From positions 1 through 64,000 of the forward strand of contig JAHDGU010000009.1 of assembly GCA_020627535.1 (NCBI GenBank): a stretch of DNA of 64,000 nucleotides, written 5' to 3'. Made by a program: the position numbers and the translations under genes. The notes under the pieces are model-generated. The model was given only the letters and a program-made list of their open reading frames with translations. It had not been told where the DNA came from and did not search any database. The DNA is from Saprospiraceae bacterium (lineage in GTDB: Bacteria; Bacteroidota; Bacteroidia; Chitinophagales; Saprospiraceae). Positions 1 through 64,000 of this stretch are shown here, one piece after another. Within the stretch, counting starts at the first letter, position 1. Each line of letters begins with the position of its first letter.

Positions 1-112
1 TTTCAAGATGAGTATTCCTTATAGGGTCGTGGAAGATGACCACGTTGATAGGCTACAGGTCGAAGGCTGGTGACAGTCGTAGCCGAGTAGTACTAATTAC
101 CCAAATGCTTCT
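1..112 (+). rRNA. 23S ribosomal RNA, 3' end (partial)
   Basis: The window opens inside the last helices of 23S rRNA. The stretch with gtagccgagtagtactaat near 80-98 matches the conserved 3' terminal region of bacterial 23S rRNA. The exact 3' end is approximate; the T-rich run after 110 should lie outside the mature RNA. The 5' part of the gene, and presumably 16S and spacer tRNAs, lie upstream of the window. Confidence 0.9.
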
Positions 113-264
113 TTTTTTAATTTAACTTTTACCGTTGTCACCCTTTAAATCACTTTTGATTCCTAAGAATCATTACATAGCAAAATGTTGGAGCGTCAGC
201 TGTCTTTCTTGTGGAACATAGACAGTATTGACCTAAAGAAATATCTACTTCTGTAGAAAAAGTT
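113..264 (+). other. 23S-5S spacer
   Basis: A spacer of about 150 nt between 23S and 5S. No tRNA cloverleaf was recognised. It contains a small inverted repeat (CTGTCT at 200-205 and AGACAG at 220-225) that could be a processing stem. It is AT-rich compared with the rRNA on both sides. Confidence 0.6.
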
Positions 265-373
<109 letters not shown>

Positions 374-379
374 TTTTAT

Positions 380-420
380 GAAAGCCTTGTTGAGAAATCA
401 GCAGGGCTTTCGCCATTTTA
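380..420 (+). terminator. Probable rrn operon terminator
   Basis: A 10 bp stem with one G-U pair (GAAAGCCTTG at 380-389 against CAGGGCTTTC at 402-411) lies just after 5S and is followed by a short T-containing tail (cattttaa). Position and stem strength fit an intrinsic terminator of the rRNA operon, though the T tract is short. The right arm also contains GGCTTTCGCC (405-414), the stem-loop core of a motif dispersed through this window, here without its A/T run. Confidence 0.6.
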
Positions 421-523
421 AGACCTTACTAGCGGTCGAGTCTTTTGCTTTGGATGTCTTTCTTAGGATGAGCGATCTTTACTTTCTGTGAGGTCGACTT
501 CCATACATGAGCCACTCGAGAGC

Positions 524-2002
524 ATGCGATTTGACTATTCACGCTTTGCATTCTTCCTGATCATACTGTTTTTGACAAGATTAGGCATTGATGTCAGTGG
601 TGGAGAAGATCACTACTTGTCATATGCGAAGTATTGGTGGAATCCCGACTGGATTCCCAACTCATTTATCCTTCAAGAGTTTGCAGGGACCCGTTTGCTA
701 TTCCAGTATCTCACAGGTCCTTTGCTCGAACATGTTAGCATATCCACTTCTGCACTGATATTAAGAGGACTGAATTTTCTTGGGTTTGCTTATGCGCTCA
801 CAGTATTGACCCAGTCACTGAATCTGCCAAGGCTGTTCGCCGTAGTGAGTTTTACCTTATTTCTTATTGGCAGGCAGAGTCTTTTTGGAGGTGAGTGGAT
901 ATTTGTCAGCGTAGAACCTAAGACATTTGCTTATGTCTTTTTGCTGCTAGCGGTCAATGCGTATTTGAGGGAACGCTATATCACCATGACGGTCTTTTTA
1001 GTGCTAGCTACTTATTTTCATTTTTTGATTGGGGCTTGGTTTTTCATCTATGTCGGCGCGCTTCTTATCTCAAAGTCTCTGAGAAGTCTGTTGCGTGTTG
1101 TGTGTTTGAGCTCTGTGTTACTAGGGCCTTTTATCTGGTATCTCTATCAAGGATACTTCTCTACATTCTCTGATTGTGCTCATAATATGTCCCATGTGTA
1201 TAACTACTATCGCATACCCCATCACACAGGACTATTCCAGTCATTGGATTACTTCTTGGATATTCATGTGCTAGGGGTGTTGGGGAGTTTTGTGCTTCTT
1301 TTGCTGTTGTTGTTTGCACGGCGTCAACTCCAAGGCGACAGACTGTGGCCTCCACTTGTGCGGTTGACGGTCATGATCCTGTCATTCAATTTGCTCTTTG
1401 TCCTAGCTGCTGCTATTGATGCCTATGGGTGCAATCAGGCGGGATCTGCGCTCATCACCTATTATCCATTTCGCAGCAATTCGATAGCATTGTTATTTTC
1501 CTATTTTATCATGGCACGTTTTGCGTCAGTATGGATCTCTAGAACCCAGTATGGGGATCTCCTGAAAAAGCTATTGATTTTTATGTTGCTTGTGATCGCA
1601 TGTTTTCGAACCTTGGATAATGCGCGCAAGTCAGTGGAAGCCATGAAGTCAAATTCCCTAAATCCGATGGCTGAGTATATCAAAGAGCATACACCACGAG
1701 ATGCTGTATTCGCTTTCGCCAAAATGCCTGCAAGTAGAGCTGAATCACCTAAATTCATCAGGACAGCCAACCGAGAAATGTTTGCACTCAAAAAATTTGT
1801 GCCAGCTACATCGAACAAGAGATGTGAATGGTATGAGCGACAATTACTTCAAGCAAGTCTGATGGAGGATTATCAATTGATATTTAGTCAGGAGATGTCA
1901 AAATACAAACTTGACTTCTTGGTGCTAGGTGAGTTTGTTGATGATGCCAGACTTAGCTTGATCTATAGCAACGAGCATTTTTACCTTTATTCTTTGCCAT
2001 AG
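524..2002 (+). CDS. Polytopic membrane protein, possible GT-C-type glycosyltransferase
   Basis: A 492-residue protein with about ten hydrophobic segments over residues 10-385 and a soluble C-terminal part of about 100 residues. A GTG at 488 would add 12 residues, but the ATG at 524 directly precedes the first hydrophobic segment (MRFDYSRFAFFLIILF) and is preferred. The shape (many membrane segments, long first loop with acidic residues, extracytoplasmic tail) resembles GT-C fold enzymes that use lipid-linked sugars, but I do not recognise a defining motif, so this stays a weak inference. It is the first gene after the rRNA operon and stands 12 bp before the DUF1801 gene, so the two may be co-transcribed. 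Confidence 0.75.
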   Translation: MRFDYSRFAFFLIILFLTRLGIDVSGGEDHYLSYAKYWWNPDWIPNSFILQEFAGTRLLFQYLTGPLLEHVSISTSALILRGLNFLGFAYALTVLTQSLNLPRLFAVVSFTLFLIGRQSLFGGEWIFVSVEPKTFAYVFLLLAVNAYLRERYITMTVFLVLATYFHFLIGAWFFIYVGALLISKSLRSLLRVVCLSSVLLGPFIWYLYQGYFSTFSDCAHNMSHVYNYYRIPHHTGLFQSLDYFLDIHVLGVLGSFVLLLLLLFARRQLQGDRLWPPLVRLTVMILSFNLLFVLAAAIDAYGCNQAGSALITYYPFRSNSIALLFSYFIMARFASVWISRTQYGDLLKKLLIFMLLVIACFRTLDNARKSVEAMKSNSLNPMAEYIKEHTPRDAVFAFAKMPASRAESPKFIRTANREMFALKKFVPATSNKRCEWYERQLLQASLMEDYQLIFSQEMSKYKLDFLVLGEFVDDARLSLIYSNEHFYLYSLP

Positions 2003-2014
2003 CTCTATACCCGT

Positions 2015-2368
2015 ATGTCGCATATATCAGATACATTCATCCGCCGCCTTAGCGAGAATCAAGCCGAGATTGTCGACTTCTTACACGAGTATATCCTTGG
2101 GATCCCCAATCTGAGGCAGAACATGAACTGGGGTGTGCCATGCTATTATGGGAAAGCCCTTATTTGCTATCAGAATGCAGTGAAGAATGATGGCATAGAG
2201 CTCAATTTTTTTCGAGGACACCTATTCGAGCTTGGAGATTCGCGACTGGTCAGTAAAGGACGTAAACTTGTAGCTGGCTACACTATATACAGTTGTGACG
2301 ATATTGACCACGAGTTTCTTCAGCTCCTATTGGATTTAGGGATAGAACTTGACAAGGAGCACAAATGA
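2015..2368 (+). CDS. DUF1801 (YdhG-like) domain protein
   Basis: A 117-residue protein covering the whole DUF1801 domain. The pattern near residues 30-45, an N-W-G-V-P-C-Y run followed by G-K-A-L-I-C-Y, is typical of the family, as is the later N-F-F-R-G stretch. The molecular role of the family is unknown; it is a small cytosolic alpha/beta fold. The gene ends in an ATGA overlap with the MerR-like gene behind it, which suggests translational coupling. Confidence 0.8.
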   Translation: MSHISDTFIRRLSENQAEIVDFLHEYILGIPNLRQNMNWGVPCYYGKALICYQNAVKNDGIELNFFRGHLFELGDSRLVSKGRKLVAGYTIYSCDDIDHEFLQLLLDLGIELDKEHK

Positions 2369-3162
2369 CACTCTACACTCTGACAGAGCTTTCCAAACTA
2401 TCTGGGATTAAAGCATCGCGACTCAGGCTCTGGAAATCCAGATACAATTTCCCTAAGTCACTCGATATTACCGAGAGCAGAAAGTACACAGAGTTTGAGC
2501 TTCTACGCCTTGTGAATGCAGCTACTTTAATATCGCAAGGATGGAGAGTGTCAAAGATATTGAAACTTAGCCCAGAGGCGCTTGTCCAAAATGCGCTGAT
2601 GCTTAGCGATATCAGCCTTGCCAAGTTCCGCTATGGTGCAATTATCAATGGTCTGCTGCGGTCTGTCTTAGAATATGATCAGGTAAATTTTGTTAATCTC
2701 TATGATGCCGTCAGAACTAGGCTTGATCTTGCTATTCAGCTAGAAGAAATTGATCTTCCTCTGATCAATCGAATGTGGGTGCTGTGGTGCTCTGGCAAGG
2801 TGCAGCTGATGCAGTACTACTACCTCAGACAGCTTCTCATCAGTACCTATACAAGTCAGATAAGATCTACAGACTCTCAGAATTCTTCTAGACTAACAAG
2901 CGTTGCAATTTATACCTTACACGAAGAAGATGATCTGATCGCTCACTTTTGCGCCGCCTGGCTTCACAAAGCCAAGTTTAAAGTGATCCTCATCACGAGG
3001 CCAATGCCATGGACGAGTCCCACACATTTGAGATCCAATGCTGATATCGACAAGGTTTTGTGTCTGCATCGGGCATCTCCAGTCCCTGAGATCAATGATT
3101 TCTTCAGCTTTGACACATCCGGTGATATCTCAGAGCTAATAGCACTACTGAGCGAGCTCTAG
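2365..3162 (+). CDS. MerR-family regulator with degenerate cobalamin-sensor-like C-terminus
   Basis: A 265-residue protein. Residues 1-75 form a MerR-type winged helix (Y-T-L-T-E-L-S-K-L-S-G start, then R-L-R-L-W-K-S-R-Y and a wing containing S-R-K-Y). The rest follows the helical-bundle plus Rossmann layout of MerR/B12 photoreceptor-like regulators (CarH/LitR type). The H-E-H element expected in the bundle is replaced (around L-M-Q-Y-Y-Y), and the E/D-x-H-x-x-G cobalamin ligand motif is not seen. It probably binds DNA but not adenosylcobalamin. Such Bacteroidota regulators often control carotenoid or photolyase genes; none are in this window. It overlaps the previous gene by 4 bp and shares a CTAG stop palindrome with the convergent antiporter gene. 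Confidence 0.75.
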   Translation: MTLYTLTELSKLSGIKASRLRLWKSRYNFPKSLDITESRKYTEFELLRLVNAATLISQGWRVSKILKLSPEALVQNALMLSDISLAKFRYGAIINGLLRSVLEYDQVNFVNLYDAVRTRLDLAIQLEEIDLPLINRMWVLWCSGKVQLMQYYYLRQLLISTYTSQIRSTDSQNSSRLTSVAIYTLHEEDDLIAHFCAAWLHKAKFKVILITRPMPWTSPTHLRSNADIDKVLCLHRASPVPEINDFFSFDTSGDISELIALLSEL

Positions 3163-5075
3163 CTTTTCTTTTCCGCTTCTGGATCAAGAGGATCCTCGAC
3201 CTTATGCTCTAGTTTTTCCTCGTCAAGTTCCTTACCCAGGTAGACGAGTTTGTGTTTTCCTTGCATATTGAGTCCATCTCTAGACTCTGGAATGATTACT
3301 AGACTGTCATCGGGGTTTTTCAAGAAGAAAGGCGCACTATAAGTCTCATTACTTAGTGTGGAAAGAATGTGATCATAGTGACCAAGATTTTCAATCGTGA
3401 CCTCATGCATGTTCGGATAATCCCGAGCAATATTGTTGAGATTAAGATAGTCATCTTGCTGGGACAAGAAGCGACTGCTACGTGTACCGCTTTTTAGCTC
3501 TTGACTACTGATAAGCTTAAAGGTTCCGTTCTCCCCTATGTTCTTTTTAAATTTTCCACAAACGAACTCATTCACCTCACTGCTAGAGGTCATCGCGAAT
3601 AGATAGCCCATATCCAGTAAATCAAACTTATCATCTAGATCATCGGTGTAGACATTGGCAGAGAATGCTTCGAGCTCTGCTTCTTTTGCCAGATTGATAT
3701 ATCCTTGATTGCTGTCAATCAAGACGACATGACGATCATTATCAGCGAGATACTTGCCGATGACTCGACCAGCATAATTCGCTCCTACGATCAGCACACC
3801 ATTGGACTTGGGAAGAGTCACTCCGAGCAACCTGGCAAAGAGTCTCGCCGTAGTTGCATTGAGCAGGACCGTGCCAAGGACGATCAAGAATACGAGAGGT
3901 ACGATGTATTCTGCACCAGCGACAGGATGATCTCCTTGACTCAGTCGCAGACCAAAGAGCGATGCAATACCAGCAGCCACGATCCCTCGTGGGCCTACCC
4001 AGGATATGAAAATCTTCTCTTTGAGCTTGAGTTCGCTCCCATGCGTACTAAGAAATACACCGAGCGGTCTCAAAACCAATATCACCACTAAAAACAGAAT
4101 AATGGTCCGAATATCCATCAAGAGCTGCAAGTCTTCCATATTGATATTCGCAGCAAGCAGGATGAAAAGTATCGAGATGAGAAGTACACTTAAACTCTCC
4201 TTGAAAAAAAGGATCTCCTTGATCTGCGGTAGGTCCATATTACCCAGTACCATACCCATCACGACTACAGTCAATAGACCAGATTCATGCTCGAGCACAT
4301 CGGATAGGACAAAGACTCCCATCACCATAGCCAAGCTAAATACATTCAGCAAGTAGTGCGGTATCAGCTTCTTTCTCAGCATAAAAGCCAAAGCATGGGC
4401 AGCCAAGAATCCGAGAGATAATCCGATCAGTACCAGAGTTGCAAACTTCCTTAGTGCTTCTGTCGTGAAGGCATCTTCACCGCCATGAGCGCCATGGCCA
4501 TGATCGACACCATGGACTGAAATGATGTACTGAAATACAAGTACAGCGACCAAAGCTCCGATAGGATCAATCAAGATTCCCTCCCATTTTAGGACTGCAG
4601 ACACTTTTCGCGAAAGCGGAATATTTTGTAAGATCGGCGCGATTACCGTAGGTCCAGTCACGATGATGAGACCTGCAAAGAGAAGAGAAATCTGCCAGCT
4701 CAGTCCTATGATGAAGTGTGCTGCAACACCCGCTCCGACGAATGTCACCAAAGACCCCAAGGTAATGAGCTTTCCAATGACAGGCCCTACACCGCGGATT
4801 TCTTTCCGCTTTAGCGTCAGTCCTCCTTCAAAAAGTATGATGCCGATTGCCAGTGAAACGAAATAAAACAGGGTGTTTCCAGGGAACAGGCCCTTGCCAG
4901 TGCTTTCTTGGAACATCGGCTCGAGCCACTTGCCTTCTTCGCCTGTCCAGTAGCTAGAAAATGGACCAACGGCCAGGCCGATGAGGAGTAGTGGTAGGAT
5001 TGCTGGGACTTTGATCTTCCAGGCGATCCACTGTGCTGTGATACCCAGCACGATGATGGCAGCCATTTCTAACAT
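3159..5075 (-). CDS. CPA1-type Na+(K+)/H+ antiporter with C-terminal RCK-N domain
   Basis: A 638-residue protein. Residues 1-415 hold about 12 membrane segments of the CPA cation/proton antiporter fold, with a T-G-P-T stretch, the acidic I-L-I-D-P-I-G motif expected at the ion site and a G-P-R-G-I-V-A-A motif. From about residue 424 a cytosolic Rossmann-type domain begins with G-V-L-I-V-G-A-N-Y-A-G, the TrkA-N/RCK nucleotide-binding pattern that gates such transporters. It exchanges monovalent cations for protons at the inner membrane. A His-rich loop (HGVDHGHGAHGG, near residue 190) between helices is a local oddity that might bind metal or sense pH. The gene stands alone leftward, convergent with the MerR-like gene and divergent from prfC. 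Confidence 0.9.
   Translation of the reverse strand: MLEMAAIIVLGITAQWIAWKIKVPAILPLLLIGLAVGPFSSYWTGEEGKWLEPMFQESTGKGLFPGNTLFYFVSLAIGIILFEGGLTLKRKEIRGVGPVIGKLITLGSLVTFVGAGVAAHFIIGLSWQISLLFAGLIIVTGPTVIAPILQNIPLSRKVSAVLKWEGILIDPIGALVAVLVFQYIISVHGVDHGHGAHGGEDAFTTEALRKFATLVLIGLSLGFLAAHALAFMLRKKLIPHYLLNVFSLAMVMGVFVLSDVLEHESGLLTVVVMGMVLGNMDLPQIKEILFFKESLSVLLISILFILLAANINMEDLQLLMDIRTIILFLVVILVLRPLGVFLSTHGSELKLKEKIFISWVGPRGIVAAGIASLFGLRLSQGDHPVAGAEYIVPLVFLIVLGTVLLNATTARLFARLLGVTLPKSNGVLIVGANYAGRVIGKYLADNDRHVVLIDSNQGYINLAKEAELEAFSANVYTDDLDDKFDLLDMGYLFAMTSSSEVNEFVCGKFKKNIGENGTFKLISSQELKSGTRSSRFLSQQDDYLNLNNIARDYPNMHEVTIENLGHYDHILSTLSNETYSAPFFLKNPDDSLVIIPESRDGLNMQGKHKLVYLGKELDEEKLEHKVEDPLDPEAEKKS
4605..4618 (+). 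repeat. T-tract mini-hairpin motif (CGC stem)
   Basis: TTTT-CGC-GAAA-GCG on the plus strand, antisense inside the antiporter gene. Confidence 0.55.
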
Positions 5076-5148
5076 CTGTGTCTAAATTTTCCTCTAAAGT
5101 AGCAAACTCCTGAGAGTCTGACTCCTAGAAGCTGCAGAGCCTAAATCT

Positions 5149-5156
5149 TATCTTTG
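5149..5156 (+). promoter_or_regulatory. Bacteroidota -7 promoter element before prfC
   Basis: TATCTTTG matches the TAnnTTTG consensus of the Bacteroidota primary sigma factor. No clear TTTG lies about 20 bases upstream, so the -33 half is weak. It implies that transcription starts near 5160-5165, which rules out the TTG codon at 5154 as the prfC start. Confidence 0.55.
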
Positions 5157-5162
5157 CAGCCG

Positions 5163-5177
5163 TTTTTTACGGAAGTA
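5163..5177 (+). repeat. T-tract mini-hairpin motif (TAC stem, GGAA loop) in prfC leader
   Basis: TTTTT-TAC-GGAA-GTA. This is a weak AT-containing member of the dispersed T-tract plus C(GNNA)G hairpin family. It is in the presumed prfC 5' leader. Confidence 0.35.
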
Positions 5178-5186
5178 TCAAGACCC

Positions 5187-6764
5187 TTGGGATTACAAGA
5201 AGAGATAGCAAAGAGAAAGACATTCGGCATCGTCAGTCACCCTGATGCAGGGAAGACCACCCTGACAGAAAAGCTATTGCTGTTTGGTGGGGCGATCCAG
5301 ATCGCGGGTGCGGTGAAGTCCAATAAGATTAAGAAGCATGCGACCTCCGATTTTATGGAGATCGAGAAACAGCGAGGGATCTCCGTGGCTACCTCCGTCA
5401 TGGCCTTTGAGTATAGAGATTACAAGGTCAATATACTTGATACACCAGGTCACAAGGACTTTGCAGAAGATACCTACCGCACGCTCACGGCAGTCGACTC
5501 AGCTATCGTAGTGATCGATGTGGCCAAAGGAGTCGAAGAGCAGACAGAGAAGCTGGTTGAAGTCTGTCGTATGCGCAATACGCCCATGATCGTCTTCATC
5601 AATAAACTCGATCGCGAAGGGAAAGACGGCTTTGACTTGCTCGATGAGATCGAAGAAAAGCTCAAGCTTAAGGTCTGTCCTCTCAGTTGGCCAGTTGGCA
5701 TGGGGCAAGACTTTCAAGGAGTCTTCAATATCTACTCGGATGAGCTCAAACTTTTCCGTGCGCACAGTAAGCAAGACGAGGAGGATACATTTCTCCTCAA
5801 AGACTTGGCAAGTGAAGAACTAACCCAACAAGTGGGGGATCGCGCAGCCGCCTCCCTCCGAGAGGATGTCGAGATGGTGCAAGAAGTCTATCCGGCATTT
5901 GATCGGGAGGCTTATCTGGCGGGTCAGCAGTCACCAGTATTCTTCGGATCGGCCATCAACAACTTTGGTGTCAAGGAATTGCTCGACTGCTTTGTGGACA
6001 TAGCGCCCAACCCATTGCCACGGACAACCGAGCAGAGAGAAATCGAACCAGGCGAGAAGAAATTTACCGGCTTTGTATTTAAGATCCATGCCAACATGGA
6101 TCCGAAGCATCGCGATCGGTTAGCATTTCTTAGAGTCTGCTCCGGCATCTTTGAGCGCAATACCAACTACTATCATGTGCGACAGGATAAGAAGATGAAA
6201 TTTTCCAATCCTACAGCTTTCATGGCTAGCCGCAAGGAAGTCATTGAAGCTGCGTATCCCGGTGACATCGTGGGTCTCTATGATAGCGGCAATTTCAAGA
6301 TAGGAGATGGTCTCACAGAAGGTGAGACACTTCACTTCCAGGGCATCCCAAGCTTCTCTCCTGAGCTATTCCGTTATGTCGTCAATCGTGATCCCATGAA
6401 GTCCAAGCAGCTCAATAAAGGCATCGACCAGCTCATGGATGAGGGCGTCGCTCAGCTCTTCACCAAAGAGGACAATGCTCGAAAAATCATCGGGACAGTT
6501 GGGCAGCTCCAGTTTGAAGTTATCAAGTATCGACTCAAGGGAGAGTACGGAGCCAGCTGTGACTTTGAAGCACTACAGATGTACAAGGCCTGCTGGATCG
6601 AAGGCGATGACAAAGACATCAGCGAATTTGTACGCTTGCGCAAACGGAATGTCGCTCGAGACAAAGAAGGGCGCTTTGTGTACATGGCAGAATCAGCATG
6701 GATGCTCAAGACCGTGCAAGACAATCACCCCGAACTCAAGTTTCACTTTACCTCAGAATTTTAA
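5187..6764 (+). CDS. prfC: Peptide chain release factor 3
   Basis: A translation GTPase that recycles RF1/RF2 from the ribosome. The G1 loop S-H-P-D-A-G-K-T-T is near the N-terminus, followed by switch motif D-T-P-G-H, then N-K-L-D; the C-terminal half carries the EF-G-like domain II and RF3-specific region up to residue 525. RF3 proteins usually begin M-x-x-L-Q-E-E-I-x-K-R-x-T-F. Here that series starts at the TTG at 5187. The upstream TTG at 5154 sits inside the promoter element and is rejected. No ATG fits, so a TTG start is likely. The glyS gene follows 12 bp later on the same strand, pointing to a two-gene translation operon. Confidence 0.93.
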
Positions 6765-6776
6765 TCGAAAGAACAG

Positions 6777-8297
6777 ATGGACAATCTCTTCAAGAATATC
6801 ATCTCACACTGCAAGACCTATGGGTTTATCTTCCCCTCTAGCGAGATCTATGACGGCCTCAGTGCCACCTATGACTATGGTCCCAATGGTGTAGAGCTCA
6901 AGAACAACATCAAGCAAGCCTGGTGGAAGAGCATGGTCCGTCAGCATGAGAACATCGTGGGTCTTGACGCTGCCATCTTCATGCATCCCAAGACTTGGAA
7001 GGCTTCAGGGCACGTCGATGCTTTCAATGATCCACTCATCGATAACAAGACTTCCAAGAAAAGATACCGCGCAGATGTGCTTGTCGAGGACTACATGGCC
7101 AAGCTTGAAGCCAAGATACAAAAGGAGGTCGACAAGGCCAAGAAGCGCTTTGGTGATGACTTTGACGAGGTCATGTATAGCAAGACCAATCCACGCGTCT
7201 TGGCCAATGCCGAGAAGCATGAAGCTGCAAGGACTCGTCTGGCAAAAGCTATGACCGACGGTGATCTCGAGGACATGAAAAAGATGATCGAGGACTATGA
7301 GATCGCCTGTCCAGAGAGCGGATCTAGAGATTGGACGGAAGTCCGCCAATTCAATCTCATGTTCTCCACGCAGCTGGGTGCTGTGGCTGGTGAAGAAGGC
7401 AAGTTGTATCTCAGACCTGAGACCGCTCAGGGCATCTTTGTCAACTTCCTTAACGTCCAGAAAAGCTCTCGACAGAAAGTGCCATTTGGCATCGCTCAAA
7501 TTGGAAAAGCCTTCAGAAATGAGATCATCGCTCGTCAGTTCATCTTCAGGATGAGAGAATTTGAGCAGATGGAGATGCAATTTTTTGTGCAGCCGGGATC
7601 CGAGATGGAGTGGTATGAGTACTGGAAAGCAGAGCGGCTCAAATGGCATGAGATGCTTGGAGGATCGAGTGAAGATCTCAGATATCATGATCATGACAAT
7701 CTGGCTCACTACGCCAATGCAGCAGTGGATATCGAATTCAAGTTTCCCTTTGGTTTCAAGGAGCTAGAAGGTATCCACAGTCGTACGGACTTTGATTTGA
7801 CGCAGCATCAAGCCCTTTCGGGCAAAAAAATGCAGTACTTCGATCCAGTGCTCAATGAGAGTTATGTGCCGTATGTAGTAGAAACATCAATCGGTGTTGA
7901 TCGTATGTTCTTAGCTACACTAAGTCGAGCTTACACTGAGGAGTCAGTGCCTGATGGCAAAGGTGGCAGCAGCGAAAGAGTAGTGCTGAAATTGCACCCT
8001 AGTCTAGCACCTGTCAAGTGTGCGATTCTTCCACTAGTGAAGAATAATGCTGATCTCACAGAGAAGGCTAGAGCTGTATTTGATGATCTCAAGATGGACT
8101 ATGCTGCTCAGTATGATGAGAAGGATGCCATTGGCCGCAGATACAGAAGACAAGATGCCATCGGTACGCCATATTGTATTACGGTAGATCATGATAGTCT
8201 CGAGGACAATGCTGTCACCGTGCGTGAACGTGATAGCCTGACACAAGAGCGCGTATCACTTGATGGCCTAAAAGCCTATTTGGCCCAAAGGCTCTGA
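6777..8297 (+). CDS. glyS: Glycine-tRNA ligase, single-chain dimeric type
   Basis: A 506-residue class II aminoacyl-tRNA synthetase that charges tRNA-Gly. It is the alpha2 (eukaryote/archaea-like) type, used by Bacteroidota in place of the tetrameric GlyQ/GlyS pair. Visible marks are the N-terminal S-S-E-I-Y-D-G and D-Y-G-P-N-G stretches, R-P-E-T-A-Q-G-I-F-V-N-F (motif 2 region), F-R-N-E-I, an E-T-S-I-G-V-D-R motif 3 region, and an anticodon-binding domain from about residue 400. It starts at ATG 12 bp after prfC. A T-tract hairpin motif lies inside the gene at 7812-7830. Confidence 0.96.
   Translation: MDNLFKNIISHCKTYGFIFPSSEIYDGLSATYDYGPNGVELKNNIKQAWWKSMVRQHENIVGLDAAIFMHPKTWKASGHVDAFNDPLIDNKTSKKRYRADVLVEDYMAKLEAKIQKEVDKAKKRFGDDFDEVMYSKTNPRVLANAEKHEAARTRLAKAMTDGDLEDMKKMIEDYEIACPESGSRDWTEVRQFNLMFSTQLGAVAGEEGKLYLRPETAQGIFVNFLNVQKSSRQKVPFGIAQIGKAFRNEIIARQFIFRMREFEQMEMQFFVQPGSEMEWYEYWKAERLKWHEMLGGSSEDLRYHDHDNLAHYANAAVDIEFKFPFGFKELEGIHSRTDFDLTQHQALSGKKMQYFDPVLNESYVPYVVETSIGVDRMFLATLSRAYTEESVPDGKGGSSERVVLKLHPSLAPVKCAILPLVKNNADLTEKARAVFDDLKMDYAAQYDEKDAIGRRYRRQDAIGTPYCITVDHDSLEDNAVTVRERDSLTQERVSLDGLKAYLAQRL
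7812..7830 (-). repeat. T-tract mini-hairpin motif inside glyS
   Basis: Read on the minus strand: seven Ts, then GCCC-GAAA-GGGC. It has a four-base-pair stem and a GAAA loop, the longest T run and one of the strongest stems of the family in this window. Confidence 0.6.
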
Positions 8298-8352
8298 TGA
8301 GAAAATATCGCTAGGGAACAATGCTTAGCTTTAGCTTCGTTATATAGGAGTA

Positions 8353-8868
8353 ATGGAACTCAGAGCTCAGGACATACCGCGATATACTGTCAAGGACTAC
8401 CAGCAGTGGAAAGGTGACTGGGAACTAATCAAGGGCTACCCATATGCCATGAGCCCAAGTGCCAAGGGGAGGCACCAATTGTTTGCTTTTAAGCTGGCAC
8501 GGCTTTTAGCTGATCAATTGGATCACTGTCCTCATTGTCAAGTTTATCTAGAACTGGACTGGATCGTTGCCGAGGATACGGTAGTCCGTCCAGATATATT
8601 CATCCATTGTGGTGAAGCGATCGAGGACTACCTCAAGGCTACACCTACGCTCATTATTGAAATCCTATCTCCAGCTACGCTCCTCAAAGATCAAGGTGTC
8701 AAAAAGGAACTCTATGCTTCTCAAGCCGTGGGGTACTACATCATAGCTGATCCGGCCACAGGACATCTGCAGCGACTACAGTTGGTGGATGGTGAATATG
8801 AGGACATGGTGCTCAAAGATGATCAGGCAAGCATTGAGCTTGGTCTAGACTGTCAAGTCGCCATCTGA
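8353..8868 (+). CDS. Uma2-family (DUF820) restriction-endonuclease-like protein
   Basis: A 171-residue protein matching the Uma2 fold: an N-terminal Y-T-V-K-D-Y-Q-Q-W segment, a central V-V-R-P-D-I-F-I motif (P-D of the PD-(D/E)xK core, near residue 77), then L-I-I-E-I-L-S-P-A-T (the E-x-x-S-P core) and a late Y-Y-I-I-A-D strand. Uma2 proteins are abundant in cyanobacteria and some Bacteroidota and have no settled function; a nuclease role is inferred from fold only. The gene stands alone between glyS and a convergent T9SS cargo gene. A possible promoter element TAGCTTTA is at 8326-8333. Confidence 0.85.
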   Translation: MELRAQDIPRYTVKDYQQWKGDWELIKGYPYAMSPSAKGRHQLFAFKLARLLADQLDHCPHCQVYLELDWIVAEDTVVRPDIFIHCGEAIEDYLKATPTLIIEILSPATLLKDQGVKKELYASQAVGYYIIADPATGHLQRLQLVDGEYEDMVLKDDQASIELGLDCQVAI

Positions 8869-8910
8869 TTATCTGCACTGTCGTGCAAATGGTCTGTAAG
8901 ATCGGTCGAC

Positions 8911-10557
8911 CTAGATCTTCTCAAAAGGAAAGCTCTTCACAAATCCGTCGCGATCCACATAGAGAAAATAGGATCCACTACTAAGCTCATTTACAGATAA
9001 ATTCACAACCGTATTTCCCGTAGTCATCACAGTGCGAATAGGTCTTCCCAGCAGATCTATGATGCGCAGCTCTACTTGCTCCTCTTCGAGCCCAGCAATA
9101 TTTACAGTCAGCAAGTCTTGGACAGGATTGGGAAAAAAAGTGAATGCTGTAATCTGATCTTCTTCTACTTCTGGCTCAGGCTCTTCGACGACTTCCTTCT
9201 CCTTTTCACAGATCAGTTCTGTATCAAAGCTGAGGTGATCAGGCTCCTGTAGACTACTTTGTTGCAGAAGATATGTGCCACTGATATCTGATGTAGGTGG
9301 GCCAAAGTTTAAGCTCTCGATAGACCCTACGATGGTTCGGAAATTGATTTTTTGATATGACTCTGCATCTTGGCACGCGACCAACTGACCATCAGTCATC
9401 ATCGTGTGGTGCTCATAGATAGTCGTAGTCCCCGTCATCGTATATAGCATTTCATCATCCAGTCTGGCATATTTGGTGATGTTGAAATTTCCAAATCCTT
9501 CTTGATTTTGCTTAGTCAGCATGGTCATCTCGTAGTTTTTATGATCTATGACTGCTGTGATGTGGACATTACTTCCGAGAAAGTCGTCATAGACCAGGCC
9601 ACTGACGATCATGGATGACTCGTCCTGACCTACGATCGTCGGTGGCTCATGCAGATTTGCATTGAGATCTACCAGAAAGGCTCTGGATGCGATCATGGAT
9701 CCGTCGGTCTTATCGAGCCAGAAGCAGTACCAGGCATCTGGACTTTGGGCCCAGACGATATAGGCTTCATCAGTTTCTACCATGGAGTTGGCTCGTAGAT
9801 TGGGGTTGTCTTTGATGCGCTTAGCCCACAAGATATCGCCCTTGTCATCCATCTTCATGAGCATGATGTCTGATTGCTGCGTTGATGATCGGACGAGATT
9901 GCCCAAGATGAGGACTGCATCTGAGCCAGTGGCTTCTACGTCCGTGAGAAGAAATTCAAAGACAGTATTGAGTCGCAATTCAGTCTCTACCTCCGAGCTC
10001 TCAGCATCTACGATGGCCAGATTGAAATTGGCTTCATGTGCATTGCCGCCAAAGTAGAAGATCTTGCCCGAGGCCGTCTCCACAGCACCAACACCGATTT
10101 CGAAGTTTCCATCGGCACGCACCACTTCACGACTCCATATGTGATGACCATCTTGATCAAATCGGTTGATGATGCTTGAGTACCAGGTCCGACCTGCAAA
10201 CAGTCCTGTGAGTCCTCCTTCATGATTTTGATGGATGGCGGTCTGCAGGTATGGTCTGTAGTTATAGAGACCTACATCTGCATATGCTTTGCTCCATTGC
10301 ATCTTGCTATCCACATCTGTGCCGCTGATCACAAGACTCGTTTGGTGTCCATTATTGGGAGCTTCAAACGAAGATATCATGAGACCACGCCCATCTTCTG
10401 CCATATGCATAGAGTGCAAGGATTGGTCAAGCTTGACTTCTACAGGCTCTCCTAGGATGACTTCATCTTCTCCATAGTGATTGAGCTTGGTGGTAAGGCT
10501 CTGCGCAGAGATTGCGATGGATAGGCAGGCGATGCAGATCGTGTACAAGTACTTCAT
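8911..10557 (-). CDS. Secreted protein with T9SS type A C-terminal sorting domain
   Basis: A 548-residue exported protein. Residues 1-18 are a signal peptide ending in A-x-A-Q-S. Residues 20-455 form a beta-rich body of unknown fold whose repeated statements of W-x-K-x-I-K and G-x-V-x-x-S type could be propeller blades. An acidic linker (E-x-E-V-E-E-P-E-P-E-V-E-E-D) leads to a sorting domain near residues 475-548, with F-F-P-N-P-V-Q-D at its start and S-G-S-Y-F-L-Y-V near the end. Such domains direct export through the T9SS and are usually cleaved at the surface. It lies 61 bp behind the GT39 gene on the same strand and may be the tail of the tsaE-ald-GT39 run. Confidence 0.9.
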   Translation of the reverse strand: MKYLYTICIACLSIAISAQSLTTKLNHYGEDEVILGEPVEVKLDQSLHSMHMAEDGRGLMISSFEAPNNGHQTSLVISGTDVDSKMQWSKAYADVGLYNYRPYLQTAIHQNHEGGLTGLFAGRTWYSSIINRFDQDGHHIWSREVVRADGNFEIGVGAVETASGKIFYFGGNAHEANFNLAIVDAESSEVETELRLNTVFEFLLTDVEATGSDAVLILGNLVRSSTQQSDIMLMKMDDKGDILWAKRIKDNPNLRANSMVETDEAYIVWAQSPDAWYCFWLDKTDGSMIASRAFLVDLNANLHEPPTIVGQDESSMIVSGLVYDDFLGSNVHITAVIDHKNYEMTMLTKQNQEGFGNFNITKYARLDDEMLYTMTGTTTIYEHHTMMTDGQLVACQDAESYQKINFRTIVGSIESLNFGPPTSDISGTYLLQQSSLQEPDHLSFDTELICEKEKEVVEEPEPEVEEDQITAFTFFPNPVQDLLTVNIAGLEEEQVELRIIDLLGRPIRTVMTTGNTVVNLSVNELSSGSYFLYVDRDGFVKSFPFEKI

Positions 10558-10618
10558 AGCAAGTGATTTGCAGGGGAAACCACTCTACTTGGCTATTTGT
10601 TTGAATCGTCTAGTACAT

Positions 10619-12028
10619 CTAGTCCACCCTTTCTATGCTATACCTCTGACCATCATAGGTCATAGTGTAAATGGGACGCCCTTGATCTATCTCCAGATCA
10701 TTGAGACTTACGCCTCGTGGATATGCTGCGCATTCATTGAAAAACATGGCATCGATGTACTCCCAGTCTTGACAGCCAAGTATGATGGCATCGGGTTCGA
10801 TCTTGATGTCATTCATTGCTTGAGTCCAGGCGATTTTTTGCTCGCGATCATGGACATGAATGAAGTGGCCAGACCTACCTGTGCTCAGGTAGCGCAGAGT
10901 GATGTCTGGCTTCCAGACGAACCACATAGATATCAAGATGAACAGTATACCGCCCCATCGATTGTGCTTCCAAAGATGAATGCACGCCCAAGAGATCAGA
11001 CCAAGGAATGCCATGCACATCGGCAGCAGATAATTATCCATCTTGGTACCAAAGCAAGACATGACCAGGACATACACCGTGGGTGCGGTCACAAGTGTGT
11101 GCTTGATCGTCCGAGACTGGTCTGACATGAGCAGGAGGACAATCGCCACCCAGAGTGCAGGACCGTATTGATCCCAAAGTACTGTGATGTAGAAGTGCCA
11201 AGGCGCTCCATGACCTTCGATACTCCTACTCGTATGGTGCAGGATCGCGAGATTCTCTGCCGCGAACTCTGCAGGAAATCTGATCCAGCAGTACATGGCC
11301 CAGATCACTGGAGCACTCAGTCCTGTAAGTAGAGCCAATGACCATGGTTTCCATTGTCTTAGTGCAACTCCACTTGTCAGTGAGATTGCTCCGTAGACCG
11401 TTAGTGGAATCAGTCCAAGTACCGACTTACACAGTATCGCTGCGGCAGTAGAGAGCCCAATGGCTACGACCCATTTGCCGGAAGGCTCTAGATACATCTT
11501 GTGGCTGAAATACCAAGCCGTGGCAAAAAAGAATAAGAAAGCGACATCATTGTGATCAGTCGAAAGTGCTCCGATGACGGTGAAGGACTGCTGGAAAAAG
11601 CACACGAAGAGCAGACCAGCACCAAGGGCGATAGTTCTTTTCTCCTCGATAGTCTCAAAGAGTCGCAAATGAAAGCGTGATAGTATGACGACGGTACCAG
11701 CAGAGAGAAGGATGCTTGGTAGCCTTGCGGCAAAAAGGCTTGCGCCAAAACATTTGAGCGAAAGCGCTATCAACCACAGGAAGAGAATGGGTTTGTGGAG
11801 CCATGTCTCATTGGCTGTCCAGTCGGCTAGGCCATATGGGCGTAGGACCTCAGTGTATAGCCTAGGATGAAATGGATCTTGGAGCAAAGACTTGGCGACA
11901 AGTGCATGAAATTTCTCGTCCCAGTCATGCAAAAATGGCTCGTACGTGTGCAGCACAATCCGGTAGATGACCGTCCCTAGCACAAGCAGGCAAATCAGCC
12001 AGCGGTAAGTCCTTAGACTAAAAGACAC
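10619..12028 (-). CDS. GT39/ArnT-like membrane glycosyltransferase
   Basis: A 469-residue protein with about ten membrane segments and the GT-C mark of the PMT/ArnT class: an acidic D-W-D-E pair (residues 35-38) in the first extracytoplasmic loop, with a W-L-H-K-P stretch some 40 residues later. The family moves sugars from polyprenyl phosphate donors to lipid or protein acceptors on the outer side of the inner membrane; the substrate cannot be read here. The start overlaps the end of ald by 11 bp, so the genes are likely co-translated. Three hairpin motifs of the dispersed T-tract family lie in this gene, two of them back to back (11722-11750). Confidence 0.85.
   Translation of the reverse strand: MSFSLRTYRWLICLLVLGTVIYRIVLHTYEPFLHDWDEKFHALVAKSLLQDPFHPRLYTEVLRPYGLADWTANETWLHKPILFLWLIALSLKCFGASLFAARLPSILLSAGTVVILSRFHLRLFETIEEKRTIALGAGLLFVCFFQQSFTVIGALSTDHNDVAFLFFFATAWYFSHKMYLEPSGKWVVAIGLSTAAAILCKSVLGLIPLTVYGAISLTSGVALRQWKPWSLALLTGLSAPVIWAMYCWIRFPAEFAAENLAILHHTSRSIEGHGAPWHFYITVLWDQYGPALWVAIVLLLMSDQSRTIKHTLVTAPTVYVLVMSCFGTKMDNYLLPMCMAFLGLISWACIHLWKHNRWGGILFILISMWFVWKPDITLRYLSTGRSGHFIHVHDREQKIAWTQAMNDIKIEPDAIILGCQDWEYIDAMFFNECAAYPRGVSLNDLEIDQGRPIYTMTYDGQRYSIERVD
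11474..11486 (+). repeat. T-tract mini-hairpin motif
   Basis: TTT-GCC-GGAA-GGC, plus-strand orientation, antisense to the GT39 gene it lies in. Confidence 0.5.
11722..11750 (-). repeat. Two T-tract mini-hairpin motifs back to back
   Basis: On the minus strand TTTT-GGC-GCAA-GCC is followed at once by TTTTT-GCC-GCAA-GGC. The two copies share the loop GCAA but have the reversed stem (GGC/GCC against GCC/GGC), so the pairing is conserved while the sequence is not. They lie in the GT39 coding region (F-G-A-S-L-F-A-A-R). Confidence 0.65.
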
Positions 12029-13235
12029 TTGGGATGATCAAATCAAGGCTCGTGTACTTCATACCAAAACGACGGCTTAAGTACTGATTGGTCAGGCAAC
12101 CTTTGTAGGTGTAGACGCCATTGCGAAGTCCCGGGCTATTGGCTATGAGCTCTTCCATACCTCCTTGCTTCTCTGCATCTTGGAGTATTGGCAAGAGTAT
12201 GTTAGAGATCGCAGAACTAGCTGTACGTGGAAATTTGCTGGTGATATTGGGCACACAATAGTGTATCACACCATGCCGCTGATATGTCGGGCTGTCATGG
12301 CTCGTGACATCTGATGTCTCAAAGCATCCGCCTTGGTCGATGCTTACATCAATAATGACAGAACCAGTCTTCATATTCATCACCATTTCTTCTGTGACGA
12401 CGATCGGTGTGCGTCCAGTAGTGCTATGGATAGCTCCCAGTGCGATATCCGTGGTCGCCAGATCACGCTGTAGATCTACGAGATTGATGCTGCTCGTGTA
12501 GAGCTTATGCCCTACAGCATTTTGGAGGCGAAGTAGCTTGTACATGCTATTGTCATAGACATGGACACGCGCTCCGAGACCAAGGGCAGCTCGTGATGCG
12601 TACTCCGCGACGATGCCCGCGCCTAGGATGACGATCTTGGCTGGAGGCACTCCGGAGATGCCTCCGAATAGCTTTCCGATACCAGCATTGGTCGTGCTGA
12701 GAAGCTCTGATGCTGTAGAGATCACAGAGATTCCAGCAATCTCACTCATACTTCTCACTACGGGAAATGATCCGTCAGCATCCTTCAGATATTCCGTGGC
12801 AATGGCAATGACTTTCTTATCCTTCAGTGCCTGGAGATGCTCTTCCTTGGCAAATGGTATGGTAAGTGGAGAGATTAAAACTTGATGCGTTTGCAGCAGT
12901 GCAAGTTCCTCATCCGTCATCGGAGCCGTCTTGAGCAAAATATGTGCCTGGAAGACTGATCGTCTGTCGCTCTGCACTTCAGCACCTGCCTCGGCATACT
13001 CGTGATCTGTATAGTTGGACTGATAGCCTGCACCCGACTCTATGACGACGCGATGTCCCTGATCACAAAGGACTTTGACCGCAGACGGCACTAGTGGCAC
13101 CCTCTTCTCTTGCAAGATCGAGTCTTTTGGCACCCCTATGAAGAGCTTGTCCTTCTTGGGCATGACCGCTAGGGTCTCAGTCTGTGTCTGGAGTACGCCG
13201 GATGGCCAAGCACTCGGTCTGATAGGATCAGGCAT
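12018..13235 (-). CDS. ald: Alanine dehydrogenase
   Basis: A 405-residue NAD-dependent enzyme interconverting L-alanine and pyruvate plus ammonia. The N-terminal domain has the family stretch G-V-P-K-D-S-x-x-Q-E-K-R-V-P-L-V-P (residues 34-50). The Rossmann motif I-V-I-L-G-A-G-I-V-A-E-Y is near residue 205, and D-V-S-I-D-Q-G-G follows near 300. The N-terminal extension before the M-P-K-K-D element occurs in Bacteroidota members, so the long start at 13235 is kept. tsaE lies 6 bp upstream on the same strand, a pairing seen elsewhere in this phylum. Confidence 0.92.
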   Translation of the reverse strand: MPDPIRPSAWPSGVLQTQTETLAVMPKKDKLFIGVPKDSILQEKRVPLVPSAVKVLCDQGHRVVIESGAGYQSNYTDHEYAEAGAEVQSDRRSVFQAHILLKTAPMTDEELALLQTHQVLISPLTIPFAKEEHLQALKDKKVIAIATEYLKDADGSFPVVRSMSEIAGISVISTASELLSTTNAGIGKLFGGISGVPPAKIVILGAGIVAEYASRAALGLGARVHVYDNSMYKLLRLQNAVGHKLYTSSINLVDLQRDLATTDIALGAIHSTTGRTPIVVTEEMVMNMKTGSVIIDVSIDQGGCFETSDVTSHDSPTYQRHGVIHYCVPNITSKFPRTASSAISNILLPILQDAEKQGGMEELIANSPGLRNGVYTYKGCLTNQYLSRRFGMKYTSLDLIIPSVF

Positions 13236-13241
13236 GGAGAA

Positions 13242-13718
13242 TTATGGTTGAATTACGGAAAGTACGACATTTCGCTCATCTGCCGAAATCACCTGAATAC
13301 CTATTTTGGCGAAAGCCACATCCAAAACTTCTTCAAGTAACTCAGGCCACTCTACTAGCAGGATAGCCTGGTCATCTAGTAGGATATCCTCCATCCCAAG
13401 ATCCCAGAGCTCATCAGTGCTCTTGAGGCGATAGAGATCCATGTGATAGACCTTGGGTGTGCTGTCGTACTCTTGGATCAGCGCGTAGGTCGGACTGCTC
13501 ACATCATGGATGTCATACTGCCGTGACATAAAGCGCTGGACCAAAGTCGTCTTGCCTGCTCCGAGGTCGCCTGTGAGGGCAAATACACGGATCTGAGAGA
13601 GCATTTTTCTCATCTCGTCGACCAACTGATCCCAATCTTCTATGCGCTTGACCACAAACTGCTTCTCCACAAGCGTAAAATTAGATCTCAATCCATGTTT
13701 TTCTCTATATAAAACCAT
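13242..13718 (-). CDS. tsaE: tRNA threonylcarbamoyladenosine biosynthesis ATPase TsaE
   Basis: A 158-residue P-loop ATPase of the t6A tRNA modification pathway, partner of TsaB/TsaD. Walker A is G-D-L-G-A-G-K-T-T near residues 50-58, and the family strings S-P-T-Y-A-L-I-Q-E-Y and H-M-D-L-Y-R-L follow. A D-x-x-L-L-V-E-W-P-E motif is near residue 120. It is divergent from gyrB with 86 bp between starts and heads the leftward run with ald and the GT39 gene. A canonical T-tract hairpin motif (13304-13317) lies inside it. Confidence 0.95.
   Translation of the reverse strand: MVLYREKHGLRSNFTLVEKQFVVKRIEDWDQLVDEMRKMLSQIRVFALTGDLGAGKTTLVQRFMSRQYDIHDVSSPTYALIQEYDSTPKVYHMDLYRLKSTDELWDLGMEDILLDDQAILLVEWPELLEEVLDVAFAKIGIQVISADERNVVLSVIQP
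13304..13317 (+). repeat. T-tract mini-hairpin motif (canonical 14-mer)
   Basis: Exact TTTTGGCGAAAGCC on the plus strand, antisense to tsaE. This is one of six exact copies in the window. Confidence 0.65.
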
Positions 13719-13773
13719 CAGAAAATGAACTGCTTATCTCGGCAAATTTAGGCTTGGAGCCCTGTGAAATGGC

Positions 13774-13781
13774 TATCTTTG
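13774..13781 (+). promoter_or_regulatory. gyrB promoter -7 element
   Basis: TATCTTTG, an exact TAnnTTTG match, lies 23 bp before the gyrB ATG. A TTG at 13754-13756 is 17 bp upstream, short of the usual 19-21 but acceptable as a -33 half. Confidence 0.7.
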
Positions 13782-13804
13782 CGCCTTGCAAAAGCAAGAC
13801 CTAA

Positions 13805-15748
<1,944 letters not shown>

Positions 15749-15751
15749 CGG

Positions 15752-16201
15752 ATGGCAGCTTCATTTCATTATGACCGGGCCATACACATCGACCCTCGCC
15801 CGAAAGAAGACTATCTCGCAATGCGCGTACTGGGATGCCTATTTGTCGTCACTAGTGCTATCTCTTTGATCCGCAAGGAGGAGATCACCGGCCTAGAAAT
15901 CAATCTATTTATTGCAGGTCTCGCTGGACTCCTGATGATAGTAGCGCCCAAGATGATATCCAAGATTTCCTTCCGGAAAAAAGGCGAGAATTACGTCAAG
16001 ATAGATGGCGACAATCTCGAGTGGAAGCTAGGGCAGAAAGGCAAACAAACCACGCTTAAATTGTCTGACATCAGCTCCAGCAGTCTACAGGATGATATGA
16101 TCTCTATGCGTAGCTCTTCTGGTGAAGTGTATCAGCTACCTCTGCTAGAGGTTTATGCCGCTGATAAGGTCTCTGAACTCAAGTCTATCCTCCTGGGTTA
16201 A
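15752..16201 (+). CDS. Small two-helix membrane protein, PH-like tail
   Basis: A 149-residue protein that I do not recognise. Two hydrophobic segments lie at about residues 25-42 and 50-66. A basic loop follows (K-I-S-F-R-K-K-G-E), then an all-beta stretch (residues 75-148) that could be a PH-like domain. The start is 3 bp after the gyrB stop, so it probably rides on the gyrB transcript. Its stop codon abuts the stop of the convergent GT2 gene with no bases between. Function unknown. Confidence 0.7.
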   Translation: MAASFHYDRAIHIDPRPKEDYLAMRVLGCLFVVTSAISLIRKEEITGLEINLFIAGLAGLLMIVAPKMISKISFRKKGENYVKIDGDNLEWKLGQKGKQTTLKLSDISSSSLQDDMISMRSSSGEVYQLPLLEVYAADKVSELKSILLG

Positions 16202-17302
16202 TCAACGTCTCCTCCCTTTCCATAGAGCCCTTCCGGGCAAAAGGCTAGAGGCTGCGATTGTCAGCGTAAAAATGATGTGCGTGACTGTGAATCGGCATGA
16301 CTGCCAAAAGCTCGTCTGATAGATACTTTCCATGACATAATGTTGACATCCTATGATGTAGAGAAGCAGGAGCACTGGTCCGACGGCAAGACTCGGTGTA
16401 ATCAAGGTGAGCAGTGGTCCGAGTAGCGCTATGGTATAACTGATTCCCATGACGAGGAGAAGTAGTCTAAGTCGGGAGGAGCGATAGCTGCCAGATTTCT
16501 CTGCCCATCGTCGCCTTTGTCTCCAGAGAGCAGACCAGCTAGCTTCTGGAGGAGTAAATACTTGTAGCCGAGGATCATTGAAAAATGCCACTTTGATCTC
16601 AGGGTCATCTAGGGCTGCTTCGAGAAGAAATATATCGTCACCGCTGCGCTCTTCTGATCCGCCCATATGTAGGGTGTCTAGCATGTCTCTGCGGTAGATG
16701 AGATTGGCGGCATTGCCCAGTGGCAGTTTCCAGTGGTTGATGGCAGTATGCTGTAGTACCATGGTGGCAGCGATATCTAGTCTTTGGAACTCGTATAGCC
16801 GCACTTTGCTGACGGAGTGGATCCTGACCAGACCACAGGCTAGATCTGTCTCATGGCTTGATAGGATATCGGTCCAAGAGCTGAGCCAGCTATCAGAGAC
16901 AATACAGTCAGCGTCGGTCTGCAAGATCCAGTCGGCATTGCACTTGGCTCGACCAAGGGCCAGCGCCGCTTTCTTCCCTTGTTGTCCATCTCCTAGGTGA
17001 TAGATCTCTAGTCTCGGATCATCCATCTGCTGGGCCAGCAACACGGACTCATCAGTGCTGTGATCGTCTACGAGCACTAGGCGCTCGAGCCGCTCATCTG
17101 CAAGGATGCTTCGGAGACAGTCTTGTATATAAGGGGCTTCATCGCGCATGGCGATGAGGACATTGATGGATGGAGGATTGCTACTCGCTCTTGTGTCCTG
17201 ATGTTGGTCGTCGGCATACCAATGCTGCACAGCAGTCTTATGGGCATAGATCCAGAGCCCACAGAGTACGAAAGAGATAACAAGCACGGCGCCCCAAAGC
17301 AT
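16202..17302 (-). CDS. Family 2 glycosyltransferase, membrane anchored
   Basis: A 366-residue protein. A signal-anchor helix (residues 2-20) precedes a GT-A domain with L-V-D-D-H-S-T-D-E-S, the D-x-D metal site in T-D-A-D-C (near residue 131), a G-D-D-I-F-L-L motif (near 223) and Q-R-R-R-W (near 266), the QxxRW pattern of processive or lipid-linked GT2 enzymes. Three membrane helices close the protein (285-355). The order fits enzymes that make cell-surface polysaccharide or glycolipid. It lies 14 bp behind a small membrane protein gene on the same strand. A T-tract hairpin motif lies near its 3' end (16227-16242). Confidence 0.9.
   Translation of the reverse strand: MLWGAVLVISFVLCGLWIYAHKTAVQHWYADDQHQDTRASSNPPSINVLIAMRDEAPYIQDCLRSILADERLERLVLVDDHSTDESVLLAQQMDDPRLEIYHLGDGQQGKKAALALGRAKCNADWILQTDADCIVSDSWLSSWTDILSSHETDLACGLVRIHSVSKVRLYEFQRLDIAATMVLQHTAINHWKLPLGNAANLIYRRDMLDTLHMGGSEERSGDDIFLLEAALDDPEIKVAFFNDPRLQVFTPPEASWSALWRQRRRWAEKSGSYRSSRLRLLLLVMGISYTIALLGPLLTLITPSLAVGPVLLLLYIIGCQHYVMESIYQTSFWQSCRFTVTHIIFTLTIAASSLLPGRALWKGRRR
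16227..16242 (-). repeat. T-tract mini-hairpin motif (4 bp stem)
   Basis: Minus strand TTTT-GCCC-GGAA-GGGC, in the sense orientation of the GT2 gene close to its stop. Confidence 0.55.
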
Positions 17303-17316
17303 GAAGCGAAGCTAGT

Positions 17317-17730
17317 CTATCTCCTTCGCTTGATGGGTTCTTTTTCTTCTAGGATGAGTGGCTCTTCCTCAAGAATCTCGTAGTCCGCCTCCTCTGAACG
17401 GAATACATCTGCTCGGGGCATCTTGCTCGCAATATTGGCCCACTTGTCATAGGTCAGTGACTTGAAGAGGAGAAATCCAGCAACGATTGGGAATGCCACC
17501 ACAGTTAGCAAAGTGAAGACGATACCCAAGATGGCATTTTGGCGGAAGCTGTTCCATAGCCATTTGCCGTAGTCAGTGACGACCTTAGGCTTGACGATCA
17601 GTGCTCCTATCAACATGACCGGTGCCGCCCACCAGAGGATGGACATGACAAAGCCGACGAGCTTAAAGAGCAGATAGATAACCACAGCAGCCACGACTAG
17701 GCCTATGAGTGGATTGACTTTTCTTTCCAT
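17317..17730 (-). CDS. Small membrane protein with acidic/basic tail
   Basis: A 137-residue protein that I do not recognise. The ORF extends upstream to 17877, but the ATG at 17730 (M-E-R-K-V-N-P-L-I-G) directly precedes the first hydrophobic segment, while the 49 extra residues look non-coding. Three hydrophobic stretches (about 5-25, 27-42, 62-82) are followed by a charged tail ending L-E-E-K-E-P-I-K-R-R-R. It is probably co-transcribed with the GT2 gene 14 bp downstream. Function unknown. Confidence 0.65.
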   Translation of the reverse strand: MERKVNPLIGLVVAAVVIYLLFKLVGFVMSILWWAAPVMLIGALIVKPKVVTDYGKWLWNSFRQNAILGIVFTLLTVVAFPIVAGFLLFKSLTYDKWANIASKMPRADVFRSEEADYEILEEEPLILEEKEPIKRRR

Positions 17731-17887
17731 AATACAGATATCAACGGAGAGCGCCAGCAGATCGTTCTGATGAATCGACGGACGCAGTGAGATATAGGAT
17801 GAAGATAGGGAAGAGAGGTGGAAATTTTCCAGTACCTGGCGTATGAAGTGGATCATTCTTTTTATTTTTTCAGTCAAATCTTAAGCC

Positions 17888-20557
17888 GTGATCCCTACAT
17901 CTAGAATTGCTTGGTGTCAGTTCTTACTCTGTTCGATGCTATGTGACTTGTGCCCTCTTTATGCTCAGTCTGTGATATACGTCGATGCATCGATGACTGC
18001 GAGCGGCGATGGATCGAGCTGGTCTGAGGCCATTGCCGAATTTCAGGTCGCTATTGATGTAGCGAGCGAAGGAGATACCATCTGGGTCAGATCAGGTATC
18101 TACAGACCCAGTCAGGATAGCCGTGATAGTAGTTATATCATCGATAAGTCTCTTCACGTCTATGGAGGTTTTATTGGTACTGAGTCACATCTTGCGGAGC
18201 GGCCCGAAGGCGGGCTATCAGTTTTCGACTCTGAACTAGGCAATCCAGACTCATTGTCTGACAATCGATACACCATGCTTTTGCTGCAAGATGCCGACCA
18301 GCTCGTTCTCGACGGATTCCACTTCGTCGGTGGTCATGCAGGGGGAAGTCCTCCAGGAGAATTGTATAAGCTGAATCGAGCGGTAGGCTCGGCGATCATG
18401 ATCCAAGGATCTTCTCTCACGACAGGAGAAATATCTATACAGAATTGCGACTTTCAAGATCAGTGGAATGTCTCAGGAGGCTGTATCTACATGCGCGAGG
18501 GTGACTACAATAGGATTGGATTGGAGAACTGTTCTTTCAGGACCTGTGGCTCTCAGAACTCTACCATCTTCACGGCGTTTTCCGTAGCTAATAGTCTTGA
18601 GTTCGTTAGTTTGGATATTGATTCTTGCAGTCTTGGGTTTTATGGACTTTTTAGAATCATAGCCACGAGTGATACATTTCATTTTGACATGGTAGACAGC
18701 AAAGTGAAGTTGAGAATTGACTCCTTAAGTCAGTTCGCATTGAGTAGCCTTCCCCAAAGCTCTTTCCCGGCTAGATGGTTGTTTAGAAATAATGTTTTTG
18801 AGACTTATTTACAATCCAATACGACTAATCCGATCTTTTTGGCATCTCTAGAGAGAGTTTATTCTTCAAGTGATATGGATCTACGATTTATAGAGAACCA
18901 TTTTTATTCTGAACAAGAGAATACTAGTCGTTGGGACCAGATTTTCAGAAATTTTGAAAGTTTCCATTCTGTCACAATGGGATCAAACCACTTTGAAGGT
19001 ATTGAAACGGAAGACTTCTTTTTTCCAGGTGATCTTGGCAATTTGTATATAGCAAATAATAGATTTAAGGACAATACATGGTTCAATTTTTTGAGGCGAA
19101 ATGGTGCTAGAACAGTTGTCTCAAACAATGCACTGGTTTCTAATGAGCAATTGGATTCATTTACGACTGCGAGTCAAGTTTTACCTCTCATTAGGCTCTG
19201 GGGAGGTGACATCAGCTTTGTCAACAATGTCCTCTATGACAATAAGACCATCTGGACAGATACTCTCGGCGGAGAACATCAGAGTCATGTCATACTCTCT
19301 GTCCTCGATAGTCAAGTGCTCATCCGCAACAATGTCCTCATAGATCAACAAGGTGAATGGATCAGACATGATAGCTCTACCATCCAGACTGGTGAGTTTC
19401 CTGATTGGGAGTTTGAAAGAGTCCTTCTAGGATATGTAGATTCTCTAGACAACATCGATATGGACAGTGCATCGGCGCTGTACTTCGACGATATAGTGAC
19501 CAGCAGGCTGCGATCATGTAGTCCTCTCATCGATGCAGGATATCCCATAGAGGTATCAGAGATAGATTTTTATGGTAACCCGCGTGTGGTGAGGGAGATC
19601 ATCGATATTGGCCCAGAGGAAGTGCAGTTTCCACTTGGCCTGGCGATCGACTCGATAGAGCATGCGTGCTACAGTGGACAGACAGGAGAGATACATCTAG
19701 ACTATTCTGGTATTGCACCTATCGAGCTGACGTGGACGTCTGGCTCCAACTCAGGAGATTCATTTGATCAGTTGGATTCTGGTCTGTACACGATCGTGAT
19801 CCGAGATGCAAGCGACTGTCGGGATACCGTGATGACCGAGCTCTTGTTTTCTGAAGAATTGCTTTTTGACAATCTATCGATCAAGCTGCCTGAGTGTCAC
19901 GATGATGCCAATGGATCGCTGTTCTTCAAGCTGGAGGGAGGAGTCTTGCCTTATGAGTATGTCTGGTCTGATGGGAGTATGGACGAAGCAGCCGATAGTC
20001 TGTTAGCCGGTGATTACAGCCTGAGGGTGACTGATTCTATTGGTTGCATCTATCTTTCTGATATCATCACATTGGATAATCCTCCAGAGCTCCTATTGGA
20101 CTCTGCAGTTATCACTCACGCAAGTGCTGGTGAGCTAGGCCAGATTGAGCTATTTGTATCAGGAGGTATTGGTGAATACTCTTATGATTGGAGTCATGGT
20201 GATAGTACTAGGATTACAGAAGGCCTGTCTGTAGACGAGTATGAGGTGACCGTCACAGACGAGAACAACTGTTCTCAGATCTTCGGACCCTGGGAGATTG
20301 ATAATAACAGTAACACCTCAGATGGATTTGAAGATTTAGAAGTCAAAGTAGTACCCAATCCTACCACTGACTTTATCAGCATTGGCTCCAATCGCTGGCG
20401 AGCCATGATCATCTATGATGCTCTAGGCAGAGTGGTTCATTCTACTACGGCAGTTGACGATCAGCTCGATGTATCTGAGTACCCAAGTGGTAGCTATCTC
20501 CTCAGTCTCATGACGCCAGAAGGCAAATGGATTACGGTAAGATTTATCAAGTTATAG
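17888..20557 (+). CDS. Secreted beta-helix protein with SprB-like repeats and T9SS sorting domain
   Basis: An 889-residue exported protein starting at GTG 17888; its N-terminus is a signal peptide ending P-L-Y-A-Q-S. Residues 30-560 have the right-handed parallel beta-helix layout of polymorphic outer-surface proteins (opening Y-V-D-A-S, W-V-R-S-G-I-Y-R-P, then repeated N-N-x-x turns). Residues 590-810 hold three SprB-type repeats, each centred on G-x-x-x-Y-x-W-S/T-x-G and ending Y-x-V-x-V-T-D. A type A sorting domain (V-V-P-N-P-T-T-D-F near residue 820) ends the chain. The role is probably surface adhesion or polysaccharide binding. The part encoded at about 18600-19180 looks more AT-rich than both flanks. 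Confidence 0.9.
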   Translation: MIPTSRIAWCQFLLCSMLCDLCPLYAQSVIYVDASMTASGDGSSWSEAIAEFQVAIDVASEGDTIWVRSGIYRPSQDSRDSSYIIDKSLHVYGGFIGTESHLAERPEGGLSVFDSELGNPDSLSDNRYTMLLLQDADQLVLDGFHFVGGHAGGSPPGELYKLNRAVGSAIMIQGSSLTTGEISIQNCDFQDQWNVSGGCIYMREGDYNRIGLENCSFRTCGSQNSTIFTAFSVANSLEFVSLDIDSCSLGFYGLFRIIATSDTFHFDMVDSKVKLRIDSLSQFALSSLPQSSFPARWLFRNNVFETYLQSNTTNPIFLASLERVYSSSDMDLRFIENHFYSEQENTSRWDQIFRNFESFHSVTMGSNHFEGIETEDFFFPGDLGNLYIANNRFKDNTWFNFLRRNGARTVVSNNALVSNEQLDSFTTASQVLPLIRLWGGDISFVNNVLYDNKTIWTDTLGGEHQSHVILSVLDSQVLIRNNVLIDQQGEWIRHDSSTIQTGEFPDWEFERVLLGYVDSLDNIDMDSASALYFDDIVTSRLRSCSPLIDAGYPIEVSEIDFYGNPRVVREIIDIGPEEVQFPLGLAIDSIEHACYSGQTGEIHLDYSGIAPIELTWTSGSNSGDSFDQLDSGLYTIVIRDASDCRDTVMTELLFSEELLFDNLSIKLPECHDDANGSLFFKLEGGVLPYEYVWSDGSMDEAADSLLAGDYSLRVTDSIGCIYLSDIITLDNPPELLLDSAVITHASAGELGQIELFVSGGIGEYSYDWSHGDSTRITEGLSVDEYEVTVTDENNCSQIFGPWEIDNNSNTSDGFEDLEVKVVPNPTTDFISIGSNRWRAMIIYDALGRVVHSTTAVDDQLDVSEYPSGSYLLSLMTPEGKWITVRFIKL

Positions 20558-20599
20558 AAGCAGCACTCTAAAAGTTTTATTAAATCAAGCTTGGACTGA

Positions 20600-20625
20600 T
20601 TTGCAATGTGGACTTTTGGGTTCTA
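20600..20625 (+). promoter_or_regulatory. Possible promoter of the DUF4197 gene
   Basis: TTTG at 20600-20603 is followed after 20 bp by TA at 20624-20625. The -33 context CTGATTTGCA is the same as in the two lipoprotein promoters near 30612 and 31541, but the -7 part (TAGACTCG) is poor. Confidence 0.3.
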
Positions 20626-20647
20626 GACTCGAATAAATACTAGAGAC

Positions 20648-21367
20648 ATGATCAAGATGCAACGCATATTCCTATCCTTTTTGGCCTTGAGCCTGATGAT
20701 GACAGCTATCAGCTGCAAGACACTAGAAGAAATCGTAGAGACCGTCACCGAGGAGCCGCTCACCACGGCAGAGGTCGCCAAAGGTCTCAAGCTTGCCCTA
20801 GAGCTAGGCGTCGGTGAAGGATCAGAAAAGCTCAGCTTGGTAGATGGGTACTTCAAGAGTCCGTACAAAATCTTACTGCCAGAAGAGACCGAGAAGGTGA
20901 TCGACAAACTGAAGATCGTCCCAGGCTTCTCAGACCTGGAGGAGAAACTCACTCTGAGACTCAACCGTGCAGCGGAAGATGCCGCCAAGAGTGCCAAGCC
21001 TATCTTCGTCGATGCCATCAAGGGTATGACCTTCGATGATGCGATGAATATCCTCATGGGTGACAAAGATGCTGCGACCACCTACCTGCATGGCCGCACT
21101 TATGACGCACTATTCTCAGAGTTTCAGCCAGTGATCCTCAATAGCCTCGAGCAAGTCTACGCTCAGCAGCTATGGGAAGAGGCAAGTACGGCCTACAACA
21201 AGATTCCATTCGTCAATAAGGTGGATACCAAGCTCGACAGTCATGTGACCAATAAAGCCCTAGTCGGCATGTTTGGCATGGTCGAGACGGAGGAGCGCGC
21301 GATCAGAGCGGATGTCTCCAAAAGGACCAACGACCTGCTCAAGAAGGTTTTCGGAGCACAGGATTAG
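20648..21367 (+). CDS. DUF4197 lipoprotein
   Basis: A 239-residue protein with a lipoprotein signal peptide (lipobox A-I-S-C, Cys near residue 24) and a full DUF4197 domain: T-T-A-E-V-A-K-G-L-K-x-A-L-E-x-G near the start, Y-F-K-S-P-Y-K-I-L-L-P, then N-R-A-A-E-D-A-A-K-x-A-K-P-I-F and G-D-x-D-A-A-T-x-Y-L. The family is alpha-helical, periplasm or outer-membrane facing and of unknown function. It is followed by a small membrane protein gene after 21 bp. Confidence 0.9.
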   Translation: MIKMQRIFLSFLALSLMMTAISCKTLEEIVETVTEEPLTTAEVAKGLKLALELGVGEGSEKLSLVDGYFKSPYKILLPEETEKVIDKLKIVPGFSDLEEKLTLRLNRAAEDAAKSAKPIFVDAIKGMTFDDAMNILMGDKDAATTYLHGRTYDALFSEFQPVILNSLEQVYAQQLWEEASTAYNKIPFVNKVDTKLDSHVTNKALVGMFGMVETEERAIRADVSKRTNDLLKKVFGAQD

Positions 21368-21376
21368 AGGAGAAAT

Positions 21377-21384
21377 TACCTTTG
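21377..21384 (+). promoter_or_regulatory. -7 element directly before the start codon at 21389
   Basis: TACCTTTG, an exact TAnnTTTG match, ends 4 bases before the ATG. If used, the mRNA would be leaderless or nearly so. No clear -33 TTTG at 20 bp. Confidence 0.45.
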
Positions 21385-21388
21385 CCCC

Positions 21389-21850
21389 ATGGATAAGCGC
21401 AAGTGGGGATTGGAACTGATCTGGTGGTTTGCTACAGGCATTGTGATCCTGCTGCTCATGTTACCCATCATGAAGGGTACGGTGGATTTTGGATTTTATC
21501 GCCTGAGTATCTTATACATCATTGCTTTCGTGACCTTCACGCGCTGGATCTTCTTGTGGAAGACGCATCCGCTGGCTAGGTCACGAGCATTCCGATACAT
21601 TGTACTCATTGCATGCATCCCGATCTTCATCTACGCGATCGGTGGCCTCAATGATTTTCAGATTTATCTAGATGACTATGGGCTCAATGAGTTTGTCAAG
21701 GATCAAGACCTTAAAAGCCAACGAAAACTCACCAAGTATGTGCAGAATCTGATCATCTTCTTTGGCGTGGGTACTGTCATCACTGCCATCGCTTTGCCCT
21801 TGAGGATGCTGATATCCAACTGGAGACAAAAAAATAAAGGAACAGTCTAG
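21389..21850 (+). CDS. Four-helix membrane protein, unknown
   Basis: A 153-residue protein with hydrophobic segments at about residues 10-27, 38-52, 68-85 and 120-140, and a short acidic loop between the third and fourth. It ends in a basic tail (N-W-R-Q-K-N-K-G). I do not recognise the family. It sits between the DUF4197 lipoprotein and the AhpD-like gene (10 bp gap), all rightward, so the three may form a unit; a TACCTTTG element just upstream may also give it its own transcript. Confidence 0.7.
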   Translation: MDKRKWGLELIWWFATGIVILLLMLPIMKGTVDFGFYRLSILYIIAFVTFTRWIFLWKTHPLARSRAFRYIVLIACIPIFIYAIGGLNDFQIYLDDYGLNEFVKDQDLKSQRKLTKYVQNLIIFFGVGTVITAIALPLRMLISNWRQKNKGTV

Positions 21851-21860
21851 ACCTATAGCT

Positions 21861-22205
21861 ATGGACCCAATGATCCAAGAATTTGATACCTATCGCGCAC
21901 GCATGAATGAGCGAATCTTTGCCGAGAGCAATCGTGTCATCAAGCGATTTTTCAATCTAGATAGCCAGACCTATGAGGCTGGTCACCTTCCGGTAAAGAC
22001 CAAAGAGATGCTCGGCCTAGTCGCATCCATGGTCCTACGCTGTGATGACTGCATCAAATATCACGTCGGCAAATGCCATGAAGAGGGTGTGACGCAGGAT
22101 GAGTTGATGGAAGTGTTTTCTGTAGGACTTGTTGTGGGCGGTAGTATTGTCATCCCACATCTGCGCAGAGCCGTGGAGTACTGGGATGCGCTGCAGGAAG
22201 CTTAG
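21861..22205 (+). CDS. Carboxymuconolactone decarboxylase / AhpD-like protein
   Basis: A 114-residue protein of the CMD fold. It carries the peroxidatic pattern C-D-D-C-I-K-Y-H (C-x-x-C-x-x-x-H, residues 54-61), preceded by P-V-K-T-K-E-M-L-G-L-V-A-S and followed by G-V-T-Q-D-E-L-M-E-V. Members with both Cys and the His usually act as thiol-dependent peroxidase or disulfide reductase partners; a true decarboxylase role is unlikely. It lies 48 bp before the helicase gene. Confidence 0.9.
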   Translation: MDPMIQEFDTYRARMNERIFAESNRVIKRFFNLDSQTYEAGHLPVKTKEMLGLVASMVLRCDDCIKYHVGKCHEEGVTQDELMEVFSVGLVVGGSIVIPHLRRAVEYWDALQEA

Positions 22206-22253
22206 ACAGATCCATATAAACTATCTATATATGTAGACCTTTACATCTACTCT

Positions 22254-24515
22254 ATGGTAGACTATCTCAATACGCTCAATCCTGTCCAGCGACAAGCTGT
22301 AGAATGCATCGATGGACCAGTCATGGTCATCGCGGGACCTGGATCTGGTAAGACGCGGGTGCTCACTTATCGCGTGGCACACCTCATGCGCAGTGGGATT
22401 GCACCATGGAATATCCTCTGCCTCACCTTTACCAATAAGGCTGCACGCGAGATGAAGGAGCGGATTGAGACAGTCGTAGGTATTGATGTCCGCAAGGTCT
22501 GGGCAGGTACCTTTCACAGCATCTTCGCGCGGATCCTCCGCATCGAGTCGCCCAAGCTCGGCTACCCGAGTGACTTCACGATCTATGACACAGATGATAC
22601 CAAGAGCGTCATCTCTGAGATCATCCAGACGATGGGTCTCGACAAGAAAAACTACAATCCCAACAATGTCAGGTCGCGCATATCAGCAGCCAAGAGCAAT
22701 CTGATTACGCCCAAGATGTACGCGCAAAATAGCGAGCTCATCGACTATGATCGGATGAATCGCATGCCTATGATCTACAAGATCTACGAGCGATATGCGC
22801 ACAAGTGCTTTCGCGCTGGAGCCATGGACTTCGATGATCTGCTGCTGCAGATGTATCGCCTGCTCTATGAGAACAAGGACAATGTCAAGCAGAAGTATCA
22901 GCATGCTTTCCGATATGTGCTGGTAGATGAGTTTCAGGATACCAACTACTTGCAGTACGCCATCATCAAGGAACTGGTTAACTATCCAGGTAGCCCTGAG
23001 AATATCTGTGTCGTCGGTGATGACGCGCAGAGCATCTACAGTTTCCGAGGAGCTACGATTGAAAATATCCTGCAATTTGAATCGGATTTTCCTGCGACGC
23101 AGACCTTCAAACTAGAGCAGAACTACCGGAGCACAGATCCTATCATACATGCGGCCAATCAACTCATCACGCACAATCGCAATCAGATACAGAAGAAGAT
23201 CTGGACAGAAAATGAGGGCGGCTCTAAGATCAAGATCCTTCAGATCTTATCTGATACAGAAGAAGGTCGCCGTGTGGCTGATCTCATCCTGGAGCAGAAG
23301 AATCGCAATCACATCACCAATCGTGACTTCGCCATTCTCTACAGGACCAATGCACAGTCTCGTGTCTTTGAGGAGCATCTAAGAAGGAATAATATAGCCT
23401 ACAAGGTCTTCGGTGGGCTCTCATTTTACCAGCGCAAGGAGGTCAAAGATCTCTTGGCCTATCTCAGACTTGCCGTCAATCCCAAGGATGATGAGGCCCT
23501 CAAGCGGGTGATTAACTATCCTCGTCGAGGTATCGGAAAGAAATCAGTTGAGAATCTCATAGATCAAGCCACCGAGTCGGATCAGAGTATCTGGGACATG
23601 CTTCACAATGGCAATATCAAAGGAAGATCTGCACGCATGATCGAGCAGTTTTCTCAGATGATCGGTTCATTTGGCCGAAAGGCTTCTGAGCAAGATGCAT
23701 ACACTACAGCGATGCATATCGCCAAGCACTCTGGTGTCCTAGCAGCCATGCGCGAAGACACCAGTATGGAAGGTATCGGACGCCTCCAAAACCTCACGGC
23801 ACTTCTCGATGGTATTAAAGAGTTTATCGATGCAGACGAGGCAGAGGACATAGGAGATGTGCAGGACAAGACGCTGAGCAGTTACCTGCAAAATATCGCC
23901 TTGCTCACAGATTTTGATACGAGTGAAGAAAGTACAGACTATGTGAGCTTGATGTCTGTACATGCTGCCAAGGGACTAGAATTTGAAAGCGTCTTTGTGG
24001 TTGGGATGGAAGAGAATCTGTTCCCAAGTTTTATGGCCATGTCCGATCCCAATCAGCTTGATGAGGAGCGAAGACTCTTCTATGTGGCGATCACAAGAGC
24101 CAAAAAACTGCTTTGTCTGAGCTTTGCCAAGACGCGCTATCAATACGGCCAGGTCCGATTCAATGATCCTAGCAGGTTCCTCAAGGAAATCCCGGAGGAG
24201 TGCTTCGATACAGTGATCAATCTCGGTCAACAGACCAATGGCTTGCCCTCCGAGCCTAAGAGACTCCGAAGGATCGCACCACTTCCCAAGCCCAAGCTAC
24301 CCAAGCTGGACATCGATGTGTCAGACTTTAGGCCAAGTCCGAGTCATACGATCAAGGAAGGTATGACTGTGCTCCATCTTAAATTTGGAAAAGGTGAGGT
24401 GCAAAAGATCGAGGGCAACAATGCCAACAAAGTAGCGACGATCCACTTCTCGCAGATTGATAATCCGAGTAGGAAGATCATGCTCAAGTTTGCCAAGTTG
24501 CAGATATTGGAGTAG
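22254..24515 (+). CDS. pcrA: UvrD/PcrA-type ATP-dependent DNA helicase
   Basis: A 753-residue superfamily 1A helicase. The Q-motif L-N-P-V-Q-R-Q-A-V precedes Walker A A-G-P-G-S-G-K-T (near 26-33). Further motifs: T-F-T-N-K-A-A-R-E-M (Ia), V-D-E-F-Q-D-T-N (Walker B), V-V-G-D-D-A-Q-S-I-Y (III), Q-N-Y-R-S (IV), V-S-L-M-S-V-H-A-A-K-G-L-E-F (V) and V-A-I-T-R-A (VI). The C-terminal tail with G-M-T-V-L-H-L-K-F-G-K-G-E-V is the Tudor-like RNAP-binding segment found in PcrA/UvrD. It unwinds DNA in excision repair, replication restart and transcription-coupled repair. Confidence 0.93.
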   Translation: MVDYLNTLNPVQRQAVECIDGPVMVIAGPGSGKTRVLTYRVAHLMRSGIAPWNILCLTFTNKAAREMKERIETVVGIDVRKVWAGTFHSIFARILRIESPKLGYPSDFTIYDTDDTKSVISEIIQTMGLDKKNYNPNNVRSRISAAKSNLITPKMYAQNSELIDYDRMNRMPMIYKIYERYAHKCFRAGAMDFDDLLLQMYRLLYENKDNVKQKYQHAFRYVLVDEFQDTNYLQYAIIKELVNYPGSPENICVVGDDAQSIYSFRGATIENILQFESDFPATQTFKLEQNYRSTDPIIHAANQLITHNRNQIQKKIWTENEGGSKIKILQILSDTEEGRRVADLILEQKNRNHITNRDFAILYRTNAQSRVFEEHLRRNNIAYKVFGGLSFYQRKEVKDLLAYLRLAVNPKDDEALKRVINYPRRGIGKKSVENLIDQATESDQSIWDMLHNGNIKGRSARMIEQFSQMIGSFGRKASEQDAYTTAMHIAKHSGVLAAMREDTSMEGIGRLQNLTALLDGIKEFIDADEAEDIGDVQDKTLSSYLQNIALLTDFDTSEESTDYVSLMSVHAAKGLEFESVFVVGMEENLFPSFMAMSDPNQLDEERRLFYVAITRAKKLLCLSFAKTRYQYGQVRFNDPSRFLKEIPEECFDTVINLGQQTNGLPSEPKRLRRIAPLPKPKLPKLDIDVSDFRPSPSHTIKEGMTVLHLKFGKGEVQKIEGNNANKVATIHFSQIDNPSRKIMLKFAKLQILE

Positions 24516-24777
24516 GGGCGGAGCACTTGCACCTTTCCATTAAGAAAGAAAGTACCCAAGAGCTGATGCCTCGCACAGATTCCGCGGTCTGAACTCCCCA
24601 ACCCCTCTTCAACGAAGGGCCAAATTAGATTGAAGAGTCATATCTGTCTTTCTTATTTGCCATGAGCTTGTTTCAAATTGATTGACGTTTAAACCTCGTG
24701 TCCTTCCCTTCTCGAGGGGAAGGTGCCGAAGGCAGATGGGGTTTGGACCAGTAGGTATTGACCAACTCGCTCCTCCC
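24516..24777. other. Intergenic region with repeat-like palindrome
   Basis: About 260 bp with no convincing ORF. It holds a 22 bp near-perfect hairpin (24702-24723, CCTTCCC arm against GGGAAGG) followed by GTGCCGAAGGC (a GCC-GAA-GGC mini-hairpin). This combination looks like a fragment of the G/C-rich dispersed intergenic repeats seen in several Bacteroidota genomes. An upstream part, cccaacccctcttcaacgaa near 24597, has the same flavour. No second copy is present in this window. Confidence 0.5.
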
Positions 24778-24785
24778 TACCTTTG
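24778..24785 (+). promoter_or_regulatory. queG promoter -7 element
   Basis: TACCTTTG exact match, with a TTG (within tattgacc) near 24758-24760 about 17 bp upstream. It ends 7 bases before the GTG start at 24793, implying a leaderless or very short-leader transcript. Confidence 0.55.
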
Positions 24786-24792
24786 ATTCGCC

Positions 24793-25722
24793 GTGCACAA
24801 CCACGCTCATATCAAGCGATCTCAAGAGATCAAGACCATTGCCACGGAGCTAGGCTTCTCTACCTGCGGAATCGCAAGAGCGGAGAAGCTGGATGATGAG
24901 GCTCGGAAACTAGAAGAGTGGCTTCGTAGAGATTATCACGGTCAGATGTCCTACATGGCCAATCACTTTGACCTGCGGATTGATCCCACCAAGTTGGTGC
25001 CTGGCGCCAAGACCGTCATCTGTCTCAGCTATAACTACTATCCAACTTCTGATGAGTGCGAGGATGGTCCCAAGGTGGCTCGCTACGCTTATGGTAGAGA
25101 TTACCACAAAGTCATCAAACGGAAGCTCAAGACATTTTGGTCACGGCTGCAGGGGACTTATGGAGAGATAGACGGACGGTACTTTGTTGATAGCGGCCCG
25201 GTGATGGAGCGCGTCTGGGCGGAGCGAGCTGGGCTTGGGTGGCGTGGAAAAAACACTTTGCTGATTCATCCCAAGCAAGGCAGTTATTACTTTTTGGCAG
25301 TCATCATATCAGATCTAGACGCAAGTCCAGATGACCCGATCAGAGATCACTGTGGGACTTGTCGTAGATGCATAGATGCCTGCCCGACAGGTGCCTTCTC
25401 CGATGATGGGTACATACTTGATGCCTCTAAGTGCATCTCATATCTCACCATCGAGCTCAAGTCGGAGATTCCCGACGAGTTCCGCGGTAAGATGGAGGAC
25501 TGGGTCTTTGGATGTGACATTTGCCAGGAAGTCTGTCCATGGAATCGCTTCGCTGAGCCACATCAAGAGCAGGACTTCGAGCCGCGAAGACATGTCACCG
25601 GGATGTCAAGAGAGGACTGGCGCTCGATGGACGAACTCAGCTTTGAGCAAACCTTGGCAGGCACACCGCTCATGAGGGCTGGATTTCAGAAGATCAGAGA
25701 CAATCTCAATTTTTTAGATTGA
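24793..25722 (+). CDS. queG: Epoxyqueuosine reductase
   Basis: A 309-residue cobalamin- and 4Fe-4S-dependent enzyme that makes the last step of queuosine synthesis in tRNA. The family opening E-L-G-F-S-T-C-G-I-A-R-A is at residues 18-29. The two cluster motifs are C-G-T-C-R-R-C-I-D-A-C-P (near 190) and C-D-I-C-Q-E-V-C-P-W-N (near 240). The GTG start is chosen because no ATG lies between it and the conserved domain. The gene is preceded by an exact -7 promoter element and a non-coding spacer, so it starts its own transcript. Confidence 0.94.
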   Translation: MHNHAHIKRSQEIKTIATELGFSTCGIARAEKLDDEARKLEEWLRRDYHGQMSYMANHFDLRIDPTKLVPGAKTVICLSYNYYPTSDECEDGPKVARYAYGRDYHKVIKRKLKTFWSRLQGTYGEIDGRYFVDSGPVMERVWAERAGLGWRGKNTLLIHPKQGSYYFLAVIISDLDASPDDPIRDHCGTCRRCIDACPTGAFSDDGYILDASKCISYLTIELKSEIPDEFRGKMEDWVFGCDICQEVCPWNRFAEPHQEQDFEPRRHVTGMSREDWRSMDELSFEQTLAGTPLMRAGFQKIRDNLNFLD

Positions 25723-25750
25723 CTATCTTTCGGATGAATTCAATCAATTG

Positions 25751-26851
25751 ATGAGAAGAAGATACATCGTTGGACTCCTAGGCTTTGCGGTCTTATGCTT
25801 GATCGTGTACTTCTTCGGAGATATTGTGGCCTACGTACTCATCGCGTGGGTACTGAGTCTACTTGGTGCACCCATGGTAGATTTCATGTGCAATAAGCTT
25901 CGCTACAAAAAGTTTCGGATCGGTCGGAGCGTCGCAGCGGTATTGACCATCATCATCATGTTTGGTCTGTTTTACGCTCTGTTGAGGGCTTTTGTACCCT
26001 TGATTCTCGAGCAGTTTGGCAATCTTGCCAGTCTAGATTTCAAGAATATCGGTGTCACGCTTGAGCGTGAGTTCAATATCACGGAGAAGTTGCAGTCGAT
26101 AGGTGTAGACCTCTCTGAAAGGTCGGCCGGAGATCAGATTGCCGAGGCTGCCGCCAAATGGTTTGATCCTAGTAAGATTGGCCAATATCTCGGAGAGGCG
26201 GTAGGCGTCGCAGGTAATATTGTCATTGGCCTGTTCAGCGTCATTTTTGTGCTATTTTTCTTCCTACGAGAGCAAGATCTGTTGATCAACTTTATTCGCT
26301 CCATCATCCCCAATGAGTACGAGGAGCAGGCCGCAGTTGCTATGGACCGTACGGCCAATCTTCTTCGCCGCTATTTCTTTGGAATAGGGTTTCAAGTGAC
26401 CGTGATCACCATTTTGGTCAGTCTAGCACTGAGCCTTTTTGGTGTGCAAAATGCTCTGCTGATTGGATTTTTCGCTGCCTTGATCAATACCATTCCTTAT
26501 CTAGGGCCCATCATCGGTGCCAGTTTTGCAGTATTTGTTACTCTGAGTAGTCATCTGGACTATGACTTCATGACAGAAATGCTTCCGCTCATCTTGAAGA
26601 TTCTAGGAGTGTTTGCAGTCATGCAGATGCTGGACAACTTTATCCTTCAGCCATACATCTTTAGCAATAGTGTGATGGCACACCCGATGGAGATTTTCAT
26701 AGTGATTTTGGTGGGTGGTCGTATTGGAGGTATCGCAGGTATGATATTGGCGATTCCAGCATACACAGTTTTCCGCGTGATAGCTTCTGTGTTTTTGAGT
26801 GAATTCAAGATCGTCCAGAGCTTGACCAACAATCTTAATCAGACAGAGTAG
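25751..26851 (+). CDS. AI-2E family transporter
   Basis: A 366-residue membrane protein with about eight helices and the family layout: two N-terminal hairpins, a soluble domain between about residues 90 and 150, then the conserved G-F-F-A-A-L-I-N-T-I-P-Y-L-G-P-I-I-G stretch and the late P-M-E-I-F-I-V-I-L-V-G-G. Members export small molecules or act as Na+/H+ antiporters; AI-2 transport itself is not general for the family. The ATG at 25751 is preferred over the TTG right before it. A TATCTTTC sequence near 25727 may be its -7 element. Confidence 0.85.
   Translation: MRRRYIVGLLGFAVLCLIVYFFGDIVAYVLIAWVLSLLGAPMVDFMCNKLRYKKFRIGRSVAAVLTIIIMFGLFYALLRAFVPLILEQFGNLASLDFKNIGVTLEREFNITEKLQSIGVDLSERSAGDQIAEAAAKWFDPSKIGQYLGEAVGVAGNIVIGLFSVIFVLFFFLREQDLLINFIRSIIPNEYEEQAAVAMDRTANLLRRYFFGIGFQVTVITILVSLALSLFGVQNALLIGFFAALINTIPYLGPIIGASFAVFVTLSSHLDYDFMTEMLPLILKILGVFAVMQMLDNFILQPYIFSNSVMAHPMEIFIVILVGGRIGGIAGMILAIPAYTVFRVIASVFLSEFKIVQSLTNNLNQTE
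26146..26158 (-). repeat. T-tract mini-hairpin motif
   Basis: Minus strand TTT-GGC-GGCA-GCC, antisense inside the AI-2E transporter gene. The T run is short. Confidence 0.45.
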
Positions 26852-26857
26852 GTAGCC

Positions 26858-27907
26858 ATGGATGTCAGTCGAGAGCTACTGTTCTTTTTTAGCGCTCTTG
26901 GTGCTTTCAATGGGCTTATCTTGGGATTATACTATGCGTTTTTCAAAAGGCCAAAACACATTTCCAACTACTTCTTAGGTGGCTTTCTCATTTGCTTAAG
27001 TGTTAGAATTGGGAAGTCTGTTTTCTTTTACTTCAACGATGAATTGCCATACTCCTATTTGCAATTTGGCTTGAGCGCGTGCTTTTTTGTAGGCCCATTT
27101 TTATACTTCTATCTGAGATCCGTGTATGGAAACGTTGAGGGAGTCATAAGGTCTTGGCGTCTCCATTTGGCGGGTCTCATTCCATCCATTCTACTGGTTA
27201 ATTTCCTTGTGCCTTTTGAGTACAATATTGATTTCTGGCGGCCATGGATCATCTATGGAATCTATAGCACATGGCTGATTTACAGCCTTGCCGCCTTGCC
27301 TTATATACGGCAGATCCTCTCTCCACAGGACTCTGGGCAGGCCAGATATAGTGCTCAAACTGTCTGGGATCTGAGTCTGTATGTTGGCAATTTCCTAATC
27401 CTGGCAGCATATTTTCTCTGTGGTATTTTCTCTTATATCTTGGGGGCCTTGTTATTTTCTTTTATGCTGTATCTCATGATCTTGCAGCTAGTACTTCGCA
27501 AGCGCGAAGACTTCTCAGTCCAACATGTCAAGGAGAGATACAAGGATCGAAAGATCGAGGATAAGGTGGCCAATCAACTCTTGGCAAGATTAGCTGAATA
27601 CATGTCCAGCGATAGCCGCTACACCAATTCAAATATCCGACTAGCAGATGCTGCAAAAAATCTGAATGTTCTTCCTCACACCCTGTCTCAAGTTCTCAAT
27701 GATAACTTGGGAAAGAGCTTTCCTCAATATCTCAATGAGATGAGAATCGAAGCGGCCAAGAAAATGCTCCTAGAGGATAGTGGACTCACACTTGAGGCGA
27801 TAGGATATGACTGTGGTTTCAATTCCAAGTCCACCTTCTATAGCAGCTTTAAAAAGATCACCGGTATGACACCAGCTAGTTTTCAAAAGCAGGAATCGGG
27901 TCGTTGA
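26858..27907 (+). CDS. Membrane-anchored AraC-family regulator
   Basis: A 349-residue protein. Residues 1-215 contain about seven hydrophobic helices; residues 240-345 are an AraC-type double helix-turn-helix, with Y-L-N-E-M-R-I-E-A-A-K-K-M-L and the closing G-F-N-S-K-S-T-F-Y-S-S-F-K-K-I-T-G-M-T-P signature. This 7TM-HTH design is common in Bacteroidota, where the membrane part presumably senses a ligand. The next genes (exported DJ-1-like and beta-lactamase-fold proteins) on the same strand are plausible targets. It starts 6 bp after the AI-2E gene. A short inverted repeat GTACG/CGTAC (27912-27933) lies behind its stop. Confidence 0.88.
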   Translation: MDVSRELLFFFSALGAFNGLILGLYYAFFKRPKHISNYFLGGFLICLSVRIGKSVFFYFNDELPYSYLQFGLSACFFVGPFLYFYLRSVYGNVEGVIRSWRLHLAGLIPSILLVNFLVPFEYNIDFWRPWIIYGIYSTWLIYSLAALPYIRQILSPQDSGQARYSAQTVWDLSLYVGNFLILAAYFLCGIFSYILGALLFSFMLYLMILQLVLRKREDFSVQHVKERYKDRKIEDKVANQLLARLAEYMSSDSRYTNSNIRLADAAKNLNVLPHTLSQVLNDNLGKSFPQYLNEMRIEAAKKMLLEDSGLTLEAIGYDCGFNSKSTFYSSFKKITGMTPASFQKQESGR

Positions 27908-27978
27908 GGCGGTACGATTTTATAAGTCCGTACTCCTAGTTTATAAGATCAATCTGTTGCTACTTGGCTAGTAGGTGA

Positions 27979-28006
27979 CATTTGTTTCCAAACACAGAAA
28001 CAGATG
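27979..28006 (+). promoter_or_regulatory. Hairpin that covers the start codon of the DJ-1-like gene
   Basis: CATTTGTTTC (27979-27988) pairs with GAAACAGATG (27997-28006), a 10 bp stem with one G-U pair and an 8 nt loop. The last three bases of the right arm are the ATG start codon at 28004. Folding would hide the start, so translation could depend on melting, a protein or a small RNA. Confidence 0.45.
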
Positions 28007-28759
28007 TTGAATTTGCTTTATTTGCTGACTCTTTCCTTCCTGGTCTTTGGTGATGGCCTGCAACAGACACAGGCAGATGTGCAAGAAGAGAAGATTCTCT
28101 TTGTTTTGTCGAGTGCTGAGTACTATGGAGATTCAGATATTCCCGCCTCCAATCATTTTGCGGAAATCGTTTATCCATATGATGTCTTGACCAAGGCAGG
28201 TTATGAAGTGGACTTTGTGAGTCCTCTAGGAGGTGCAGTGGCAATCGGATATATCAACACCTCCGATCCGATCATCAAGAGCTACATCTATGATTGCACA
28301 TTCATGAAGTTACTTAGCGGTACACTGAAGCCATCGGAGGTTGATGCGCAAGAATATGGGGCGATCTACTATGGAGGTGGTGGAGCATCCATGTTTGGAG
28401 TGGCTGACAACGAAGAGATTCAGTCCATTGCCATGAAAATCTATGAGGCTCAAGGGGTGATCTCTTCGGTGTGTCACGGTTCCTATGGTATTGCCAATCT
28501 GAAGACAAGCGACGGGCGCTATCTGGTGGCAGGTAGGAAAGTGAATGGCTTCCCCGACATCTTTGAAAACAAACAAGGAAAGTACTTCGAAGAGTTTGAC
28601 CACTCTGTTGAAGAACTGCTGAAAATAAGAGGTGCTGATTTCAAGTATTCTTCAGAAGGCTGGGACAGCTTCTATCAGGTGGATGGTCGCATCATCACAG
28701 GTCAAGATCCTAGCTCAGCGACCAAGGTGGCTGAACTCATTATTGAACAAATCCGATAA
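28004..28759 (+). CDS. Exported DJ-1/PfpI (class I amidotransferase-like) protein
   Basis: A 251-residue protein. An N-terminal hydrophobic segment (residues 2-16) and a Q-A end look like a cleavable signal peptide. The mature part starts I-L-F-V-L-S-S and has the nucleophile elbow S-S-V-C-H-G-S-Y-G (Cys near residue 158), an upstream G-A-I-Y-Y-G-G-G-G strand and a G-x-D-P-S-S-A end, as in the Hsp31/YhbO side of the DJ-1 family (protease, glyoxalase or deglycase-like chemistry). An exported version is less common than cytosolic ones. It lies 17 bp before the beta-lactamase-fold gene and 96 bp after the AraC regulator. Confidence 0.85.
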   Translation: MLNLLYLLTLSFLVFGDGLQQTQADVQEEKILFVLSSAEYYGDSDIPASNHFAEIVYPYDVLTKAGYEVDFVSPLGGAVAIGYINTSDPIIKSYIYDCTFMKLLSGTLKPSEVDAQEYGAIYYGGGGASMFGVADNEEIQSIAMKIYEAQGVISSVCHGSYGIANLKTSDGRYLVAGRKVNGFPDIFENKQGKYFEEFDHSVEELLKIRGADFKYSSEGWDSFYQVDGRIITGQDPSSATKVAELIIEQIR

Positions 28760-28776
28760 GACAAAAAACAAATAGA

Positions 28777-30462
28777 ATGAATATCAAAACAATCGTTGTA
28801 GCAGTCATTTGTGCAATACTCTGTGCCCAGTTATTTGCACAATCTAAAAGGCAAGCAGATGCCTCGCAATTTGACAATTTGGTAGAGGACTGGACATATG
28901 AAGAAGGGCATGGATTTACAGTCGGAGTACTCAATGATGGAGAGGTTGACATCAAAAGGTCATGGGGAATGGCAAATCTGGAGCATCAGGTTCCTGTTCA
29001 TGACAGTACCGTTTTTCTCTTTCCAGGAATGTCTGAGCAAATCTTGGCGTTTTCTCTACTACTAGAGGACGAAAAGGGAACACTCTCTCTAGACGAGCCA
29101 ATCCTTCGGTATCTTGACAATTTACCTGAATCCTTCGGGAGCATTACTCTAAGGAGCCTGCTTCATCACAATTCTGGATTAAATCGAGTAGATTTTCTGC
29201 AAGTGATGGCGGGATTTGCGGAAGATGAATTTTTGGTAGAGGCAGAGATGAGAGCATTGCTTGGCCATGACCAAATGATGCGTATGGATAGGCGAGGTGA
29301 GCACCTCTATAATCAGGCTGGCTTGCGCCTTTTGCAGGGAGCTTTAGAGTCTGTCACAGAAATGACTTTTCATGACTACGCCCAAGCTGTTTTATTTGAG
29401 CCGCTGGGGATGTTACATACACAGATCGTGCAGGAAGGAATGATGACCTCAAACCTAGCCACGGGCTATAGCAGAGTGGATGATGATTTCAAGGTTGAAG
29501 TTGAATCTGAAAATATGCTGAGCTGCAGTCAGATATATACGACTGTGGATGACATGCTCCTATGGGTGGATAATTTTTGGAGACCTCGGATTGGTTCTAA
29601 GGACCTATGGCATGCCATGGACGATTATGTCAGTGAAAATGGTCGACCTGTTAAAGAGCAGAATCAGGCTCTATTTGTTGGTCACCACCGCTATTGGGAT
29701 TTCCGTGGGGAGGCCAAGTACTATCAGATCGGTGTGAGTGATGGATATGCGGCCAAGATGATTCGGTATCCAGAGCATGATCTGGCGATTGTGGTAATGG
29801 GCAATCTGGGCCAATACAATGGTCACCTCTGTACAATGTTTTCGGAGTTCTATTTGGAAGATCTTTTTTCCGATGATGCTCCAACCGCTGAAAAGCCTTT
29901 ATTGCTTTCTGAGATGCCAAAGAGTCAATCCAAGTATGTCGGTCACTATTGGGACTACGAAAACGAAACTCATGTCAGCATCAACCTTGTGAATGACACC
30001 CTCAATCTTTATGATGAGAGATTCGACTGGCGGGTGAATCTGTTGCCAGTCCAAGACGGACAATACTACATTGATTTTAGGTCTGGGTCATGGGTGATTT
30101 TTGGAGATGAAGGCCTCACACTTCGTAATTCTAGATCTGAGGAATTCGAGATGGTAAAAGTTGAGAGCGATGCTTTTTGGATTGATAGACTAGAAGATGT
30201 TGAAGGATCTTACATCAATCAAAAATTGGTGGCTCAATTTAATCTTGAGAAATCGATCGAAGGTATTGTTTTGCGACATCGAAGTCATGGAGAACTAAAA
30301 TTCATAGCGATGGGACTTGATGAATATCGCAGCAATAGTGGATATTTTCCAAGGCTCAGATTGATTAGAGACAAATCTGGTCGAGTAGAGGCCATTACGC
30401 TTTCTAATCGATTTTTTAAAGAAATGCGGTTCAGGAAGAGCTTAATTGCCTTTGGTGATTGA
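28777..30462 (+). CDS. Exported beta-lactamase/DD-peptidase-fold protein, catalytic motifs lost
   Basis: A 561-residue protein with a signal peptide (residues 1-22, ending Q-L-F-A-Q-S). Residues 30-360 align with serine hydrolases of the class C/AmpH type: T-V-F-x-x-x-G-M-S-E-Q, then L-S-L-D-E-P-I and L-L-H-H-N-S-G-L. The S-x-x-K motif is replaced by G-M-S-E, so both the nucleophile Ser and the Lys are missing. The Y-S-N motif reads Y-N-Q and the H-x-G motif reads V-S-D-G. A beta-rich C-terminal extension (residues 370-560) follows. It should bind but not hydrolyse, if it binds a ligand at all. It is coupled to the exported DJ-1-like gene. Confidence 0.85.
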   Translation: MNIKTIVVAVICAILCAQLFAQSKRQADASQFDNLVEDWTYEEGHGFTVGVLNDGEVDIKRSWGMANLEHQVPVHDSTVFLFPGMSEQILAFSLLLEDEKGTLSLDEPILRYLDNLPESFGSITLRSLLHHNSGLNRVDFLQVMAGFAEDEFLVEAEMRALLGHDQMMRMDRRGEHLYNQAGLRLLQGALESVTEMTFHDYAQAVLFEPLGMLHTQIVQEGMMTSNLATGYSRVDDDFKVEVESENMLSCSQIYTTVDDMLLWVDNFWRPRIGSKDLWHAMDDYVSENGRPVKEQNQALFVGHHRYWDFRGEAKYYQIGVSDGYAAKMIRYPEHDLAIVVMGNLGQYNGHLCTMFSEFYLEDLFSDDAPTAEKPLLLSEMPKSQSKYVGHYWDYENETHVSINLVNDTLNLYDERFDWRVNLLPVQDGQYYIDFRSGSWVIFGDEGLTLRNSRSEEFEMVKVESDAFWIDRLEDVEGSYINQKLVAQFNLEKSIEGIVLRHRSHGELKFIAMGLDEYRSNSGYFPRLRLIRDKSGRVEAITLSNRFFKEMRFRKSLIAFGD

Positions 30463-30495
30463 AAAGTCTAATGAGCAATTGACTTTTGCCAAAAT

Positions 30496-30548
30496 GAGCT
30501 TCAGTGATTGGCGGTGATGTTAAAATCTCGGCAAGTTCGCTGAAGCTC
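30496..30548 (+). repeat. Long-range 9 bp inverted repeat
   Basis: GAGCTTCAG (30496-30504) and CTGAAGCTC (30540-30548) are perfect complements separated by 35 nt, behind the beta-lactamase-fold gene. No T tract follows directly, so it is not a standard terminator. Confidence 0.35.
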
Positions 30549-30611
30549 CTCTTAAATTAGAGCACTTTCATTTAAAGAAATCCTAGCATTAGGAGTTTCA
30601 TAACGGTCTGA

Positions 30612-30657
30612 TTTGCAGATGTTTGCACCGCGGTCTACCTTGGTCACGAGAGCTCTC
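30612..30657 (+). promoter_or_regulatory. Promoter with operator-like palindrome, lipoprotein A
   Basis: TTTG (30612-30615), a 20 bp spacer and TACCTTGG (30636-30643), then the palindrome GAGAGCTCTC (30648-30657) at the expected transcription start. Spacing and palindrome are repeated before the paralogous gene at 31624. Confidence 0.6.
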
Positions 30658-30688
30658 TACTTTCTGATCACTAAAATATCTAGACCGT

Positions 30689-31372
30689 ATGAAAATCCTC
30701 TACCCTACACTCTGTACCCTAATTCTGGTATTCTTCACTTCTTGCGCGCCCAAAAGGTTTATTGCAAGAGACTTTGAAGAGGAAGCGGCAAAGCATGAGA
30801 CGATTGCTGTACTACCATTCAAAGTAATTTACACTGGCAAGATCCCAGAAGATGCAACAGAAGAAGATCTTGTCCGAGCCAGTGCTATGGAAGGACTGGC
30901 TTATCAATCTTCCTTTCATCATCAACTGCTCCAAGCCAGACCTGCTCGTCGTCGTCGGATGAAGGTCAGAGTCCAAGACTATCGCAGCACCAGAGCTGCA
31001 CTAGACACTCTTGGAATTGGCGTCGCTGAGAGCTGGAAGATGGCCCCAGAGCAGCTGGCCAAGCGACTAGACGTCGACGCTGTGGTCTCTGGAACTATCC
31101 ACACCAAGCGCCTCCTTACGGACAAGCAATCCTTCGGGATTGATGTGGCTCGCAGAGTCATCAATGCTATCCCTACCAATGGTCGCATACCTCGCATAGG
31201 TGGAGCTATTGCTCGCAGTGCCGAACTAGAGATTAGATATAGCCTCATCAGTGAGAACCTTGGTAGTGTGTTGTGGTCATTTTCTTGTCGTGGCGGATCC
31301 AATTGGCAAAGACAGCCGGACGAGACCATCAATTATCTCAATTATCAAGCTGCGAGGAGATTTCCCTATTGA
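30689..31372 (+). CDS. Lipoprotein, tandem paralogue A (TolB-N/CsgG-like fold suspected)
   Basis: A 227-residue protein with a lipobox (F-T-S-C, Cys near residue 19). The mature part opens with E-T-I-A-V-L-P-F-K-V-I-Y-T-G, the strand-turn pattern of TolB-N/CsgG/GNA1162-like lipoproteins. Other marks shared with paralogue B: Q-D-Y-R-S-T-R-A, E-S-W-K-M-A-P-E-Q-L-A, D-A-V-V-S-G-T-I, and S-F-G-I-D-V-A-R-R-V-I-N-A. It most likely sits in the outer membrane facing the periplasm. No named family was recognised with certainty. It has its own promoter, shared in design with the copy downstream. Confidence 0.8.
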   Translation: MKILYPTLCTLILVFFTSCAPKRFIARDFEEEAAKHETIAVLPFKVIYTGKIPEDATEEDLVRASAMEGLAYQSSFHHQLLQARPARRRRMKVRVQDYRSTRAALDTLGIGVAESWKMAPEQLAKRLDVDAVVSGTIHTKRLLTDKQSFGIDVARRVINAIPTNGRIPRIGGAIARSAELEIRYSLISENLGSVLWSFSCRGGSNWQRQPDETINYLNYQAARRFPY

Positions 31373-31382
31373 GCCGAGTTGC

Positions 31383-31397
31383 TTTTTGCCGTCAGGC
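31383..31397 (+). repeat. T-tract mini-hairpin motif, intergenic
   Basis: TTTTT-GCC-GTCA-GGC, 10 bp behind the stop of lipoprotein A. It is one of two clear intergenic copies. The T run precedes the stem on the plus strand, so it is not a rightward terminator. Confidence 0.55.
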
Positions 31398-31540
31398 AGA
31401 TTATCATACAGAGCAGCCTAGCTACGTGCAAGAAGCGCTGTAGCCCACGTTAAGACTTACTGAAGAGCTGCAAAGAGACTCTTAAAATGACCATGATTTT
31501 ATTAATGATTTCTAAGATTTCTTTCTATAGATGTCCCTGA

Positions 31541-31585
31541 TTTGCAGTGTATTGTGTCTAAGGCTATCTTGGTGACAAGAGCTCT
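31541..31585 (+). promoter_or_regulatory. Promoter with operator-like palindrome, lipoprotein B
   Basis: TTTG (31541-31544), a 20 bp spacer, TATCTTGG (31565-31572) and palindrome AGAGCTCT (31578-31585). It is homologous to the promoter at 30612-30657, with the same spacing. Confidence 0.6.
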
Positions 31586-31623
31586 GATAACAAGGATTTC
31601 TTCACCTCCAAAATCGAAATGCC

Positions 31624-32322
31624 ATGAAAACACATTACGCACTTCTATCGACCATTTTGATCGTCGCAATCTTGACCTCTTGTGCTTCCAATCATTACGT
31701 CAGTGAAAGCTTTGATCAAGAGACTGTAGATCACGTTTCTGTTGCCGTGCTGCCATTTGAAGTAGTCTTTATAGGAAACGTGCCAGCGAGGATGACAGAT
31801 CAAGATCTGCTAGATGCCCAGATCGAGGAGGGCTTGACCTACCAAGCGTCTCTTCATCACGAGATCTTACAAAGCTCTGTCTCACGTAGAAAGCCAGTTT
31901 CTGTAGATCTTCAAGACTACAGATCAACACGTGCTCGACTCAAAAAGCATGATATTTCTGTCGAGCAAAGTTGGGAGATGGCGCCCGATGAGCTTGCTCA
32001 GCTTCTGGGAGTGGATGCAGTGGTCGCAGGTTCCGTGCGCACGAGACACCTCTTGACCAATGGACAGTCCTTCGGTATAGACTTGGCTCGTCGTGTGATC
32101 AATGCACTTCCGAGTGACAATGTACCATTTATCGGTTCCGATGCAGCAAATACCGCTGAGATCGTTGTCAGATATGGGATTGTCGATGGAGAAGACGGCA
32201 GCATCCTATGGTCTTTTAGTTGTCCAGCTGAGGCTGATTGGCAGCAGAAGCCCGAAGAAGCAATTGCCAATCTCAATCGTAGAGCAGCGAGAAAATTCCC
32301 CTACAGATATTCCATGAGATAG
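31624..32322 (+). CDS. Lipoprotein, tandem paralogue B
   Basis: A 232-residue protein with a lipobox (L-T-S-C, near residue 20), closely similar in plan to the 30689 protein: S-V-A-V-L-P-F-E-V-V-F near the N-terminus, Q-D-Y-R-S-T-R-A, Q-S-W-E-M-A-P-D-E-L-A, D-A-V-V-A-G-S-V-R-T-R and Q-S-F-G-I-D-L-A-R-R-V-I-N-A. The repeat of both gene and upstream region shows a tandem duplication followed by divergence. It ends one base before the convergent folB stop. Function unknown; two paralogues could form a mixed outer-membrane assembly. Confidence 0.8.
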   Translation: MKTHYALLSTILIVAILTSCASNHYVSESFDQETVDHVSVAVLPFEVVFIGNVPARMTDQDLLDAQIEEGLTYQASLHHEILQSSVSRRKPVSVDLQDYRSTRARLKKHDISVEQSWEMAPDELAQLLGVDAVVAGSVRTRHLLTNGQSFGIDLARRVINALPSDNVPFIGSDAANTAEIVVRYGIVDGEDGSILWSFSCPAEADWQQKPEEAIANLNRRAARKFPYRYSMR

Positions 32323-32323
32323 C

Positions 32324-32692
32324 CTAGGCAGTTTCTCGAGACCAAAACCTTTCTAAGACTACGCTCTGCAGCTTCCCGCCAAGCTGCGGAGCTTTTTTTG
32401 TGATGGACAGATGCAATCTTTCAATCCCATCAAAACTCTCCATGAGCGCAGTGCCGAGTCTATCTAGGAAGACTTCTATCAAGTCATATTGGCTCTCTGC
32501 AACCCTTTTTACAGTACCGAAGACATCAGTGTAGTCAATCGAATCTTCCAACTTGCCAGATCGTGCCGATCGGGTCAAGTCGGTATCCATAATGAGGTCA
32601 ATACTGAAGTGATTGAACGCTTTTTTTTCCTCTTCAAAATAGGCGATAGGCGCAGTGATTTCAATCCCCAAGATGGACATTCTTCCTTTCAT
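32324..32692 (-). CDS. folB: Dihydroneopterin aldolase
   Basis: A 122-residue protein of the FolB family (folate synthesis: 7,8-dihydroneopterin to 6-hydroxymethyl-dihydropterin plus glycolaldehyde). Visible parts are the I-A-Y-F-E-E-E-K opening with the catalytic-region Glu, D-L-I-M-D-T-D-L, the I-D-Y-T-D-V-F segment and the late L-S-I-T-K-K-A-P-Q-L strand with the active-site Lys. The start could be Met1 or Met5 (R-M-S-I-L-G-I-E-I). It is a lone leftward gene, convergent with the lipoprotein pair. Confidence 0.85.
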   Translation of the reverse strand: MKGRMSILGIEITAPIAYFEEEKKAFNHFSIDLIMDTDLTRSARSGKLEDSIDYTDVFGTVKRVAESQYDLIEVFLDRLGTALMESFDGIERLHLSITKKAPQLGGKLQSVVLERFWSRETA

Positions 32693-32780
32693 ACACCAAA
32701 GGTAGAGAGGGTTCTCGAAGGAATCAGATTTAGATCATATCTAATCAAGATGAGTCACATTGATTGAGCTGGCTCACATG

Positions 32781-32788
32781 TACTTTTG
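32781..32788 (+). promoter_or_regulatory. Promoter -7 element of the glutaryl-CoA dehydrogenase gene
   Basis: TACTTTTG fits TAnnTTTG exactly. A TTG at 32760-32762 is 18 bp upstream. The ATG at 32810 follows 21 bp later. Confidence 0.65.
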
Positions 32789-32809
32789 CAGGTAAATAAT
32801 TGAGACCAA

Positions 32810-33991
32810 ATGGCTAGAACAGATCAGTACGAAGGGCATGATTACTATGGTGTCGATGCCTTGCTAAGCGAAGATCACCTACTTGCACGTGATGCTGTGA
32901 GAGCTTGGGTGAAGCAAGAAGTATCACCGATCATTGAGGAGTACTCTGAGCGAGCCGAGTGTCCTAAGCAATTGTTCAAGGGACTGGCTGAGATCGGTGC
33001 ATATGGGCCTAGCTTACCTGTAGAATATGGCGGCGGTGGCATGGATGAGATCGCCTATGGTGTCATCATGCAAGAGCTCGAGCGAGGTGACTCTGGAGTG
33101 AGATCAATGGCATCAGTCCAAGGCTCACTCGTGATGTATCCGATCTATCGCTTCGGTAGCGAAGAGCAGAAGCGCAAGTACTTGCCCAAGCTTGGGAGTG
33201 GAGAATTCATCGGTTGCTTTGGCCTCACGGAACCAGATCACGGGTCCAATCCTGGAGGTATGATCACGAGATATGAAGATGATGGTGATCATGTCATCCT
33301 CAATGGTGCCAAACTTTGGATCACCAATAGTCCAGTCGCAGATATTGCCGTCGTCTGGGCCAAGGGACCTGATGGCAAGATCAGAGGTCTCATCGTAGAG
33401 AAGGGTATGAAAGGTTTCACGGCGCCAGAGATCCATGGTAAATGGTCCTTGCGTGCCTCGATCACTGGAGAGCTCGTCTTCGAGGATGTACGAGTTCCTA
33501 AGTCTAACATCCTGCCTGAGGTCGCAGGACTCAAAGGCCCTCTATCTTGTCTTTCCAAAGCGCGCTATGGTATCGCATGGGGAGCTATAGGAGCGGCACT
33601 TGATTGCTATGATTCAGCCCTGAGATATAGCAAGGAGCGGATCCAATTTGACAAGCCGATCGCAGGATTTCAGCTTACGCAAAAAAAGCTAGCCGAGATG
33701 ATTACGGAAATCACAAAAGCTCAGCTCCTAGCGTGGAGACTTGGCACACTAGCCAATGAGGGGAAAGCGAGCCCTGCGCAGATCTCCATGGCCAAGAGAA
33801 ACAATGTACACATGGCACTGGAAATCGCTCGCGAGGCTCGACAGATTCATGGAGGAATGGGAATCACCAATGAGTATCCTGTCATGCGTCACATGATGAA
33901 TCTTGAGACCGTCTTGACCTACGAGGGTACACACGACATCCACCTCTTGATTACAGGAATGGATGTCACAGGAATCAATGCCTTCAAGTAA
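32810..33991 (+). CDS. gcdH: Glutaryl-CoA dehydrogenase-like acyl-CoA dehydrogenase
   Basis: A 393-residue FAD enzyme. It has the acyl-CoA dehydrogenase marks G-C-F-G-L-T-E-P-D-H-G-S-N and W-I-T-N-S-P-x-A-D, the R-x-x-x-x-F-D-K-P-I-A-G-F-Q segment and the catalytic Glu in L-T-Y-E-G-T-H-D-I-H near residue 375. The Y-E-G-T-H-D-I-H form, and the E-Y-G-G-G-G-M-D-E stretch, are typical of the glutaryl-CoA dehydrogenase branch (lysine/tryptophan breakdown to crotonyl-CoA). It stands alone with a good promoter. Other short-chain specificities cannot be excluded by eye. Confidence 0.88.
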   Translation: MARTDQYEGHDYYGVDALLSEDHLLARDAVRAWVKQEVSPIIEEYSERAECPKQLFKGLAEIGAYGPSLPVEYGGGGMDEIAYGVIMQELERGDSGVRSMASVQGSLVMYPIYRFGSEEQKRKYLPKLGSGEFIGCFGLTEPDHGSNPGGMITRYEDDGDHVILNGAKLWITNSPVADIAVVWAKGPDGKIRGLIVEKGMKGFTAPEIHGKWSLRASITGELVFEDVRVPKSNILPEVAGLKGPLSCLSKARYGIAWGAIGAALDCYDSALRYSKERIQFDKPIAGFQLTQKKLAEMITEITKAQLLAWRLGTLANEGKASPAQISMAKRNNVHMALEIAREARQIHGGMGITNEYPVMRHMMNLETVLTYEGTHDIHLLITGMDVTGINAFK

Positions 33992-34153
33992 GCTATTGAC
34001 TCGGAAACATAGCAGCAAGAACTTGCGTTAAATTCATCGTAATGTCCATAGTCTCTAAGACGAATGGTCATTATATTCGTTGAAGCCTGCAATGGTCTGC
34101 TTGTCATGTAGCAACCCAGATTGACTCGTGTAAGACCGATGATGCTTGACCTT

Positions 34154-35395
34154 ATGACTAAGATTGTAATCAAATATTGTACGTTTTGTCTGGCATGTGC
34201 TCTCAGCATTTTGTCTGTATCAGCACAGGATACTGTATTTCTCAACAATGCCTCATTTGAAGATGAGCCGCATCAAGGGAATGCCAATTTTCCTCATATC
34301 CGCGGATGGATAGACTGCGGCACTAGGATCTTCGATGGCGAATCACCACCAGATATCCACCCCCAAAATTTTTGGGATGTTACAGCCGCGGCACAGCATG
34401 GTAAGACTTACCTCGGCATGGTTGCCAGATACAATGAGACTTATGAGATGCTTGGTCAGCGAGTCAATACGCCGCTTATGGCCGATAAGTGCTACACTTT
34501 CAAGGTGCAGCTCAGCATGTCCAATGTCTATCTAAGCAATACACATCGCAATCAGACCACCAAAGAGAGCTTCACGACACCTTGCGTACTGCGACTCTAT
34601 GGAGGCACTGGCGAATGTGTTGAGACCCAGTTGCTCGCAGAATCAGAAGCGATAGATCACAGTGATTGGCGAGAATATGAATTTCTCATCCAGCCCAAGC
34701 GTGAATATAGATATCTCATGGTCGGCATCTTTTACAAGACACCATCGCTCTGGGCCTACAATGGAAATATCCTGGTCGACAACATCTCGCCCATCATCCC
34801 GGCCAACTGTCCCGGCGAAGAAGTCCTCGCTGAGATCCTACCAGTAGATAGACCAGTACCGCCCTCACCGATCAAGAAGGAGGAGCCTGAGGAAAAAATC
34901 GATGAAGTCATAGCCTCGACTCCAGAGCCTACAAACCAGCCAGATGAGGACATCACACCGGAGCCCAAAGAGCGTGATCCCGCACAAAAAAAGATCCTTG
35001 CAGATCTTGACAAAAACAAGATCAAGACAGGTCAGATTATCAAAGTCAAGCAGCTACAGTTCGTCGCAGACAGTGCAAGCTTTGAAGATAGTTCGCTAGA
35101 GGTGCTGGACGAGGTATACAGATTTCTCGAAGACAATGAGCAAGTCATCGTAGAGATCGGTGGGCATACCAATGGCGTCAAAGGCATCACAGACAGCTAC
35201 TGCGACAGACTCTCAGAGCGCCGGGCCAAGACGGTGGCCAATTACCTGGCTCGACGTGGCATCTCGCCATACAGACTCAAGTACAAAGGCTATGGTAAGC
35301 GCAAGCCCATAGCGAGCAATCGTACTGCGTATGGACGTTCGCTCAATCAGCGAGTAGAAATCAAGATCTTGAGTCTTGATGGGAAGGACGGTTGA
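34154..35395 (+). CDS. OmpA-family protein with N-terminal jelly-roll-like domain
   Basis: A 413-residue exported protein. Several start codons exist upstream (34121, 34139, 34142); the ATG at 34154 gives the cleanest signal peptide, ending S-V-S-A-Q-D. Residues 25-215 look like a beta-sandwich of carbohydrate-binding type (N-A-S-F-E-D-E opening, P-x-I-x-G-W, then G-x-x-Y-L-G-M-V and D-N-I-S-P). A Pro/Glu-rich linker (about 225-285) leads to an OmpA C-terminal domain with G-H-T-N-G and L-S-E-R-R-A-K-T-V, which binds peptidoglycan. It may link surface or periplasmic ligands to the cell wall. It overlaps the convergent DCC gene by 35 bp. Confidence 0.87.
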   Translation: MTKIVIKYCTFCLACALSILSVSAQDTVFLNNASFEDEPHQGNANFPHIRGWIDCGTRIFDGESPPDIHPQNFWDVTAAAQHGKTYLGMVARYNETYEMLGQRVNTPLMADKCYTFKVQLSMSNVYLSNTHRNQTTKESFTTPCVLRLYGGTGECVETQLLAESEAIDHSDWREYEFLIQPKREYRYLMVGIFYKTPSLWAYNGNILVDNISPIIPANCPGEEVLAEILPVDRPVPPSPIKKEEPEEKIDEVIASTPEPTNQPDEDITPEPKERDPAQKKILADLDKNKIKTGQIIKVKQLQFVADSASFEDSSLEVLDEVYRFLEDNEQVIVEIGGHTNGVKGITDSYCDRLSERRAKTVANYLARRGISPYRLKYKGYGKRKPIASNRTAYGRSLNQRVEIKILSLDGKDG

Positions 35396-35744
35396 TTTCG
35401 AGCTCACAAGTTTCCATCTTTCCAAAGATCAGATATCGACGTGCAGCTACGAATCGATAAACTCGGTCTGTCCACGAAGTAGGAAGTAAGCCAAATAATC
35501 TCAAAGGCTGGTATACCAGAGGTAAACTCTTGATGATCTCAAAGACGGCTTTTGATTCATACTTAAACTCCGTGCCATATTGCCAGATGATACTGTCAGG
35601 AGAGTCTAGTCCTCCTATGGCTGAGGTTGCCTCTTCGCTTTCCAGTGCGACAAAGCTCATCTTAGTGCCGAGCCGTCGTTTGAGAAAGCGGACGACACTA
35701 TTGCACATGACGCAGCGATGATCATAGTAGACAATTGACTCCAT
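35361..35744 (-). CDS. DCC-family thiol-disulfide oxidoreductase-like protein (DUF393)
   Basis: A 127-residue protein with the family signature Y-Y-D-H-R-C-V-M-C-N (D-x-x-C-x-x-C, residues 7-15), then a late L-P-L-V-Y-Q-P-L-R and R-Y-L-I-F-G-K segment. The family has a thioredoxin-like fold and an unproven redox role. Its last 12 codons overlap the 3' end of the OmpA-like gene on the other strand, an unusually deep convergent overlap. Confidence 0.88.
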   Translation of the reverse strand: MESIVYYDHRCVMCNSVVRFLKRRLGTKMSFVALESEEATSAIGGLDSPDSIIWQYGTEFKYESKAVFEIIKSLPLVYQPLRLFGLLPTSWTDRVYRFVAARRYLIFGKMETCELEINRPSHQDSRS

Positions 35745-35783
35745 CCTATTCCAGTAACATCTTAAAGATCAAAATAGCTCAAT

Positions 35784-35820
35784 AAAAAAGCCCTCAATCT
35801 GACATTGATCGAGGGCTTTG
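35784..35820 (-). terminator. Intrinsic terminator of the beta-barrel gene
   Basis: AAAGCCCTC (35787-35795) pairs with GAGGGCTTT (35811-35819). Read leftward, the stem is followed by a run of Ts (complement of 35784-35789), the classical order for a terminator of the leftward gene at 35845-36327. The stem is symmetrical, so it could also act rightward. Confidence 0.8.
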
Positions 35821-35844
35821 CTTCTTTTGTGCGTTTGATCTTTC

Positions 35845-36327
35845 CTATAGATCTCCAAAAGGTATCATAACACCTGCATGGAGAAGGAAGCCTGTCGCAT
35901 CGCCAATCACAACTTTGGGTTCTGCCCATAGGTCCAAGGAACTCAGCGAATAGCGAATACCTGCTCCAAGGTTGAGCCCAATGTTGGAGCCCGATGTCTT
36001 AGCACCCAGAACATCAGTACTAAAGAAAGATAAATTCAATCCTGCAAGGCCATAAGTAATGAACTCATCAGTCAAGTCCAAGTTGTAGTGCCCGTTGAGA
36101 TCAATATGAAAGAGAGAGGTACTCGTGGTACCCAAAATCGTCGTTACCTTCTGGGTGAAGAAGTAAGTAAACATGACATCGGCATCGATCTGCTCGGTGA
36201 TGTCTTTTTGAGCTTTCAGAGCTATACCAAGAGGATTATCGATCGCAAGACCGGCACCTACTCTGATCTGTGCGTGCACTCCATAGCTGATTGCTACAAG
36301 GACTAGCATGGTGAAAATTCTTTTCAT
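35845..36327 (-). CDS. Small outer-membrane beta-barrel protein
   Basis: A 160-residue protein with a signal peptide (ending V-H-A-Q) and alternating hydrophobic strands (L-N-L-G-A-G-I-R-Y, L-D-L-W-A-E-P-K-V) ending in an aromatic/aliphatic strand. This is typical of an eight-stranded OmpW/OmpX-like barrel. No family motif is decisive. It is a single gene with its own terminator. Confidence 0.8.
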   Translation of the reverse strand: MKRIFTMLVLVAISYGVHAQIRVGAGLAIDNPLGIALKAQKDITEQIDADVMFTYFFTQKVTTILGTTSTSLFHIDLNGHYNLDLTDEFITYGLAGLNLSFFSTDVLGAKTSGSNIGLNLGAGIRYSLSSLDLWAEPKVVIGDATGFLLHAGVMIPFGDL

Positions 36328-36375
36328 TTTTTTGATTTTTTAGGTAAGAAAAATAGATTCTGGATGCAAAGATAC

Positions 36376-36864
36376 TCAATGGATACTCTGATATATCAGC
36401 CAGTCGCACCCGTTGTTAGCGGGCGTGTCAATCCGCGTCATACCACATTTTTGAAGAACACGCTCAGAGGCTTGATTCTTCGGGTGGCAACTGCCGATGA
36501 TCTTCTTGATGTCCAGTCCATCATGCCCATATCGCAGACATGCACGAGCGGCTTCAGTCGCCAAGCCTCTTCCCCAATGCACTCTTTTTAGGCGAAAGCC
36601 GAGATCTACGACGCCGTCCTGATTGCGCAAACCACAGAAGCCGATCCAAGTATCACTTTCCTTCATGATGACAGCCCAGCGACCATAGCCGTGCTGTTGA
36701 TAGTGGTGGTAGTTTTTGATAAACTCTTCGGCGGCAAGGACTGAGGCAAAGGGCTCATCTCCGGTATACTTTAATACCACAGGGTCAGCATTGAGCTCAT
36801 AAAAGTCTTGGGCGTCCTCTACAGTCCATTCTCGAAGCATGAGTCTATCAGTGCTCAAGATCAT
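36376..36864 (-). CDS. GNAT-family N-acetyltransferase (RimJ/RimL type)
   Basis: A 162-residue protein with the GNAT core: L-M-L-R-E-W at the start, D-L-G-F-R-L before the acetyl-CoA loop, H-W-G-R-G-L-A-T-E-A-A-R-A (Q/RxxGxG/A motif A) and N-Q-A-S-E-R-V-L-Q-K-C-G-M. The RimJ/RimL branch acetylates protein N-termini, amino acids or antibiotics; the substrate is open. Its start overlaps the phoH stop by 4 bp (ATGA), so the two are co-translated. Confidence 0.9.
   Translation of the reverse strand: MILSTDRLMLREWTVEDAQDFYELNADPVVLKYTGDEPFASVLAAEEFIKNYHHYQQHGYGRWAVIMKESDTWIGFCGLRNQDGVVDLGFRLKRVHWGRGLATEAARACLRYGHDGLDIKKIIGSCHPKNQASERVLQKCGMTRIDTPANNGCDWLIYQSIH
36585..36600 (+). repeat. T-tract mini-hairpin motif (one-base spacer)
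   Basis: TTTTT-A-GGC-GAAA-GCC on the plus strand, inside the GNAT gene in antisense. It has one extra A between T run and stem. Confidence 0.5.
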
Positions 36865-37841
36865 TCTTCTTCACGCTGCCTTTTGCGTCTATCTTGATCT
36901 CTGTCATAGGCATGGATGATCTGGCGCACCAGTCGGTGTCTCACTACATCGGATGCATCGAGTCGGATCTGAGCGATGCCCTCCACATTGGATAAGATGC
37001 GCATGGAGCGATGCAAGCCAGACTTCTGCTGGTAGGGTAGATCTACTTGGCTAAGATCACCAGTGATAATGCACTTTGCCGATGGTCCGAGCCGTGTCAA
37101 AAACATCTTAAGCTGTAGCGAAGTGGCATTTTGAGCTTCATCCAAGATGATAAAAGCATTGTCCAGTGTCCGACCTCGCATGAAGGCCAACGGAGCAATC
37201 TCGATGGTGCGATTTTCCATGAACTGATTGAGCTTTTCCATGGGAAACATGTCATCCAGCGCATCGTACAAGGGACGTAGGTAGGGATCAATCTTCTCTT
37301 TGAGATCTCCAGGAAGGAAACCAAGGCTTTCTCCAGCCTCCACTGCAGGTCTTGTCAAGATTATTTTGCGTACAACCCGATTTTTCAATGCTCTCACGGC
37401 AAGAGCGACTGCCGTATAAGTCTTACCGGTACCCGCAGGGCCAATGGCGAAGACCACATCATTCTCTTCGCTGGCCAGGACCAGTTTCTTCTGATTTTCA
37501 GTCTTGGCGCGGATAGGCTTGCCGTTTCGACCATGGACGATGACTTGATTACCACTTTCTGTACCCAGGCGATTGGTATAGGGATTGTCCCCGATGACCA
37601 CATCCTCCACTGTCTGCTTGGTGAGCTCTCCTTGCTGCTTCAGGATACGAGCCATGATTTCCAGTTTGGATTTTGCAGTCTGAGCTTGTTTTTTCGGACC
37701 AGAAATCTTGACCTTAGCACCGCGCGCTGTGATCTTGAGTTCTGGGTAGGCTTTCGCCAAAATCTTGAGCTTTTTGTTCTTTTCTCCAAATAGATCTACA
37801 GGATGCAGATCGTCAAACTGCAGGATGATTTCGCTGTTCAA
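36861..37841 (-). CDS. phoH: PhoH-family ATPase
   Basis: A 326-residue protein. A KH-like N-terminal region (residues 1-75) precedes the PhoH ATPase domain. Walker A is G-P-A-G-T-G-K-T-Y-T near 137, followed by R-P-A-V-E-A-G-E-S-L-G-F-L-P-G-D-L, M-R-G-R-T-L and Walker B F-I-I-L-D-E-A-Q-N-A. Bacterial PhoH proteins are linked to RNA metabolism and ribosome maturation and are often beside ybeY, which is not here. A canonical T-tract hairpin motif lies in the N-terminal part (37749-37762). Confidence 0.93.
   Translation of the reverse strand: MNSEIILQFDDLHPVDLFGEKNKKLKILAKAYPELKITARGAKVKISGPKKQAQTAKSKLEIMARILKQQGELTKQTVEDVVIGDNPYTNRLGTESGNQVIVHGRNGKPIRAKTENQKKLVLASEENDVVFAIGPAGTGKTYTAVALAVRALKNRVVRKIILTRPAVEAGESLGFLPGDLKEKIDPYLRPLYDALDDMFPMEKLNQFMENRTIEIAPLAFMRGRTLDNAFIILDEAQNATSLQLKMFLTRLGPSAKCIITGDLSQVDLPYQQKSGLHRSMRILSNVEGIAQIRLDASDVVRHRLVRQIIHAYDRDQDRRKRQREEE
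37749..37762 (-). repeat. T-tract mini-hairpin motif (canonical 14-mer)
   Basis: Exact TTTTGGCGAAAGCC on the minus strand, sense to phoH, coding I-L-A-K-A. Confidence 0.65.
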
Positions 37842-37992
37842 AGGTGCTGTGTGGTTTTGATCTTCAGAAGATTGCTAGACTTACAATGGCTTATATATAC
37901 GGCAAATCCGTCATATATCGTTGGATCTCAAGTAACTTTATCTGTAAATCCTTACGCGGTATAAATTTCCAATAATTTACTCAGACTGATCG

Positions 37993-38766
37993 ATGCATTT
38001 GCTGAGCCTGACCACAGACTACGGGACTCAAGACTTTGACTTGGCCTATCTCAAGGCGCGCTTGATCTCTCAAGTGCCGGACTTGAGCATGCTAGATGTC
38101 AGCCATGAGATCCCTATGGATGATCTTGGCGTCGCGGCATATCAGCTCCGGAGCGCCATGCCAGCATTCCCTCCCAATGCCATGCACCTGGTATGTGTGA
38201 ATGAGTATCTGTATCCGGATCTAGGAGTCCTCGTGGCACGCAAGGACAAACAGTGGATCATTGCTCCCAATAATGGATTTCTCTACCTGCTCTATGACAA
38301 ATATGATTTTGGTCCGGTGGAGCATGCGTCCGTACCTACTGCTACTGGGAGAATAGATACACTCTGCCGTATCGTCTATGCACTTTGTCATCAGTATGGG
38401 TATGTAGAGGGTCTGCCCCAGCCGAGTCAGAGCATACAGAAGTACAATATCAATCCTATTGTCTCCGAAGACCAGATCAGGACGAGGATATATCACATCG
38501 ATCAGTATGGAAACATTGTACTCAATATCTCACAGGCACTTTTTGAAGAGAGAAGGCAAGAGCGCGACTTTGTCCTTGAGTTTCGCAAGTACAACTACGC
38601 TGGAGGTATCAAAGAGCATATTGCTACAGTGGAAGTGGGCGAGCTGAGCTGTAGTTTCAATCTTGGTTCACTCATGATGATATCAGCATTTCAAGAGCGA
38701 GCCGACGAACTTCTAGACGTGAGACCAGATGAGATTGTAAACCTTAGATTTATACCACGATCATGA
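37993..38766 (+). CDS. SAM hydroxide adenosyltransferase-like protein (DUF62), divergent
   Basis: A 257-residue protein that matches the family fold: L-T-T-D-Y-G near the start, D-V-S-H-E-I-P near residue 36, a late I-I-A-P-N-N-G-F-L-Y-L-L (the G-P-D-N-G equivalent) and I-D-Q-Y-G-N-I-V-L-N-I in the C-terminal barrel. The usual V-D-P-G-V-G-S-x-R segment, which carries active-site Asp and Arg residues in characterised members, reads V-N-E-Y-L-Y-P-D-L-G here. SAM hydrolysis is therefore not assured. It overlaps the next gene by 4 bp. Confidence 0.82.
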   Translation: MHLLSLTTDYGTQDFDLAYLKARLISQVPDLSMLDVSHEIPMDDLGVAAYQLRSAMPAFPPNAMHLVCVNEYLYPDLGVLVARKDKQWIIAPNNGFLYLLYDKYDFGPVEHASVPTATGRIDTLCRIVYALCHQYGYVEGLPQPSQSIQKYNINPIVSEDQIRTRIYHIDQYGNIVLNISQALFEERRQERDFVLEFRKYNYAGGIKEHIATVEVGELSCSFNLGSLMMISAFQERADELLDVRPDEIVNLRFIPRS

Positions 38767-39089
38767 TACGCATTGTCAAGCTATCCATACGATCGGAGCA
38801 TGAGGATGACTTTGTCGCCCAGTTTGAAGGTTCCAAGTCCAAGATCTTTTCGCAGGCAGGATGCCGCATGGTCTATCTACTCCGAGATCAATCCAAGTCG
38901 GGTGTCTTTTTTACTCTCAGTATCTGGGATAGTGTGGACGATCTAGATGCTTATAGAGCCTCTGATCTCTTTGGGGGAATATGGCCAGTGGTCAAGACTT
39001 GGTTTGCTGAGGCTCCAGAGGCATGGAGTACGGATAGCCTTGGCGGTATTCCGACGGATTCTCTCTTATCACTAGCGAAAAATCAATAG
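38763..39089 (+). CDS. ABM-domain (antibiotic biosynthesis monooxygenase-like) protein
   Basis: A 108-residue protein of the dimeric ferredoxin-like ABM fold: I-R-I-V-K-L at the start, F-S-Q-A-G-C-R-M-V-Y-L-L, then F-F-T-L-S-I-W-D-S-V-D-D-L-D-A-Y. Such proteins act as small oxygenases, heme-degrading factors or just as stress-related folds; no catalytic assignment is possible. Coupled by an ATGA overlap to the SAM hydrolase-like gene. Confidence 0.82.
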   Translation: MIRIVKLSIRSEHEDDFVAQFEGSKSKIFSQAGCRMVYLLRDQSKSGVFFTLSIWDSVDDLDAYRASDLFGGIWPVVKTWFAEAPEAWSTDSLGGIPTDSLLSLAKNQ

Positions 39090-39169
39090 CCACTTGAAAT
39101 AATCGAGTATGACTGAACTTCGTGGTGACTGTACGACTATATTATCTGTAAACTATCCAATGCAAGACT

Positions 39170-41710
39170 ATGTCTGAAGCTAGATCTGCACTCTTCTCTA
39201 AGATTATCAGATTGCTCTGGGTACTTTTTGTCCTGGGCATCATAGCGACCCTGCTCTTGTTTGTGCTGGTCTCCAAGTCAGATCTTCCAGATCTTACCGA
39301 ATTGGAGAATCCTGAGTACGAGCTCGCCACACCAGTCTACGCTGACGACAATCGTGAGCTTGGCAGATTTTACCGATTCAATCGCGTTCCCCTCTCTTAT
39401 GAAGAAATATCACCCAATGTGGTCAATGCCTTGCTAGCAACGGAAGACATCCGATTTCATAAGCACAGTGGGATTGATGCACGCGGTACGATGAGAGCAG
39501 TGGCCTATCTTGGCCGACGTGGTGGAGCAAGTACGATCACACAGCAGCTGTCCAAGCAGATGTTTACTGGTGTCAAAGCGAGCAACTTCATCGAGCGGGT
39601 CTGGCAGAAATTCAAGGAGTGGTACATCAGCGTGCAGATGGAAAAGCGCTATACCAAGGAGGAGATCATGGCCATGTATCTCAACAAGTTTGACTACCTC
39701 CATGGTGCAGTAGGTCTACAGGCAGCAGCAGAAACATACTTTGGTAAACAGCAGCAAGATCTGACGATAGAGGAGGCAGCAGTCCTCGTCGGCATGTTTA
39801 AGAATCCCAATCGACTCAATCCCAAGTCACATCCCAATGACAGCCGTAAGCGAAGATCAGTGGTCCTATCGCAGATGGCCAAGTATGAATATATCAATGA
39901 GGTCGAGCGCGACAGTCTCAATGAGATAGACATTGATATCTCGAGCTTCAAGAGAGATCATCACTCAGCAGGTCCAGCACCATACTTCCGTCAGGAGCTA
40001 GCCAAGTGGGTCAAGAATCTACTCAAAGACAAGCAATACTACAAGCCAGATGGCACGCCATATGACATCTATACTGATGGTCTCAAGATTTACACCACGC
40101 TCAACTACGATATGCAGATTGCTGCAGAAGAAGAGATGGCAAAGCACATGAAAAATGTGCAAGAAACATACTTCAAAGTCTGGAAGAAGCGTGATCCATG
40201 GAAATACAAGTTTGATCCGGAGGACAATCTGGAAATCCGTGAAGCTGGGCTTCAACGCCTGATCTATGGCAGTGAACGCTATCAATCTATGAAGGAAGCA
40301 GCTCTTGGTGATGCTCTTGCTGCTATGGGCCAAAAATTTGATGATGTGCGCTTCAGAGACATAGATATCGATCGCATGCTGGAAGAAGAGGCCAAGCCAG
40401 GATCTCTGAGGAAACTCATTGCCAAGGACTACATCAGCAAGAAGATGGCGGCTGGCTATGATAAGGTGATCAAGTCTAGTGAGTGGGCGGACTTCAAGTC
40501 GGCATGGAATGACTTCCAGAAGCGCGTCGACCAAGTCTTCAATACTCCTGTCAAGATGAAGGTCTTTGACTATGTCGATGGCTGGGAACGCGAGACGACG
40601 ATGACACCACTGGATTCACTCAAGTATCATCGACAGATCTTACAATTTGGCTCACTATCAGTAGAGCCTACGACTGGACATATCAAGACGTGGGTAGGAG
40701 GTGTCAATCATAAGTACTTCAAGTTTGATCACATCAATAGCAATCGCCAGGTCGGCTCGACCTTCAAGCCATTTGTCTACAGCGCAGCGATCACTATGAA
40801 GGGCATGTCACCATGCTTTCAGATTCAAGATATACCCTATACCATCGCTCCGGGAGATGGCAGCTTTTATGTCGCGGAGCCATGGACTCCGAGCAATAGT
40901 GATGGCGAGTATACAGGTGAGTATTTTGACATGTACCGGGGTCTCAAAAAGTCAAAGAACACCGTCTCAGTGTACCTCATGAAAGAGATGGGCAATACTG
41001 AGCTAGTACGAGATCTGGTCAATAATATGGGTATCGATGCTTACGCAAAAAGGGCAGACGGCAACTTCAGAGTGCCTGATGCGCCATCGATTTGTCTAGG
41101 ATCAGCTGATCTCAGCGTCATGGAGATGGCTGGAGCATACACCACATTTGCCAATAACGGGGTCTACAGCGAACCGCTCTTCGTCACGAGGATCACGGAC
41201 AAAGACGGGCGTGTGGTGTACAATGCAGTTGAGAAAGAAAATACCGTCTTCAGTCCAGAGAATAACTATGTACTTGTGGATCTTTTGAGCAAGGCGGTAG
41301 AAGGTACGACTGGATTTTGGGAGATGAAAAGCTCTGCAGGCGGAAAGACAGGGACGACCAATGACTATGTCGATGGATGGTTTGTAGGTTTTACGCCAGA
41401 GCTAGTCGTAGCTACTTGGGTCGGGGGAGAAGATCCTTGGATTCGATTTTTGAGCATTCAAAATGGTCAGGGCGCACGTATGGCAAAGCCATTTTTCGCC
41501 AACTTTATCAAGCGACTCGAGTCGGATCCTCGCTATGGATTCAATCCAGAAAAGACATTCTACAAACCACCTGGCAATCTGGGCATCGAGCTTGATTGTG
41601 AGAAGTACGCCAAGTTTATCCAGCAAGTCGATGTAGACGAAGTGGATGCTGCGCTCGGTAATGATGAGGAAGATGACCTCATGGATGAGCTTGACTTCGA
41701 GGAGCAGTAA
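39170..41710 (+). CDS. Penicillin-binding protein 1A (class A, bifunctional)
   Basis: An 846-residue peptidoglycan synthase. A membrane anchor lies at residues 15-35. The GT51 transglycosylase domain has E-D-I-R-F-H-K-H-S-G-I-D (near 92) and G-A-S-T-I-T-Q-Q-L-S-K-Q. The transpeptidase domain has S530-T-F-K (S-x-x-K), S595-K-N (S-x-N) and K726-T-G. An acidic tail ends the protein. All catalytic motifs are intact. It polymerises glycan strands and cross-links peptides outside the inner membrane. The upstream TTATCTGTAAA (39142-39152) recurs before the 37993 gene and could be a promoter part. Confidence 0.95.
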   Translation: MSEARSALFSKIIRLLWVLFVLGIIATLLLFVLVSKSDLPDLTELENPEYELATPVYADDNRELGRFYRFNRVPLSYEEISPNVVNALLATEDIRFHKHSGIDARGTMRAVAYLGRRGGASTITQQLSKQMFTGVKASNFIERVWQKFKEWYISVQMEKRYTKEEIMAMYLNKFDYLHGAVGLQAAAETYFGKQQQDLTIEEAAVLVGMFKNPNRLNPKSHPNDSRKRRSVVLSQMAKYEYINEVERDSLNEIDIDISSFKRDHHSAGPAPYFRQELAKWVKNLLKDKQYYKPDGTPYDIYTDGLKIYTTLNYDMQIAAEEEMAKHMKNVQETYFKVWKKRDPWKYKFDPEDNLEIREAGLQRLIYGSERYQSMKEAALGDALAAMGQKFDDVRFRDIDIDRMLEEEAKPGSLRKLIAKDYISKKMAAGYDKVIKSSEWADFKSAWNDFQKRVDQVFNTPVKMKVFDYVDGWERETTMTPLDSLKYHRQILQFGSLSVEPTTGHIKTWVGGVNHKYFKFDHINSNRQVGSTFKPFVYSAAITMKGMSPCFQIQDIPYTIAPGDGSFYVAEPWTPSNSDGEYTGEYFDMYRGLKKSKNTVSVYLMKEMGNTELVRDLVNNMGIDAYAKRADGNFRVPDAPSICLGSADLSVMEMAGAYTTFANNGVYSEPLFVTRITDKDGRVVYNAVEKENTVFSPENNYVLVDLLSKAVEGTTGFWEMKSSAGGKTGTTNDYVDGWFVGFTPELVVATWVGGEDPWIRFLSIQNGQGARMAKPFFANFIKRLESDPRYGFNPEKTFYKPPGNLGIELDCEKYAKFIQQVDVDEVDAALGNDEEDDLMDELDFEEQ
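41038..41051 (-). repeat. T-tract mini-hairpin motif (TGC stem)
   Basis: Minus strand TTTT-TGC-GTAA-GCA, antisense in the PBP1A gene. Confidence 0.45.
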
Positions 41711-41733
41711 TTCCTGGATGGGGCAAAAGCACA

Positions 41734-41747
41734 TTTTGCCGTAAGGC
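41734..41747 (+). repeat. T-tract mini-hairpin motif, intergenic
   Basis: TTTT-GCC-GTAA-GGC, 24 bp behind the PBP1A stop. It is the second clear intergenic copy. Confidence 0.55.
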
Positions 41748-41841
41748 CAGATATGCTCAGAAAAGTCATATTGACATTCTTTATATATGTATTTCAGGTC
41801 ATACCTTCGCTTTTTGACAAGTTAAAAGCAAAACTGAGGAT

Positions 41842-42195
41842 ATGAAAGCAGGAACGATGACACTGTTGGCAGCCATTGCACTGATCGGACTAGGCGCATG
41901 GGGTGCATTTGATGGAGGAGAATTCAACAAGACGGCTCTCATCCCAGTAGTCTTTGGGGTGGTACTTCTTGCCTTGGTGCCGGGCGTTCGCAAAGAGAAT
42001 AAAGTGGTGGCACATATCGCGGTATCACTCGTACTACTTATCACACTTGCACTCTTCATGCCGCTAATGAAGGCAATAGGACGCAGCAATACACCTGCGA
42101 TTTTGCGTGTTGGGGCTATGGTCGTCATGTGCGTTCTTGCGCTGGTGAGTTACATACAGTCATTCATCGCTGCGCGCAAAGCCAGAGAAGCTTGA
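41842..42195 (+). CDS. Small four-helix membrane protein
   Basis: A 117-residue protein with hydrophobic segments near residues 5-20, 30-46, 57-75 and 85-105, and a basic end (R-K-A-R-E-A). I do not recognise it. Its TGA stop (42193-42195) overlaps a TTG (42192) that is the likely start of the following lipoprotein gene. Confidence 0.7.
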   Translation: MKAGTMTLLAAIALIGLGAWGAFDGGEFNKTALIPVVFGVVLLALVPGVRKENKVVAHIAVSLVLLITLALFMPLMKAIGRSNTPAILRVGAMVVMCVLALVSYIQSFIAARKAREA

Positions 42196-44198
42196 GGAGC
42201 TATACAGGCTATCTGCTTTTTCTAGCGCTCAGTCTCAGTTTATTCAGCTGCCAAGAGCCAGATACGAACTCAGATACATTTGAGCTCAGTTTTGTCAGCT
42301 CAGTGGATGATCCGTACTTCCGTCAGGTCATCCATCTTGCCAATCGCCAAGATCTTGATAGTCTAGCCATTTTGGCGAAAGCCGCTCACCCGCCTACGCG
42401 AATGTGGGTAGCACGCTCACTTGCCTCACTGAGTGATAGATCAGAGACCTTAGATGTTCTCTCGAGCCTGATCCAAGATCAGCATGTAGAAGTCCGAGAG
42501 GCGGCGGCTTTTGCTCTGGGCCAGACAGGCAGTGCATCAGCGCAAGAAATGCTCTTGGCCGCGTATGACTCGGAAGACTCTCTACGGCAGCATGTCGTGC
42601 TCAATGCTACGATTCTGGAGGCGATTGGTAAATGTGGTTCTGCCGAGATGTTAGAGTTCATGAGTACGATCAGCACGTTTGCGCCAGAGGACCCTTTCAT
42701 GCTTCCTGCCCAGATGAGGGCTATCTATCAGTTTGGGCTAAGATCTATGGTGTCCGAAGCCAGCACCCAGCGAGCAGTGGAGGTGGTTACAGGACCTGAG
42801 TATGCGGGTGAGGCGCGTATGATGGCAGCCAACTATCTCATGAGAGCAAAGAATCTGAATCTCGGTCCCCATCTCAAAACGCTGCTACCCACGACCATCA
42901 ATCACAAGGATCCTCGTGTGAGGATGTGCTTGGTCAGAGCGATTGGGACTACAGGTCAAGCTGACGCGATGGTCATCATGAAAAAGATGATGGATCAGGA
43001 TCCTGATCCACGTGTCAAGATCAATTTACTTCGTAGTCTCAGTGCTTATACACGATCTCAGACGCGTGAGATTACCGATAAGGCCTTCAGTCAAGATCAT
43101 GCACTCGTCAAGCTCGCAGCACTGGACTATATGCTTGCGTCTGGTGATGTACAAGATGGTCAGAAGGCATATGAAATTTACCGAACCTCAGATGACTGGG
43201 AGATCAAGTATCGCGCTGCGGCCGTGGCCAACAAGTATCTCAGCTGGCGATCTGCACTCTCTAGGGATCAACTCAATTCACAACTCAAGTCGGCTCTCGG
43301 TGGAGAGGATGACGCTTTCGCGAAAAAACTCATTTTGCAAGCACTGAGCCATGAAGTGCAAAATCAGAGATTCATCGAGGCTTTCGCCAAAAAAGCGGGG
43401 AGCCCCCAGGACAAAACATCGTCTGCAGAGGCATTGCTGCAATTGTACCAGAGCGATAAGTTCAAATCATACTTTGGTGGACAGCATGGGGGTAAGCTCA
43501 AGCAGGGATTGGCTCTACTCAAGTCGCTCATGGAAGATGGTGATGCTGGCAGGATTGCTCTCATCAGCAGCACGATCTCTGCGATGGAATCCTCCAGGGT
43601 CAAGAGTTTTGCATCTGTCTCAGAGCTCGATGCCATCAGTGAGAAACTGAGCTTGCCGCGTGACAAGGAGGCAGCCTACGAGCTGATCCGATTGAAGTCA
43701 ACCATACTTGGGCAAGAAGCACCTCCGGCCAAAGCTGGTGATGTCCACCCGATCGCCTGGGATCAACTTAGCGATACGATGACAGCTATCATCAATGCAG
43801 ACAGAGGAGAGATCCGACTTCGACTCTGGCCTGGGATAGCGCCTGCGACAGTGGCCAACTTCGCTGACCTCGCTAATAATGGATTTTATACAGATAAGAG
43901 ACTCCATCGTGTGGTGCCCAACTTCGTCGTGCAGGACGGATGTCCGCGAGGCGATGGCTATGGGAGCCTAGACTACTTGATCCGCTCCGAATTCAGTGCT
44001 AGGCACTTCGATAAGGCTGGGTACATAGGGATGGCCAGTCTAGGACCACATACAGAAGGGACACAATGGTTTCTTACCCATAGTCCTACTCCTCACTTAG
44101 ATGGAAAGTATACCATCTTTGGAGAAATTATCTCTGGGATGGATGTATTGCAAGCAATGAGACTAGGAGGTGTGATAAAGTCCATCAAGATTCAATAG
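42192..44198 (+). CDS. Lipoprotein with HEAT repeats and C-terminal cyclophilin PPIase
   Basis: A 668-residue protein. The open frame extends to 42129, but the TTG at 42192 gives a proper lipoprotein signal (lipobox L-F-S-C) and a TTGA overlap with the preceding stop. Residues 30-490 hold HEAT-like helical repeats (for example A-F-A-L-G-Q-T-G-S and C-L-V-R-A-I-G-T-T-G-Q). The C-terminal 150 residues are a cyclophilin domain: A-T-V-A-N-F-A-D-L-A, L-H-R-V-V-P-N-F-V-V-Q-D-G, G-T-Q-W-F-L-T and Y-T-I-F-G-E. It is probably an envelope chaperone that holds clients on the HEAT solenoid. Three T-tract hairpin motifs lie inside the gene. Confidence 0.87.
   Translation: MRSYTGYLLFLALSLSLFSCQEPDTNSDTFELSFVSSVDDPYFRQVIHLANRQDLDSLAILAKAAHPPTRMWVARSLASLSDRSETLDVLSSLIQDQHVEVREAAAFALGQTGSASAQEMLLAAYDSEDSLRQHVVLNATILEAIGKCGSAEMLEFMSTISTFAPEDPFMLPAQMRAIYQFGLRSMVSEASTQRAVEVVTGPEYAGEARMMAANYLMRAKNLNLGPHLKTLLPTTINHKDPRVRMCLVRAIGTTGQADAMVIMKKMMDQDPDPRVKINLLRSLSAYTRSQTREITDKAFSQDHALVKLAALDYMLASGDVQDGQKAYEIYRTSDDWEIKYRAAAVANKYLSWRSALSRDQLNSQLKSALGGEDDAFAKKLILQALSHEVQNQRFIEAFAKKAGSPQDKTSSAEALLQLYQSDKFKSYFGGQHGGKLKQGLALLKSLMEDGDAGRIALISSTISAMESSRVKSFASVSELDAISEKLSLPRDKEAAYELIRLKSTILGQEAPPAKAGDVHPIAWDQLSDTMTAIINADRGEIRLRLWPGIAPATVANFADLANNGFYTDKRLHRVVPNFVVQDGCPRGDGYGSLDYLIRSEFSARHFDKAGYIGMASLGPHTEGTQWFLTHSPTPHLDGKYTIFGEIISGMDVLQAMRLGGVIKSIKIQ
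42370..42383 (+). repeat. T-tract mini-hairpin motif (canonical 14-mer)
   Basis: Exact TTTTGGCGAAAGCC on the plus strand, sense to the HEAT-cyclophilin gene (I-L-A-K-A). Confidence 0.65.
43313..43328 (-). repeat. T-tract mini-hairpin motif (CGC stem)
   Basis: Minus strand TTTTTT-CGC-GAAA-GCG. It has an alternative stem with pairing preserved. Confidence 0.6.
43379..43394 (-). repeat. T-tract mini-hairpin motif (canonical, six Ts)
   Basis: Minus strand TTTTTT-GGC-GAAA-GCC, only 50 bp from the previous copy, antisense to the gene (A-F-A-K-K). Confidence 0.65.
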
Positions 44199-44225
44199 TA
44201 AGAAAGCTTATACCAACATACCCAT

Positions 44226-45329
44226 ATGTCTACAGAAGTCAAGAAGACAGCACTCTATGACGTGCATGTAAAAGCTGGAGCCAAGATGGTTCCATTTGCT
44301 GGGTACATGATGCCCGTATCCTACGAAGGAATCATTGACGAGCACATGGCAGTGCGTGAGCGCGCTGGACTCTTTGACGTATCGCACATGGGTGAGTTCG
44401 TCATCAGCGGAGCGGGAGCTAAAGACCTACTACAGTATGTCACCACCAACAATGTGTCCCGCCTTACTGTAGGTCAAGCACAGTACAGCTGCCTGCCCAA
44501 CGATAAAGGAGGTGTGGTCGATGACTTGATCGTATACTGCATGGATGATACAGACGGTAGTGAAGAGTATCTACTTGTCGTCAATGCGAGCAATATCCAG
44601 AAGGATTGGGACTGGATCTCCAGCCAAAATCGATTTGGCGCAAAGATGGAAGATCGATCTGAGCAAACTGGTTTGCTAGCGCTCCAAGGACCTAAGGCTG
44701 AAAAAATCTTGCAATCTCTGACAGATGTCGAGCTCAGTGAGATCAAGTTTTATCACTTTACCAACGGAAACATTGGTCATATTACAGACGTGATCATCAG
44801 TGCTACGGGATATACAGGTGCTGGAGGATTTGAACTGTATGTCGATAATCGTCACCTAGATGACTTATGGTATATGCTACTCAAGGCAGGTGAAGAGCAT
44901 GGTCTAGTGCCTACTGGACTAGGAGCAAGGGATACGCTCCGACTAGAGAAGGCTTACTGCCTCTATGGAAATGATCTCGACGACGAGACTTCTCCGATAG
45001 AAGCTGGCCTCGGCTGGATTGTCAAGACCAAGAAGGGAGACTTCATCTCCAAGGACACCTTTGCCCAACAAAAAGAGGATGGATGTGCCAAAAAACTAGT
45101 CGGCTTTAAGCTCTCGGATCGTCGTGTACCACGCAAAGGATATGAGATCAAAAATCAAAATGGCGATGTCATTGGGGTGGTCACTTCTGGTACCATGTCT
45201 CCGTGCCTTGACCAGCCGATCGGGATGGGCTATATCTACACAGACCGGTGGCCGAGCTCAGACACCATATGGATCTCTACAGGTCGCAAGGATCTAGATG
45301 CGGAGATTGTCAAATTGCCGTTTGTCTAG
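44226..45329 (+). CDS. gcvT: Aminomethyltransferase, glycine cleavage T protein
   Basis: A 367-residue folate-dependent enzyme of the glycine cleavage system (releases ammonia and passes the methylene group to tetrahydrofolate). Visible marks: the N-terminal K-K-T-A-L-Y-D-V-H, M-V-P-F-A-G-Y-M-M-P-V, G-L-F-D-V-S-H-M-G-E with the conserved Asp, T-G-Y-T-G-A-G-G-F-E-L-Y, and G-L-G-A-R-D-T-L-R-L-E. Length is normal. Other gcv genes are not in the window, as is common in Bacteroidota. A GbsR-like regulator gene follows after 56 bp. Confidence 0.95.
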   Translation: MSTEVKKTALYDVHVKAGAKMVPFAGYMMPVSYEGIIDEHMAVRERAGLFDVSHMGEFVISGAGAKDLLQYVTTNNVSRLTVGQAQYSCLPNDKGGVVDDLIVYCMDDTDGSEEYLLVVNASNIQKDWDWISSQNRFGAKMEDRSEQTGLLALQGPKAEKILQSLTDVELSEIKFYHFTNGNIGHITDVIISATGYTGAGGFELYVDNRHLDDLWYMLLKAGEEHGLVPTGLGARDTLRLEKAYCLYGNDLDDETSPIEAGLGWIVKTKKGDFISKDTFAQQKEDGCAKKLVGFKLSDRRVPRKGYEIKNQNGDVIGVVTSGTMSPCLDQPIGMGYIYTDRWPSSDTIWISTGRKDLDAEIVKLPFV

Positions 45330-45385
45330 CATAGGAAACACAGTCATTTTTTCAACAAATCTCTTGAGTTGCTCATTAACTCCCT

Positions 45386-45877
45386 GTGAGATACGCAGAG
45401 GCTAAAGATCAATTTATCAGTTCGTGGGGAGAGCTCGCTTCGGACTGGGGTATGTGCAATTCACTTGGCCAGATACATGGTGCTTTGCTCATATCGCCAG
45501 ATGGCCTCAGTGTCGATCAGCTCAGCCAAGAGCTCAGACTTTCTAGCACCAGCATCAAGAGTCATCTGAAGACCTTACTCGAGTGGTCACTCATTTCACA
45601 GCCACATTGCGATCAGAATAAGGTAAAGATTTATCAAGCAGAAAAGAATGTGTGGAAGGTCTTTCAGCTGGTGGTGAAACATCGCAAAAAGAAGGAACTA
45701 GAGCCACTACTGGAGCTTCTCAGAGATATCCAGGACACCGAAGGGCAAAATCAAGAATCCAAGGAGATTCGTAAGATCTCTCAAGACTGGTTACACTTCT
45801 CCTCTAAGGCCGATAGAGCGCTGGACAAGATCTGTGCGCTCAATCAGAGCCTTGTCGCCAGGACACTTTTTCACTAG
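45386..45877 (+). CDS. GbsR/MarR-like winged-helix regulator
   Basis: A 163-residue protein starting at GTG 45386. Residues 20-100 are a winged helix of the GbsR (MarR-like) type: S-L-G-Q-I-H-G-A-L-L-I-S-P, L-S-V-D-Q-L-S-Q-E-L-R-L-S-S-T-S-I-K-S-H-L-K-T-L, then a wing and a long C-terminal helix with a charged K-H-R-K-K-K-E-L-E-P-L-L-E segment. GbsR proteins of other bacteria control choline/glycine betaine genes; in Bacteroidota their targets are mostly unknown. Its place behind gcvT might link it to glycine metabolism. Confidence 0.82.
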   Translation: MRYAEAKDQFISSWGELASDWGMCNSLGQIHGALLISPDGLSVDQLSQELRLSSTSIKSHLKTLLEWSLISQPHCDQNKVKIYQAEKNVWKVFQLVVKHRKKKELEPLLELLRDIQDTEGQNQESKEIRKISQDWLHFSSKADRALDKICALNQSLVARTLFH

Positions 45878-46295
45878 GGAGGACCTGCCTTGGCAAGGCG
45901 TGAGATATCTTGACGGCAAGTTATGATCACATCTGCTCTGATTATCAGATCTGACTGCAGTAGTTTGAACCCATTTCATGCACTAGGAACTTTTATAGAC
46001 CATAATTATCGAGATAGCGCGCCGATTATCAACGACTTGTGCTGATCCAGTTGAATAGTCAAATTGTAATTTTTTCTTACGGTGAAATTTTAACTTTTTT
46101 TAAAGAAACTGTGGTTTCAAGTTGACAGTGTCGGGTCTTCGCGTATAGCGTATTTCTGCTGCATAGTCAGATACTTACTCTCCTCACCATAGTTTGCTAT
46201 GACTCGTCAACTAAGCACCCGATTCTTTTGTATAAATCCACTATCCATCGAAGCCTAATGCAGGAATTGGGTTGAAAAATGGTCTGAAAATTGCC
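45878..46295. other. 430 bp intergenic region
   Basis: No ORF, tRNA or known RNA was recognised. It holds a 13 bp palindrome GCCTTGGCAAGGC (45887-45899) just after the GbsR-like gene, a T-rich stretch (about 46056-46105), and a short inverted repeat CATAG-TTTG-CTATG (46188-46201). The right end contains a promoter for the DUF1015 gene. The length is unusual for this compact window, so a small RNA or a regulatory region is possible. Confidence 0.5.
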
Positions 46296-46303
46296 TAGCA
46301 TTG
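46272..46303 (+). promoter_or_regulatory. Promoter of the DUF1015 gene
   Basis: TTG (46272-46274), a 21 bp spacer and TAGCATTG (46296-46303; 7 of 8 to TAnnTTTG when the bases allowed to vary are ignored). The ATG at 46308 is only 4 bases behind, so the transcript would be leaderless. Confidence 0.45.
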
Positions 46304-46307
46304 TTAC

Positions 46308-47402
46308 ATGAAGATCGCGTCATTTCGCTCCTTGGTACCACGGACAGAGCTGATCAGCTCCCTCGGCACATTTACCGCTAGTGTCAAGCATCACTATGCA
46401 GACTATGTACGCAATGGATTTTATGAAGAGCAGCTAGAGCTATGCATGTATGTCTACGAGATACAATCCGAGCATCAGACTCATACCGGCATACTCTGCA
46501 ACACGCACATCGAAGACTCCCTAGAGGGCAATATCATTAAGCACGAAAACACATTGGCGTCTAAGGAGCAAGACATGATGTATATGCTGATGGAGCGCAA
46601 GGCAATGATCAAGCCCATTTTGCTGGCTTACCAGTCACGACCAGATATTTCTGAACTCATCAGCCGCGTCAAGCTCCGGCCCGTCTTTCAAGAGTTGATT
46701 GATACTGAAGAGTCCAAGACACACAGATTTTGGCAACTCACCGATGAGGAGAGTGTAGCAATGCAGGAGCACTTCCACCAAGTAGATCGCGCCTACATTG
46801 CCGATGGACATCATCGTCATGCGGTGCTGCAGCTGATGTATGAGCGTGCTGATGAATATAGCAAGAGTAGGTATAGTGGACTTTTCACAGCCTATTTTGA
46901 TTTCGACCAGCTCAAGATCTATGACTACAATCGCATTGTGCAGCTCACACAGAATATCTCCTATGCCACAGTGATGGCCAAGCTCAGTCAGTACTTTGAT
47001 GTTGAAGTCCTTGAAACTTGGCGTAGACCTCAAGATCCTAGGGAGATTTGCCTCATGATGAACTATGAGAACTATGCCCTCAGGTGGAAGCAGGAGGTCC
47101 TCGATGGCACTGCGAAGGGTCAAGCTTTGGACGTAGATCTATTCAATAACTACATCCTAAGAGACCTTTTTGATGTGCGCAATATCCGGGAAGATGCGCG
47201 CATCACGTACATGGAAGGAGTACTGTCTGAGCAAGAGATGATCCAGAAGGTCTACAAGTATGACAGTCGCATAGGGTTTCTTCTCTATCCTGTCGCTTGG
47301 GAAGAGCTCTTGGCTATTGCAGACGCCTCAGAGACCATGCCTCCCAAGAGTACTTGGTTTGAGCCGCGTATGCTCAATGGTCTGATAAGTCAAGTATTTT
47401 AG
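46308..47402 (+). CDS. DUF1015 family protein
   Basis: A 364-residue protein with the family marks Y-I-A-D-G-H-H-R-H-A-V (near residue 160) and the end motif M-P-P-K-S-T-W-F-E-P-R. The N-terminal half has the F-R-S-L-V-P-R start and a Q-x-x-x-x-T-G-I-L region. DUF1015 proteins are cytosolic and conserved in many bacteria and archaea, often beside serine/phosphoglycerate metabolism genes; the reaction is not known. It is followed after 6 bp by an amidohydrolase gene. Confidence 0.88.
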   Translation: MKIASFRSLVPRTELISSLGTFTASVKHHYADYVRNGFYEEQLELCMYVYEIQSEHQTHTGILCNTHIEDSLEGNIIKHENTLASKEQDMMYMLMERKAMIKPILLAYQSRPDISELISRVKLRPVFQELIDTEESKTHRFWQLTDEESVAMQEHFHQVDRAYIADGHHRHAVLQLMYERADEYSKSRYSGLFTAYFDFDQLKIYDYNRIVQLTQNISYATVMAKLSQYFDVEVLETWRRPQDPREICLMMNYENYALRWKQEVLDGTAKGQALDVDLFNNYILRDLFDVRNIREDARITYMEGVLSEQEMIQKVYKYDSRIGFLLYPVAWEELLAIADASETMPPKSTWFEPRMLNGLISQVF

Positions 47403-47408
47403 TCTCAG

Positions 47409-48593
47409 ATGCTCAGATACTTACACCCAGATCATGCCTTGATACGAGGTCAGTTTGAGGCAGGTCTCTACATCGGTCTAGACGACCAAGGGGTCATCCG
47501 AGATATTACCAGCACCCTTCCCACACATGATGGTAGTTCTGCGGAAGAGCTCTCTGGGATTTTGATTCCAGGATTTATCAATACGCACTGTCACCTTGAG
47601 CTGAGTCACATGCGTGGAGCCATCCAGACAGGAACTGGACTGATTGATTTCATATTCGGCGTATTGACCGGTAGAGAGTATGACGCAGATCAGATCTCTA
47701 AGGCCATTTCAGAGGCTGATCATGCGATGTACACTTCTGGTATCGATGCCGTGGGTGATATCTGTAATACTCTGCACACATCAGAGTGCAAGGCTCGATC
47801 TCAAATGCGATATGCCAACTTTGTCGAGGCCTATGACCTCTGGCAAGGACCAGAGACGAGTCCACTTTTTCTGTCACACCTTGAGACCTATGCCTCGATA
47901 GCGATCAAAGAAAAAGACTATAAGATTTTGGTGCCTCATGCGCCATATAGTGTAAGTCAAGCGGCTTTCGCCAAAATTCTAGACGTTAACCAAAGCAAGG
48001 CGGGCACTATCAGTATTCACAATCAAGAGACGCCGGATGAGAATCGATTCTTCGAGTATGGAGATGGACGATTTGTAGAGTTTTTTGAGAAAATCAATCT
48101 GACAACAAGGGGCAAGCCCACCGGTGAAGGAAATGCCATGGACTATGCCCTCAGTCAGATGGACAGCCAAAGACCTACACTTTTTGTACACAACACGATG
48201 AGTACCCATGCGGATGTAGAGAGAGCCCTTGCACAAAATCCTCAGAGCTACTGGGTCACTTGTCCCAATGCCAATCTCTACATCGAGAACCGTCTGCCGG
48301 AATATCGGACCTTACTCTCAGCCGGAGCTACGATGACTATCGGTACTGACAGCCTGAGTTCAAACTGGCAACTGGACATCCTCCAGGAGATCAAGACCAT
48401 ACAGAGATACAATAGTTATCTATCTACCGAGCAGCTCCTTACTTGGGCAACTTCAAATGGTGCTAAGGCGCTTGGCTTTGATGATCTTGGAGAGATCGCT
48501 ATGGGTAAGTCACCAGGTCTGCTTTTGCTAGATTATCGCCCTCAAAACGAGAAGCTTCTAGAAGCTCATCATACGGTGCGCCGAATTTTTTGA
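47409..48593 (+). CDS. Amidohydrolase (SsnA/MtaD-like deaminase family)
   Basis: A 394-residue metal-dependent hydrolase. Metal ligands are visible: T-H-C-H-L-E-L-S-H (H-x-H, near residue 59), I-S-I-H-N-Q-E-T near 200, F-V-H-N-T near 258 and G-T-D-S-L-S-S-N (Asp, near 313). The H-x-x-E set is that of purine-type deaminases such as S-adenosylhomocysteine, methylthioadenosine or aminofutalosine deaminases; which one cannot be told. It overlaps the convergent GSCFA gene by 25 bp. A canonical T-tract hairpin motif is inside (47963-47976). Confidence 0.88.
   Translation: MLRYLHPDHALIRGQFEAGLYIGLDDQGVIRDITSTLPTHDGSSAEELSGILIPGFINTHCHLELSHMRGAIQTGTGLIDFIFGVLTGREYDADQISKAISEADHAMYTSGIDAVGDICNTLHTSECKARSQMRYANFVEAYDLWQGPETSPLFLSHLETYASIAIKEKDYKILVPHAPYSVSQAAFAKILDVNQSKAGTISIHNQETPDENRFFEYGDGRFVEFFEKINLTTRGKPTGEGNAMDYALSQMDSQRPTLFVHNTMSTHADVERALAQNPQSYWVTCPNANLYIENRLPEYRTLLSAGATMTIGTDSLSSNWQLDILQEIKTIQRYNSYLSTEQLLTWATSNGAKALGFDDLGEIAMGKSPGLLLLDYRPQNEKLLEAHHTVRRIF
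47963..47976 (-). repeat. T-tract mini-hairpin motif (canonical 14-mer)
   Basis: Exact TTTTGGCGAAAGCC on the minus strand, antisense to the amidohydrolase gene (A-F-A-K-I). Confidence 0.65.
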
Positions 48594-49588
48594 GAGACAG
48601 AGCTTAGTGACTGGGACAGATCAAGATGAGGATGCTCATCTTGGACACGAGAGATCCTGGAGATGAGCCCTTGCCAGAAGTCCTGTGTAGCTTGACTTTC
48701 TGGATGAATCGGTCGATGTGCCATGTCTCTGGCGATAGCAATCAGAGCTTCAAGCTGTCTCATGGCAGAGCTATCCATCTGTGTCTGACAGTACTTGTCA
48801 AATATGTAGTTGACGGCTTTATCACTGGGATGGATCATGTCTGCTGCATACCAGCGATAGTCTCGAAGCTCATCCATCATGATCTCGTAGGCTGGGAAGT
48901 AGTGATGTTTTGATTCGCAGAGGATATGAGTAGCCTCGATGAGACGTGACTTGGACCTTTGATTCTGTATGTGGCCATCTTTGAGATGCCTCACTGGGCT
49001 TACGGTGAAGTAGCATCTGAGACCGGGGTTGATCGATAGAATGCGTCGCAAGATATCTCTCCACTGAGCGACGATTTCATCTACACCGAGTAGTCGCTTG
49101 TGAAATTCGGTCGAAGCCCTACGGTGACAGTTGGCTACTGTGATCTTGGCTTCTTTGTGTTGATAGACCCACGCGGTTCCCCAAGTTACAAGTAGTACTT
49201 GCGAGTTTGAGATCTCCGAGCGCAATGTCTTCAGGGCGGAGTTCATTTTGGCGACAGCCAGCTCTGCTACAGGATCAGCAAATCGCTTCCCAAACATCCA
49301 ATGAGCGTAGAGGTCTCCGTCATAGATGAGATCAGTCTGCGTGACTTCTGTGTCATCTAAGCATAGCTCAAGTACACGTGCAAGACCGATCGGGTGAAAG
49401 TGCACTCCGCAAGGATTGGCACAGCCTGGCCAAGAGAGATCTTCCAGCCTACCACCAATGCGATCAGCGAAGCAACTGCCCAAGGCCAGAATGCGATCCG
49501 TCTCCTGTATCAACTGATCAGGTGTGTCAATCTGGGTATTGGTCAATATCTTGTGTGTCATATCTCTCGCAGCCTTACGAATATCCAT
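48569..49588 (-). CDS. GSCFA-domain protein
   Basis: A 339-residue protein with the name-giving motif L-G-S-C-F-A-D-R-I-G (near residue 36), then N-P-C-G-V-H-F-H-P-I-G, W-G-T-A-W-V-Y, the catalytic-looking S-P-V-R-H-L-K-D-G and the end block Y-F-P-A-Y-E-I-M-M-D-E-L-R-D-Y-R-W-Y-A-D-M-I-H-P-S (shown split over its conserved D and H). The fold is SGNH-hydrolase-like; the substrate is unknown. A second Met nine codons later (49561) is a possible start. Divergent from the 49602 gene with a very short gap. Confidence 0.9.
   Translation of the reverse strand: MDIRKAARDMTHKILTNTQIDTPDQLIQETDRILALGSCFADRIGGRLEDLSWPGCANPCGVHFHPIGLARVLELCLDDTEVTQTDLIYDGDLYAHWMFGKRFADPVAELAVAKMNSALKTLRSEISNSQVLLVTWGTAWVYQHKEAKITVANCHRRASTEFHKRLLGVDEIVAQWRDILRRILSINPGLRCYFTVSPVRHLKDGHIQNQRSKSRLIEATHILCESKHHYFPAYEIMMDELRDYRWYAADMIHPSDKAVNYIFDKYCQTQMDSSAMRQLEALIAIARDMAHRPIHPESQATQDFWQGLISRISRVQDEHPHLDLSQSLSSVSQKIRRTV
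49246..49259 (+). repeat. T-tract mini-hairpin motif (GACA loop)
   Basis: TTTT-GGC-GACA-GCC on the plus strand, antisense to the GSCFA gene. Confidence 0.55.
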
Positions 49589-49601
49589 ATTTTCGCAATT
49601 T

Positions 49602-50924
49602 GTGAGCTGGTTTGCAGATATTCTAGGTAATTGGAAAAATGAGAAGACCGATGACTACTTGTCCTTTGGGAGATTTAGTGATGCGTACAAGGCTCAGGAC
49701 AACTACCAAGCCTGGGATGGTGCTATGGAGGCATTTGAAGATGGGCAGATTCTAGAGGCCTATCGTCTCTTCTTCGATTATCTCAAAAATGCTCAAGACA
49801 ATCTGAGTTATCAACAAGAGCAAGAAGAGCTCAAGTTCTGTCTCTTCCAAGGCTCTAAGCAGATCGTAGGTCATATTGGCCAGGACATGGTCTGGGCAGA
49901 AGCTAAGATTGCACGGACTCAAAGTCTAGAGATGGGTTTTCTCCGCTTACTCGTCGAAAAAAACTACGGCCTCAAGTACTCCAGATTTGCGCTAGATGGA
50001 GAGGACAATATCACGATTGTCTTTGATTCGCATAGGATTGACTGTTCACCCTTCAAGCTCTACTTTGCGCTTAAGGAGCTGTCAATCACAGCTGACAAAC
50101 TCGATGACATCATGATCGATGAGTGGCGAGATGATCTGGAGCAGATCAATACAGGACATGTCACCAGCCTCGATCCTGCCGTGGTCCAAAACAAGATCAC
50201 ATTTTTGCGACAGCAACTGCAAAAGGCAATAGAGTACTTCCAGGAGCATAGTGATGATCCGAGTCGCAGTCCTGGCGGGCTGAGCTACTATCTGCTGAGT
50301 ACTTGTTATCGGATAGATTATCTCACGCAGCCTGAGGCCTATGTCCTCGAGGCGATTGAGCGTATACAAAGGATGTATTTTTCGCGCTCGGATCTCAGCA
50401 TGGATCAAAAGAATCATCAGATCATCAAGGAATTTGAGCTGATACTAGAGCGTGATGATGAGACGATGGCGCGAGAGTTTTATCAGAGTGTCTTCACATT
50501 TGGGATCACCAAGCCTGCTGGTCAGTTTGAGCTAGAGCAGCTCTTTCACCAAGACTGGAACAATCTCATCTGGTACCTCAACCATGACCTTGAGGAGGTG
50601 TCGCTTGCCACAGCTGAGTATATCGTGGGCTATTCACTCTTCAATTTTGCTCCGCCCCAGGTTATCAGAGAGCTCTTACACCTGTTTTACGAGATCGTCC
50701 ACAATGTGTACTTCAATGCCATAGGATATGATGATCACTACTACAGTGAGACTTCTAGGGAATTTAAGGAGCGAGCAATACGTAAATCTATTAATGGTAT
50801 CGAGCGACGCTACAAGGAGCAACTAGAAGAACTCGATATTGATGTTAAGTCGCTGGATTATACAACGCTGCCACGATTTGCTGCGACCTACCTGGAGATG
50901 ATCAATAAACTGAAGATCGACTGA
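49602..50924 (+). CDS. Uncharacterised cytosolic protein paired with a trypsin-like protease
   Basis: A 440-residue protein with no signal peptide. The open frame reaches back to 49524, but this would overlap the divergent GSCFA gene and encode an odd hydrophobic end; the GTG at 49602 (M-S-W-F-A-D-I-L-G) is preferred. Residues 30-180 (D-N-Y-Q-A-W-D-G-A-M, I-L-E-A-Y-R-L-F-F-D-Y-L, G-L-K-Y-S-R-F-A-L-D) have the look of a YbjN/type III chaperone-like alpha-beta domain; the rest is mostly helical. No named family is certain. Its stop and the protease start share one base (TGATG), so the two proteins are made together. Confidence 0.75.
   Translation: MSWFADILGNWKNEKTDDYLSFGRFSDAYKAQDNYQAWDGAMEAFEDGQILEAYRLFFDYLKNAQDNLSYQQEQEELKFCLFQGSKQIVGHIGQDMVWAEAKIARTQSLEMGFLRLLVEKNYGLKYSRFALDGEDNITIVFDSHRIDCSPFKLYFALKELSITADKLDDIMIDEWRDDLEQINTGHVTSLDPAVVQNKITFLRQQLQKAIEYFQEHSDDPSRSPGGLSYYLLSTCYRIDYLTQPEAYVLEAIERIQRMYFSRSDLSMDQKNHQIIKEFELILERDDETMAREFYQSVFTFGITKPAGQFELEQLFHQDWNNLIWYLNHDLEEVSLATAEYIVGYSLFNFAPPQVIRELLHLFYEIVHNVYFNAIGYDDHYYSETSREFKERAIRKSINGIERRYKEQLEELDIDVKSLDYTTLPRFAATYLEMINKLKID
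50202..50215 (+). repeat. T-tract mini-hairpin motif (TGC stem, GACA loop)
   Basis: TTTT-TGC-GACA-GCA on the plus strand, sense to the 49602 gene. Confidence 0.45.
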
Positions 50925-52021
50925 TGGAGTGGACCGAGATCATCGACAGGCTCAAGGACAGTGTTGTCCAGATTGCTACGCCATACAGTACTGGCACTGG
51001 TTTTTATCTGGAAGATCTAGATGTCATCGTGACCAATGAGCACGTAGTACGCAATAACAAGCAGGTCGTGGTCCTAGGAAGAGGATTTGACAAGCAACTA
51101 TGCCGAGTGATATTCTTGGATGATCATCATGATCTAGCCCTTTTGGCACCGCCGAGCGCTCATCGGATGATAGGCCTGTCGGCCAAAAGCAATGTGGCTG
51201 CACATGTCGGAGATGCTGTCTTGGCCGTTGGTCATCCATTTGGCTATGACTTCGCAGCTACACAAGGCATCGTATCCAATCTCGATCACCGCGAGAAAGA
51301 TCTCTCCTATATACAACATGATGCCGCGCTCAACCCTGGAAATAGTGGTGGACCACTCGTGAGCAAAAGTGGACACTTGCTAGGTGTCAACACTTTTATC
51401 CTTCAAGAAGGGCAGAGCCTCGGATATAGTTTGCCAAGTAGTTACATTCAAAAACTGGTAGACGATTGTGATCCAGATAGACTGCAATCCGAGACTGCGA
51501 TCTTGTGCTCTGGTTGTAGTGGTCTCATCTACGCTGAAGATATGGATCCGGACGAAAGCTACTGCCCCAACTGTGGCAAGTATGCTGTGCTCCCAAGGTC
51601 ACTGAGCGGCTACGAGGCGACAGGCGTCAAAAAGACCCTAGAAGAGATGATCATGCAACTCGGGTACCATGTGGAGCTCTCTCGCAAAGGACCCAATCAG
51701 TGGGAGATCAATAAAGGAAGCGCGCATATTGATATCAGCTATCATCAAGGTACGGGGCTGATCACATGCGATGCTCTGCTTTGTCAGCTTCCATCTGGCT
51801 CGAGTGAAGCGCTATACAGGTATGTCCTGCAAGAGAACTATAAGCCCAATGGATTGTCTTTCAGCGTGCGAGGTCAAGATGTCGTGCTCAGCCTACTGAT
51901 TTACGACCAGTACCTAGATATCGATACCGGAATGACCTTGATGAAGCGAATGTTTCAGGCTGCAGACGACTATGATGATCAGCTTATCAATGACTTTGGA
52001 GCACAGCCGAGAACCAGTTAG
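50924..52021 (+). CDS. Signal-less trypsin-like serine protease with zinc ribbon and YbjN-like tail
   Basis: A 365-residue protein. Residues 1-185 are an HtrA-type protease domain: S-T-G-T-G-F-Y, His in V-T-N-E-H-V-V (near 39), Asp in H-D-L-A-L-L (near 69), Ser in N-P-G-N-S-G-G-P-L (near 144). There is no PDZ domain. A zinc ribbon follows (C-S-G-C at about 195 and C-P-N-C-G near 213). Residues 235-360 resemble a YbjN/type III chaperone-like domain. No signal peptide or membrane anchor is seen, so it should act in the cytosol, which is unusual for this protease group. It is coupled by TGATG to the preceding gene. Confidence 0.85.
   Translation: MEWTEIIDRLKDSVVQIATPYSTGTGFYLEDLDVIVTNEHVVRNNKQVVVLGRGFDKQLCRVIFLDDHHDLALLAPPSAHRMIGLSAKSNVAAHVGDAVLAVGHPFGYDFAATQGIVSNLDHREKDLSYIQHDAALNPGNSGGPLVSKSGHLLGVNTFILQEGQSLGYSLPSSYIQKLVDDCDPDRLQSETAILCSGCSGLIYAEDMDPDESYCPNCGKYAVLPRSLSGYEATGVKKTLEEMIMQLGYHVELSRKGPNQWEINKGSAHIDISYHQGTGLITCDALLCQLPSGSSEALYRYVLQENYKPNGLSFSVRGQDVVLSLLIYDQYLDIDTGMTLMKRMFQAADDYDDQLINDFGAQPRTS
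51173..51188 (-). repeat. T-tract mini-hairpin motif (GGCC stem)
   Basis: Minus strand TTTT-GGCC-GACA-GGCC, a 4 bp stem, antisense in the protease gene. Confidence 0.55.
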
Positions 52022-52131
52022 CGTGACCATAGAAAAGCATAAAAGATCTTAAATCTGACAGATGACATACAGCGAATCAGGTCCCGGACAGTTCTTAGTA
52101 ATGATAAATGAAATTAATTTATACCTTTAGC

Positions 52132-52139
52132 GACCCGCT
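52132..52139 (+). promoter_or_regulatory. Possible -7 element before porP/sprF
   Basis: TACCTTTA, one base off TAnnTTTG, 15 bp before the ATG at 52155. The stretch before it is AT-rich. Confidence 0.4.
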
Positions 52140-52154
52140 AGACTAACGACTTTT

Positions 52155-53291
52155 ATGAGGATGCTAAGAAATATTTGTGCTGCACTGTTGCTGACTTTGG
52201 GCTCACTGCAGATAGGGTTTTCGCAGGATATACACTTCTCTCAATTTTATGCCGCTCCACTGGATCTCAATCCGGCGTTGACAGGGGTATTTAATTGTAC
52301 CCAGAGATTTACAGCCAATTATCGCAATCAGCTTAGTAGCGTCCTCCGATCCAATGCATACAATACCTACGCAGCCTCGTATGATCAGAAGATTGCTGTC
52401 GGACGAGCTGACTACTTCGGTGTTGGTGGCATATTGACCTCTGATGTAGCTGGCTCATTAGATTTTGGAACCATCTCTGGGCGGCTCTCAGGAGCTTATT
52501 CCAAGCAACTTTACTACTCACGTAGTGTGTCGCACTATCTCTCAGTAGGTGTGAGTGGAGGTGTTTCTCAGCGTAGTCTGGACTGGACTGCGGCAAGATG
52601 GGGACTACAACATGATGGTAATGGTGGATTTGATCCCGCCGGACCTGCTGAAAATATTGATAATCCTGATCGTCTCGATGCAGATTTCCTCTTTGGAGAT
52701 TTCAACGCTGGACTACTTTACTTCGGTCTTTTCAACGGTGGGGAAAGTAGCGCTTATCTCGGTGTGGCAGCAAGCCACCTCAACCGAGCCAACCAAGCTG
52801 TCTATATCACTGATCAAGATGGTAATGAAGTGTTTAATCCTCTTTATACCAAGTACACTGTACATGGTGGAGCAGAGCTAGCAATGAACAATGGAATCTC
52901 TCTCGTGCCTGGCTTTGTATACTACAATCAAGGACCAAGTATCGAGCTCAATGTTGGTACGGCAGTGAGATTTTCACTGAGCAATACAAAGTTTCAGGAA
53001 CAGCTGTTGCAGTTTGGCCTCTGGGCGAGGATTGCAGATCGCGTACTTCTAGAAGGAGCAGATCCTATGATGAGTAATCCGCTCGTATCAGGTGAAGAGA
53101 CTCAGCCTTGGCTTGATGCCCTGATCCTCTACACGAAGTTTGACTTCAATGAATTTGGTCTAGGATTTTCGTATGATATCGGTACATCCGATCTGACTCA
53201 AGCATCCAATGGCAATAATGCCTTTGAATTTTCACTGACCTACAAGATCTGTGGCACAGAGACAAGAGGAGTCTACTGTCCTAAGTTCTGA
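52155..53291 (+). CDS. PorP/SprF-family T9SS outer-membrane protein
   Basis: A 378-residue protein. A signal peptide (ending I-G-F-S-Q-D) is followed by the family opening I-H-F-S-Q-F-Y-A-A-P-L-D-L-N-P-A-L-T-G. The rest is beta-barrel: N-Y-R-N-Q near residue 57, S-Y-D-Q-K, and a late Y-D-I-G-T-S-D-L with a terminal C-P-K-F. PorP/SprF proteins sit in the outer membrane and hold type B cargo such as SprB adhesins after T9SS export. No SprB-type giant adhesin gene is next to it, so its partner is elsewhere in the genome. Confidence 0.93.
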   Translation: MRMLRNICAALLLTLGSLQIGFSQDIHFSQFYAAPLDLNPALTGVFNCTQRFTANYRNQLSSVLRSNAYNTYAASYDQKIAVGRADYFGVGGILTSDVAGSLDFGTISGRLSGAYSKQLYYSRSVSHYLSVGVSGGVSQRSLDWTAARWGLQHDGNGGFDPAGPAENIDNPDRLDADFLFGDFNAGLLYFGLFNGGESSAYLGVAASHLNRANQAVYITDQDGNEVFNPLYTKYTVHGGAELAMNNGISLVPGFVYYNQGPSIELNVGTAVRFSLSNTKFQEQLLQFGLWARIADRVLLEGADPMMSNPLVSGEETQPWLDALILYTKFDFNEFGLGFSYDIGTSDLTQASNGNNAFEFSLTYKICGTETRGVYCPKF

Positions 53292-53373
53292 TCGGAGATC
53301 ACGCCCATACCCAGTTCGCCTATCCTTTGCACCCTAGAACTTTGATCTAAGGAACATATAAACAATCAAGCAA

Positions 53374-53820
53374 GTGTTTAACAGCAATAGCAACTCCAAC
53401 AAAGGAAAGCAAGAACAAGACAACAAGAAGATTAGCGCCAATGCTTCGCCAAGTAGCATCGGTCATGGCACTATAGTGACAGGCACCATCGACTGCAACA
53501 GTGATATAAGAGTAGATGGGCAAGTAAAAGGCAATGTCAAGTGTACTGGTAAGCTTATTGTAGGTCCCAAAGGCATCGTCGATGGAGAGGTGATCTGTGA
53601 TAATGCCATCATACAAGGAAAGATCATAGGTCGCATCAGCGTCAAGGAATCTCTTGAGGTACAAGAGAGTGCTGAGATTAAAGGAGAAATATTTACCAAG
53701 AAGCTTCAAGTGCAAAGTGGAGCCATCTTCAATGTTACTTGTGATATGAGCGGGAAGCAAATCAAGAGTTTTACGCGAGATAAGGATGCCAAGGGAGAGG
53801 TCGTCTCACTCGTCAACTGA
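53374..53820 (+). CDS. Bactofilin
   Basis: A 148-residue protein starting at GTG 53374. A Ser/Asn/Lys-rich disordered head (residues 1-25) precedes the beta-helix of the bactofilin domain: G-T-I-V-T-G-T-I-D-C-N-S-D-I-R-V-D-G, then G-K-L-I-V-G-P-K-G-I-V-D-G-E-V and A-E-I-K-G-E-I-F-T. It polymerises into nucleotide-free filaments in the cytoplasm, often at the membrane. Its stop overlaps the atpZ start (TGATG). A TATCCTTTG element (53321-53329, one base longer than consensus) may be the promoter. Confidence 0.93.
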   Translation: MFNSNSNSNKGKQEQDNKKISANASPSSIGHGTIVTGTIDCNSDIRVDGQVKGNVKCTGKLIVGPKGIVDGEVICDNAIIQGKIIGRISVKESLEVQESAEIKGEIFTKKLQVQSGAIFNVTCDMSGKQIKSFTRDKDAKGEVVSLVN

Positions 53821-54047
53821 TGGCACCTCAGCAGCATAAGCCAAGAAAAAAGTCAAGTTCCCACATCGCCCTTCAATATGCTGGGCTGGGATTTGAATTG
53901 CTCGTGCTGATCCTGATTGCTACCTGGATAGGGCAAAAGCTCGATGCCAAGTATGAAACTAGCGATCCATATATCACAATAGGCATGGTACTGCTGAGTT
54001 TTGCTCTGTTCTTTTATCGTCTCATCAAGCAAGTCTCAAGAGACTAG
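53820..54047 (+). CDS. atpZ: AtpZ/AtpI-family protein
   Basis: A 75-residue membrane protein with two helices (about residues 20-38 and 50-66) and the family pattern Q-Y-A-G-L-G-F-E-L, then W-I-G-Q-K-L-D and an F-Y-R-L-I-K-Q end. AtpZ/AtpI proteins help assemble or supply ions to the F-type ATP synthase. In Bacteroidota the order bactofilin-atpZ-small membrane protein-atpB is usual; here atpB does not follow. Confidence 0.88.
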   Translation: MAPQQHKPRKKSSSHIALQYAGLGFELLVLILIATWIGQKLDAKYETSDPYITIGMVLLSFALFFYRLIKQVSRD

Positions 54048-54440
54048 ATGAACTGGCGATCATTTTTCAAGTCATGGGTGCTCGCTACCGTGATCAGTGC
54101 ATCAGCAGCGGGACTTCTCATCTTTGGTCTTGAACTTGGTACGATACATCCTGTGTGTTGGGTGATATGGGCATACTTTGTCCTATCCTATTTGCCGCAG
54201 TACTATATAGCTCAGAGGCTAGCAGTGTCAAAGAATCCCTTCAGCTTCACGGCGTTCTCGCTCATGATTACTTTCTTCAAGGTTTTCATCGCCATCGTGA
54301 TTTTTATTTCATTTGCTGGCAAGGACCCTCAGATGAATCTCAATTGGGTTTGGCCCTTCTTTGCCATCTATTTTGTTTTTACCATTTTTGAGGTGAGGAC
54401 TATGATGATCCTCAGTCATCCACCTACGGACAAGTCATAG
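54048..54440 (+). CDS. Four-helix membrane protein of the atp neighbourhood
   Basis: A 130-residue protein that begins directly after the atpZ stop, without a gap. Four hydrophobic segments (about 12-27, 33-52, 67-85, 95-115). It has the position and size of the ATP synthase subunit I-like or DUF6168-like protein found before atpB in related genomes. Family not certain. Confidence 0.75.
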   Translation: MNWRSFFKSWVLATVISASAAGLLIFGLELGTIHPVCWVIWAYFVLSYLPQYYIAQRLAVSKNPFSFTAFSLMITFFKVFIAIVIFISFAGKDPQMNLNWVWPFFAIYFVFTIFEVRTMMILSHPPTDKS

Positions 54441-54447
54441 ATTCACT

Positions 54448-54936
54448 ATGAAGTATAAGATAGAAGTCGACGAGATTTTTGAAACAGAATTGACCGAGGA
54501 GCTACTTGACACTCTCGATATTTCTCCCGCACTAGATGGCTCTGGACTGTATCATATGCTGCTGGACGGGAAGTCGTACATGCTTGAGTTGATAGATAAT
54601 CAATCGGAAGATGGTAAGTATCTCATCTCTGTCAATGGATTTGAGCACTGGGTGGTCGTGACAGATCGATGGAAGCAACTGATCTCTTCGATGGGTCTTG
54701 ACAAGAAGTCAAGTAAGAAGCTCTCAGAACTCAAGTCACCTATGCCTGGAGCGGTCAAGCAAGTGCTCGTCAAGCCAGGAGAGGAAGTAGAAGAAGGAGC
54801 TACGCTCATCGTCATGGAAGCGATGAAGATGGAAAATCTACTTAAGTGCCCTTCTGCCCAGACGATCAAGTCAGTCGAGGTCAAGCCAGGACAAGTCGTA
54901 GAGAAAGGTGCTTTGCTGATTAGGTTTGGAGCCTAG
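54448..54936 (+). CDS. Biotinyl/lipoyl carrier protein (carboxylase BCCP-like)
   Basis: A 162-residue protein whose last 75 residues are a biotin-attachment domain with V-M-E-A-M-K-M-E-N (biotinylated Lys near residue 132) and P-M-P-G-A-V-K-Q-V-L-V-K-P-G. The N-terminal half matches the flanking domain of small biotin carriers of acyl-CoA carboxylases in Bacteroidota. It should carry carboxybiotin for a propionyl- or acetyl-CoA carboxylase, or a decarboxylase. The carboxylase partner genes are not adjacent. It starts 7 bp behind the atp-type membrane gene and shares a CTAG double stop with porW/sprE. Confidence 0.9.
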   Translation: MKYKIEVDEIFETELTEELLDTLDISPALDGSGLYHMLLDGKSYMLELIDNQSEDGKYLISVNGFEHWVVVTDRWKQLISSMGLDKKSSKKLSELKSPMPGAVKQVLVKPGEEVEEGATLIVMEAMKMENLLKCPSAQTIKSVEVKPGQVVEKGALLIRFGA

Positions 54937-57900
54937 TTGTCCTTGTAGTTCTCTTCGAAAAACTCTCTATAGTTTGCTACAGTCTTAGATCTGATGATCT
55001 CGCGCCAGTTGGATTGATTCACAGCGAAGATCTCATAGTCTGTGCCTTCCGGCAAAAAGCGCTGTGTCTTTCTCTGTACGCCATCGTAGTACTTCAACGC
55101 TTCTCCCTTATTCTTGAACCGACGTACTAGGATGACCGGAGTATCCGCAGTCGTATTGAGCGAGATGTGCGATAGTCTCAGGCGATCTGTCTTGTGAAAT
55201 TCGCCGTTGTAGTCACTCATCTTGATCTTGGCATCGCTGAGACTGACGACATCGGTGTTGTAGAGTACCACGATGATGAAGTGTAGCTTATCGTCCTCAA
55301 TCTTGAAGTTGAGTGACTCATTTTCAGTGCCAATTCCACCACCCAGCTCATCACGGCCTCCGAGAAGTCGGATGATCTCTCTGGCACGAACTTGCTCATC
55401 GGTATCTGGATATTTTTTGACAAACTTTTGGAGGGCCTTAATGTACTCATCCACCCCATCAGATTGACCGACACACATCGCACCGAGAAGATCAAATTTT
55501 GCCATGAGCTCATGGTCTGTGCCCCAGTCATTCTGTGCTTGGAGGATGCGCTGATTCGTTTCTTCGCAGTTGCCGCCAGTAAAGATGGCGTAGGTTTCAC
55601 GATAGTATCGATCAAGTGCTTGCCGCTCTTGGAGTAGCTTCTGGGCGTAGTCAGGATCAGACAGCAACTTGGCATACTCAGATTCTGGATAGTTTTCGAT
55701 GATGAGTTGACGATACTTCTCCGCTTGAGATTGATTGCCTAGATCCTCGTGGGATAGATAGAGATAGAACCAGGCATCTAGTCTGTGCTTTGTGTTGGGG
55801 AATCTATCGAGAAGCAGCTCAAGGCTCTCCACAGATTTGCCGTAGTTGGACAGTTTGCTACGATACAGCTTACCCAATTCCATCATGGCAGTCATGATAT
55901 CATCTTCTGCCTTGGCGCGAGATTCGTTATCTGTCGGCACGTTGGTGAGGATCCTGCTGATATCTGCGTCACTGAGTATCACCTCATCTGCTCCAGAGTC
56001 TTCAATGGCTTCTGCCGCATTGGCACGTAGATCATTTCGACGCCAGTCGTCCATCAGCTGACGATCGCCCCAGGTTTTGTCAAAGTTTCTGGACTGTTTT
56101 CTGACTTCTTTGTCATCATAGGCCCAGAAGCTACTCTCTCTGCCTGTAGTCCTGGCAGCAATAGCAGCTCTTGCATTTTTCTCGGCTTTCTCAGCTTCTG
56201 CCATTCTTGCCCGTGCATCAGCTTCTTTTCGACTCTTCTTTTGCAATTCCCGTACGAAGTCTTCTTGTTCTTCTGGAGTCAGATTGCCAAGTGCGAGGAG
56301 GCTATCTTGAAGCTCTATGGTAGCCAAATGTCTGACGATATCTTGTAGGTTATCCACCATATTCTGGACCTCTGGGTACCTGATATCGTTCTTGTTTAGA
56401 TTGTTGAGCGCGCCATCATAGTTTGCCTTGGCATCGACATAGGCCTCATCTTCAAAGTTGAGGATGGCAAGTAGATAGTGAGACTCGCCGAGCTGTGGTG
56501 CATTGCTGCCACCTGTTTCTACAGCAAGCTTGAGTTGCTCTATGGCGAGATCGCGCTGCCCTTGGTCCAAGTAGATCCGCGCCATAGTAAAGTGGATCTG
56601 GTCTGCGTAGGTCTTGTTTTTTTCATCTTTGAGCATCTTCTCAAGCTCCTTGAGTGTTTCTGCAGCATTTCGCTGCCCACTTGCGCTAGCATTATTCAGG
56701 AGATTGAGCTGAGCATTGAAGCTCATCTCATAGTCTGGTTTTGCCTTGAGGACCATTTCAAAGGCATCGGCTGCCTGACGGCGATTCCCGAGCTGCGATT
56801 GAATCTGCCCGAGAATAAATGCTAGTCGGGCTCGCTGTAGTCTCACTTTGGTCAGATCAATACTCTTTTCGAGAGCAGGGATGGCTTTTTCCCATTGTTT
56901 TTGCTGTATGGCCAGATCCGCGCGAGCAATCTGGACCTCGGTCAGTACATCTTCATATGTACGAGGGTCAGATTCTATCTTATTGAGGAGATACTCGGCG
57001 TTGCTATATTTCTGGCGGTCTATGTATGTGCGTGCCAGCCAGAGCTGACCTTCTGGATATGCTTGTTTGTGTCCGAAGATCCCTTCACCGGTTTTATCTT
57101 GATTGTACTCTTTCTTGGAATTGAGACCTGATGTCATTTCTTCTTTTTTGGCCTCAGCCTCGTCCTGAGCTTCCTGCTTTCTTTCTTTTCGAGTTTCGCT
57201 ATTGCTAGATTTTGACTCGTTCTTATCAGCTGGCTGCTCCTTGGGCATCTCGACTTCTGGCTCGGTGGTGACCACCGAGTCTTCTTCCTTTTCAATTGAA
57301 CTTGGGCGTTCACTTGCTGGTCTTGGGCGAGAAGATGCTGGACGCTTTTTCGTGCCTTTTTTACTGCTGCTTGAGCCAGGTCTTTTCTTGGATCCGGGTC
57401 TGGTTTTCGACGTTCTAGATTTGGATGATCTAGTTTTGGAGCTGCTCTCTTTTGTTTTTTTCTCTTTGGACTCAGGTCGCTTTTTGGTTTTCGCAGGTCT
57501 TTTTTTGCTAGAGCTTGCGCTTGATGACCTCTTTTTGGTCTTACCTGACGCACTTTTAGCTCGCTTCTTGGCGGAAGATTTTCTGACCCGGTTCCTCGGG
57601 CTATCGGGATCAAACTCCTCTTGATAGTACTCTAGCGTGGCTTGAGCTGACTCATAGTCTTGCTTGAGATACTGAGCCTTGCCCATCAGGACATAACAGT
57701 CTTGCACCCAGTCTGCTCCTGGATGTATCTTGCTGACTGTGGCGACTTTCTCGATTGCGACATCCATGTCCTTTCTGACGGCATCAGCATTGTCCACAGC
57801 GCGATATGGATAGATATCGAGCAACTGATTGTAATTATCTTGATGCTGAGTCTCTAGATTGAGCACTGCCTCGGTGTAGAGGACATCAGCATTGAAATAG

Positions 57901-58034
57901 CCATTAAACCTGGCGGTCTGATTATGATAAAACTTACCAAAGCCAGTCAGATCGTCTTTGCGCTTCTGTGCGACGCATCCACTGATGCTCCAGATGACTC
58001 CGACGAGCAATGTAAGTTGAAGGAATTTCTTCAT
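54933..58034 (-). CDS. porW: PorW/SprE-type T9SS periplasmic lipoprotein
   Basis: A 1033-residue protein. The ATG at 58034 gives a lipoprotein signal with lipobox I-S-G-C; an upstream GTG/ATG extension is rejected. The start of the mature part, F-Y-H-N-Q-T-A-R-F-N-G-Y-F-N-A, is the PorW/SprE signature. TPR-like helical repeats follow, interrupted by a very Lys/Ser/Arg-rich low-complexity stretch encoded at about 57160-57610 and then by a long helical region. Several heptad-like stretches (R-K-E-A-D-A-R-A-R-M-A-E-A-E-K) suggest coiled coil. The protein links the T9SS translocon to the PorK/N ring in Porphyromonas and Flavobacterium. Convergent with the biotinyl carrier gene. Confidence 0.9.
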   Translation of the reverse strand: MKKFLQLTLLVGVIWSISGCVAQKRKDDLTGFGKFYHNQTARFNGYFNADVLYTEAVLNLETQHQDNYNQLLDIYPYRAVDNADAVRKDMDVAIEKVATVSKIHPGADWVQDCYVLMGKAQYLKQDYESAQATLEYYQEEFDPDSPRNRVRKSSAKKRAKSASGKTKKRSSSASSSKKRPAKTKKRPESKEKKTKESSSKTRSSKSRTSKTRPGSKKRPGSSSSKKGTKKRPASSRPRPASERPSSIEKEEDSVVTTEPEVEMPKEQPADKNESKSSNSETRKERKQEAQDEAEAKKEEMTSGLNSKKEYNQDKTGEGIFGHKQAYPEGQLWLARTYIDRQKYSNAEYLLNKIESDPRTYEDVLTEVQIARADLAIQQKQWEKAIPALEKSIDLTKVRLQRARLAFILGQIQSQLGNRRQAADAFEMVLKAKPDYEMSFNAQLNLLNNASASGQRNAAETLKELEKMLKDEKNKTYADQIHFTMARIYLDQGQRDLAIEQLKLAVETGGSNAPQLGESHYLLAILNFEDEAYVDAKANYDGALNNLNKNDIRYPEVQNMVDNLQDIVRHLATIELQDSLLALGNLTPEEQEDFVRELQKKSRKEADARARMAEAEKAEKNARAAIAARTTGRESSFWAYDDKEVRKQSRNFDKTWGDRQLMDDWRRNDLRANAAEAIEDSGADEVILSDADISRILTNVPTDNESRAKAEDDIMTAMMELGKLYRSKLSNYGKSVESLELLLDRFPNTKHRLDAWFYLYLSHEDLGNQSQAEKYRQLIIENYPESEYAKLLSDPDYAQKLLQERQALDRYYRETYAIFTGGNCEETNQRILQAQNDWGTDHELMAKFDLLGAMCVGQSDGVDEYIKALQKFVKKYPDTDEQVRAREIIRLLGGRDELGGGIGTENESLNFKIEDDKLHFIIVVLYNTDVVSLSDAKIKMSDYNGEFHKTDRLRLSHISLNTTADTPVILVRRFKNKGEALKYYDGVQRKTQRFLPEGTDYEIFAVNQSNWREIIRSKTVANYREFFEENYKDN
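55044..55058 (-). repeat. T-tract mini-hairpin motif (GCC stem, GGAA loop)
   Basis: Minus strand TTTTT-GCC-GGAA-GGC, sense in porW/sprE. Confidence 0.55.
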
Positions 58035-58051
58035 GATGATTCTTGAATAGT

Positions 58052-58075
58052 CCAAGCGTTTTTCCCTGCGCTTGG
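58052..58075 (-). promoter_or_regulatory. Leader hairpin of porW/sprE
   Basis: CCAAGCG (58052-58058) pairs with CGCTTGG (58069-58075), a perfect 7 bp stem with a 10 nt loop, 17 bp upstream of the preferred start codon. It would be in the mRNA leader if transcription starts further out. Confidence 0.35.
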
Positions 58076-58137
58076 GCATACTACATATAACAATATGGTG
58101 TTTACTTTTATTATTTGTGCCATGAACAAAGAACTTG

Positions 58138-59001
58138 ATGCCTAAGGAGTCTCAGAGTGGCTTTCGCCAAAAAATAAAGGAACTCAAGAAGCCAAGGCGA
58201 TTCGTCGTCTTGAATGATGAGACTTTTGAACAAGAAAAGTCCTACAGACTTAGCGCTCTCAATCTCTACATTCTCCTGTGCACAGTGCTACTGCTGATCT
58301 CAGCTTTGGTCGTGAGCCTGATATTCTACACGCCTTTGCGCAAATCGGTACCGGGCTATCGCGACATCCGCAAAGATGAGACCTTTGTAGAACTCAACAA
58401 GCAAATCGAAGCCCTAGAGGAGACAATTGGGAATCAAGACACCTATATCTCAGCACTCAAGCACCGAATGACCGAAGATGTGCAGTCCATGGCCCGCACC
58501 CAAGAGCAGATCAGCTCGGACGATGTGGACCCTATCGCAGTGCAAAAGACAGAGGAGGAGATGAAGCTCAGACGTGAAATACAGAGGCAGAAAGTACTCC
58601 AGAAGCAAGAAGACGCGAAGTCAAAAATGCAAAAGAGCATATTTGTTCTTCCTGTCAATGGGAGTGTCAGCTATGAGTTTATGCCAGAGCAAGAGCATTT
58701 TGGACTGGATATCATCGCTCCGGAAAATAGTGCCATCCTTGCAGCTGCTGACGGATTTGTCATGATGTCTGACTGGACGGAGTCTCAAGGGAATACCATT
58801 GGGATCGCGCATGATGACAATACCATCACATTTTACAAGCACAATTCGGCTCTTCTCAAGAAAGTTGGGAGCTTTGTGAGTGCTGGAGAGGCCATCGCCA
58901 TTATCGGCAATAGTGGCAAATTGACGGACGGACCTCATCTGCACTTTGAAATATGGATTGACGGAAAGCCTGTCGATCCAGAACTTTACTTAAACTTTTG
59001 A
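58138..59001 (+). CDS. M23-family (LytM) peptidase, membrane anchored
   Basis: A 287-residue protein. A basic cytosolic head, one membrane helix (about 45-68), a coiled-coil stretch (residues 85-165) and a LytM domain follow. The zinc motifs are H-F-G-L-D (H-x-x-x-D, near 187) and H-L-H-F-E (H-x-H, near 268), both intact. The plan is that of divisome or elongation-linked peptidoglycan hydrolases such as EnvC/MepM. The ATG at 58138 is preferred to the adjacent TTG at 58135. Divergent from porW/sprE; a canonical T-tract hairpin motif lies near the start (58159-58174). Confidence 0.9.
   Translation: MPKESQSGFRQKIKELKKPRRFVVLNDETFEQEKSYRLSALNLYILLCTVLLLISALVVSLIFYTPLRKSVPGYRDIRKDETFVELNKQIEALEETIGNQDTYISALKHRMTEDVQSMARTQEQISSDDVDPIAVQKTEEEMKLRREIQRQKVLQKQEDAKSKMQKSIFVLPVNGSVSYEFMPEQEHFGLDIIAPENSAILAAADGFVMMSDWTESQGNTIGIAHDDNTITFYKHNSALLKKVGSFVSAGEAIAIIGNSGKLTDGPHLHFEIWIDGKPVDPELYLNF
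58159..58174 (-). repeat. T-tract mini-hairpin motif (canonical, six Ts)
   Basis: Minus strand TTTTTT-GGC-GAAA-GCC in the fifth codon region of the M23 gene, read in a different frame (G-F-R-Q-K) from the other canonical copies. Confidence 0.65.
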
Positions 59002-59043
59002 GCTCAGGTCTCAAAGCTGAGGCTCAAGGAAAGATTAACTATC

Positions 59044-59463
59044 GTGGCTACTTTAAAACAAAAACTCGGAGAGGACGGCAAGGCTGTCAGTCCTCTGCTC
59101 CCTGAGGATGTCAAAAACTATCTGATCGACATCGATGGGACAATCACAGATGACATCCCCAATGAAGAACCAGAGCGCATGGAGACCTGCGCACCATACC
59201 CAGATGCGCTAGACATCTGTAATAAGTGGTATGAAGAGGGGCATGTCATTACATTCTTCACATCTCGCACAGAAGCGCATCGTGAAATCACAGAAAGATG
59301 GCTCAAGAAACATGGGTTTAAGTACCAGTTTCTGCTCATGGGCAAGCCACGAGGTGGTAATTATCACTGGATAGACAATCACATGGTCAGAGCCACTAGA
59401 TTCAAAGGGAAATTTACAGATCTCGTGCTCAAGGAAAAGTGGATAGAAGTCTTCGAGTCCTAA
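59044..59463 (+). CDS. HAD-superfamily phosphatase-like protein
   Basis: A 139-residue protein from a GTG start. The HAD motif I is L-I-D-I-D-G-T-I (near residue 29); motif II is F-F-T-S-R-T-E-A-H; then L-M-G-K-P-R-G-G-N-Y-H-W-I-D-N-H, which holds the motif III/IV acids. This small type is widespread in Bacteroidota (BT0820-like, sometimes misnamed phosphoheptose isomerase). Substrate unknown; it may act on sugar phosphates or nucleotides. Its end overlaps the convergent epimerase gene by 4 bp. Confidence 0.85.
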   Translation: MATLKQKLGEDGKAVSPLLPEDVKNYLIDIDGTITDDIPNEEPERMETCAPYPDALDICNKWYEEGHVITFFTSRTEAHREITERWLKKHGFKYQFLLMGKPRGGNYHWIDNHMVRATRFKGKFTDLVLKEKWIEVFES

Positions 59464-60374
59464 GTGGTCAAGTCTTTGAGGGCAGACAAAAGCCCGGGAT
59501 AAGCAAATTGGAAATTTTCTCGGAGAAGTGCACTGGGCATTACTGTATTTCCCTTTAGGATGACATCACTCATCTCGCCAAGGCCAAGCTTTAGCCCCAA
59601 AGCGGGAATTGGTAAGATCGGTCCTTTGTGATCCAAAGCTTTCTGGAGGACTCTAGAAAATTCTTTACTAGAAACAGGCTCAGGAGCCGTGAGATTATAG
59701 ATGCCGCTGCTAGAGGGATTTTGTATCAGGTGAATGACAGCACGGTTGATGTCCTCCTTGTGGATCCAGCTGTATACCTGGCGGCCAGAGCCAAAGTAAT
59801 GTGCGATCCGATACTTAAACATCGGCAAGGTCTTCGCCAACATACCACCGGCGGTATCGAGTACGATTCCGATCCTGATGATGCATAGTCGCGTATTGCT
59901 ATCATCAAATTTTTTGGCGGAAGCCTCCCACGCCTCACATACCTCAGCCATAAATCCTGATCCCACTGCAGCGGTCTCGTCTAGTGCGAGATCACTATCA
60001 TGCCCATAGATACCGATGGCAGAGGCGTTGATCACGAGCTCGACACGGCTATCGGACTTGGAAAGCTCGCCAGCTAGTAGATCTGTGGTCAGCGTACGAC
60101 TAGTCAATATCTCTTCCTTGCGCCGATCAGTCCACGGCTTATCTGCGATTCCTGCACCGGCTAGATTGATGACAATATCTGCCCATGACAGGGCTTGATG
60201 ATCTATGGTGCCATCAGCAGGAGACCAGCCATATGCTTTGGTGCTGTGCTGTTTTTCTGGTGACCTGGTGAGTATGGCCACTTGGTAGCCTGATGTCTGG
60301 AGGGCACTGATGAGCTCTTGCCCGATCATACCCGATCCTCCTGCGATTAAAATGTTTTTGTCCAATGCCTGCAC
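59460..60374 (-). CDS. TIGR01777-family NAD(P)-dependent epimerase/dehydratase
   Basis: A 304-residue SDR-type protein starting at GTG. The Rossmann motif I-A-G-G-S-G-M-I-G-Q is at residues 10-19. Family marks are W-x-P-A-D-G-T-I-D, V-I-N-L-A-G-A-G-I, W-T-D-R-R-K-E-E-I and the C-terminal block V-M-P-S-x-L-L-x-x-x-F-x-F. Known relatives include the YfcH and SulA-like nucleotide-sugar epimerase homologues; the reaction is not established. Confidence 0.9.
   Translation of the reverse strand: MQALDKNILIAGGSGMIGQELISALQTSGYQVAILTRSPEKQHSTKAYGWSPADGTIDHQALSWADIVINLAGAGIADKPWTDRRKEEILTSRTLTTDLLAGELSKSDSRVELVINASAIGIYGHDSDLALDETAAVGSGFMAEVCEAWEASAKKFDDSNTRLCIIRIGIVLDTAGGMLAKTLPMFKYRIAHYFGSGRQVYSWIHKEDINRAVIHLIQNPSSSGIYNLTAPEPVSSKEFSRVLQKALDHKGPILPIPALGLKLGLGEMSDVILKGNTVMPSALLRENFQFAYPGLLSALKDLTT
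59910..59925 (+). repeat. T-tract mini-hairpin motif (GGAA loop)
   Basis: TTTTTT-GGC-GGAA-GCC on the plus strand, antisense in the TIGR01777 gene. Confidence 0.6.
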
Positions 60375-60439
60375 TTATTGCTTGTGATATAGATATTAAT
60401 ATTGCGATGCATAGCCGATTGTTCAATTAATCTTTTCCT

Positions 60440-62197
60440 GTGAAGATATCAGTGCCATTGATCTGCCTTCTTTTGAGTTGCTTCATTTTGTCATCTTGCA
60501 AGAGAGATGCACCAATGCGACAGGGTCTCGATACAGAAGAGATCGACAAGATTACAGTGCGTCTGGAGGAATCGCCAGATAGACTCAATCCGATTTTGTC
60601 CAAAACTCAGACAGCTACGCAGATAGAGAATCTGATCCTGCTGAGCGCCGCGGAGTATGATCCCATTGCTCTCGAGCTTCGGCCAGTGCTGATAGAAAAA
60701 GTCCCTGTAGGTCTTCCGATAGCAGAAGGTGACTATGAAGGAGAGACCTTGTTTCAGATGAAATTCAGACCAGAAGCGAAATGGGAAGATGGATCTTCTG
60801 TCACTGCTGAGGACTACGAGTTTACGCTCAAGGTCATCTTCAATCCGCTGATCAAAGCTTCTTGGCGCAACATCCTCTCAGGTATCAAAAAAGTCTACAT
60901 AGATCCAGATGATAAGCTCACTGTAGGAGTGGTCGTATCTGGGGACCTCGTACTATCTCAGGAGGTCGCATGCAATTTCAATATCTACCCCAAGTACAAC
61001 TATGACCCACAAGGGCTGCTTGATGATGTTCCGCTTGATGAGCTACTGACACTCGATGAGGTAATGCTCGAGGAGAAGTATCCTCAACTTCGCAAATTCG
61101 CCGAACTCTTCACCTCAGACGCATATAGTCGTGAGAAGATCGTGGGCTCAGGACCATACCGATTGGAATCTTGGTCGCAGGACTTGGCGATCAATTTGGT
61201 CCGCAAGGACAACTACTGGGGTCGTCAATTCACAGATGAGAGTAACTATTTGCAAGGGAATCCAGCTCGGCTTGTATATCGTATCATCGAAGATGAAAAT
61301 ACCGCTATGACTGCCCTCAAACAAGGGGAGCTAGATGTCATGGCCAACATAAGTCCACTGGCATTCGGTCAGTTGCAGGCGCAAGAGTTGTCGCTCAAAT
61401 ACTACACGCCTCAGGTCATGAGCTACTACTATATCGGTATGAATGGCAATGACTTGAGGCTAGAAGAAACGGCGGTAAGACAGGCGATGGCTCATCTCTT
61501 GGATATCGATCAACTCATCGAAACCCTAATGGCAGGCCTTGCTGTGAGGACGGTGGGACCTATTCATCCCTCGAAGTCTTACTATAATCGCGACCTCTCT
61601 CCCGTTGCCTTTGACATTGATCGGGCCAATCAACTTCTCGATGCCGCAGGGTGGAAAGATTCTGACGGTGATGGCATCAGGGACAAAAGGAAATATGACA
61701 AACTGCAAAGTCTTGATTTTGTCCTCAAAACTTCTCCCAGAGAGCTTGGCAAGAACATCGCACTCATCCTCAAGGAGAATGCGGCCAAGGCAGGAGTGAA
61801 TATCACCATCGAGAGCAAAGAGTTTCGCTCTATACTTGGAGACATACGCAAAGGAGATTTTCACTTTGCAAATCTTGTGGCCCGTCAGTATCCCGGCATG
61901 TATGATCCATACAGTTCTTGGCACACTGATAATATCGGAGACGGTGGCAGAAACTATATGGGTTTTGGCTCAGAAGAGAGTGATGAGCTCATCAAGACCA
62001 TTAGGACTACTGTCAATGTGGAGAAGAGAGAGCAAGCATATCGAGAGTTTCAGCGTCTGGTGCATGAGCAACAGCCGGCCATATTTCTGTTCAGTCCTGT
62101 CGAGCGTATCGCCTCTCAAGACGGATACAATCTTCCTGTCTCCAGTCAGAGACCCGGCTACTTCGAAAACAGCATCGTACGCAATAGCTCCCAGTAA
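60440..62197 (+). CDS. Peptide-type ABC transporter, substrate-binding lipoprotein
   Basis: A 585-residue protein of the SBP_bac_5 (DppA/OppA) family starting at GTG 60440. Lipobox L-S-S-C is at residue 20. The conserved region F-R-P-E-A-K-W-E-D-G-S-S-V-T-A-E-D-Y, and the later R-Q-A-M-A-H-L-L-D-I-D signature, are clear. A D-S-D-G-D-G-I-R-D EF-hand-like loop near residue 410 is typical of this group. It delivers peptides, or possibly nickel or opines, to the permease genes that follow. Its stop overlaps the next start by one base (TAATG). Confidence 0.9.
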   Translation: MKISVPLICLLLSCFILSSCKRDAPMRQGLDTEEIDKITVRLEESPDRLNPILSKTQTATQIENLILLSAAEYDPIALELRPVLIEKVPVGLPIAEGDYEGETLFQMKFRPEAKWEDGSSVTAEDYEFTLKVIFNPLIKASWRNILSGIKKVYIDPDDKLTVGVVVSGDLVLSQEVACNFNIYPKYNYDPQGLLDDVPLDELLTLDEVMLEEKYPQLRKFAELFTSDAYSREKIVGSGPYRLESWSQDLAINLVRKDNYWGRQFTDESNYLQGNPARLVYRIIEDENTAMTALKQGELDVMANISPLAFGQLQAQELSLKYYTPQVMSYYYIGMNGNDLRLEETAVRQAMAHLLDIDQLIETLMAGLAVRTVGPIHPSKSYYNRDLSPVAFDIDRANQLLDAAGWKDSDGDGIRDKRKYDKLQSLDFVLKTSPRELGKNIALILKENAAKAGVNITIESKEFRSILGDIRKGDFHFANLVARQYPGMYDPYSSWHTDNIGDGGRNYMGFGSEESDELIKTIRTTVNVEKREQAYREFQRLVHEQQPAIFLFSPVERIASQDGYNLPVSSQRPGYFENSIVRNSSQ

Positions 62198-63552
62198 TGC
62201 TCCTCTTTGTCCTCAGACGGCTCGTACGATTTGTACCCGTGCTGCTGACAGTGGCTCTTGTCCTCTTTGTGCTTTCACAGCTCCTCCCAGGCAACAGTGC
62301 TGAGGACGTCTTGAGAGAGGCTGATCTAGATCCTCGACAGTCGATAGACGACGACAAGGTCTGGGCAAGCTATGAGGCTGAAGCCAAAAGGATCCTCTTG
62401 GATAAGGCCAGCTTTTATCTGAGCATATCGCCTGCTGCACGAGATGAGCGCATAAGATCACTTCTTCGCCCTGGTCAGCGAGACTGGTACGAGCATTGGC
62501 TACAAAAAGGTGTGAGCTTTGAGCGGATAGCCAAGATGGATCAGCTCATGTCGGATCTATTGAGCTCATGCAGTGGATCAGATTGTGTTGAGATTAGTGC
62601 AGATCGCTACTTCGAGGAGATTGATGTGCTCCAAAGGCGACTCGATGTGGTAAAGGGCACTTCTGTGCTGAGGACTGCTATGAGCGAAGAGCTTCAGTCT
62701 TGGTCATCCTCCGAGCTAAGACTCTGGTCTTTAAGGCCTGTACTTCGATGGCATGGGGTAGACAATAGATTTCATCATTGGGCTAGTCATCTGATCCGAG
62801 GACAGCAGAGGAGTCAAAGAGACGGATCGCTCGTATGGCCCAAGGTATATCGATCCTTGGGATGGACACTCACCTTGATGATTCCCGCATTCGTCTTGAG
62901 CACATTCTTGGCTATATTTTTAGCAGTGGTGCTCGTGTGGAAGCGAAGCTCGACCGCTGCTTGGATCGGAGAGATGACTCTTCAATTTTTGTATACCATT
63001 CCTATGTTTTGGGCGGGAACAATGGCTGTAGTCTTTTTGACCAGTGATCAATATGGCAGTTTTTGGCATTGGTTTCCTCTCGCCGGCTTCTTTGAGGAGT
63101 CGATCTCCAGCGGCTTTTGGTCTATCTGGCAGTTGAATTTTCACAGAATGGTCCTTCCTTATTGTTTGCTCATCTTGTTGTCAGTCTCCTATCTGACCAC
63201 GCAGTTGAAAGCCAGCATCATAGAAGAGCTAGGGAATAATTATGTCTTGACGGCAAGATCTTATGGTCTGAGCGATCTTCAGGTCATCTGGCAGGAAGCT
63301 CTGCCCAATGCTCTTTTCCCCTTTATCGCAATTACTGCCAGAAGACTCATCGCACTTTTTGGCGGCAGCCTCATCGTAGAGGTGATATTCGGTTTGCCCG
63401 GCATGGGCAAGTTGCTTTTTGATTCTACGGTAGGACGAGATTGGAATGTGGTGTTCTGTATCTGTATGCTGATGGCTCTAGTGAGCCTAGTAAGTTATCT
63501 GCTGGCGGACTTGGCTTATCGCTGGATCGATCCAAAACTATCGTGGACATGA
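62197..63552 (+). CDS. Peptide-type ABC transporter permease (DppB-like) with large insertion
   Basis: A 451-residue permease. TM1 with the R-R-L-x-R-F-V-P-V-L-L motif is at residues 5-30. The family's usual W-x-x-x-L-x-x-G-Q stretch and TM2 (T-L-T-L-M-I-P-A) come only at about residues 195-225, after an extra charged, mostly helical loop of about 150 residues that holds a C-S-G-S-D-C pair. The EAA loop region (S-Y-G-L-S-D-L-Q-V-I-W-x-x-A-L-P-N-A) and the last helix (F-G-G-S-L-I-V-E) are normal. The enlarged periplasmic loop may contact the binding lipoprotein. It overlaps the next gene by ATGA. Confidence 0.9.
   Translation: MLLFVLRRLVRFVPVLLTVALVLFVLSQLLPGNSAEDVLREADLDPRQSIDDDKVWASYEAEAKRILLDKASFYLSISPAARDERIRSLLRPGQRDWYEHWLQKGVSFERIAKMDQLMSDLLSSCSGSDCVEISADRYFEEIDVLQRRLDVVKGTSVLRTAMSEELQSWSSSELRLWSLRPVLRWHGVDNRFHHWASHLIRGQQRSQRDGSLVWPKVYRSLGWTLTLMIPAFVLSTFLAIFLAVVLVWKRSSTAAWIGEMTLQFLYTIPMFWAGTMAVVFLTSDQYGSFWHWFPLAGFFEESISSGFWSIWQLNFHRMVLPYCLLILLSVSYLTTQLKASIIEELGNNYVLTARSYGLSDLQVIWQEALPNALFPFIAITARRLIALFGGSLIVEVIFGLPGMGKLLFDSTVGRDWNVVFCICMLMALVSLVSYLLADLAYRWIDPKLSWT
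63356..63370 (+). repeat. T-tract mini-hairpin motif (GGCA loop)
   Basis: TTTTT-GGC-GGCA-GCC on the plus strand. It encodes the conserved L-F-G-G-S of the permease, so this copy may be explained by protein sequence. Confidence 0.4.
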
Positions 63553-64000
63553 CAGGCTCTGATCATATCGCACGAGCCATGAAGGGCTCTGTCTGGATTG
63601 GATATGCATGGCCGGTCCTATTTTCGTTCTTTGCCATACTTCTACTCCTTGGATTCCTACCCAAGCTGATATCGCCATTTGACTATGGTGAGATCTTGCT
63701 TGCAGATAGCTATCTGCCCCCTGGATCTTCAAGCATAGACAAGCTTGGTCGCCATTGGCTAGGGGCAGACGCTTTGGGTCGGGATGTACTTGCGGGTATC
63801 ATAGGTGGTGCGAGAGTCTCGCTGCTCACAGGCGTTTTCTCTGTGATCATCGCAGCAAGCGTCGGTTTTGTACTTGGTGCGCTGGCAGCACACTTTGGCG
63901 ATTCAAAGCAGATCTCCCTGCGCTATATTGTGATCGTCGCGCTGTCAGTGATAAGCTTGGGATATCTATGGGCCCATCATAATTGGTTTTTACCAGGATC
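63549..64000 (+). CDS. Peptide-type ABC transporter permease (DppC-like), partial
   Basis: Starts at ATG 63549, overlapping the dppB-like stop by 4 bp, and runs open for 150 codons to the window end. The read protein has an N-terminal membrane helix, then the DppC mark H-W-L-G-A-D-A-L-G-R-D-V-L-A-G-I-I-G-G-A-R-V-S-L (split across G-R-D), and a further helix V-G-F-V-L-G-A-L. The C-terminal half and the ATPase genes must be downstream of the window. Confidence 0.9.
   Translation, partial: MTGSDHIARAMKGSVWIGYAWPVLFSFFAILLLLGFLPKLISPFDYGEILLADSYLPPGSSSIDKLGRHWLGADALGRDVLAGIIGGARVSLLTGVFSVIIAASVGFVLGALAAHFGDSKQISLRYIVIVALSVISLGYLWAHHNWFLPG

Follow-up and report, generated by a model that had tools for sequence, protein, structure and literature searches.

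A tandemly duplicated lipoprotein gene pair in a Saprospiraceae bacterium with a candidate operator resembling that of envelope quality-control genes

In a 64,000-nucleotide stretch of a Saprospiraceae genome (the whole stretch analysed, hereafter the window) we find two adjacent lipoprotein genes that stem from a lineage-specific tandem duplication of a lipoprotein found family-wide, the promoter having been copied along. Judged from the DNA, the candidate operator of this pair resembles the one that stands before envelope-repair genes in the same bacterium and in relatives, and a little-known circuit for envelope stress probably includes the pair. About six [CG]TTAA-like half-sites lie on one helix face upstream of each promoter, at offsets 0, 11, 20/21, 32, 52 and 62 (Table 1), and we propose that an OmpR/PhoB-type regulator would bind them. 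This would most likely be the RprY-like regulator encoded together with an RprX-like kinase at G000:C5, and it would activate its own operon, both lipoprotein genes and two genes for periplasmic quality control, degQ and skp. On the whole we lean, with some reserve, towards this reading, in which the tandem duplication took promoter and array with it and an RprY-like regulator of the OmpR type controls an envelope-quality regulon that includes the pair. If a two-component operon, degQ, skp and a so far uncharacterised family of lipoproteins have one specific DNA site in common, that would supply a testable regulon and a functional context for the lipoproteins.

Table 1. Positions in the window of the lipoprotein genes and of the elements upstream of them
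Feature	Position	Strand	Remarks
Lipoprotein copy 1	30689..31372	+	ORF, 227 aa, lipobox FTSC; predicted PelC/GNA1162/TolB-N-like via homology to copy 2
Lipoprotein copy 2	31624..32322	+	ORF, 232 aa, lipobox LTSC; fold predicted directly
Phased half-site array, copy 1	30519..30585	+	GTTAA 30519, GGCAA 30530, CTGAA 30540, CTTAA 30551, TTTAA 30571, TCCTA 30581
Phased half-site array, copy 2	31449..31515	+	GTTAA 31449, CTGAA 31460, TGCAA 31469, CTTAA 31481, ATTAA 31501, TCTAA 31511
CTGATTTGCAG with -33-type TTTG at 30612	30608..30618	+	11/11 identical to copy 2
CTGATTTGCAG with -33-type TTTG at 31541	31537..31547	+	repeat finder
-7-type box TACCTTGG	30636..30643	+	one mismatch to TAnnTTTG
-7-type box TATCTTGG	31565..31572	+	copy 2 counterpart of TACCTTGG
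AGAGCTCT palindrome, copy 1, near expected transcript start	30649..30656		missing before the single copy of G001
AGAGCTCT palindrome, copy 2, near expected transcript start	31578..31585		sequence match

The two lipoproteins, both encoded inside positions 30463-32322, are 48% identical across 228 aa. An earlier reading made from the sequence only had credited them with long identical blocks; the homology stands, and the blocks reduce to a longest run of about 8 aa (QDYRSTRA in the BLAST alignment). Where the two copies have the same amino acid, 44 of 110 third codon positions agree; at 4-fold sites the agreement is 14/41, with about 26% expected by chance, and synonymous sites are near saturation. 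In the tree the copies are sisters (99/84), and the single copy of a congener, G001, branches next (99/96). That single copy sits between homologs of the permease (25748-26851) and acyl-CoA dehydrogenase (32810-33991) genes of the window, as read directly from its flanks, and the interval between these two genes is larger in the window than in G001. Among the relatives we found none that carries both copies. With the two copies in tandem and homology extending upstream of each, the promoter was duplicated together with the gene. Elsewhere in the same lipoprotein family, G114 shows an independent tandem duplication (L197:3630-5408; tree sisters 100/100), with no phased half-site pairs in either upstream region. 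A third paralog (L015, G000:C1:145994-146617; 30% identity) has a signal-peptide-like start without the lipobox Cys at the usual place.

The family consists of predicted lipoproteins of the outer-membrane type: an N-terminal hydrophobic helix is followed by a lipobox whose Cys20 is present in 41/41 aligned members, the start codons of the relatives having been selected so as to give a lipobox; their placement at the outer membrane is putative. The model of copy 2 (pLDDT 86.9 from 25 sequences; 34 for the single-sequence fold) gives a Foldseek match at E 1.9e-5 and VIA-align Z scores of 12.1 for PelC, 10.9 for FlgT, 10.6 for GNA1162, 9.7 for TolB, 8.7 for CsgG and 8.6 for LpoB, and the predicted structure matches the PelC/GNA1162/TolB-N/CsgG fold class over the main domain. 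The earlier guess of a TolB-N/CsgG-like family is borne out at this level, with matches to the TolB N-terminal domain and to CsgG, and fails at the Pfam CsgG cutoff (PF03783, gathering score 20.8), where copy 2 reaches 11.3 bits, copy 1 has no match and 3 of the 41 members match weakly (best E 0.0094). The GNA1162-like profile (PF05643) matches neither window protein, and matches 5/41 members (best E 0.0044). The profile search that had been suggested thus brought neither lipoprotein to a CsgG or GNA1162 family cutoff, and sequence profiles from Pfam, NCBIfam and PDB gave nothing convincing for either. Several members of the fold class act at the outer membrane, some of them as rings. A common fold gives no function and, unlike the PelC/GNA1162/TolB-N/CsgG/LpoB class, none of the ORFs at the inspected loci was recognisable as a pel, curli or tol neighbour of the family.

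Upstream of the window pair the array is degenerate: per copy only two half-sites are exactly [CG]TTAA, and GTTAA-N6-GTTAA occurs in neither. Both copies have these two, GTTAA and CTTAA, at a distance of exactly 32 bp, and in both the intermediate and downstream half-sites (Table 1) keep to the same face of the helix. The phased pairs were reproduced in 0.72% (copy 1) and 0.56% (copy 2) of 5000 shuffles, and they are the only [CG]TTAA pairs of the phased kind in the 64 kb, with both strands searched. The CTGAAG and CTCTTAAA blocks that had been noticed upstream are present in both copies, and turn out to be two half-sites of this direct-repeat array. From CTTAA to TTTG the distance is 60-61 bp, long yet nearly equal in both copies, with about 30 bp between the end of the array and TTTG. 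The single copy of G001 is preceded by no strict phased pair, only by CTTAA and degenerate half-sites.

We assembled 69 ortholog upstream regions of 300 nt each (70 distinct homologs were read and L013, below the E cutoff, was dropped; matches weaker than about 1e-15 were mostly left out), and those related records that bear a name are mostly Saprospiraceae or Lewinellaceae MAGs. A spacing of 11 bp between [CG]TTAA words is seen in 16 of the 69 upstreams, where 0.4 would be expected and 200 shuffles gave at most 4; the spacing peaks again at 19-22 and 31-32 bp. Pairs at 11, 21, 22 or 32 bp, distances chosen from the ortholog set itself with the window copies included, are present in 26/69 orthologs (24/67 without the window copies) and in 27/75 homologs of the kinase, the regulator and DegQ; the count is 3/235 among other ORFs from the same loci, these controls being ATG ORFs of at least 150 aa that may include spurious ones. 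Since the 69 homologs are phylogenetically non-independent, p values are not to be taken literally, and the phased pair is missing in 43 of them. Direct half-site repeats at a pitch of about 11 bp, the tandem form of OmpR/PhoB-type operators, are thus found in the ortholog set and before degQ, skp and the kinase gene, the window copies having them only as a degenerate array.

Two further observations concern these loci. Homologs with 28-34% identity occur in Acidobacteriota and Aminicenantes MAGs (L093-L103), which is odd for an otherwise Saprospirales-type family; phased pairs were found in 0 of 10 of their upstreams (L093-L095 and L097-L103, two of them shorter than 70 nt). A neighbour gene of about 250 aa is conserved at lipoprotein loci (18 loci in its cluster; divergent at L008, L009, L011 and L040) and has weak sigma-70 region 2 similarity, with a Pfam match for L009 only. 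Clustering of gene neighbours at the lipoprotein loci suggested no function.

The strict repeat GTTAA-N6-GTTAA lies upstream of skp in 11/20 relatives (11/13 of the same family, 0/7 of other families), of degQ at 11/15 loci and of the RprX-like kinase gene at 7/13 loci; one seed per set came from the pattern scan, and without these seeds the counts are 10/19, 10/14 and 6/12. The longer form GTTAA-N6-GTTAAA has 6 sites in the bacterium's own genome vs 3 for the reversed-pattern control. Three of its sites precede degQ, a pair of OmpH/Skp genes and the operon of kinase and regulator. The remaining ones are found inside the kinase ORF, about 390 bp ahead of an ORF that by eye looks recA-like, and before a small exported-looking ORF. 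A loose form of the pattern with variable gaps found nothing in the same genome. From the lipoprotein promoters, CTTGGTNAC recurs upstream of degQ (G000) and of skp (G001), in 2 of 48 regulon upstreams, with a background of 0.004 per 250 nt. We also scanned 150 genomes for three repeats and obtained 30 loci, a lead only, because the reversed control also gave many matches. At six of these loci (L112, L120, L121, L125, L131, L133) the gene concerns the envelope or codes for a kinase or a sigma factor: as we read it, the next ORF encodes a kinase, BamA (twice), HtrA/DegQ, a lytic transglycosylase and an ECF-type sigma factor; L120, L131 and L133 were identified by Pfam, L125 and L112 via homologs in the own genome and L121 by eye. 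We recognised no shared theme among the other 24 loci. Around the regulator itself (L193, G000:C5:103500-112500) a gene for a two-PDZ protein is divergent and an ftsH-like gene convergent, and a GTTAA repeat sits between the RprX-like kinase and PDZ genes.

The product of this regulator gene, which has a kinase gene adjacent, combines an OmpR-type receiver with a Trans_reg_C domain. Its best NCBIfam model is RprY (293.4 bits, E 1e-87; next model 171 bits), and as the RprY equivalog cutoff of 370 bits is not reached we call it RprY-like and do not file it as RprY. The lipoprotein arrays would be assigned to this regulator because half-site, orientation and pitch are similar. They could instead be bound by another regulator of the OmpR/PhoB type whose half-sites are similar, for instance PhoB, which would leave the RprY-like system a bystander. 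The second-best model of the regulator is the Bacteroidota PhoB, showing how close the families are; similar [CG]TTAA arrays stand upstream of the porin L127 (phosphate-porin-like by eye); and the lipoprotein arrays often start with CTTAA, where the degQ, skp and kinase sites use GTTAA. We nevertheless consider this unlikely, as the porins L201 and L202 carry largely TTAAC/TTAAG on the gene strand whereas the lipoprotein, degQ, skp and kinase sites read [CG]TTAA, a comparison that is thin because porin homologs occur in just 4/20 relatives. Taken by themselves, the TTAAC/TTAAG repeats of L127, L201 and L202, mostly opposite to the degQ/skp orientation, are a candidate Bacteroidota Pho box.

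Each lipoprotein copy also has a candidate Bacteroidota-type promoter, TTTG-N20-TAnCTTGG. The homology of the upstream regions, proposed from the sequence, was recovered by a repeat finder (30608-30656 vs 31537-31585, 49 nt, 71% identity), and local alignment of the intergenic regions scores 60 against a mean of 23.9 (sd 4.0, maximum 46) in 2000 dinucleotide shuffles. Common to both regions are CTGATTTGCAG, TTTG-N20-TA, TAnCTTGG and GTnACnAGAGCTCT; GTTAA, CTGAA and CTCTTAAA are shared at a greater distance upstream. Sigma-A promoters of Bacteroidota have a TTTG-type -33 box, and TTTG-N20-TA is exact in both copies with differing spacers, just as had been described. The spacing to TA is 20 bp if counted from TTTG, and 17 bp if counted from where CTGATTTGCAG ends. 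TAnCTTGG is one position off TAnnTTTG, the -7 consensus of Bacteroidota in PMC9723704.

The AGAGCTCT palindrome is likewise present in both promoters, and a dimeric regulator might bind it where transcription of the two genes would start: it is identical at 8/8 positions and lies at the same 41 bp distance from CTGATTTGCAG, against a near-saturated background. The syntenic single copy of G001, however, keeps TATCTTGGTCA and has neither AGAGCTCT nor CTGATTTGCAG upstream, contrary to the idea of a conserved operator. Nor did the search for further palindrome-promoter units yield an intact third one in the genome (6 sites with up to 3 mismatches vs 4 for the reversed control, and at 0 mismatches only the window pair). 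The word occurs 5 times in the 64 kb and is thus by itself not rare. Because it is missing in G001 and a third intact unit is lacking, we do not take AGAGCTCT as the main operator, a role that neither the congener comparison nor the genome scan supports; such a dimeric regulator seems improbable to us, and the palindrome may matter for the two window copies alone. The phased [CG]TTAA array, more widely shared than AGAGCTCT, is the better operator candidate, and as an array it is well supported.

Given tandem copies with homologous upstreams, the shared blocks could also be leftovers of duplication or of short gene conversion with no shared regulation. Yet in the 49-nt promoter block the spacer is identical at 6/17 positions, near chance like the 4-fold sites, and the remainder at 29/32, which argues for selection and not for recent duplication; gene conversion would have homogenised the spacer too. 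We regard leftovers as a highly improbable explanation, and the earlier proposal that selection holds both genes under the same control is upheld by this comparison. The idea that AT-rich intergenic DNA yields the phased TTAA words by chance receives next to no weight from us, for although the ortholog upstreams have 35% GC and TTAA is common there, composition-keeping dinucleotide shuffles fail to yield the spacing, these sequences seldom have spacings outside the helical period, and low-GC control ORFs have 2/97.

Returning to the RprY-like regulator, the system shares with RprX/RprY of Bacteroides and Porphyromonas the adjacent kinase and OmpR-type regulator genes and RprY as the best model. 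It differs in its proposed targets (degQ, skp, the kinase-regulator operon and the lipoproteins) and in the score below the equivalog cutoff. For P. gingivalis, PMC5706477 and PMC3646045 describe a stress-linked RprY regulon with oxidative stress, sodium translocation, iron transport and heat-shock chaperones; the words consensus and motif have no match in the RprY papers PMC6032018 and PMC3646045. At title and abstract level the literature searched describes no RprY motif or such regulon, and it describes no operator for envelope quality-control genes of environmental Bacteroidota.

In Proteobacteria, the Cpx and sigma-E circuits are autoregulated and control genes for an HtrA-type protease and for OMP chaperones, and the same kind of control is what we propose here from sequence. 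Unlike CpxR, the regulator belongs to another subfamily (the CpxR model gives it 118 bits vs a cutoff of 341), and the half-site differs from the CpxR site. We offer only tentatively, and with less confidence than the regulon itself, the broader idea that an autoregulated RprX/RprY-like system is this family's equivalent of Cpx/sigma-E, one that would read 11-bp phased GTTAA repeats and control skp, degQ, its own operon and, as outer-membrane effector, lipoproteins of the PelC/TolB-N fold. If true, the window shows such an effector duplicated, with its operator retained through to synonymous saturation.

What the first reader, a model, noticed from the sequence alone, without database searches (positions are those of the whole stretch)
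49602..52021. Coupled pair: unknown cytosolic protein and a signal-less trypsin-like protease with zinc ribbon
The protease keeps His, Asp and Ser of the HtrA-type triad but has no signal peptide, anchor or PDZ domain. It carries a C-x-x-C/C-x-x-C zinc ribbon and a C-terminal domain that looks like the YbjN/type III chaperone fold. The upstream protein seems to contain the same kind of domain and shares one base with the protease start (TGATG). Cytosolic trypsin-fold proteases are unusual; a chaperone-like partner made in equal amounts suggests a regulated proteolysis or toxin-like defence module. The function is inference.
Basis: partly seen in the sequence, partly recalled or inferred. Interest (0 to 1): 0.6.

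Follow-up and report, generated by a model that had tools for sequence, protein, structure and literature searches.

The report
Cytosolic HtrA-like protease with chaperone partner
Two overlapping genes encode a protein-cutting enzyme that lacks any export signal and a partner protein, both carrying a chaperone-like peptide-binding domain; the pair is inherited together across many Bacteroidota, has no published name that I found, and looks like an undescribed internal protein-processing machine rather than a defence toxin.

Summary
UP (49602-50924) and PR (50924-52021) overlap by one base (TGATG). PR is an HtrA-type trypsin domain (His40, Asp70, Ser141), a four-cysteine zinc ribbon and a C-terminal TY-chaperone (YbjN / type III secretion chaperone) domain. 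It has no PDZ domain or signal peptide; only five codons of open frame precede its ATG. UP carries a homologous TY domain plus a roughly 250-residue helical half. Profile searches, profile-profile comparison, predicted topology and Foldseek all agree on the TY domain. The two genes co-occur almost strictly: 31 of 34 relatives having either have both; across the class, 18 of 18 UP genomes also carry PR. They are usually adjacent, including in distant families with unrelated neighbours. The neighbourhood is housekeeping and UP is absent from phages and plasmids, so a defence or toxin role is not supported. In at least four lineages the protease motif decayed or the protease domain is missing, while the TY domain stayed conserved and UP stayed. 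The conserved core is therefore the TY+UP part. Best explanation: a cytosolic two-subunit chaperone-protease in which TY domains replace PDZ for substrate or partner binding. Activity, complex formation and clients remain inferred.

The parts
49602..50924 (+). UP: 440-aa partner protein, GTG start, TGA stop; belongs to no Pfam or NCBIfam family above cut-off as a whole
   Evidence: ORF; start matches the invariant Met and MSWFADILGNWK N-terminus of the nearest homologue L032; family searches
49743..50141 (+). UP TY-chaperone (YbjN/CesT-like) domain, about residues 48-180, with the xFxLxQGSKxI and ADKxDDxxxxE motifs
   Evidence: TY-Chap1/CesT_Tir_1/YbjN hits in relatives, hhalign with PR C-terminal domain, HMM above shuffled controls, predicted topology, Foldseek
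50169..50915 (+). UP C-terminal all-helical half, residues 190-438, no known family
   Evidence: Low-confidence prediction with about ten helices; no Pfam/PDB hit
50922..50926 (+). TGATG stop-start overlap coupling UP and PR
   Evidence: Sequence; gaps of about -4 to +100 in nearly all other adjacent pairs
50924..52021 (+). PR: 365-aa trypsin-fold protease with zinc ribbon and TY-chaperone domain
50978..51469 (+). PR HtrA-type trypsin domain, residues 19-182; His40 at 51041-51043, Asp70 at 51131-51133, Ser141 at 51344-51346
   Evidence: Trypsin_2 7e-24, degP_htrA_DO 3.1e-38; alignment
51491..51589 (+). PR zinc ribbon, C195-x2-C198 ... C214-x2-C217
   Evidence: All four Cys invariant in all full-length relatives; weak zinc-ribbon Pfam hits in many members
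51596..52006 (+). PR C-terminal TY-chaperone domain, residues 225-361
   Evidence: 2plg HMM hit, YbjN/TY-Chap1 hits, Foldseek to YbjN and T3SS chaperones, topology a-b-b-b-b-a-b-b-a

Best explanation
UP and PR are two subunits of a cytosolic chaperone-protease. [quoted passage not shown] UP carries a homologous TY domain plus a helical domain. Most likely the two TY domains pair with each other, or jointly hold an extended segment of a client, UP's helical half selects the client, and PR cleaves it. Shown by computation: both anatomies, absence of a signal, near-strict co-occurrence and usual adjacency, homology of the two TY domains, and loss of protease features in several lineages that keep the TY domain and UP. 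Inferred: physical complex, active protease here, zinc binding, clients. In lineages with a dead protease the complex would work as a client-binding or sequestering scaffold.
For: Intact triad and HtrA homology. No upstream room for a signal, and no membrane segment. TY fold in both proteins. Co-occurrence: relatives 31 both, 2 UP only, 1 PR only, 26 neither (p 1e-13); class sample 18 of 18 UP genomes with PR, one PR alone (p 3e-30); phylum sample 14 of 14. Adjacency in about 40 genomes from several families with different neighbours. The two gene trees give well-correlated distances (r = 0.88; this includes the shared species tree). Protease motif lost in G007 and G011 (Ser to Gly/Asn) and altered around Ser in G023, G029 and G036, with TY identity nearly unchanged (0.48-0.52 versus 0.52) while the protease domain falls to 0.30-0.43. 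G027 keeps UP followed by a TY-only 136-aa protein at the ancestral site. TY chaperones share a peptide/partner-binding role and dimeric structures (PMC3575483, PMC9503650).
Against: No experiment and no complex prediction. Both folded models are low confidence (pLDDT 42 and 51) because only two sequences were allowed in the alignment. In 13 genomes the genes are on different contigs or apart, so strict co-translation is not required. Repeated loss of the catalytic motif means proteolysis is not the invariant function. No client is suggested by the neighbourhood.
Confidence: 0.5

Rival explanations
1. UP is a dedicated regulator of PR: it binds PR through TY-TY contact and keeps the protease silent or activates it on a signal sensed by the helical half, so the pair is a signalling switch that cuts one or a few specific targets.
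For: Fixed gene pair, UP upstream, homologous domains in both; UP and PR nearly always found together.
Against: If UP only regulated protease activity, it should decay once the protease is dead; it does not (G007, G011, G027). No signal-binding domain found in UP.
Confidence: 0.2
2. The pair is mainly a binding complex (holdase, sequestration or regulatory scaffold, as proposed for YbjN proteins); the trypsin domain is an accessory peptide-binding module that is being lost.
For: At least four separate losses or decays of the protease part with TY domain and UP retained, including one TY-only gene; TY and zinc-ribbon residues are the invariant ones.
Against: 51 of about 56 full-length PRs keep the complete triad and NPGNSGGP motif, so cleavage appears selected in most lineages, the window's included.
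Confidence: 0.2
3. The pair is an anti-phage or toxin-like defence module in which a cytosolic trypsin effector is released by infection.
For: Trypsin domains with co-occurring partner genes are common in predicted bacterial conflict systems (PMC7159879); TY-Chap domains occur in ADP-ribose-centred predicted defence systems (PMC9503650).
Against: Neighbours are housekeeping genes; present in most genomes of the family and mostly single copy; no UP match in phage or plasmid records; PADLOC gives only hits to the shared trypsin fold; no NTPase, nucleotide-signal or pore gene recurs nearby.
Confidence: 0.05
4. An ordinary exported HtrA with a mis-called start.
For: The protease domain is HtrA-like.
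Against: The open frame begins five codons before the ATG, overlapping UP; the same lack of room holds in most distant relatives; no PDZ; a reduced-cysteine zinc ribbon fits the cytosol.
Confidence: 0.03

Closest known systems
HtrA/Deg (S1C) proteases such as DegP, DegQ, DegS, HTRA1/2
   Same: Trypsin core with H40/D70/S141 and GNSGGP motif; best matches in NCBIfam and PDB
   Different: No signal peptide, no PDZ; zinc ribbon plus TY domain instead; scores far below every HtrA equivalog cut-off
YbjN / TY-Chap1 / class I type III secretion chaperones (2plg, AmyR, DR1245, ExsC, SycE)
   Same: C-terminal domain of PR and N-terminal domain of UP share the fold and topology
   Different: The solved members are small free-standing proteins; here the domain is fused to a protease and to a helical domain, and the host genome has no FHIPEP/T3SS export gate
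Trypco1/Trypco2-trypsin pairs of vWA-MoxR conflict systems (PMC7159879)
   Same: Trypsin domain accompanied by a co-occurring partner gene; inactive trypsin domains also occur there
   Different: No NTPase or ternary core nearby, and UP gives no Trypco hit in the Pfam scan
MamE/MamO magnetosome HtrA-like proteins (recalled; MamE/MamO models hit)
   Same: HtrA fold with a degenerate member kept for binding rather than cleavage
   Different: Membrane-anchored with other domains (recalled, not tested)

Membership tests
HtrA/Deg family (S1C) | Trypsin-fold protease domain with His-Asp-Ser triad of HtrA type | tested here: met
HtrA/Deg family (S1C) | One or more C-terminal PDZ domains | tested here: not met
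   No PDZ hit; the C-terminus is zinc ribbon plus TY domain
HtrA/Deg family (S1C) | Export signal or membrane anchor (typical of bacterial members) | tested here: not met
   Open frame leaves five codons upstream; no hydrophobic segment
HtrA/Deg family (S1C) | Trimer-based oligomer | not testable with these tools
   No complex prediction available
TY-chaperone (YbjN / class I T3SS chaperone) superfamily, domain level | a-b-b-b-a-b-b-a type fold | tested here: met
   Predicted secondary structure order in both proteins with one additional strand called; Foldseek
TY-chaperone (YbjN / class I T3SS chaperone) superfamily, domain level | Sequence-profile match | tested here: met
   Weak for the window proteins, consistent across the family; one UP above Pfam cut-off
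TY-chaperone (YbjN / class I T3SS chaperone) superfamily, domain level | Dimerisation and peptide/partner binding | not testable with these tools
   Known for relatives (PMC3575483); not tested for this pair
Type III secretion chaperone (functional) | A type III export apparatus in the host | tested here: not met
   No FHIPEP match in the genome, controls positive
Known anti-phage systems | Match to a PADLOC system beyond the shared protease fold, or defence neighbourhood | tested here: not met
Trypco-trypsin conflict pairs | Trypco1 or Trypco2 partner and MoxR/vWA or STAND core | tested here: not met
   Pfam scan of the UP family and of the window's neighbours shows none; no recurrent neighbour outside the close family

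The most novel reading that the evidence does not exclude
A previously unrecognised cytosolic protein-quality-control or regulated-proteolysis machine of Bacteroidota in which a TY-chaperone heterodimer replaces the PDZ domain of HtrA, ATP-independent and separate from Clp/Lon/FtsH, and in which the protease has been demoted to a non-cleaving scaffold several times.
Probability: 0.35. Interest if true: 0.7.

Novelty: new variant of a known kind. Interest (0 to 1): 0.5.

Why it matters
Cytosolic proteolysis in bacteria is thought to be dominated by ATP-dependent machines, while HtrA-type proteases work outside the cytosol. A conserved, signal-less HtrA-type protease with its own chaperone-domain partner would be a new arrangement, and its natural dead-protease versions give a built-in test of what the complex does without cleavage. 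It also gives a concrete role hypothesis for the poorly understood YbjN/TY-chaperone fold in bacteria that lack type III secretion, and points to a protein family (UP) for which I found no existing family model.

Tried and rejected
Hidden signal peptide or start further upstream: rejected by the open frame. Type III secretion link: rejected, no export gate gene. Mobile/defence module: rejected on neighbourhood and on absence of UP from phages and plasmids; the single full-length PR on a plasmid record is on a 602-kb Bernardetia replicon among housekeeping genes, with no UP next to it. Functional link to PorP/SprF, bactofilin or GSCFA: rejected, those neighbours are shared only within the close family and change completely elsewhere. 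Functional link to phenylacetate genes next to the split copies: judged a lineage-specific rearrangement. Genes next to UP in the split copies (clusters 21, 24, 15): unrelated genes or antisense frames. The genome-contig scan found only two loci, one relevant. Own-genome search for YbjN gave nothing, showing that a single Pfam model misses this divergent domain. Literature searches for such an architecture found nothing specific.

Full report
What is there. The window lies in a 4.09-Mb genome whose nearest relative in a named collection is a Saprospiraceae MAG. UP (49602-50924, 440 aa, GTG start) ends in a TGA that shares its last base with the ATG of PR (50924-52021, 365 aa). The GTG start is supported by the nearest homologue, which begins with the same MSWFADILGNWK.

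PR anatomy. Residues 19-182 are an HtrA-type trypsin domain (Trypsin_2 7e-24; Do family model 3.1e-38 but far below that family's cut-off; best solved relatives HhoA, HTRA1, DegQ). The triad is His40, Asp70, Ser141. Then comes C-x2-C ... C-x2-C, invariant in every full-length relative seen, and a C-terminal domain of about 137 residues. No PDZ domain was found. The reading frame opens only five codons before the ATG, inside the end of UP, and most relatives have equally little room; hydropathy shows no membrane segment. So the protein is very probably cytosolic, on sequence grounds only.

[quoted passage not shown] Four lines agree: an HMM of 31 relatives finds 2plg, a YbjN protein (E 0.012); single relatives match YbjN (7 of 31) and TY-Chap1 (6 of 31); the predicted element order is helix, four strands, helix, two strands, helix; and Foldseek's 50 listed PDB matches are dominated by YbjN proteins and type III secretion chaperones, 2plg first at E 6e-6. 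The model as a whole is poor (pLDDT 42), and only the C-terminal part is usable (roughly 40-71 by ten-residue block).

UP anatomy. Residues about 48-180 show the same element order. TY-Chap1 is hit in 13 of 30 relatives, once above Pfam's cut-off, and the listed Foldseek matches with probability near 1 are type III secretion chaperones, though with E-values of only 0.05 and above. The PR and UP domains are homologous to each other: hhalign E 2.1e-5, and the PR-domain HMM scores 37 of 53 UPs above the best of 1,060 shuffled sequences, in the same region where printed (the window's own UP, at 8.3 bits, lies just below that best shuffle at 8.4). Shared motifs are visible by eye: [FW]-E-[LI]-x-x-G-S in mid-domain and A-D-x-x-D-[DN]-x-[LM] in the last helix. 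The C-terminal half of UP is predicted all-helical and matches nothing known.

Distribution. Among 60 relatives 31 have both, 2 UP only, 1 PR only and 26 neither; two of the three exceptions are fragmented assemblies. Among 395 genomes drawn over the class, all 18 with UP have full-length PR and one has PR alone. Among 395 over the phylum, 14 have both; one further weak hit to the UP profile is a free-standing 153-aa TY-like protein that I did not count as UP. Samples overlap, and genomes are not independent, so the Fisher p-values (1e-13 to 3e-30) overstate certainty, but the pattern recurs in several families. In about 40 genomes the genes are adjacent on one strand, usually overlapping or within 60 bases, with unrelated neighbours in different families. 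In 13 genomes they are apart.

Decay of the protease. Ser141 is replaced in G007 (Gly) and G011 (Asn); in G023, G029 and G036 the residues around Ser, including the oxyanion-hole segment, are changed. In these five the protease domain has 30-43% mean identity to intact members, against 52% among intact ones, while the TY domain keeps 48-52% against 52%. On the UP tree they fall in three places (G007+G029, G011+G036, G023), and G027, where UP is followed by a 136-aa TY-only gene at the ancestral site before the PorP-like gene, is a fourth. So the TY domain and UP are the constant part, and proteolysis is usual but dispensable.

How it most likely works. Relatives of the TY fold are dimeric and bind extended segments of partner proteins (PMC3575483; prediction in PMC9503650). 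The simplest reading is that TY domains of UP and PR pair with each other or share a client, with the helical half of UP adding specificity and PR cutting. That is inference. Evidence that UP is not merely a protease regulator: it survives protease death. Evidence that the protease matters in most lineages: 51 of about 56 full-length PRs keep the whole motif.

What it is not. The neighbours in the window are GCV_T, DUF1015, an amidohydrolase, GSCFA, PorP/SprF, bactofilin and a biotinyl-carrier-like protein. UP has no match in 50,697 phage or 72,556 plasmid records. PADLOC gives only trypsin-fold cross-hits of any strength. No type III export gate gene is in the genome. I therefore set the defence/toxin idea at 5%.

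Comparison with the known. It works like an HtrA protease with a different substrate-binding module, but is not filed as an HtrA member, because two typical features (PDZ, export signal) were tested and not met. At domain level both proteins belong to the TY-chaperone superfamily. Predicted conflict systems do contain trypsin domains with partner genes (PMC7159879), but their other components are absent here. I found no paper describing the pair; only an open-access subset was searchable.

Noticed in passing
48569-49588 (-): The divergent GSCFA gene is listed from an ATG at 49588, only 13 bases from UP's start; an internal Met (MTHKILTN..., about 49561) is a more likely start and leaves about 40 bases for two divergent promoters.
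   Followed up: no
L128, L132, L134, L135 (UP side); L129, L131, L133, L135 (PR side): In a subgroup of the family the pair is split: UP can sit near a PaaD-like MIP18-family gene and/or an enoyl-CoA hydratase gene, and PR near PaaA/PaaB/PaaC-like genes, as if a phenylacetate cluster rearranged through the pair.
   Followed up: partly
L118:6430-6840: TY-only 136-aa gene directly after UP at the position of PR, before the PorP-like gene: the protease and zinc ribbon are missing while the rest is in place. The same genome (G027) has two further UP-PR pairs.
   Followed up: yes
Other genomes, e.g. G097:C87:35346-35732, G215:C9:283101-283502: Free-standing 140-205-aa TY/YbjN-like proteins occur in a number of Bacteroidota, separate from this pair; their role is unknown.
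   Followed up: no
54933-58079 (-): A 1048-aa predicted lipoprotein with a long Lys/Ser/Pro-rich insert and repeat-like helical segments lies at the end of the downstream cluster and recurs in some relatives at the same place; it resembles a type IX secretion/gliding lipoprotein by eye.
   Followed up: no
L155:7995-9074 (Bernardetia plasmid NZ_CP147018.1): A full-length PR relative (40% identical) lies without UP beside it on a 602-kb replicon; whether UP is elsewhere in that genome was not checked.
   Followed up: partly
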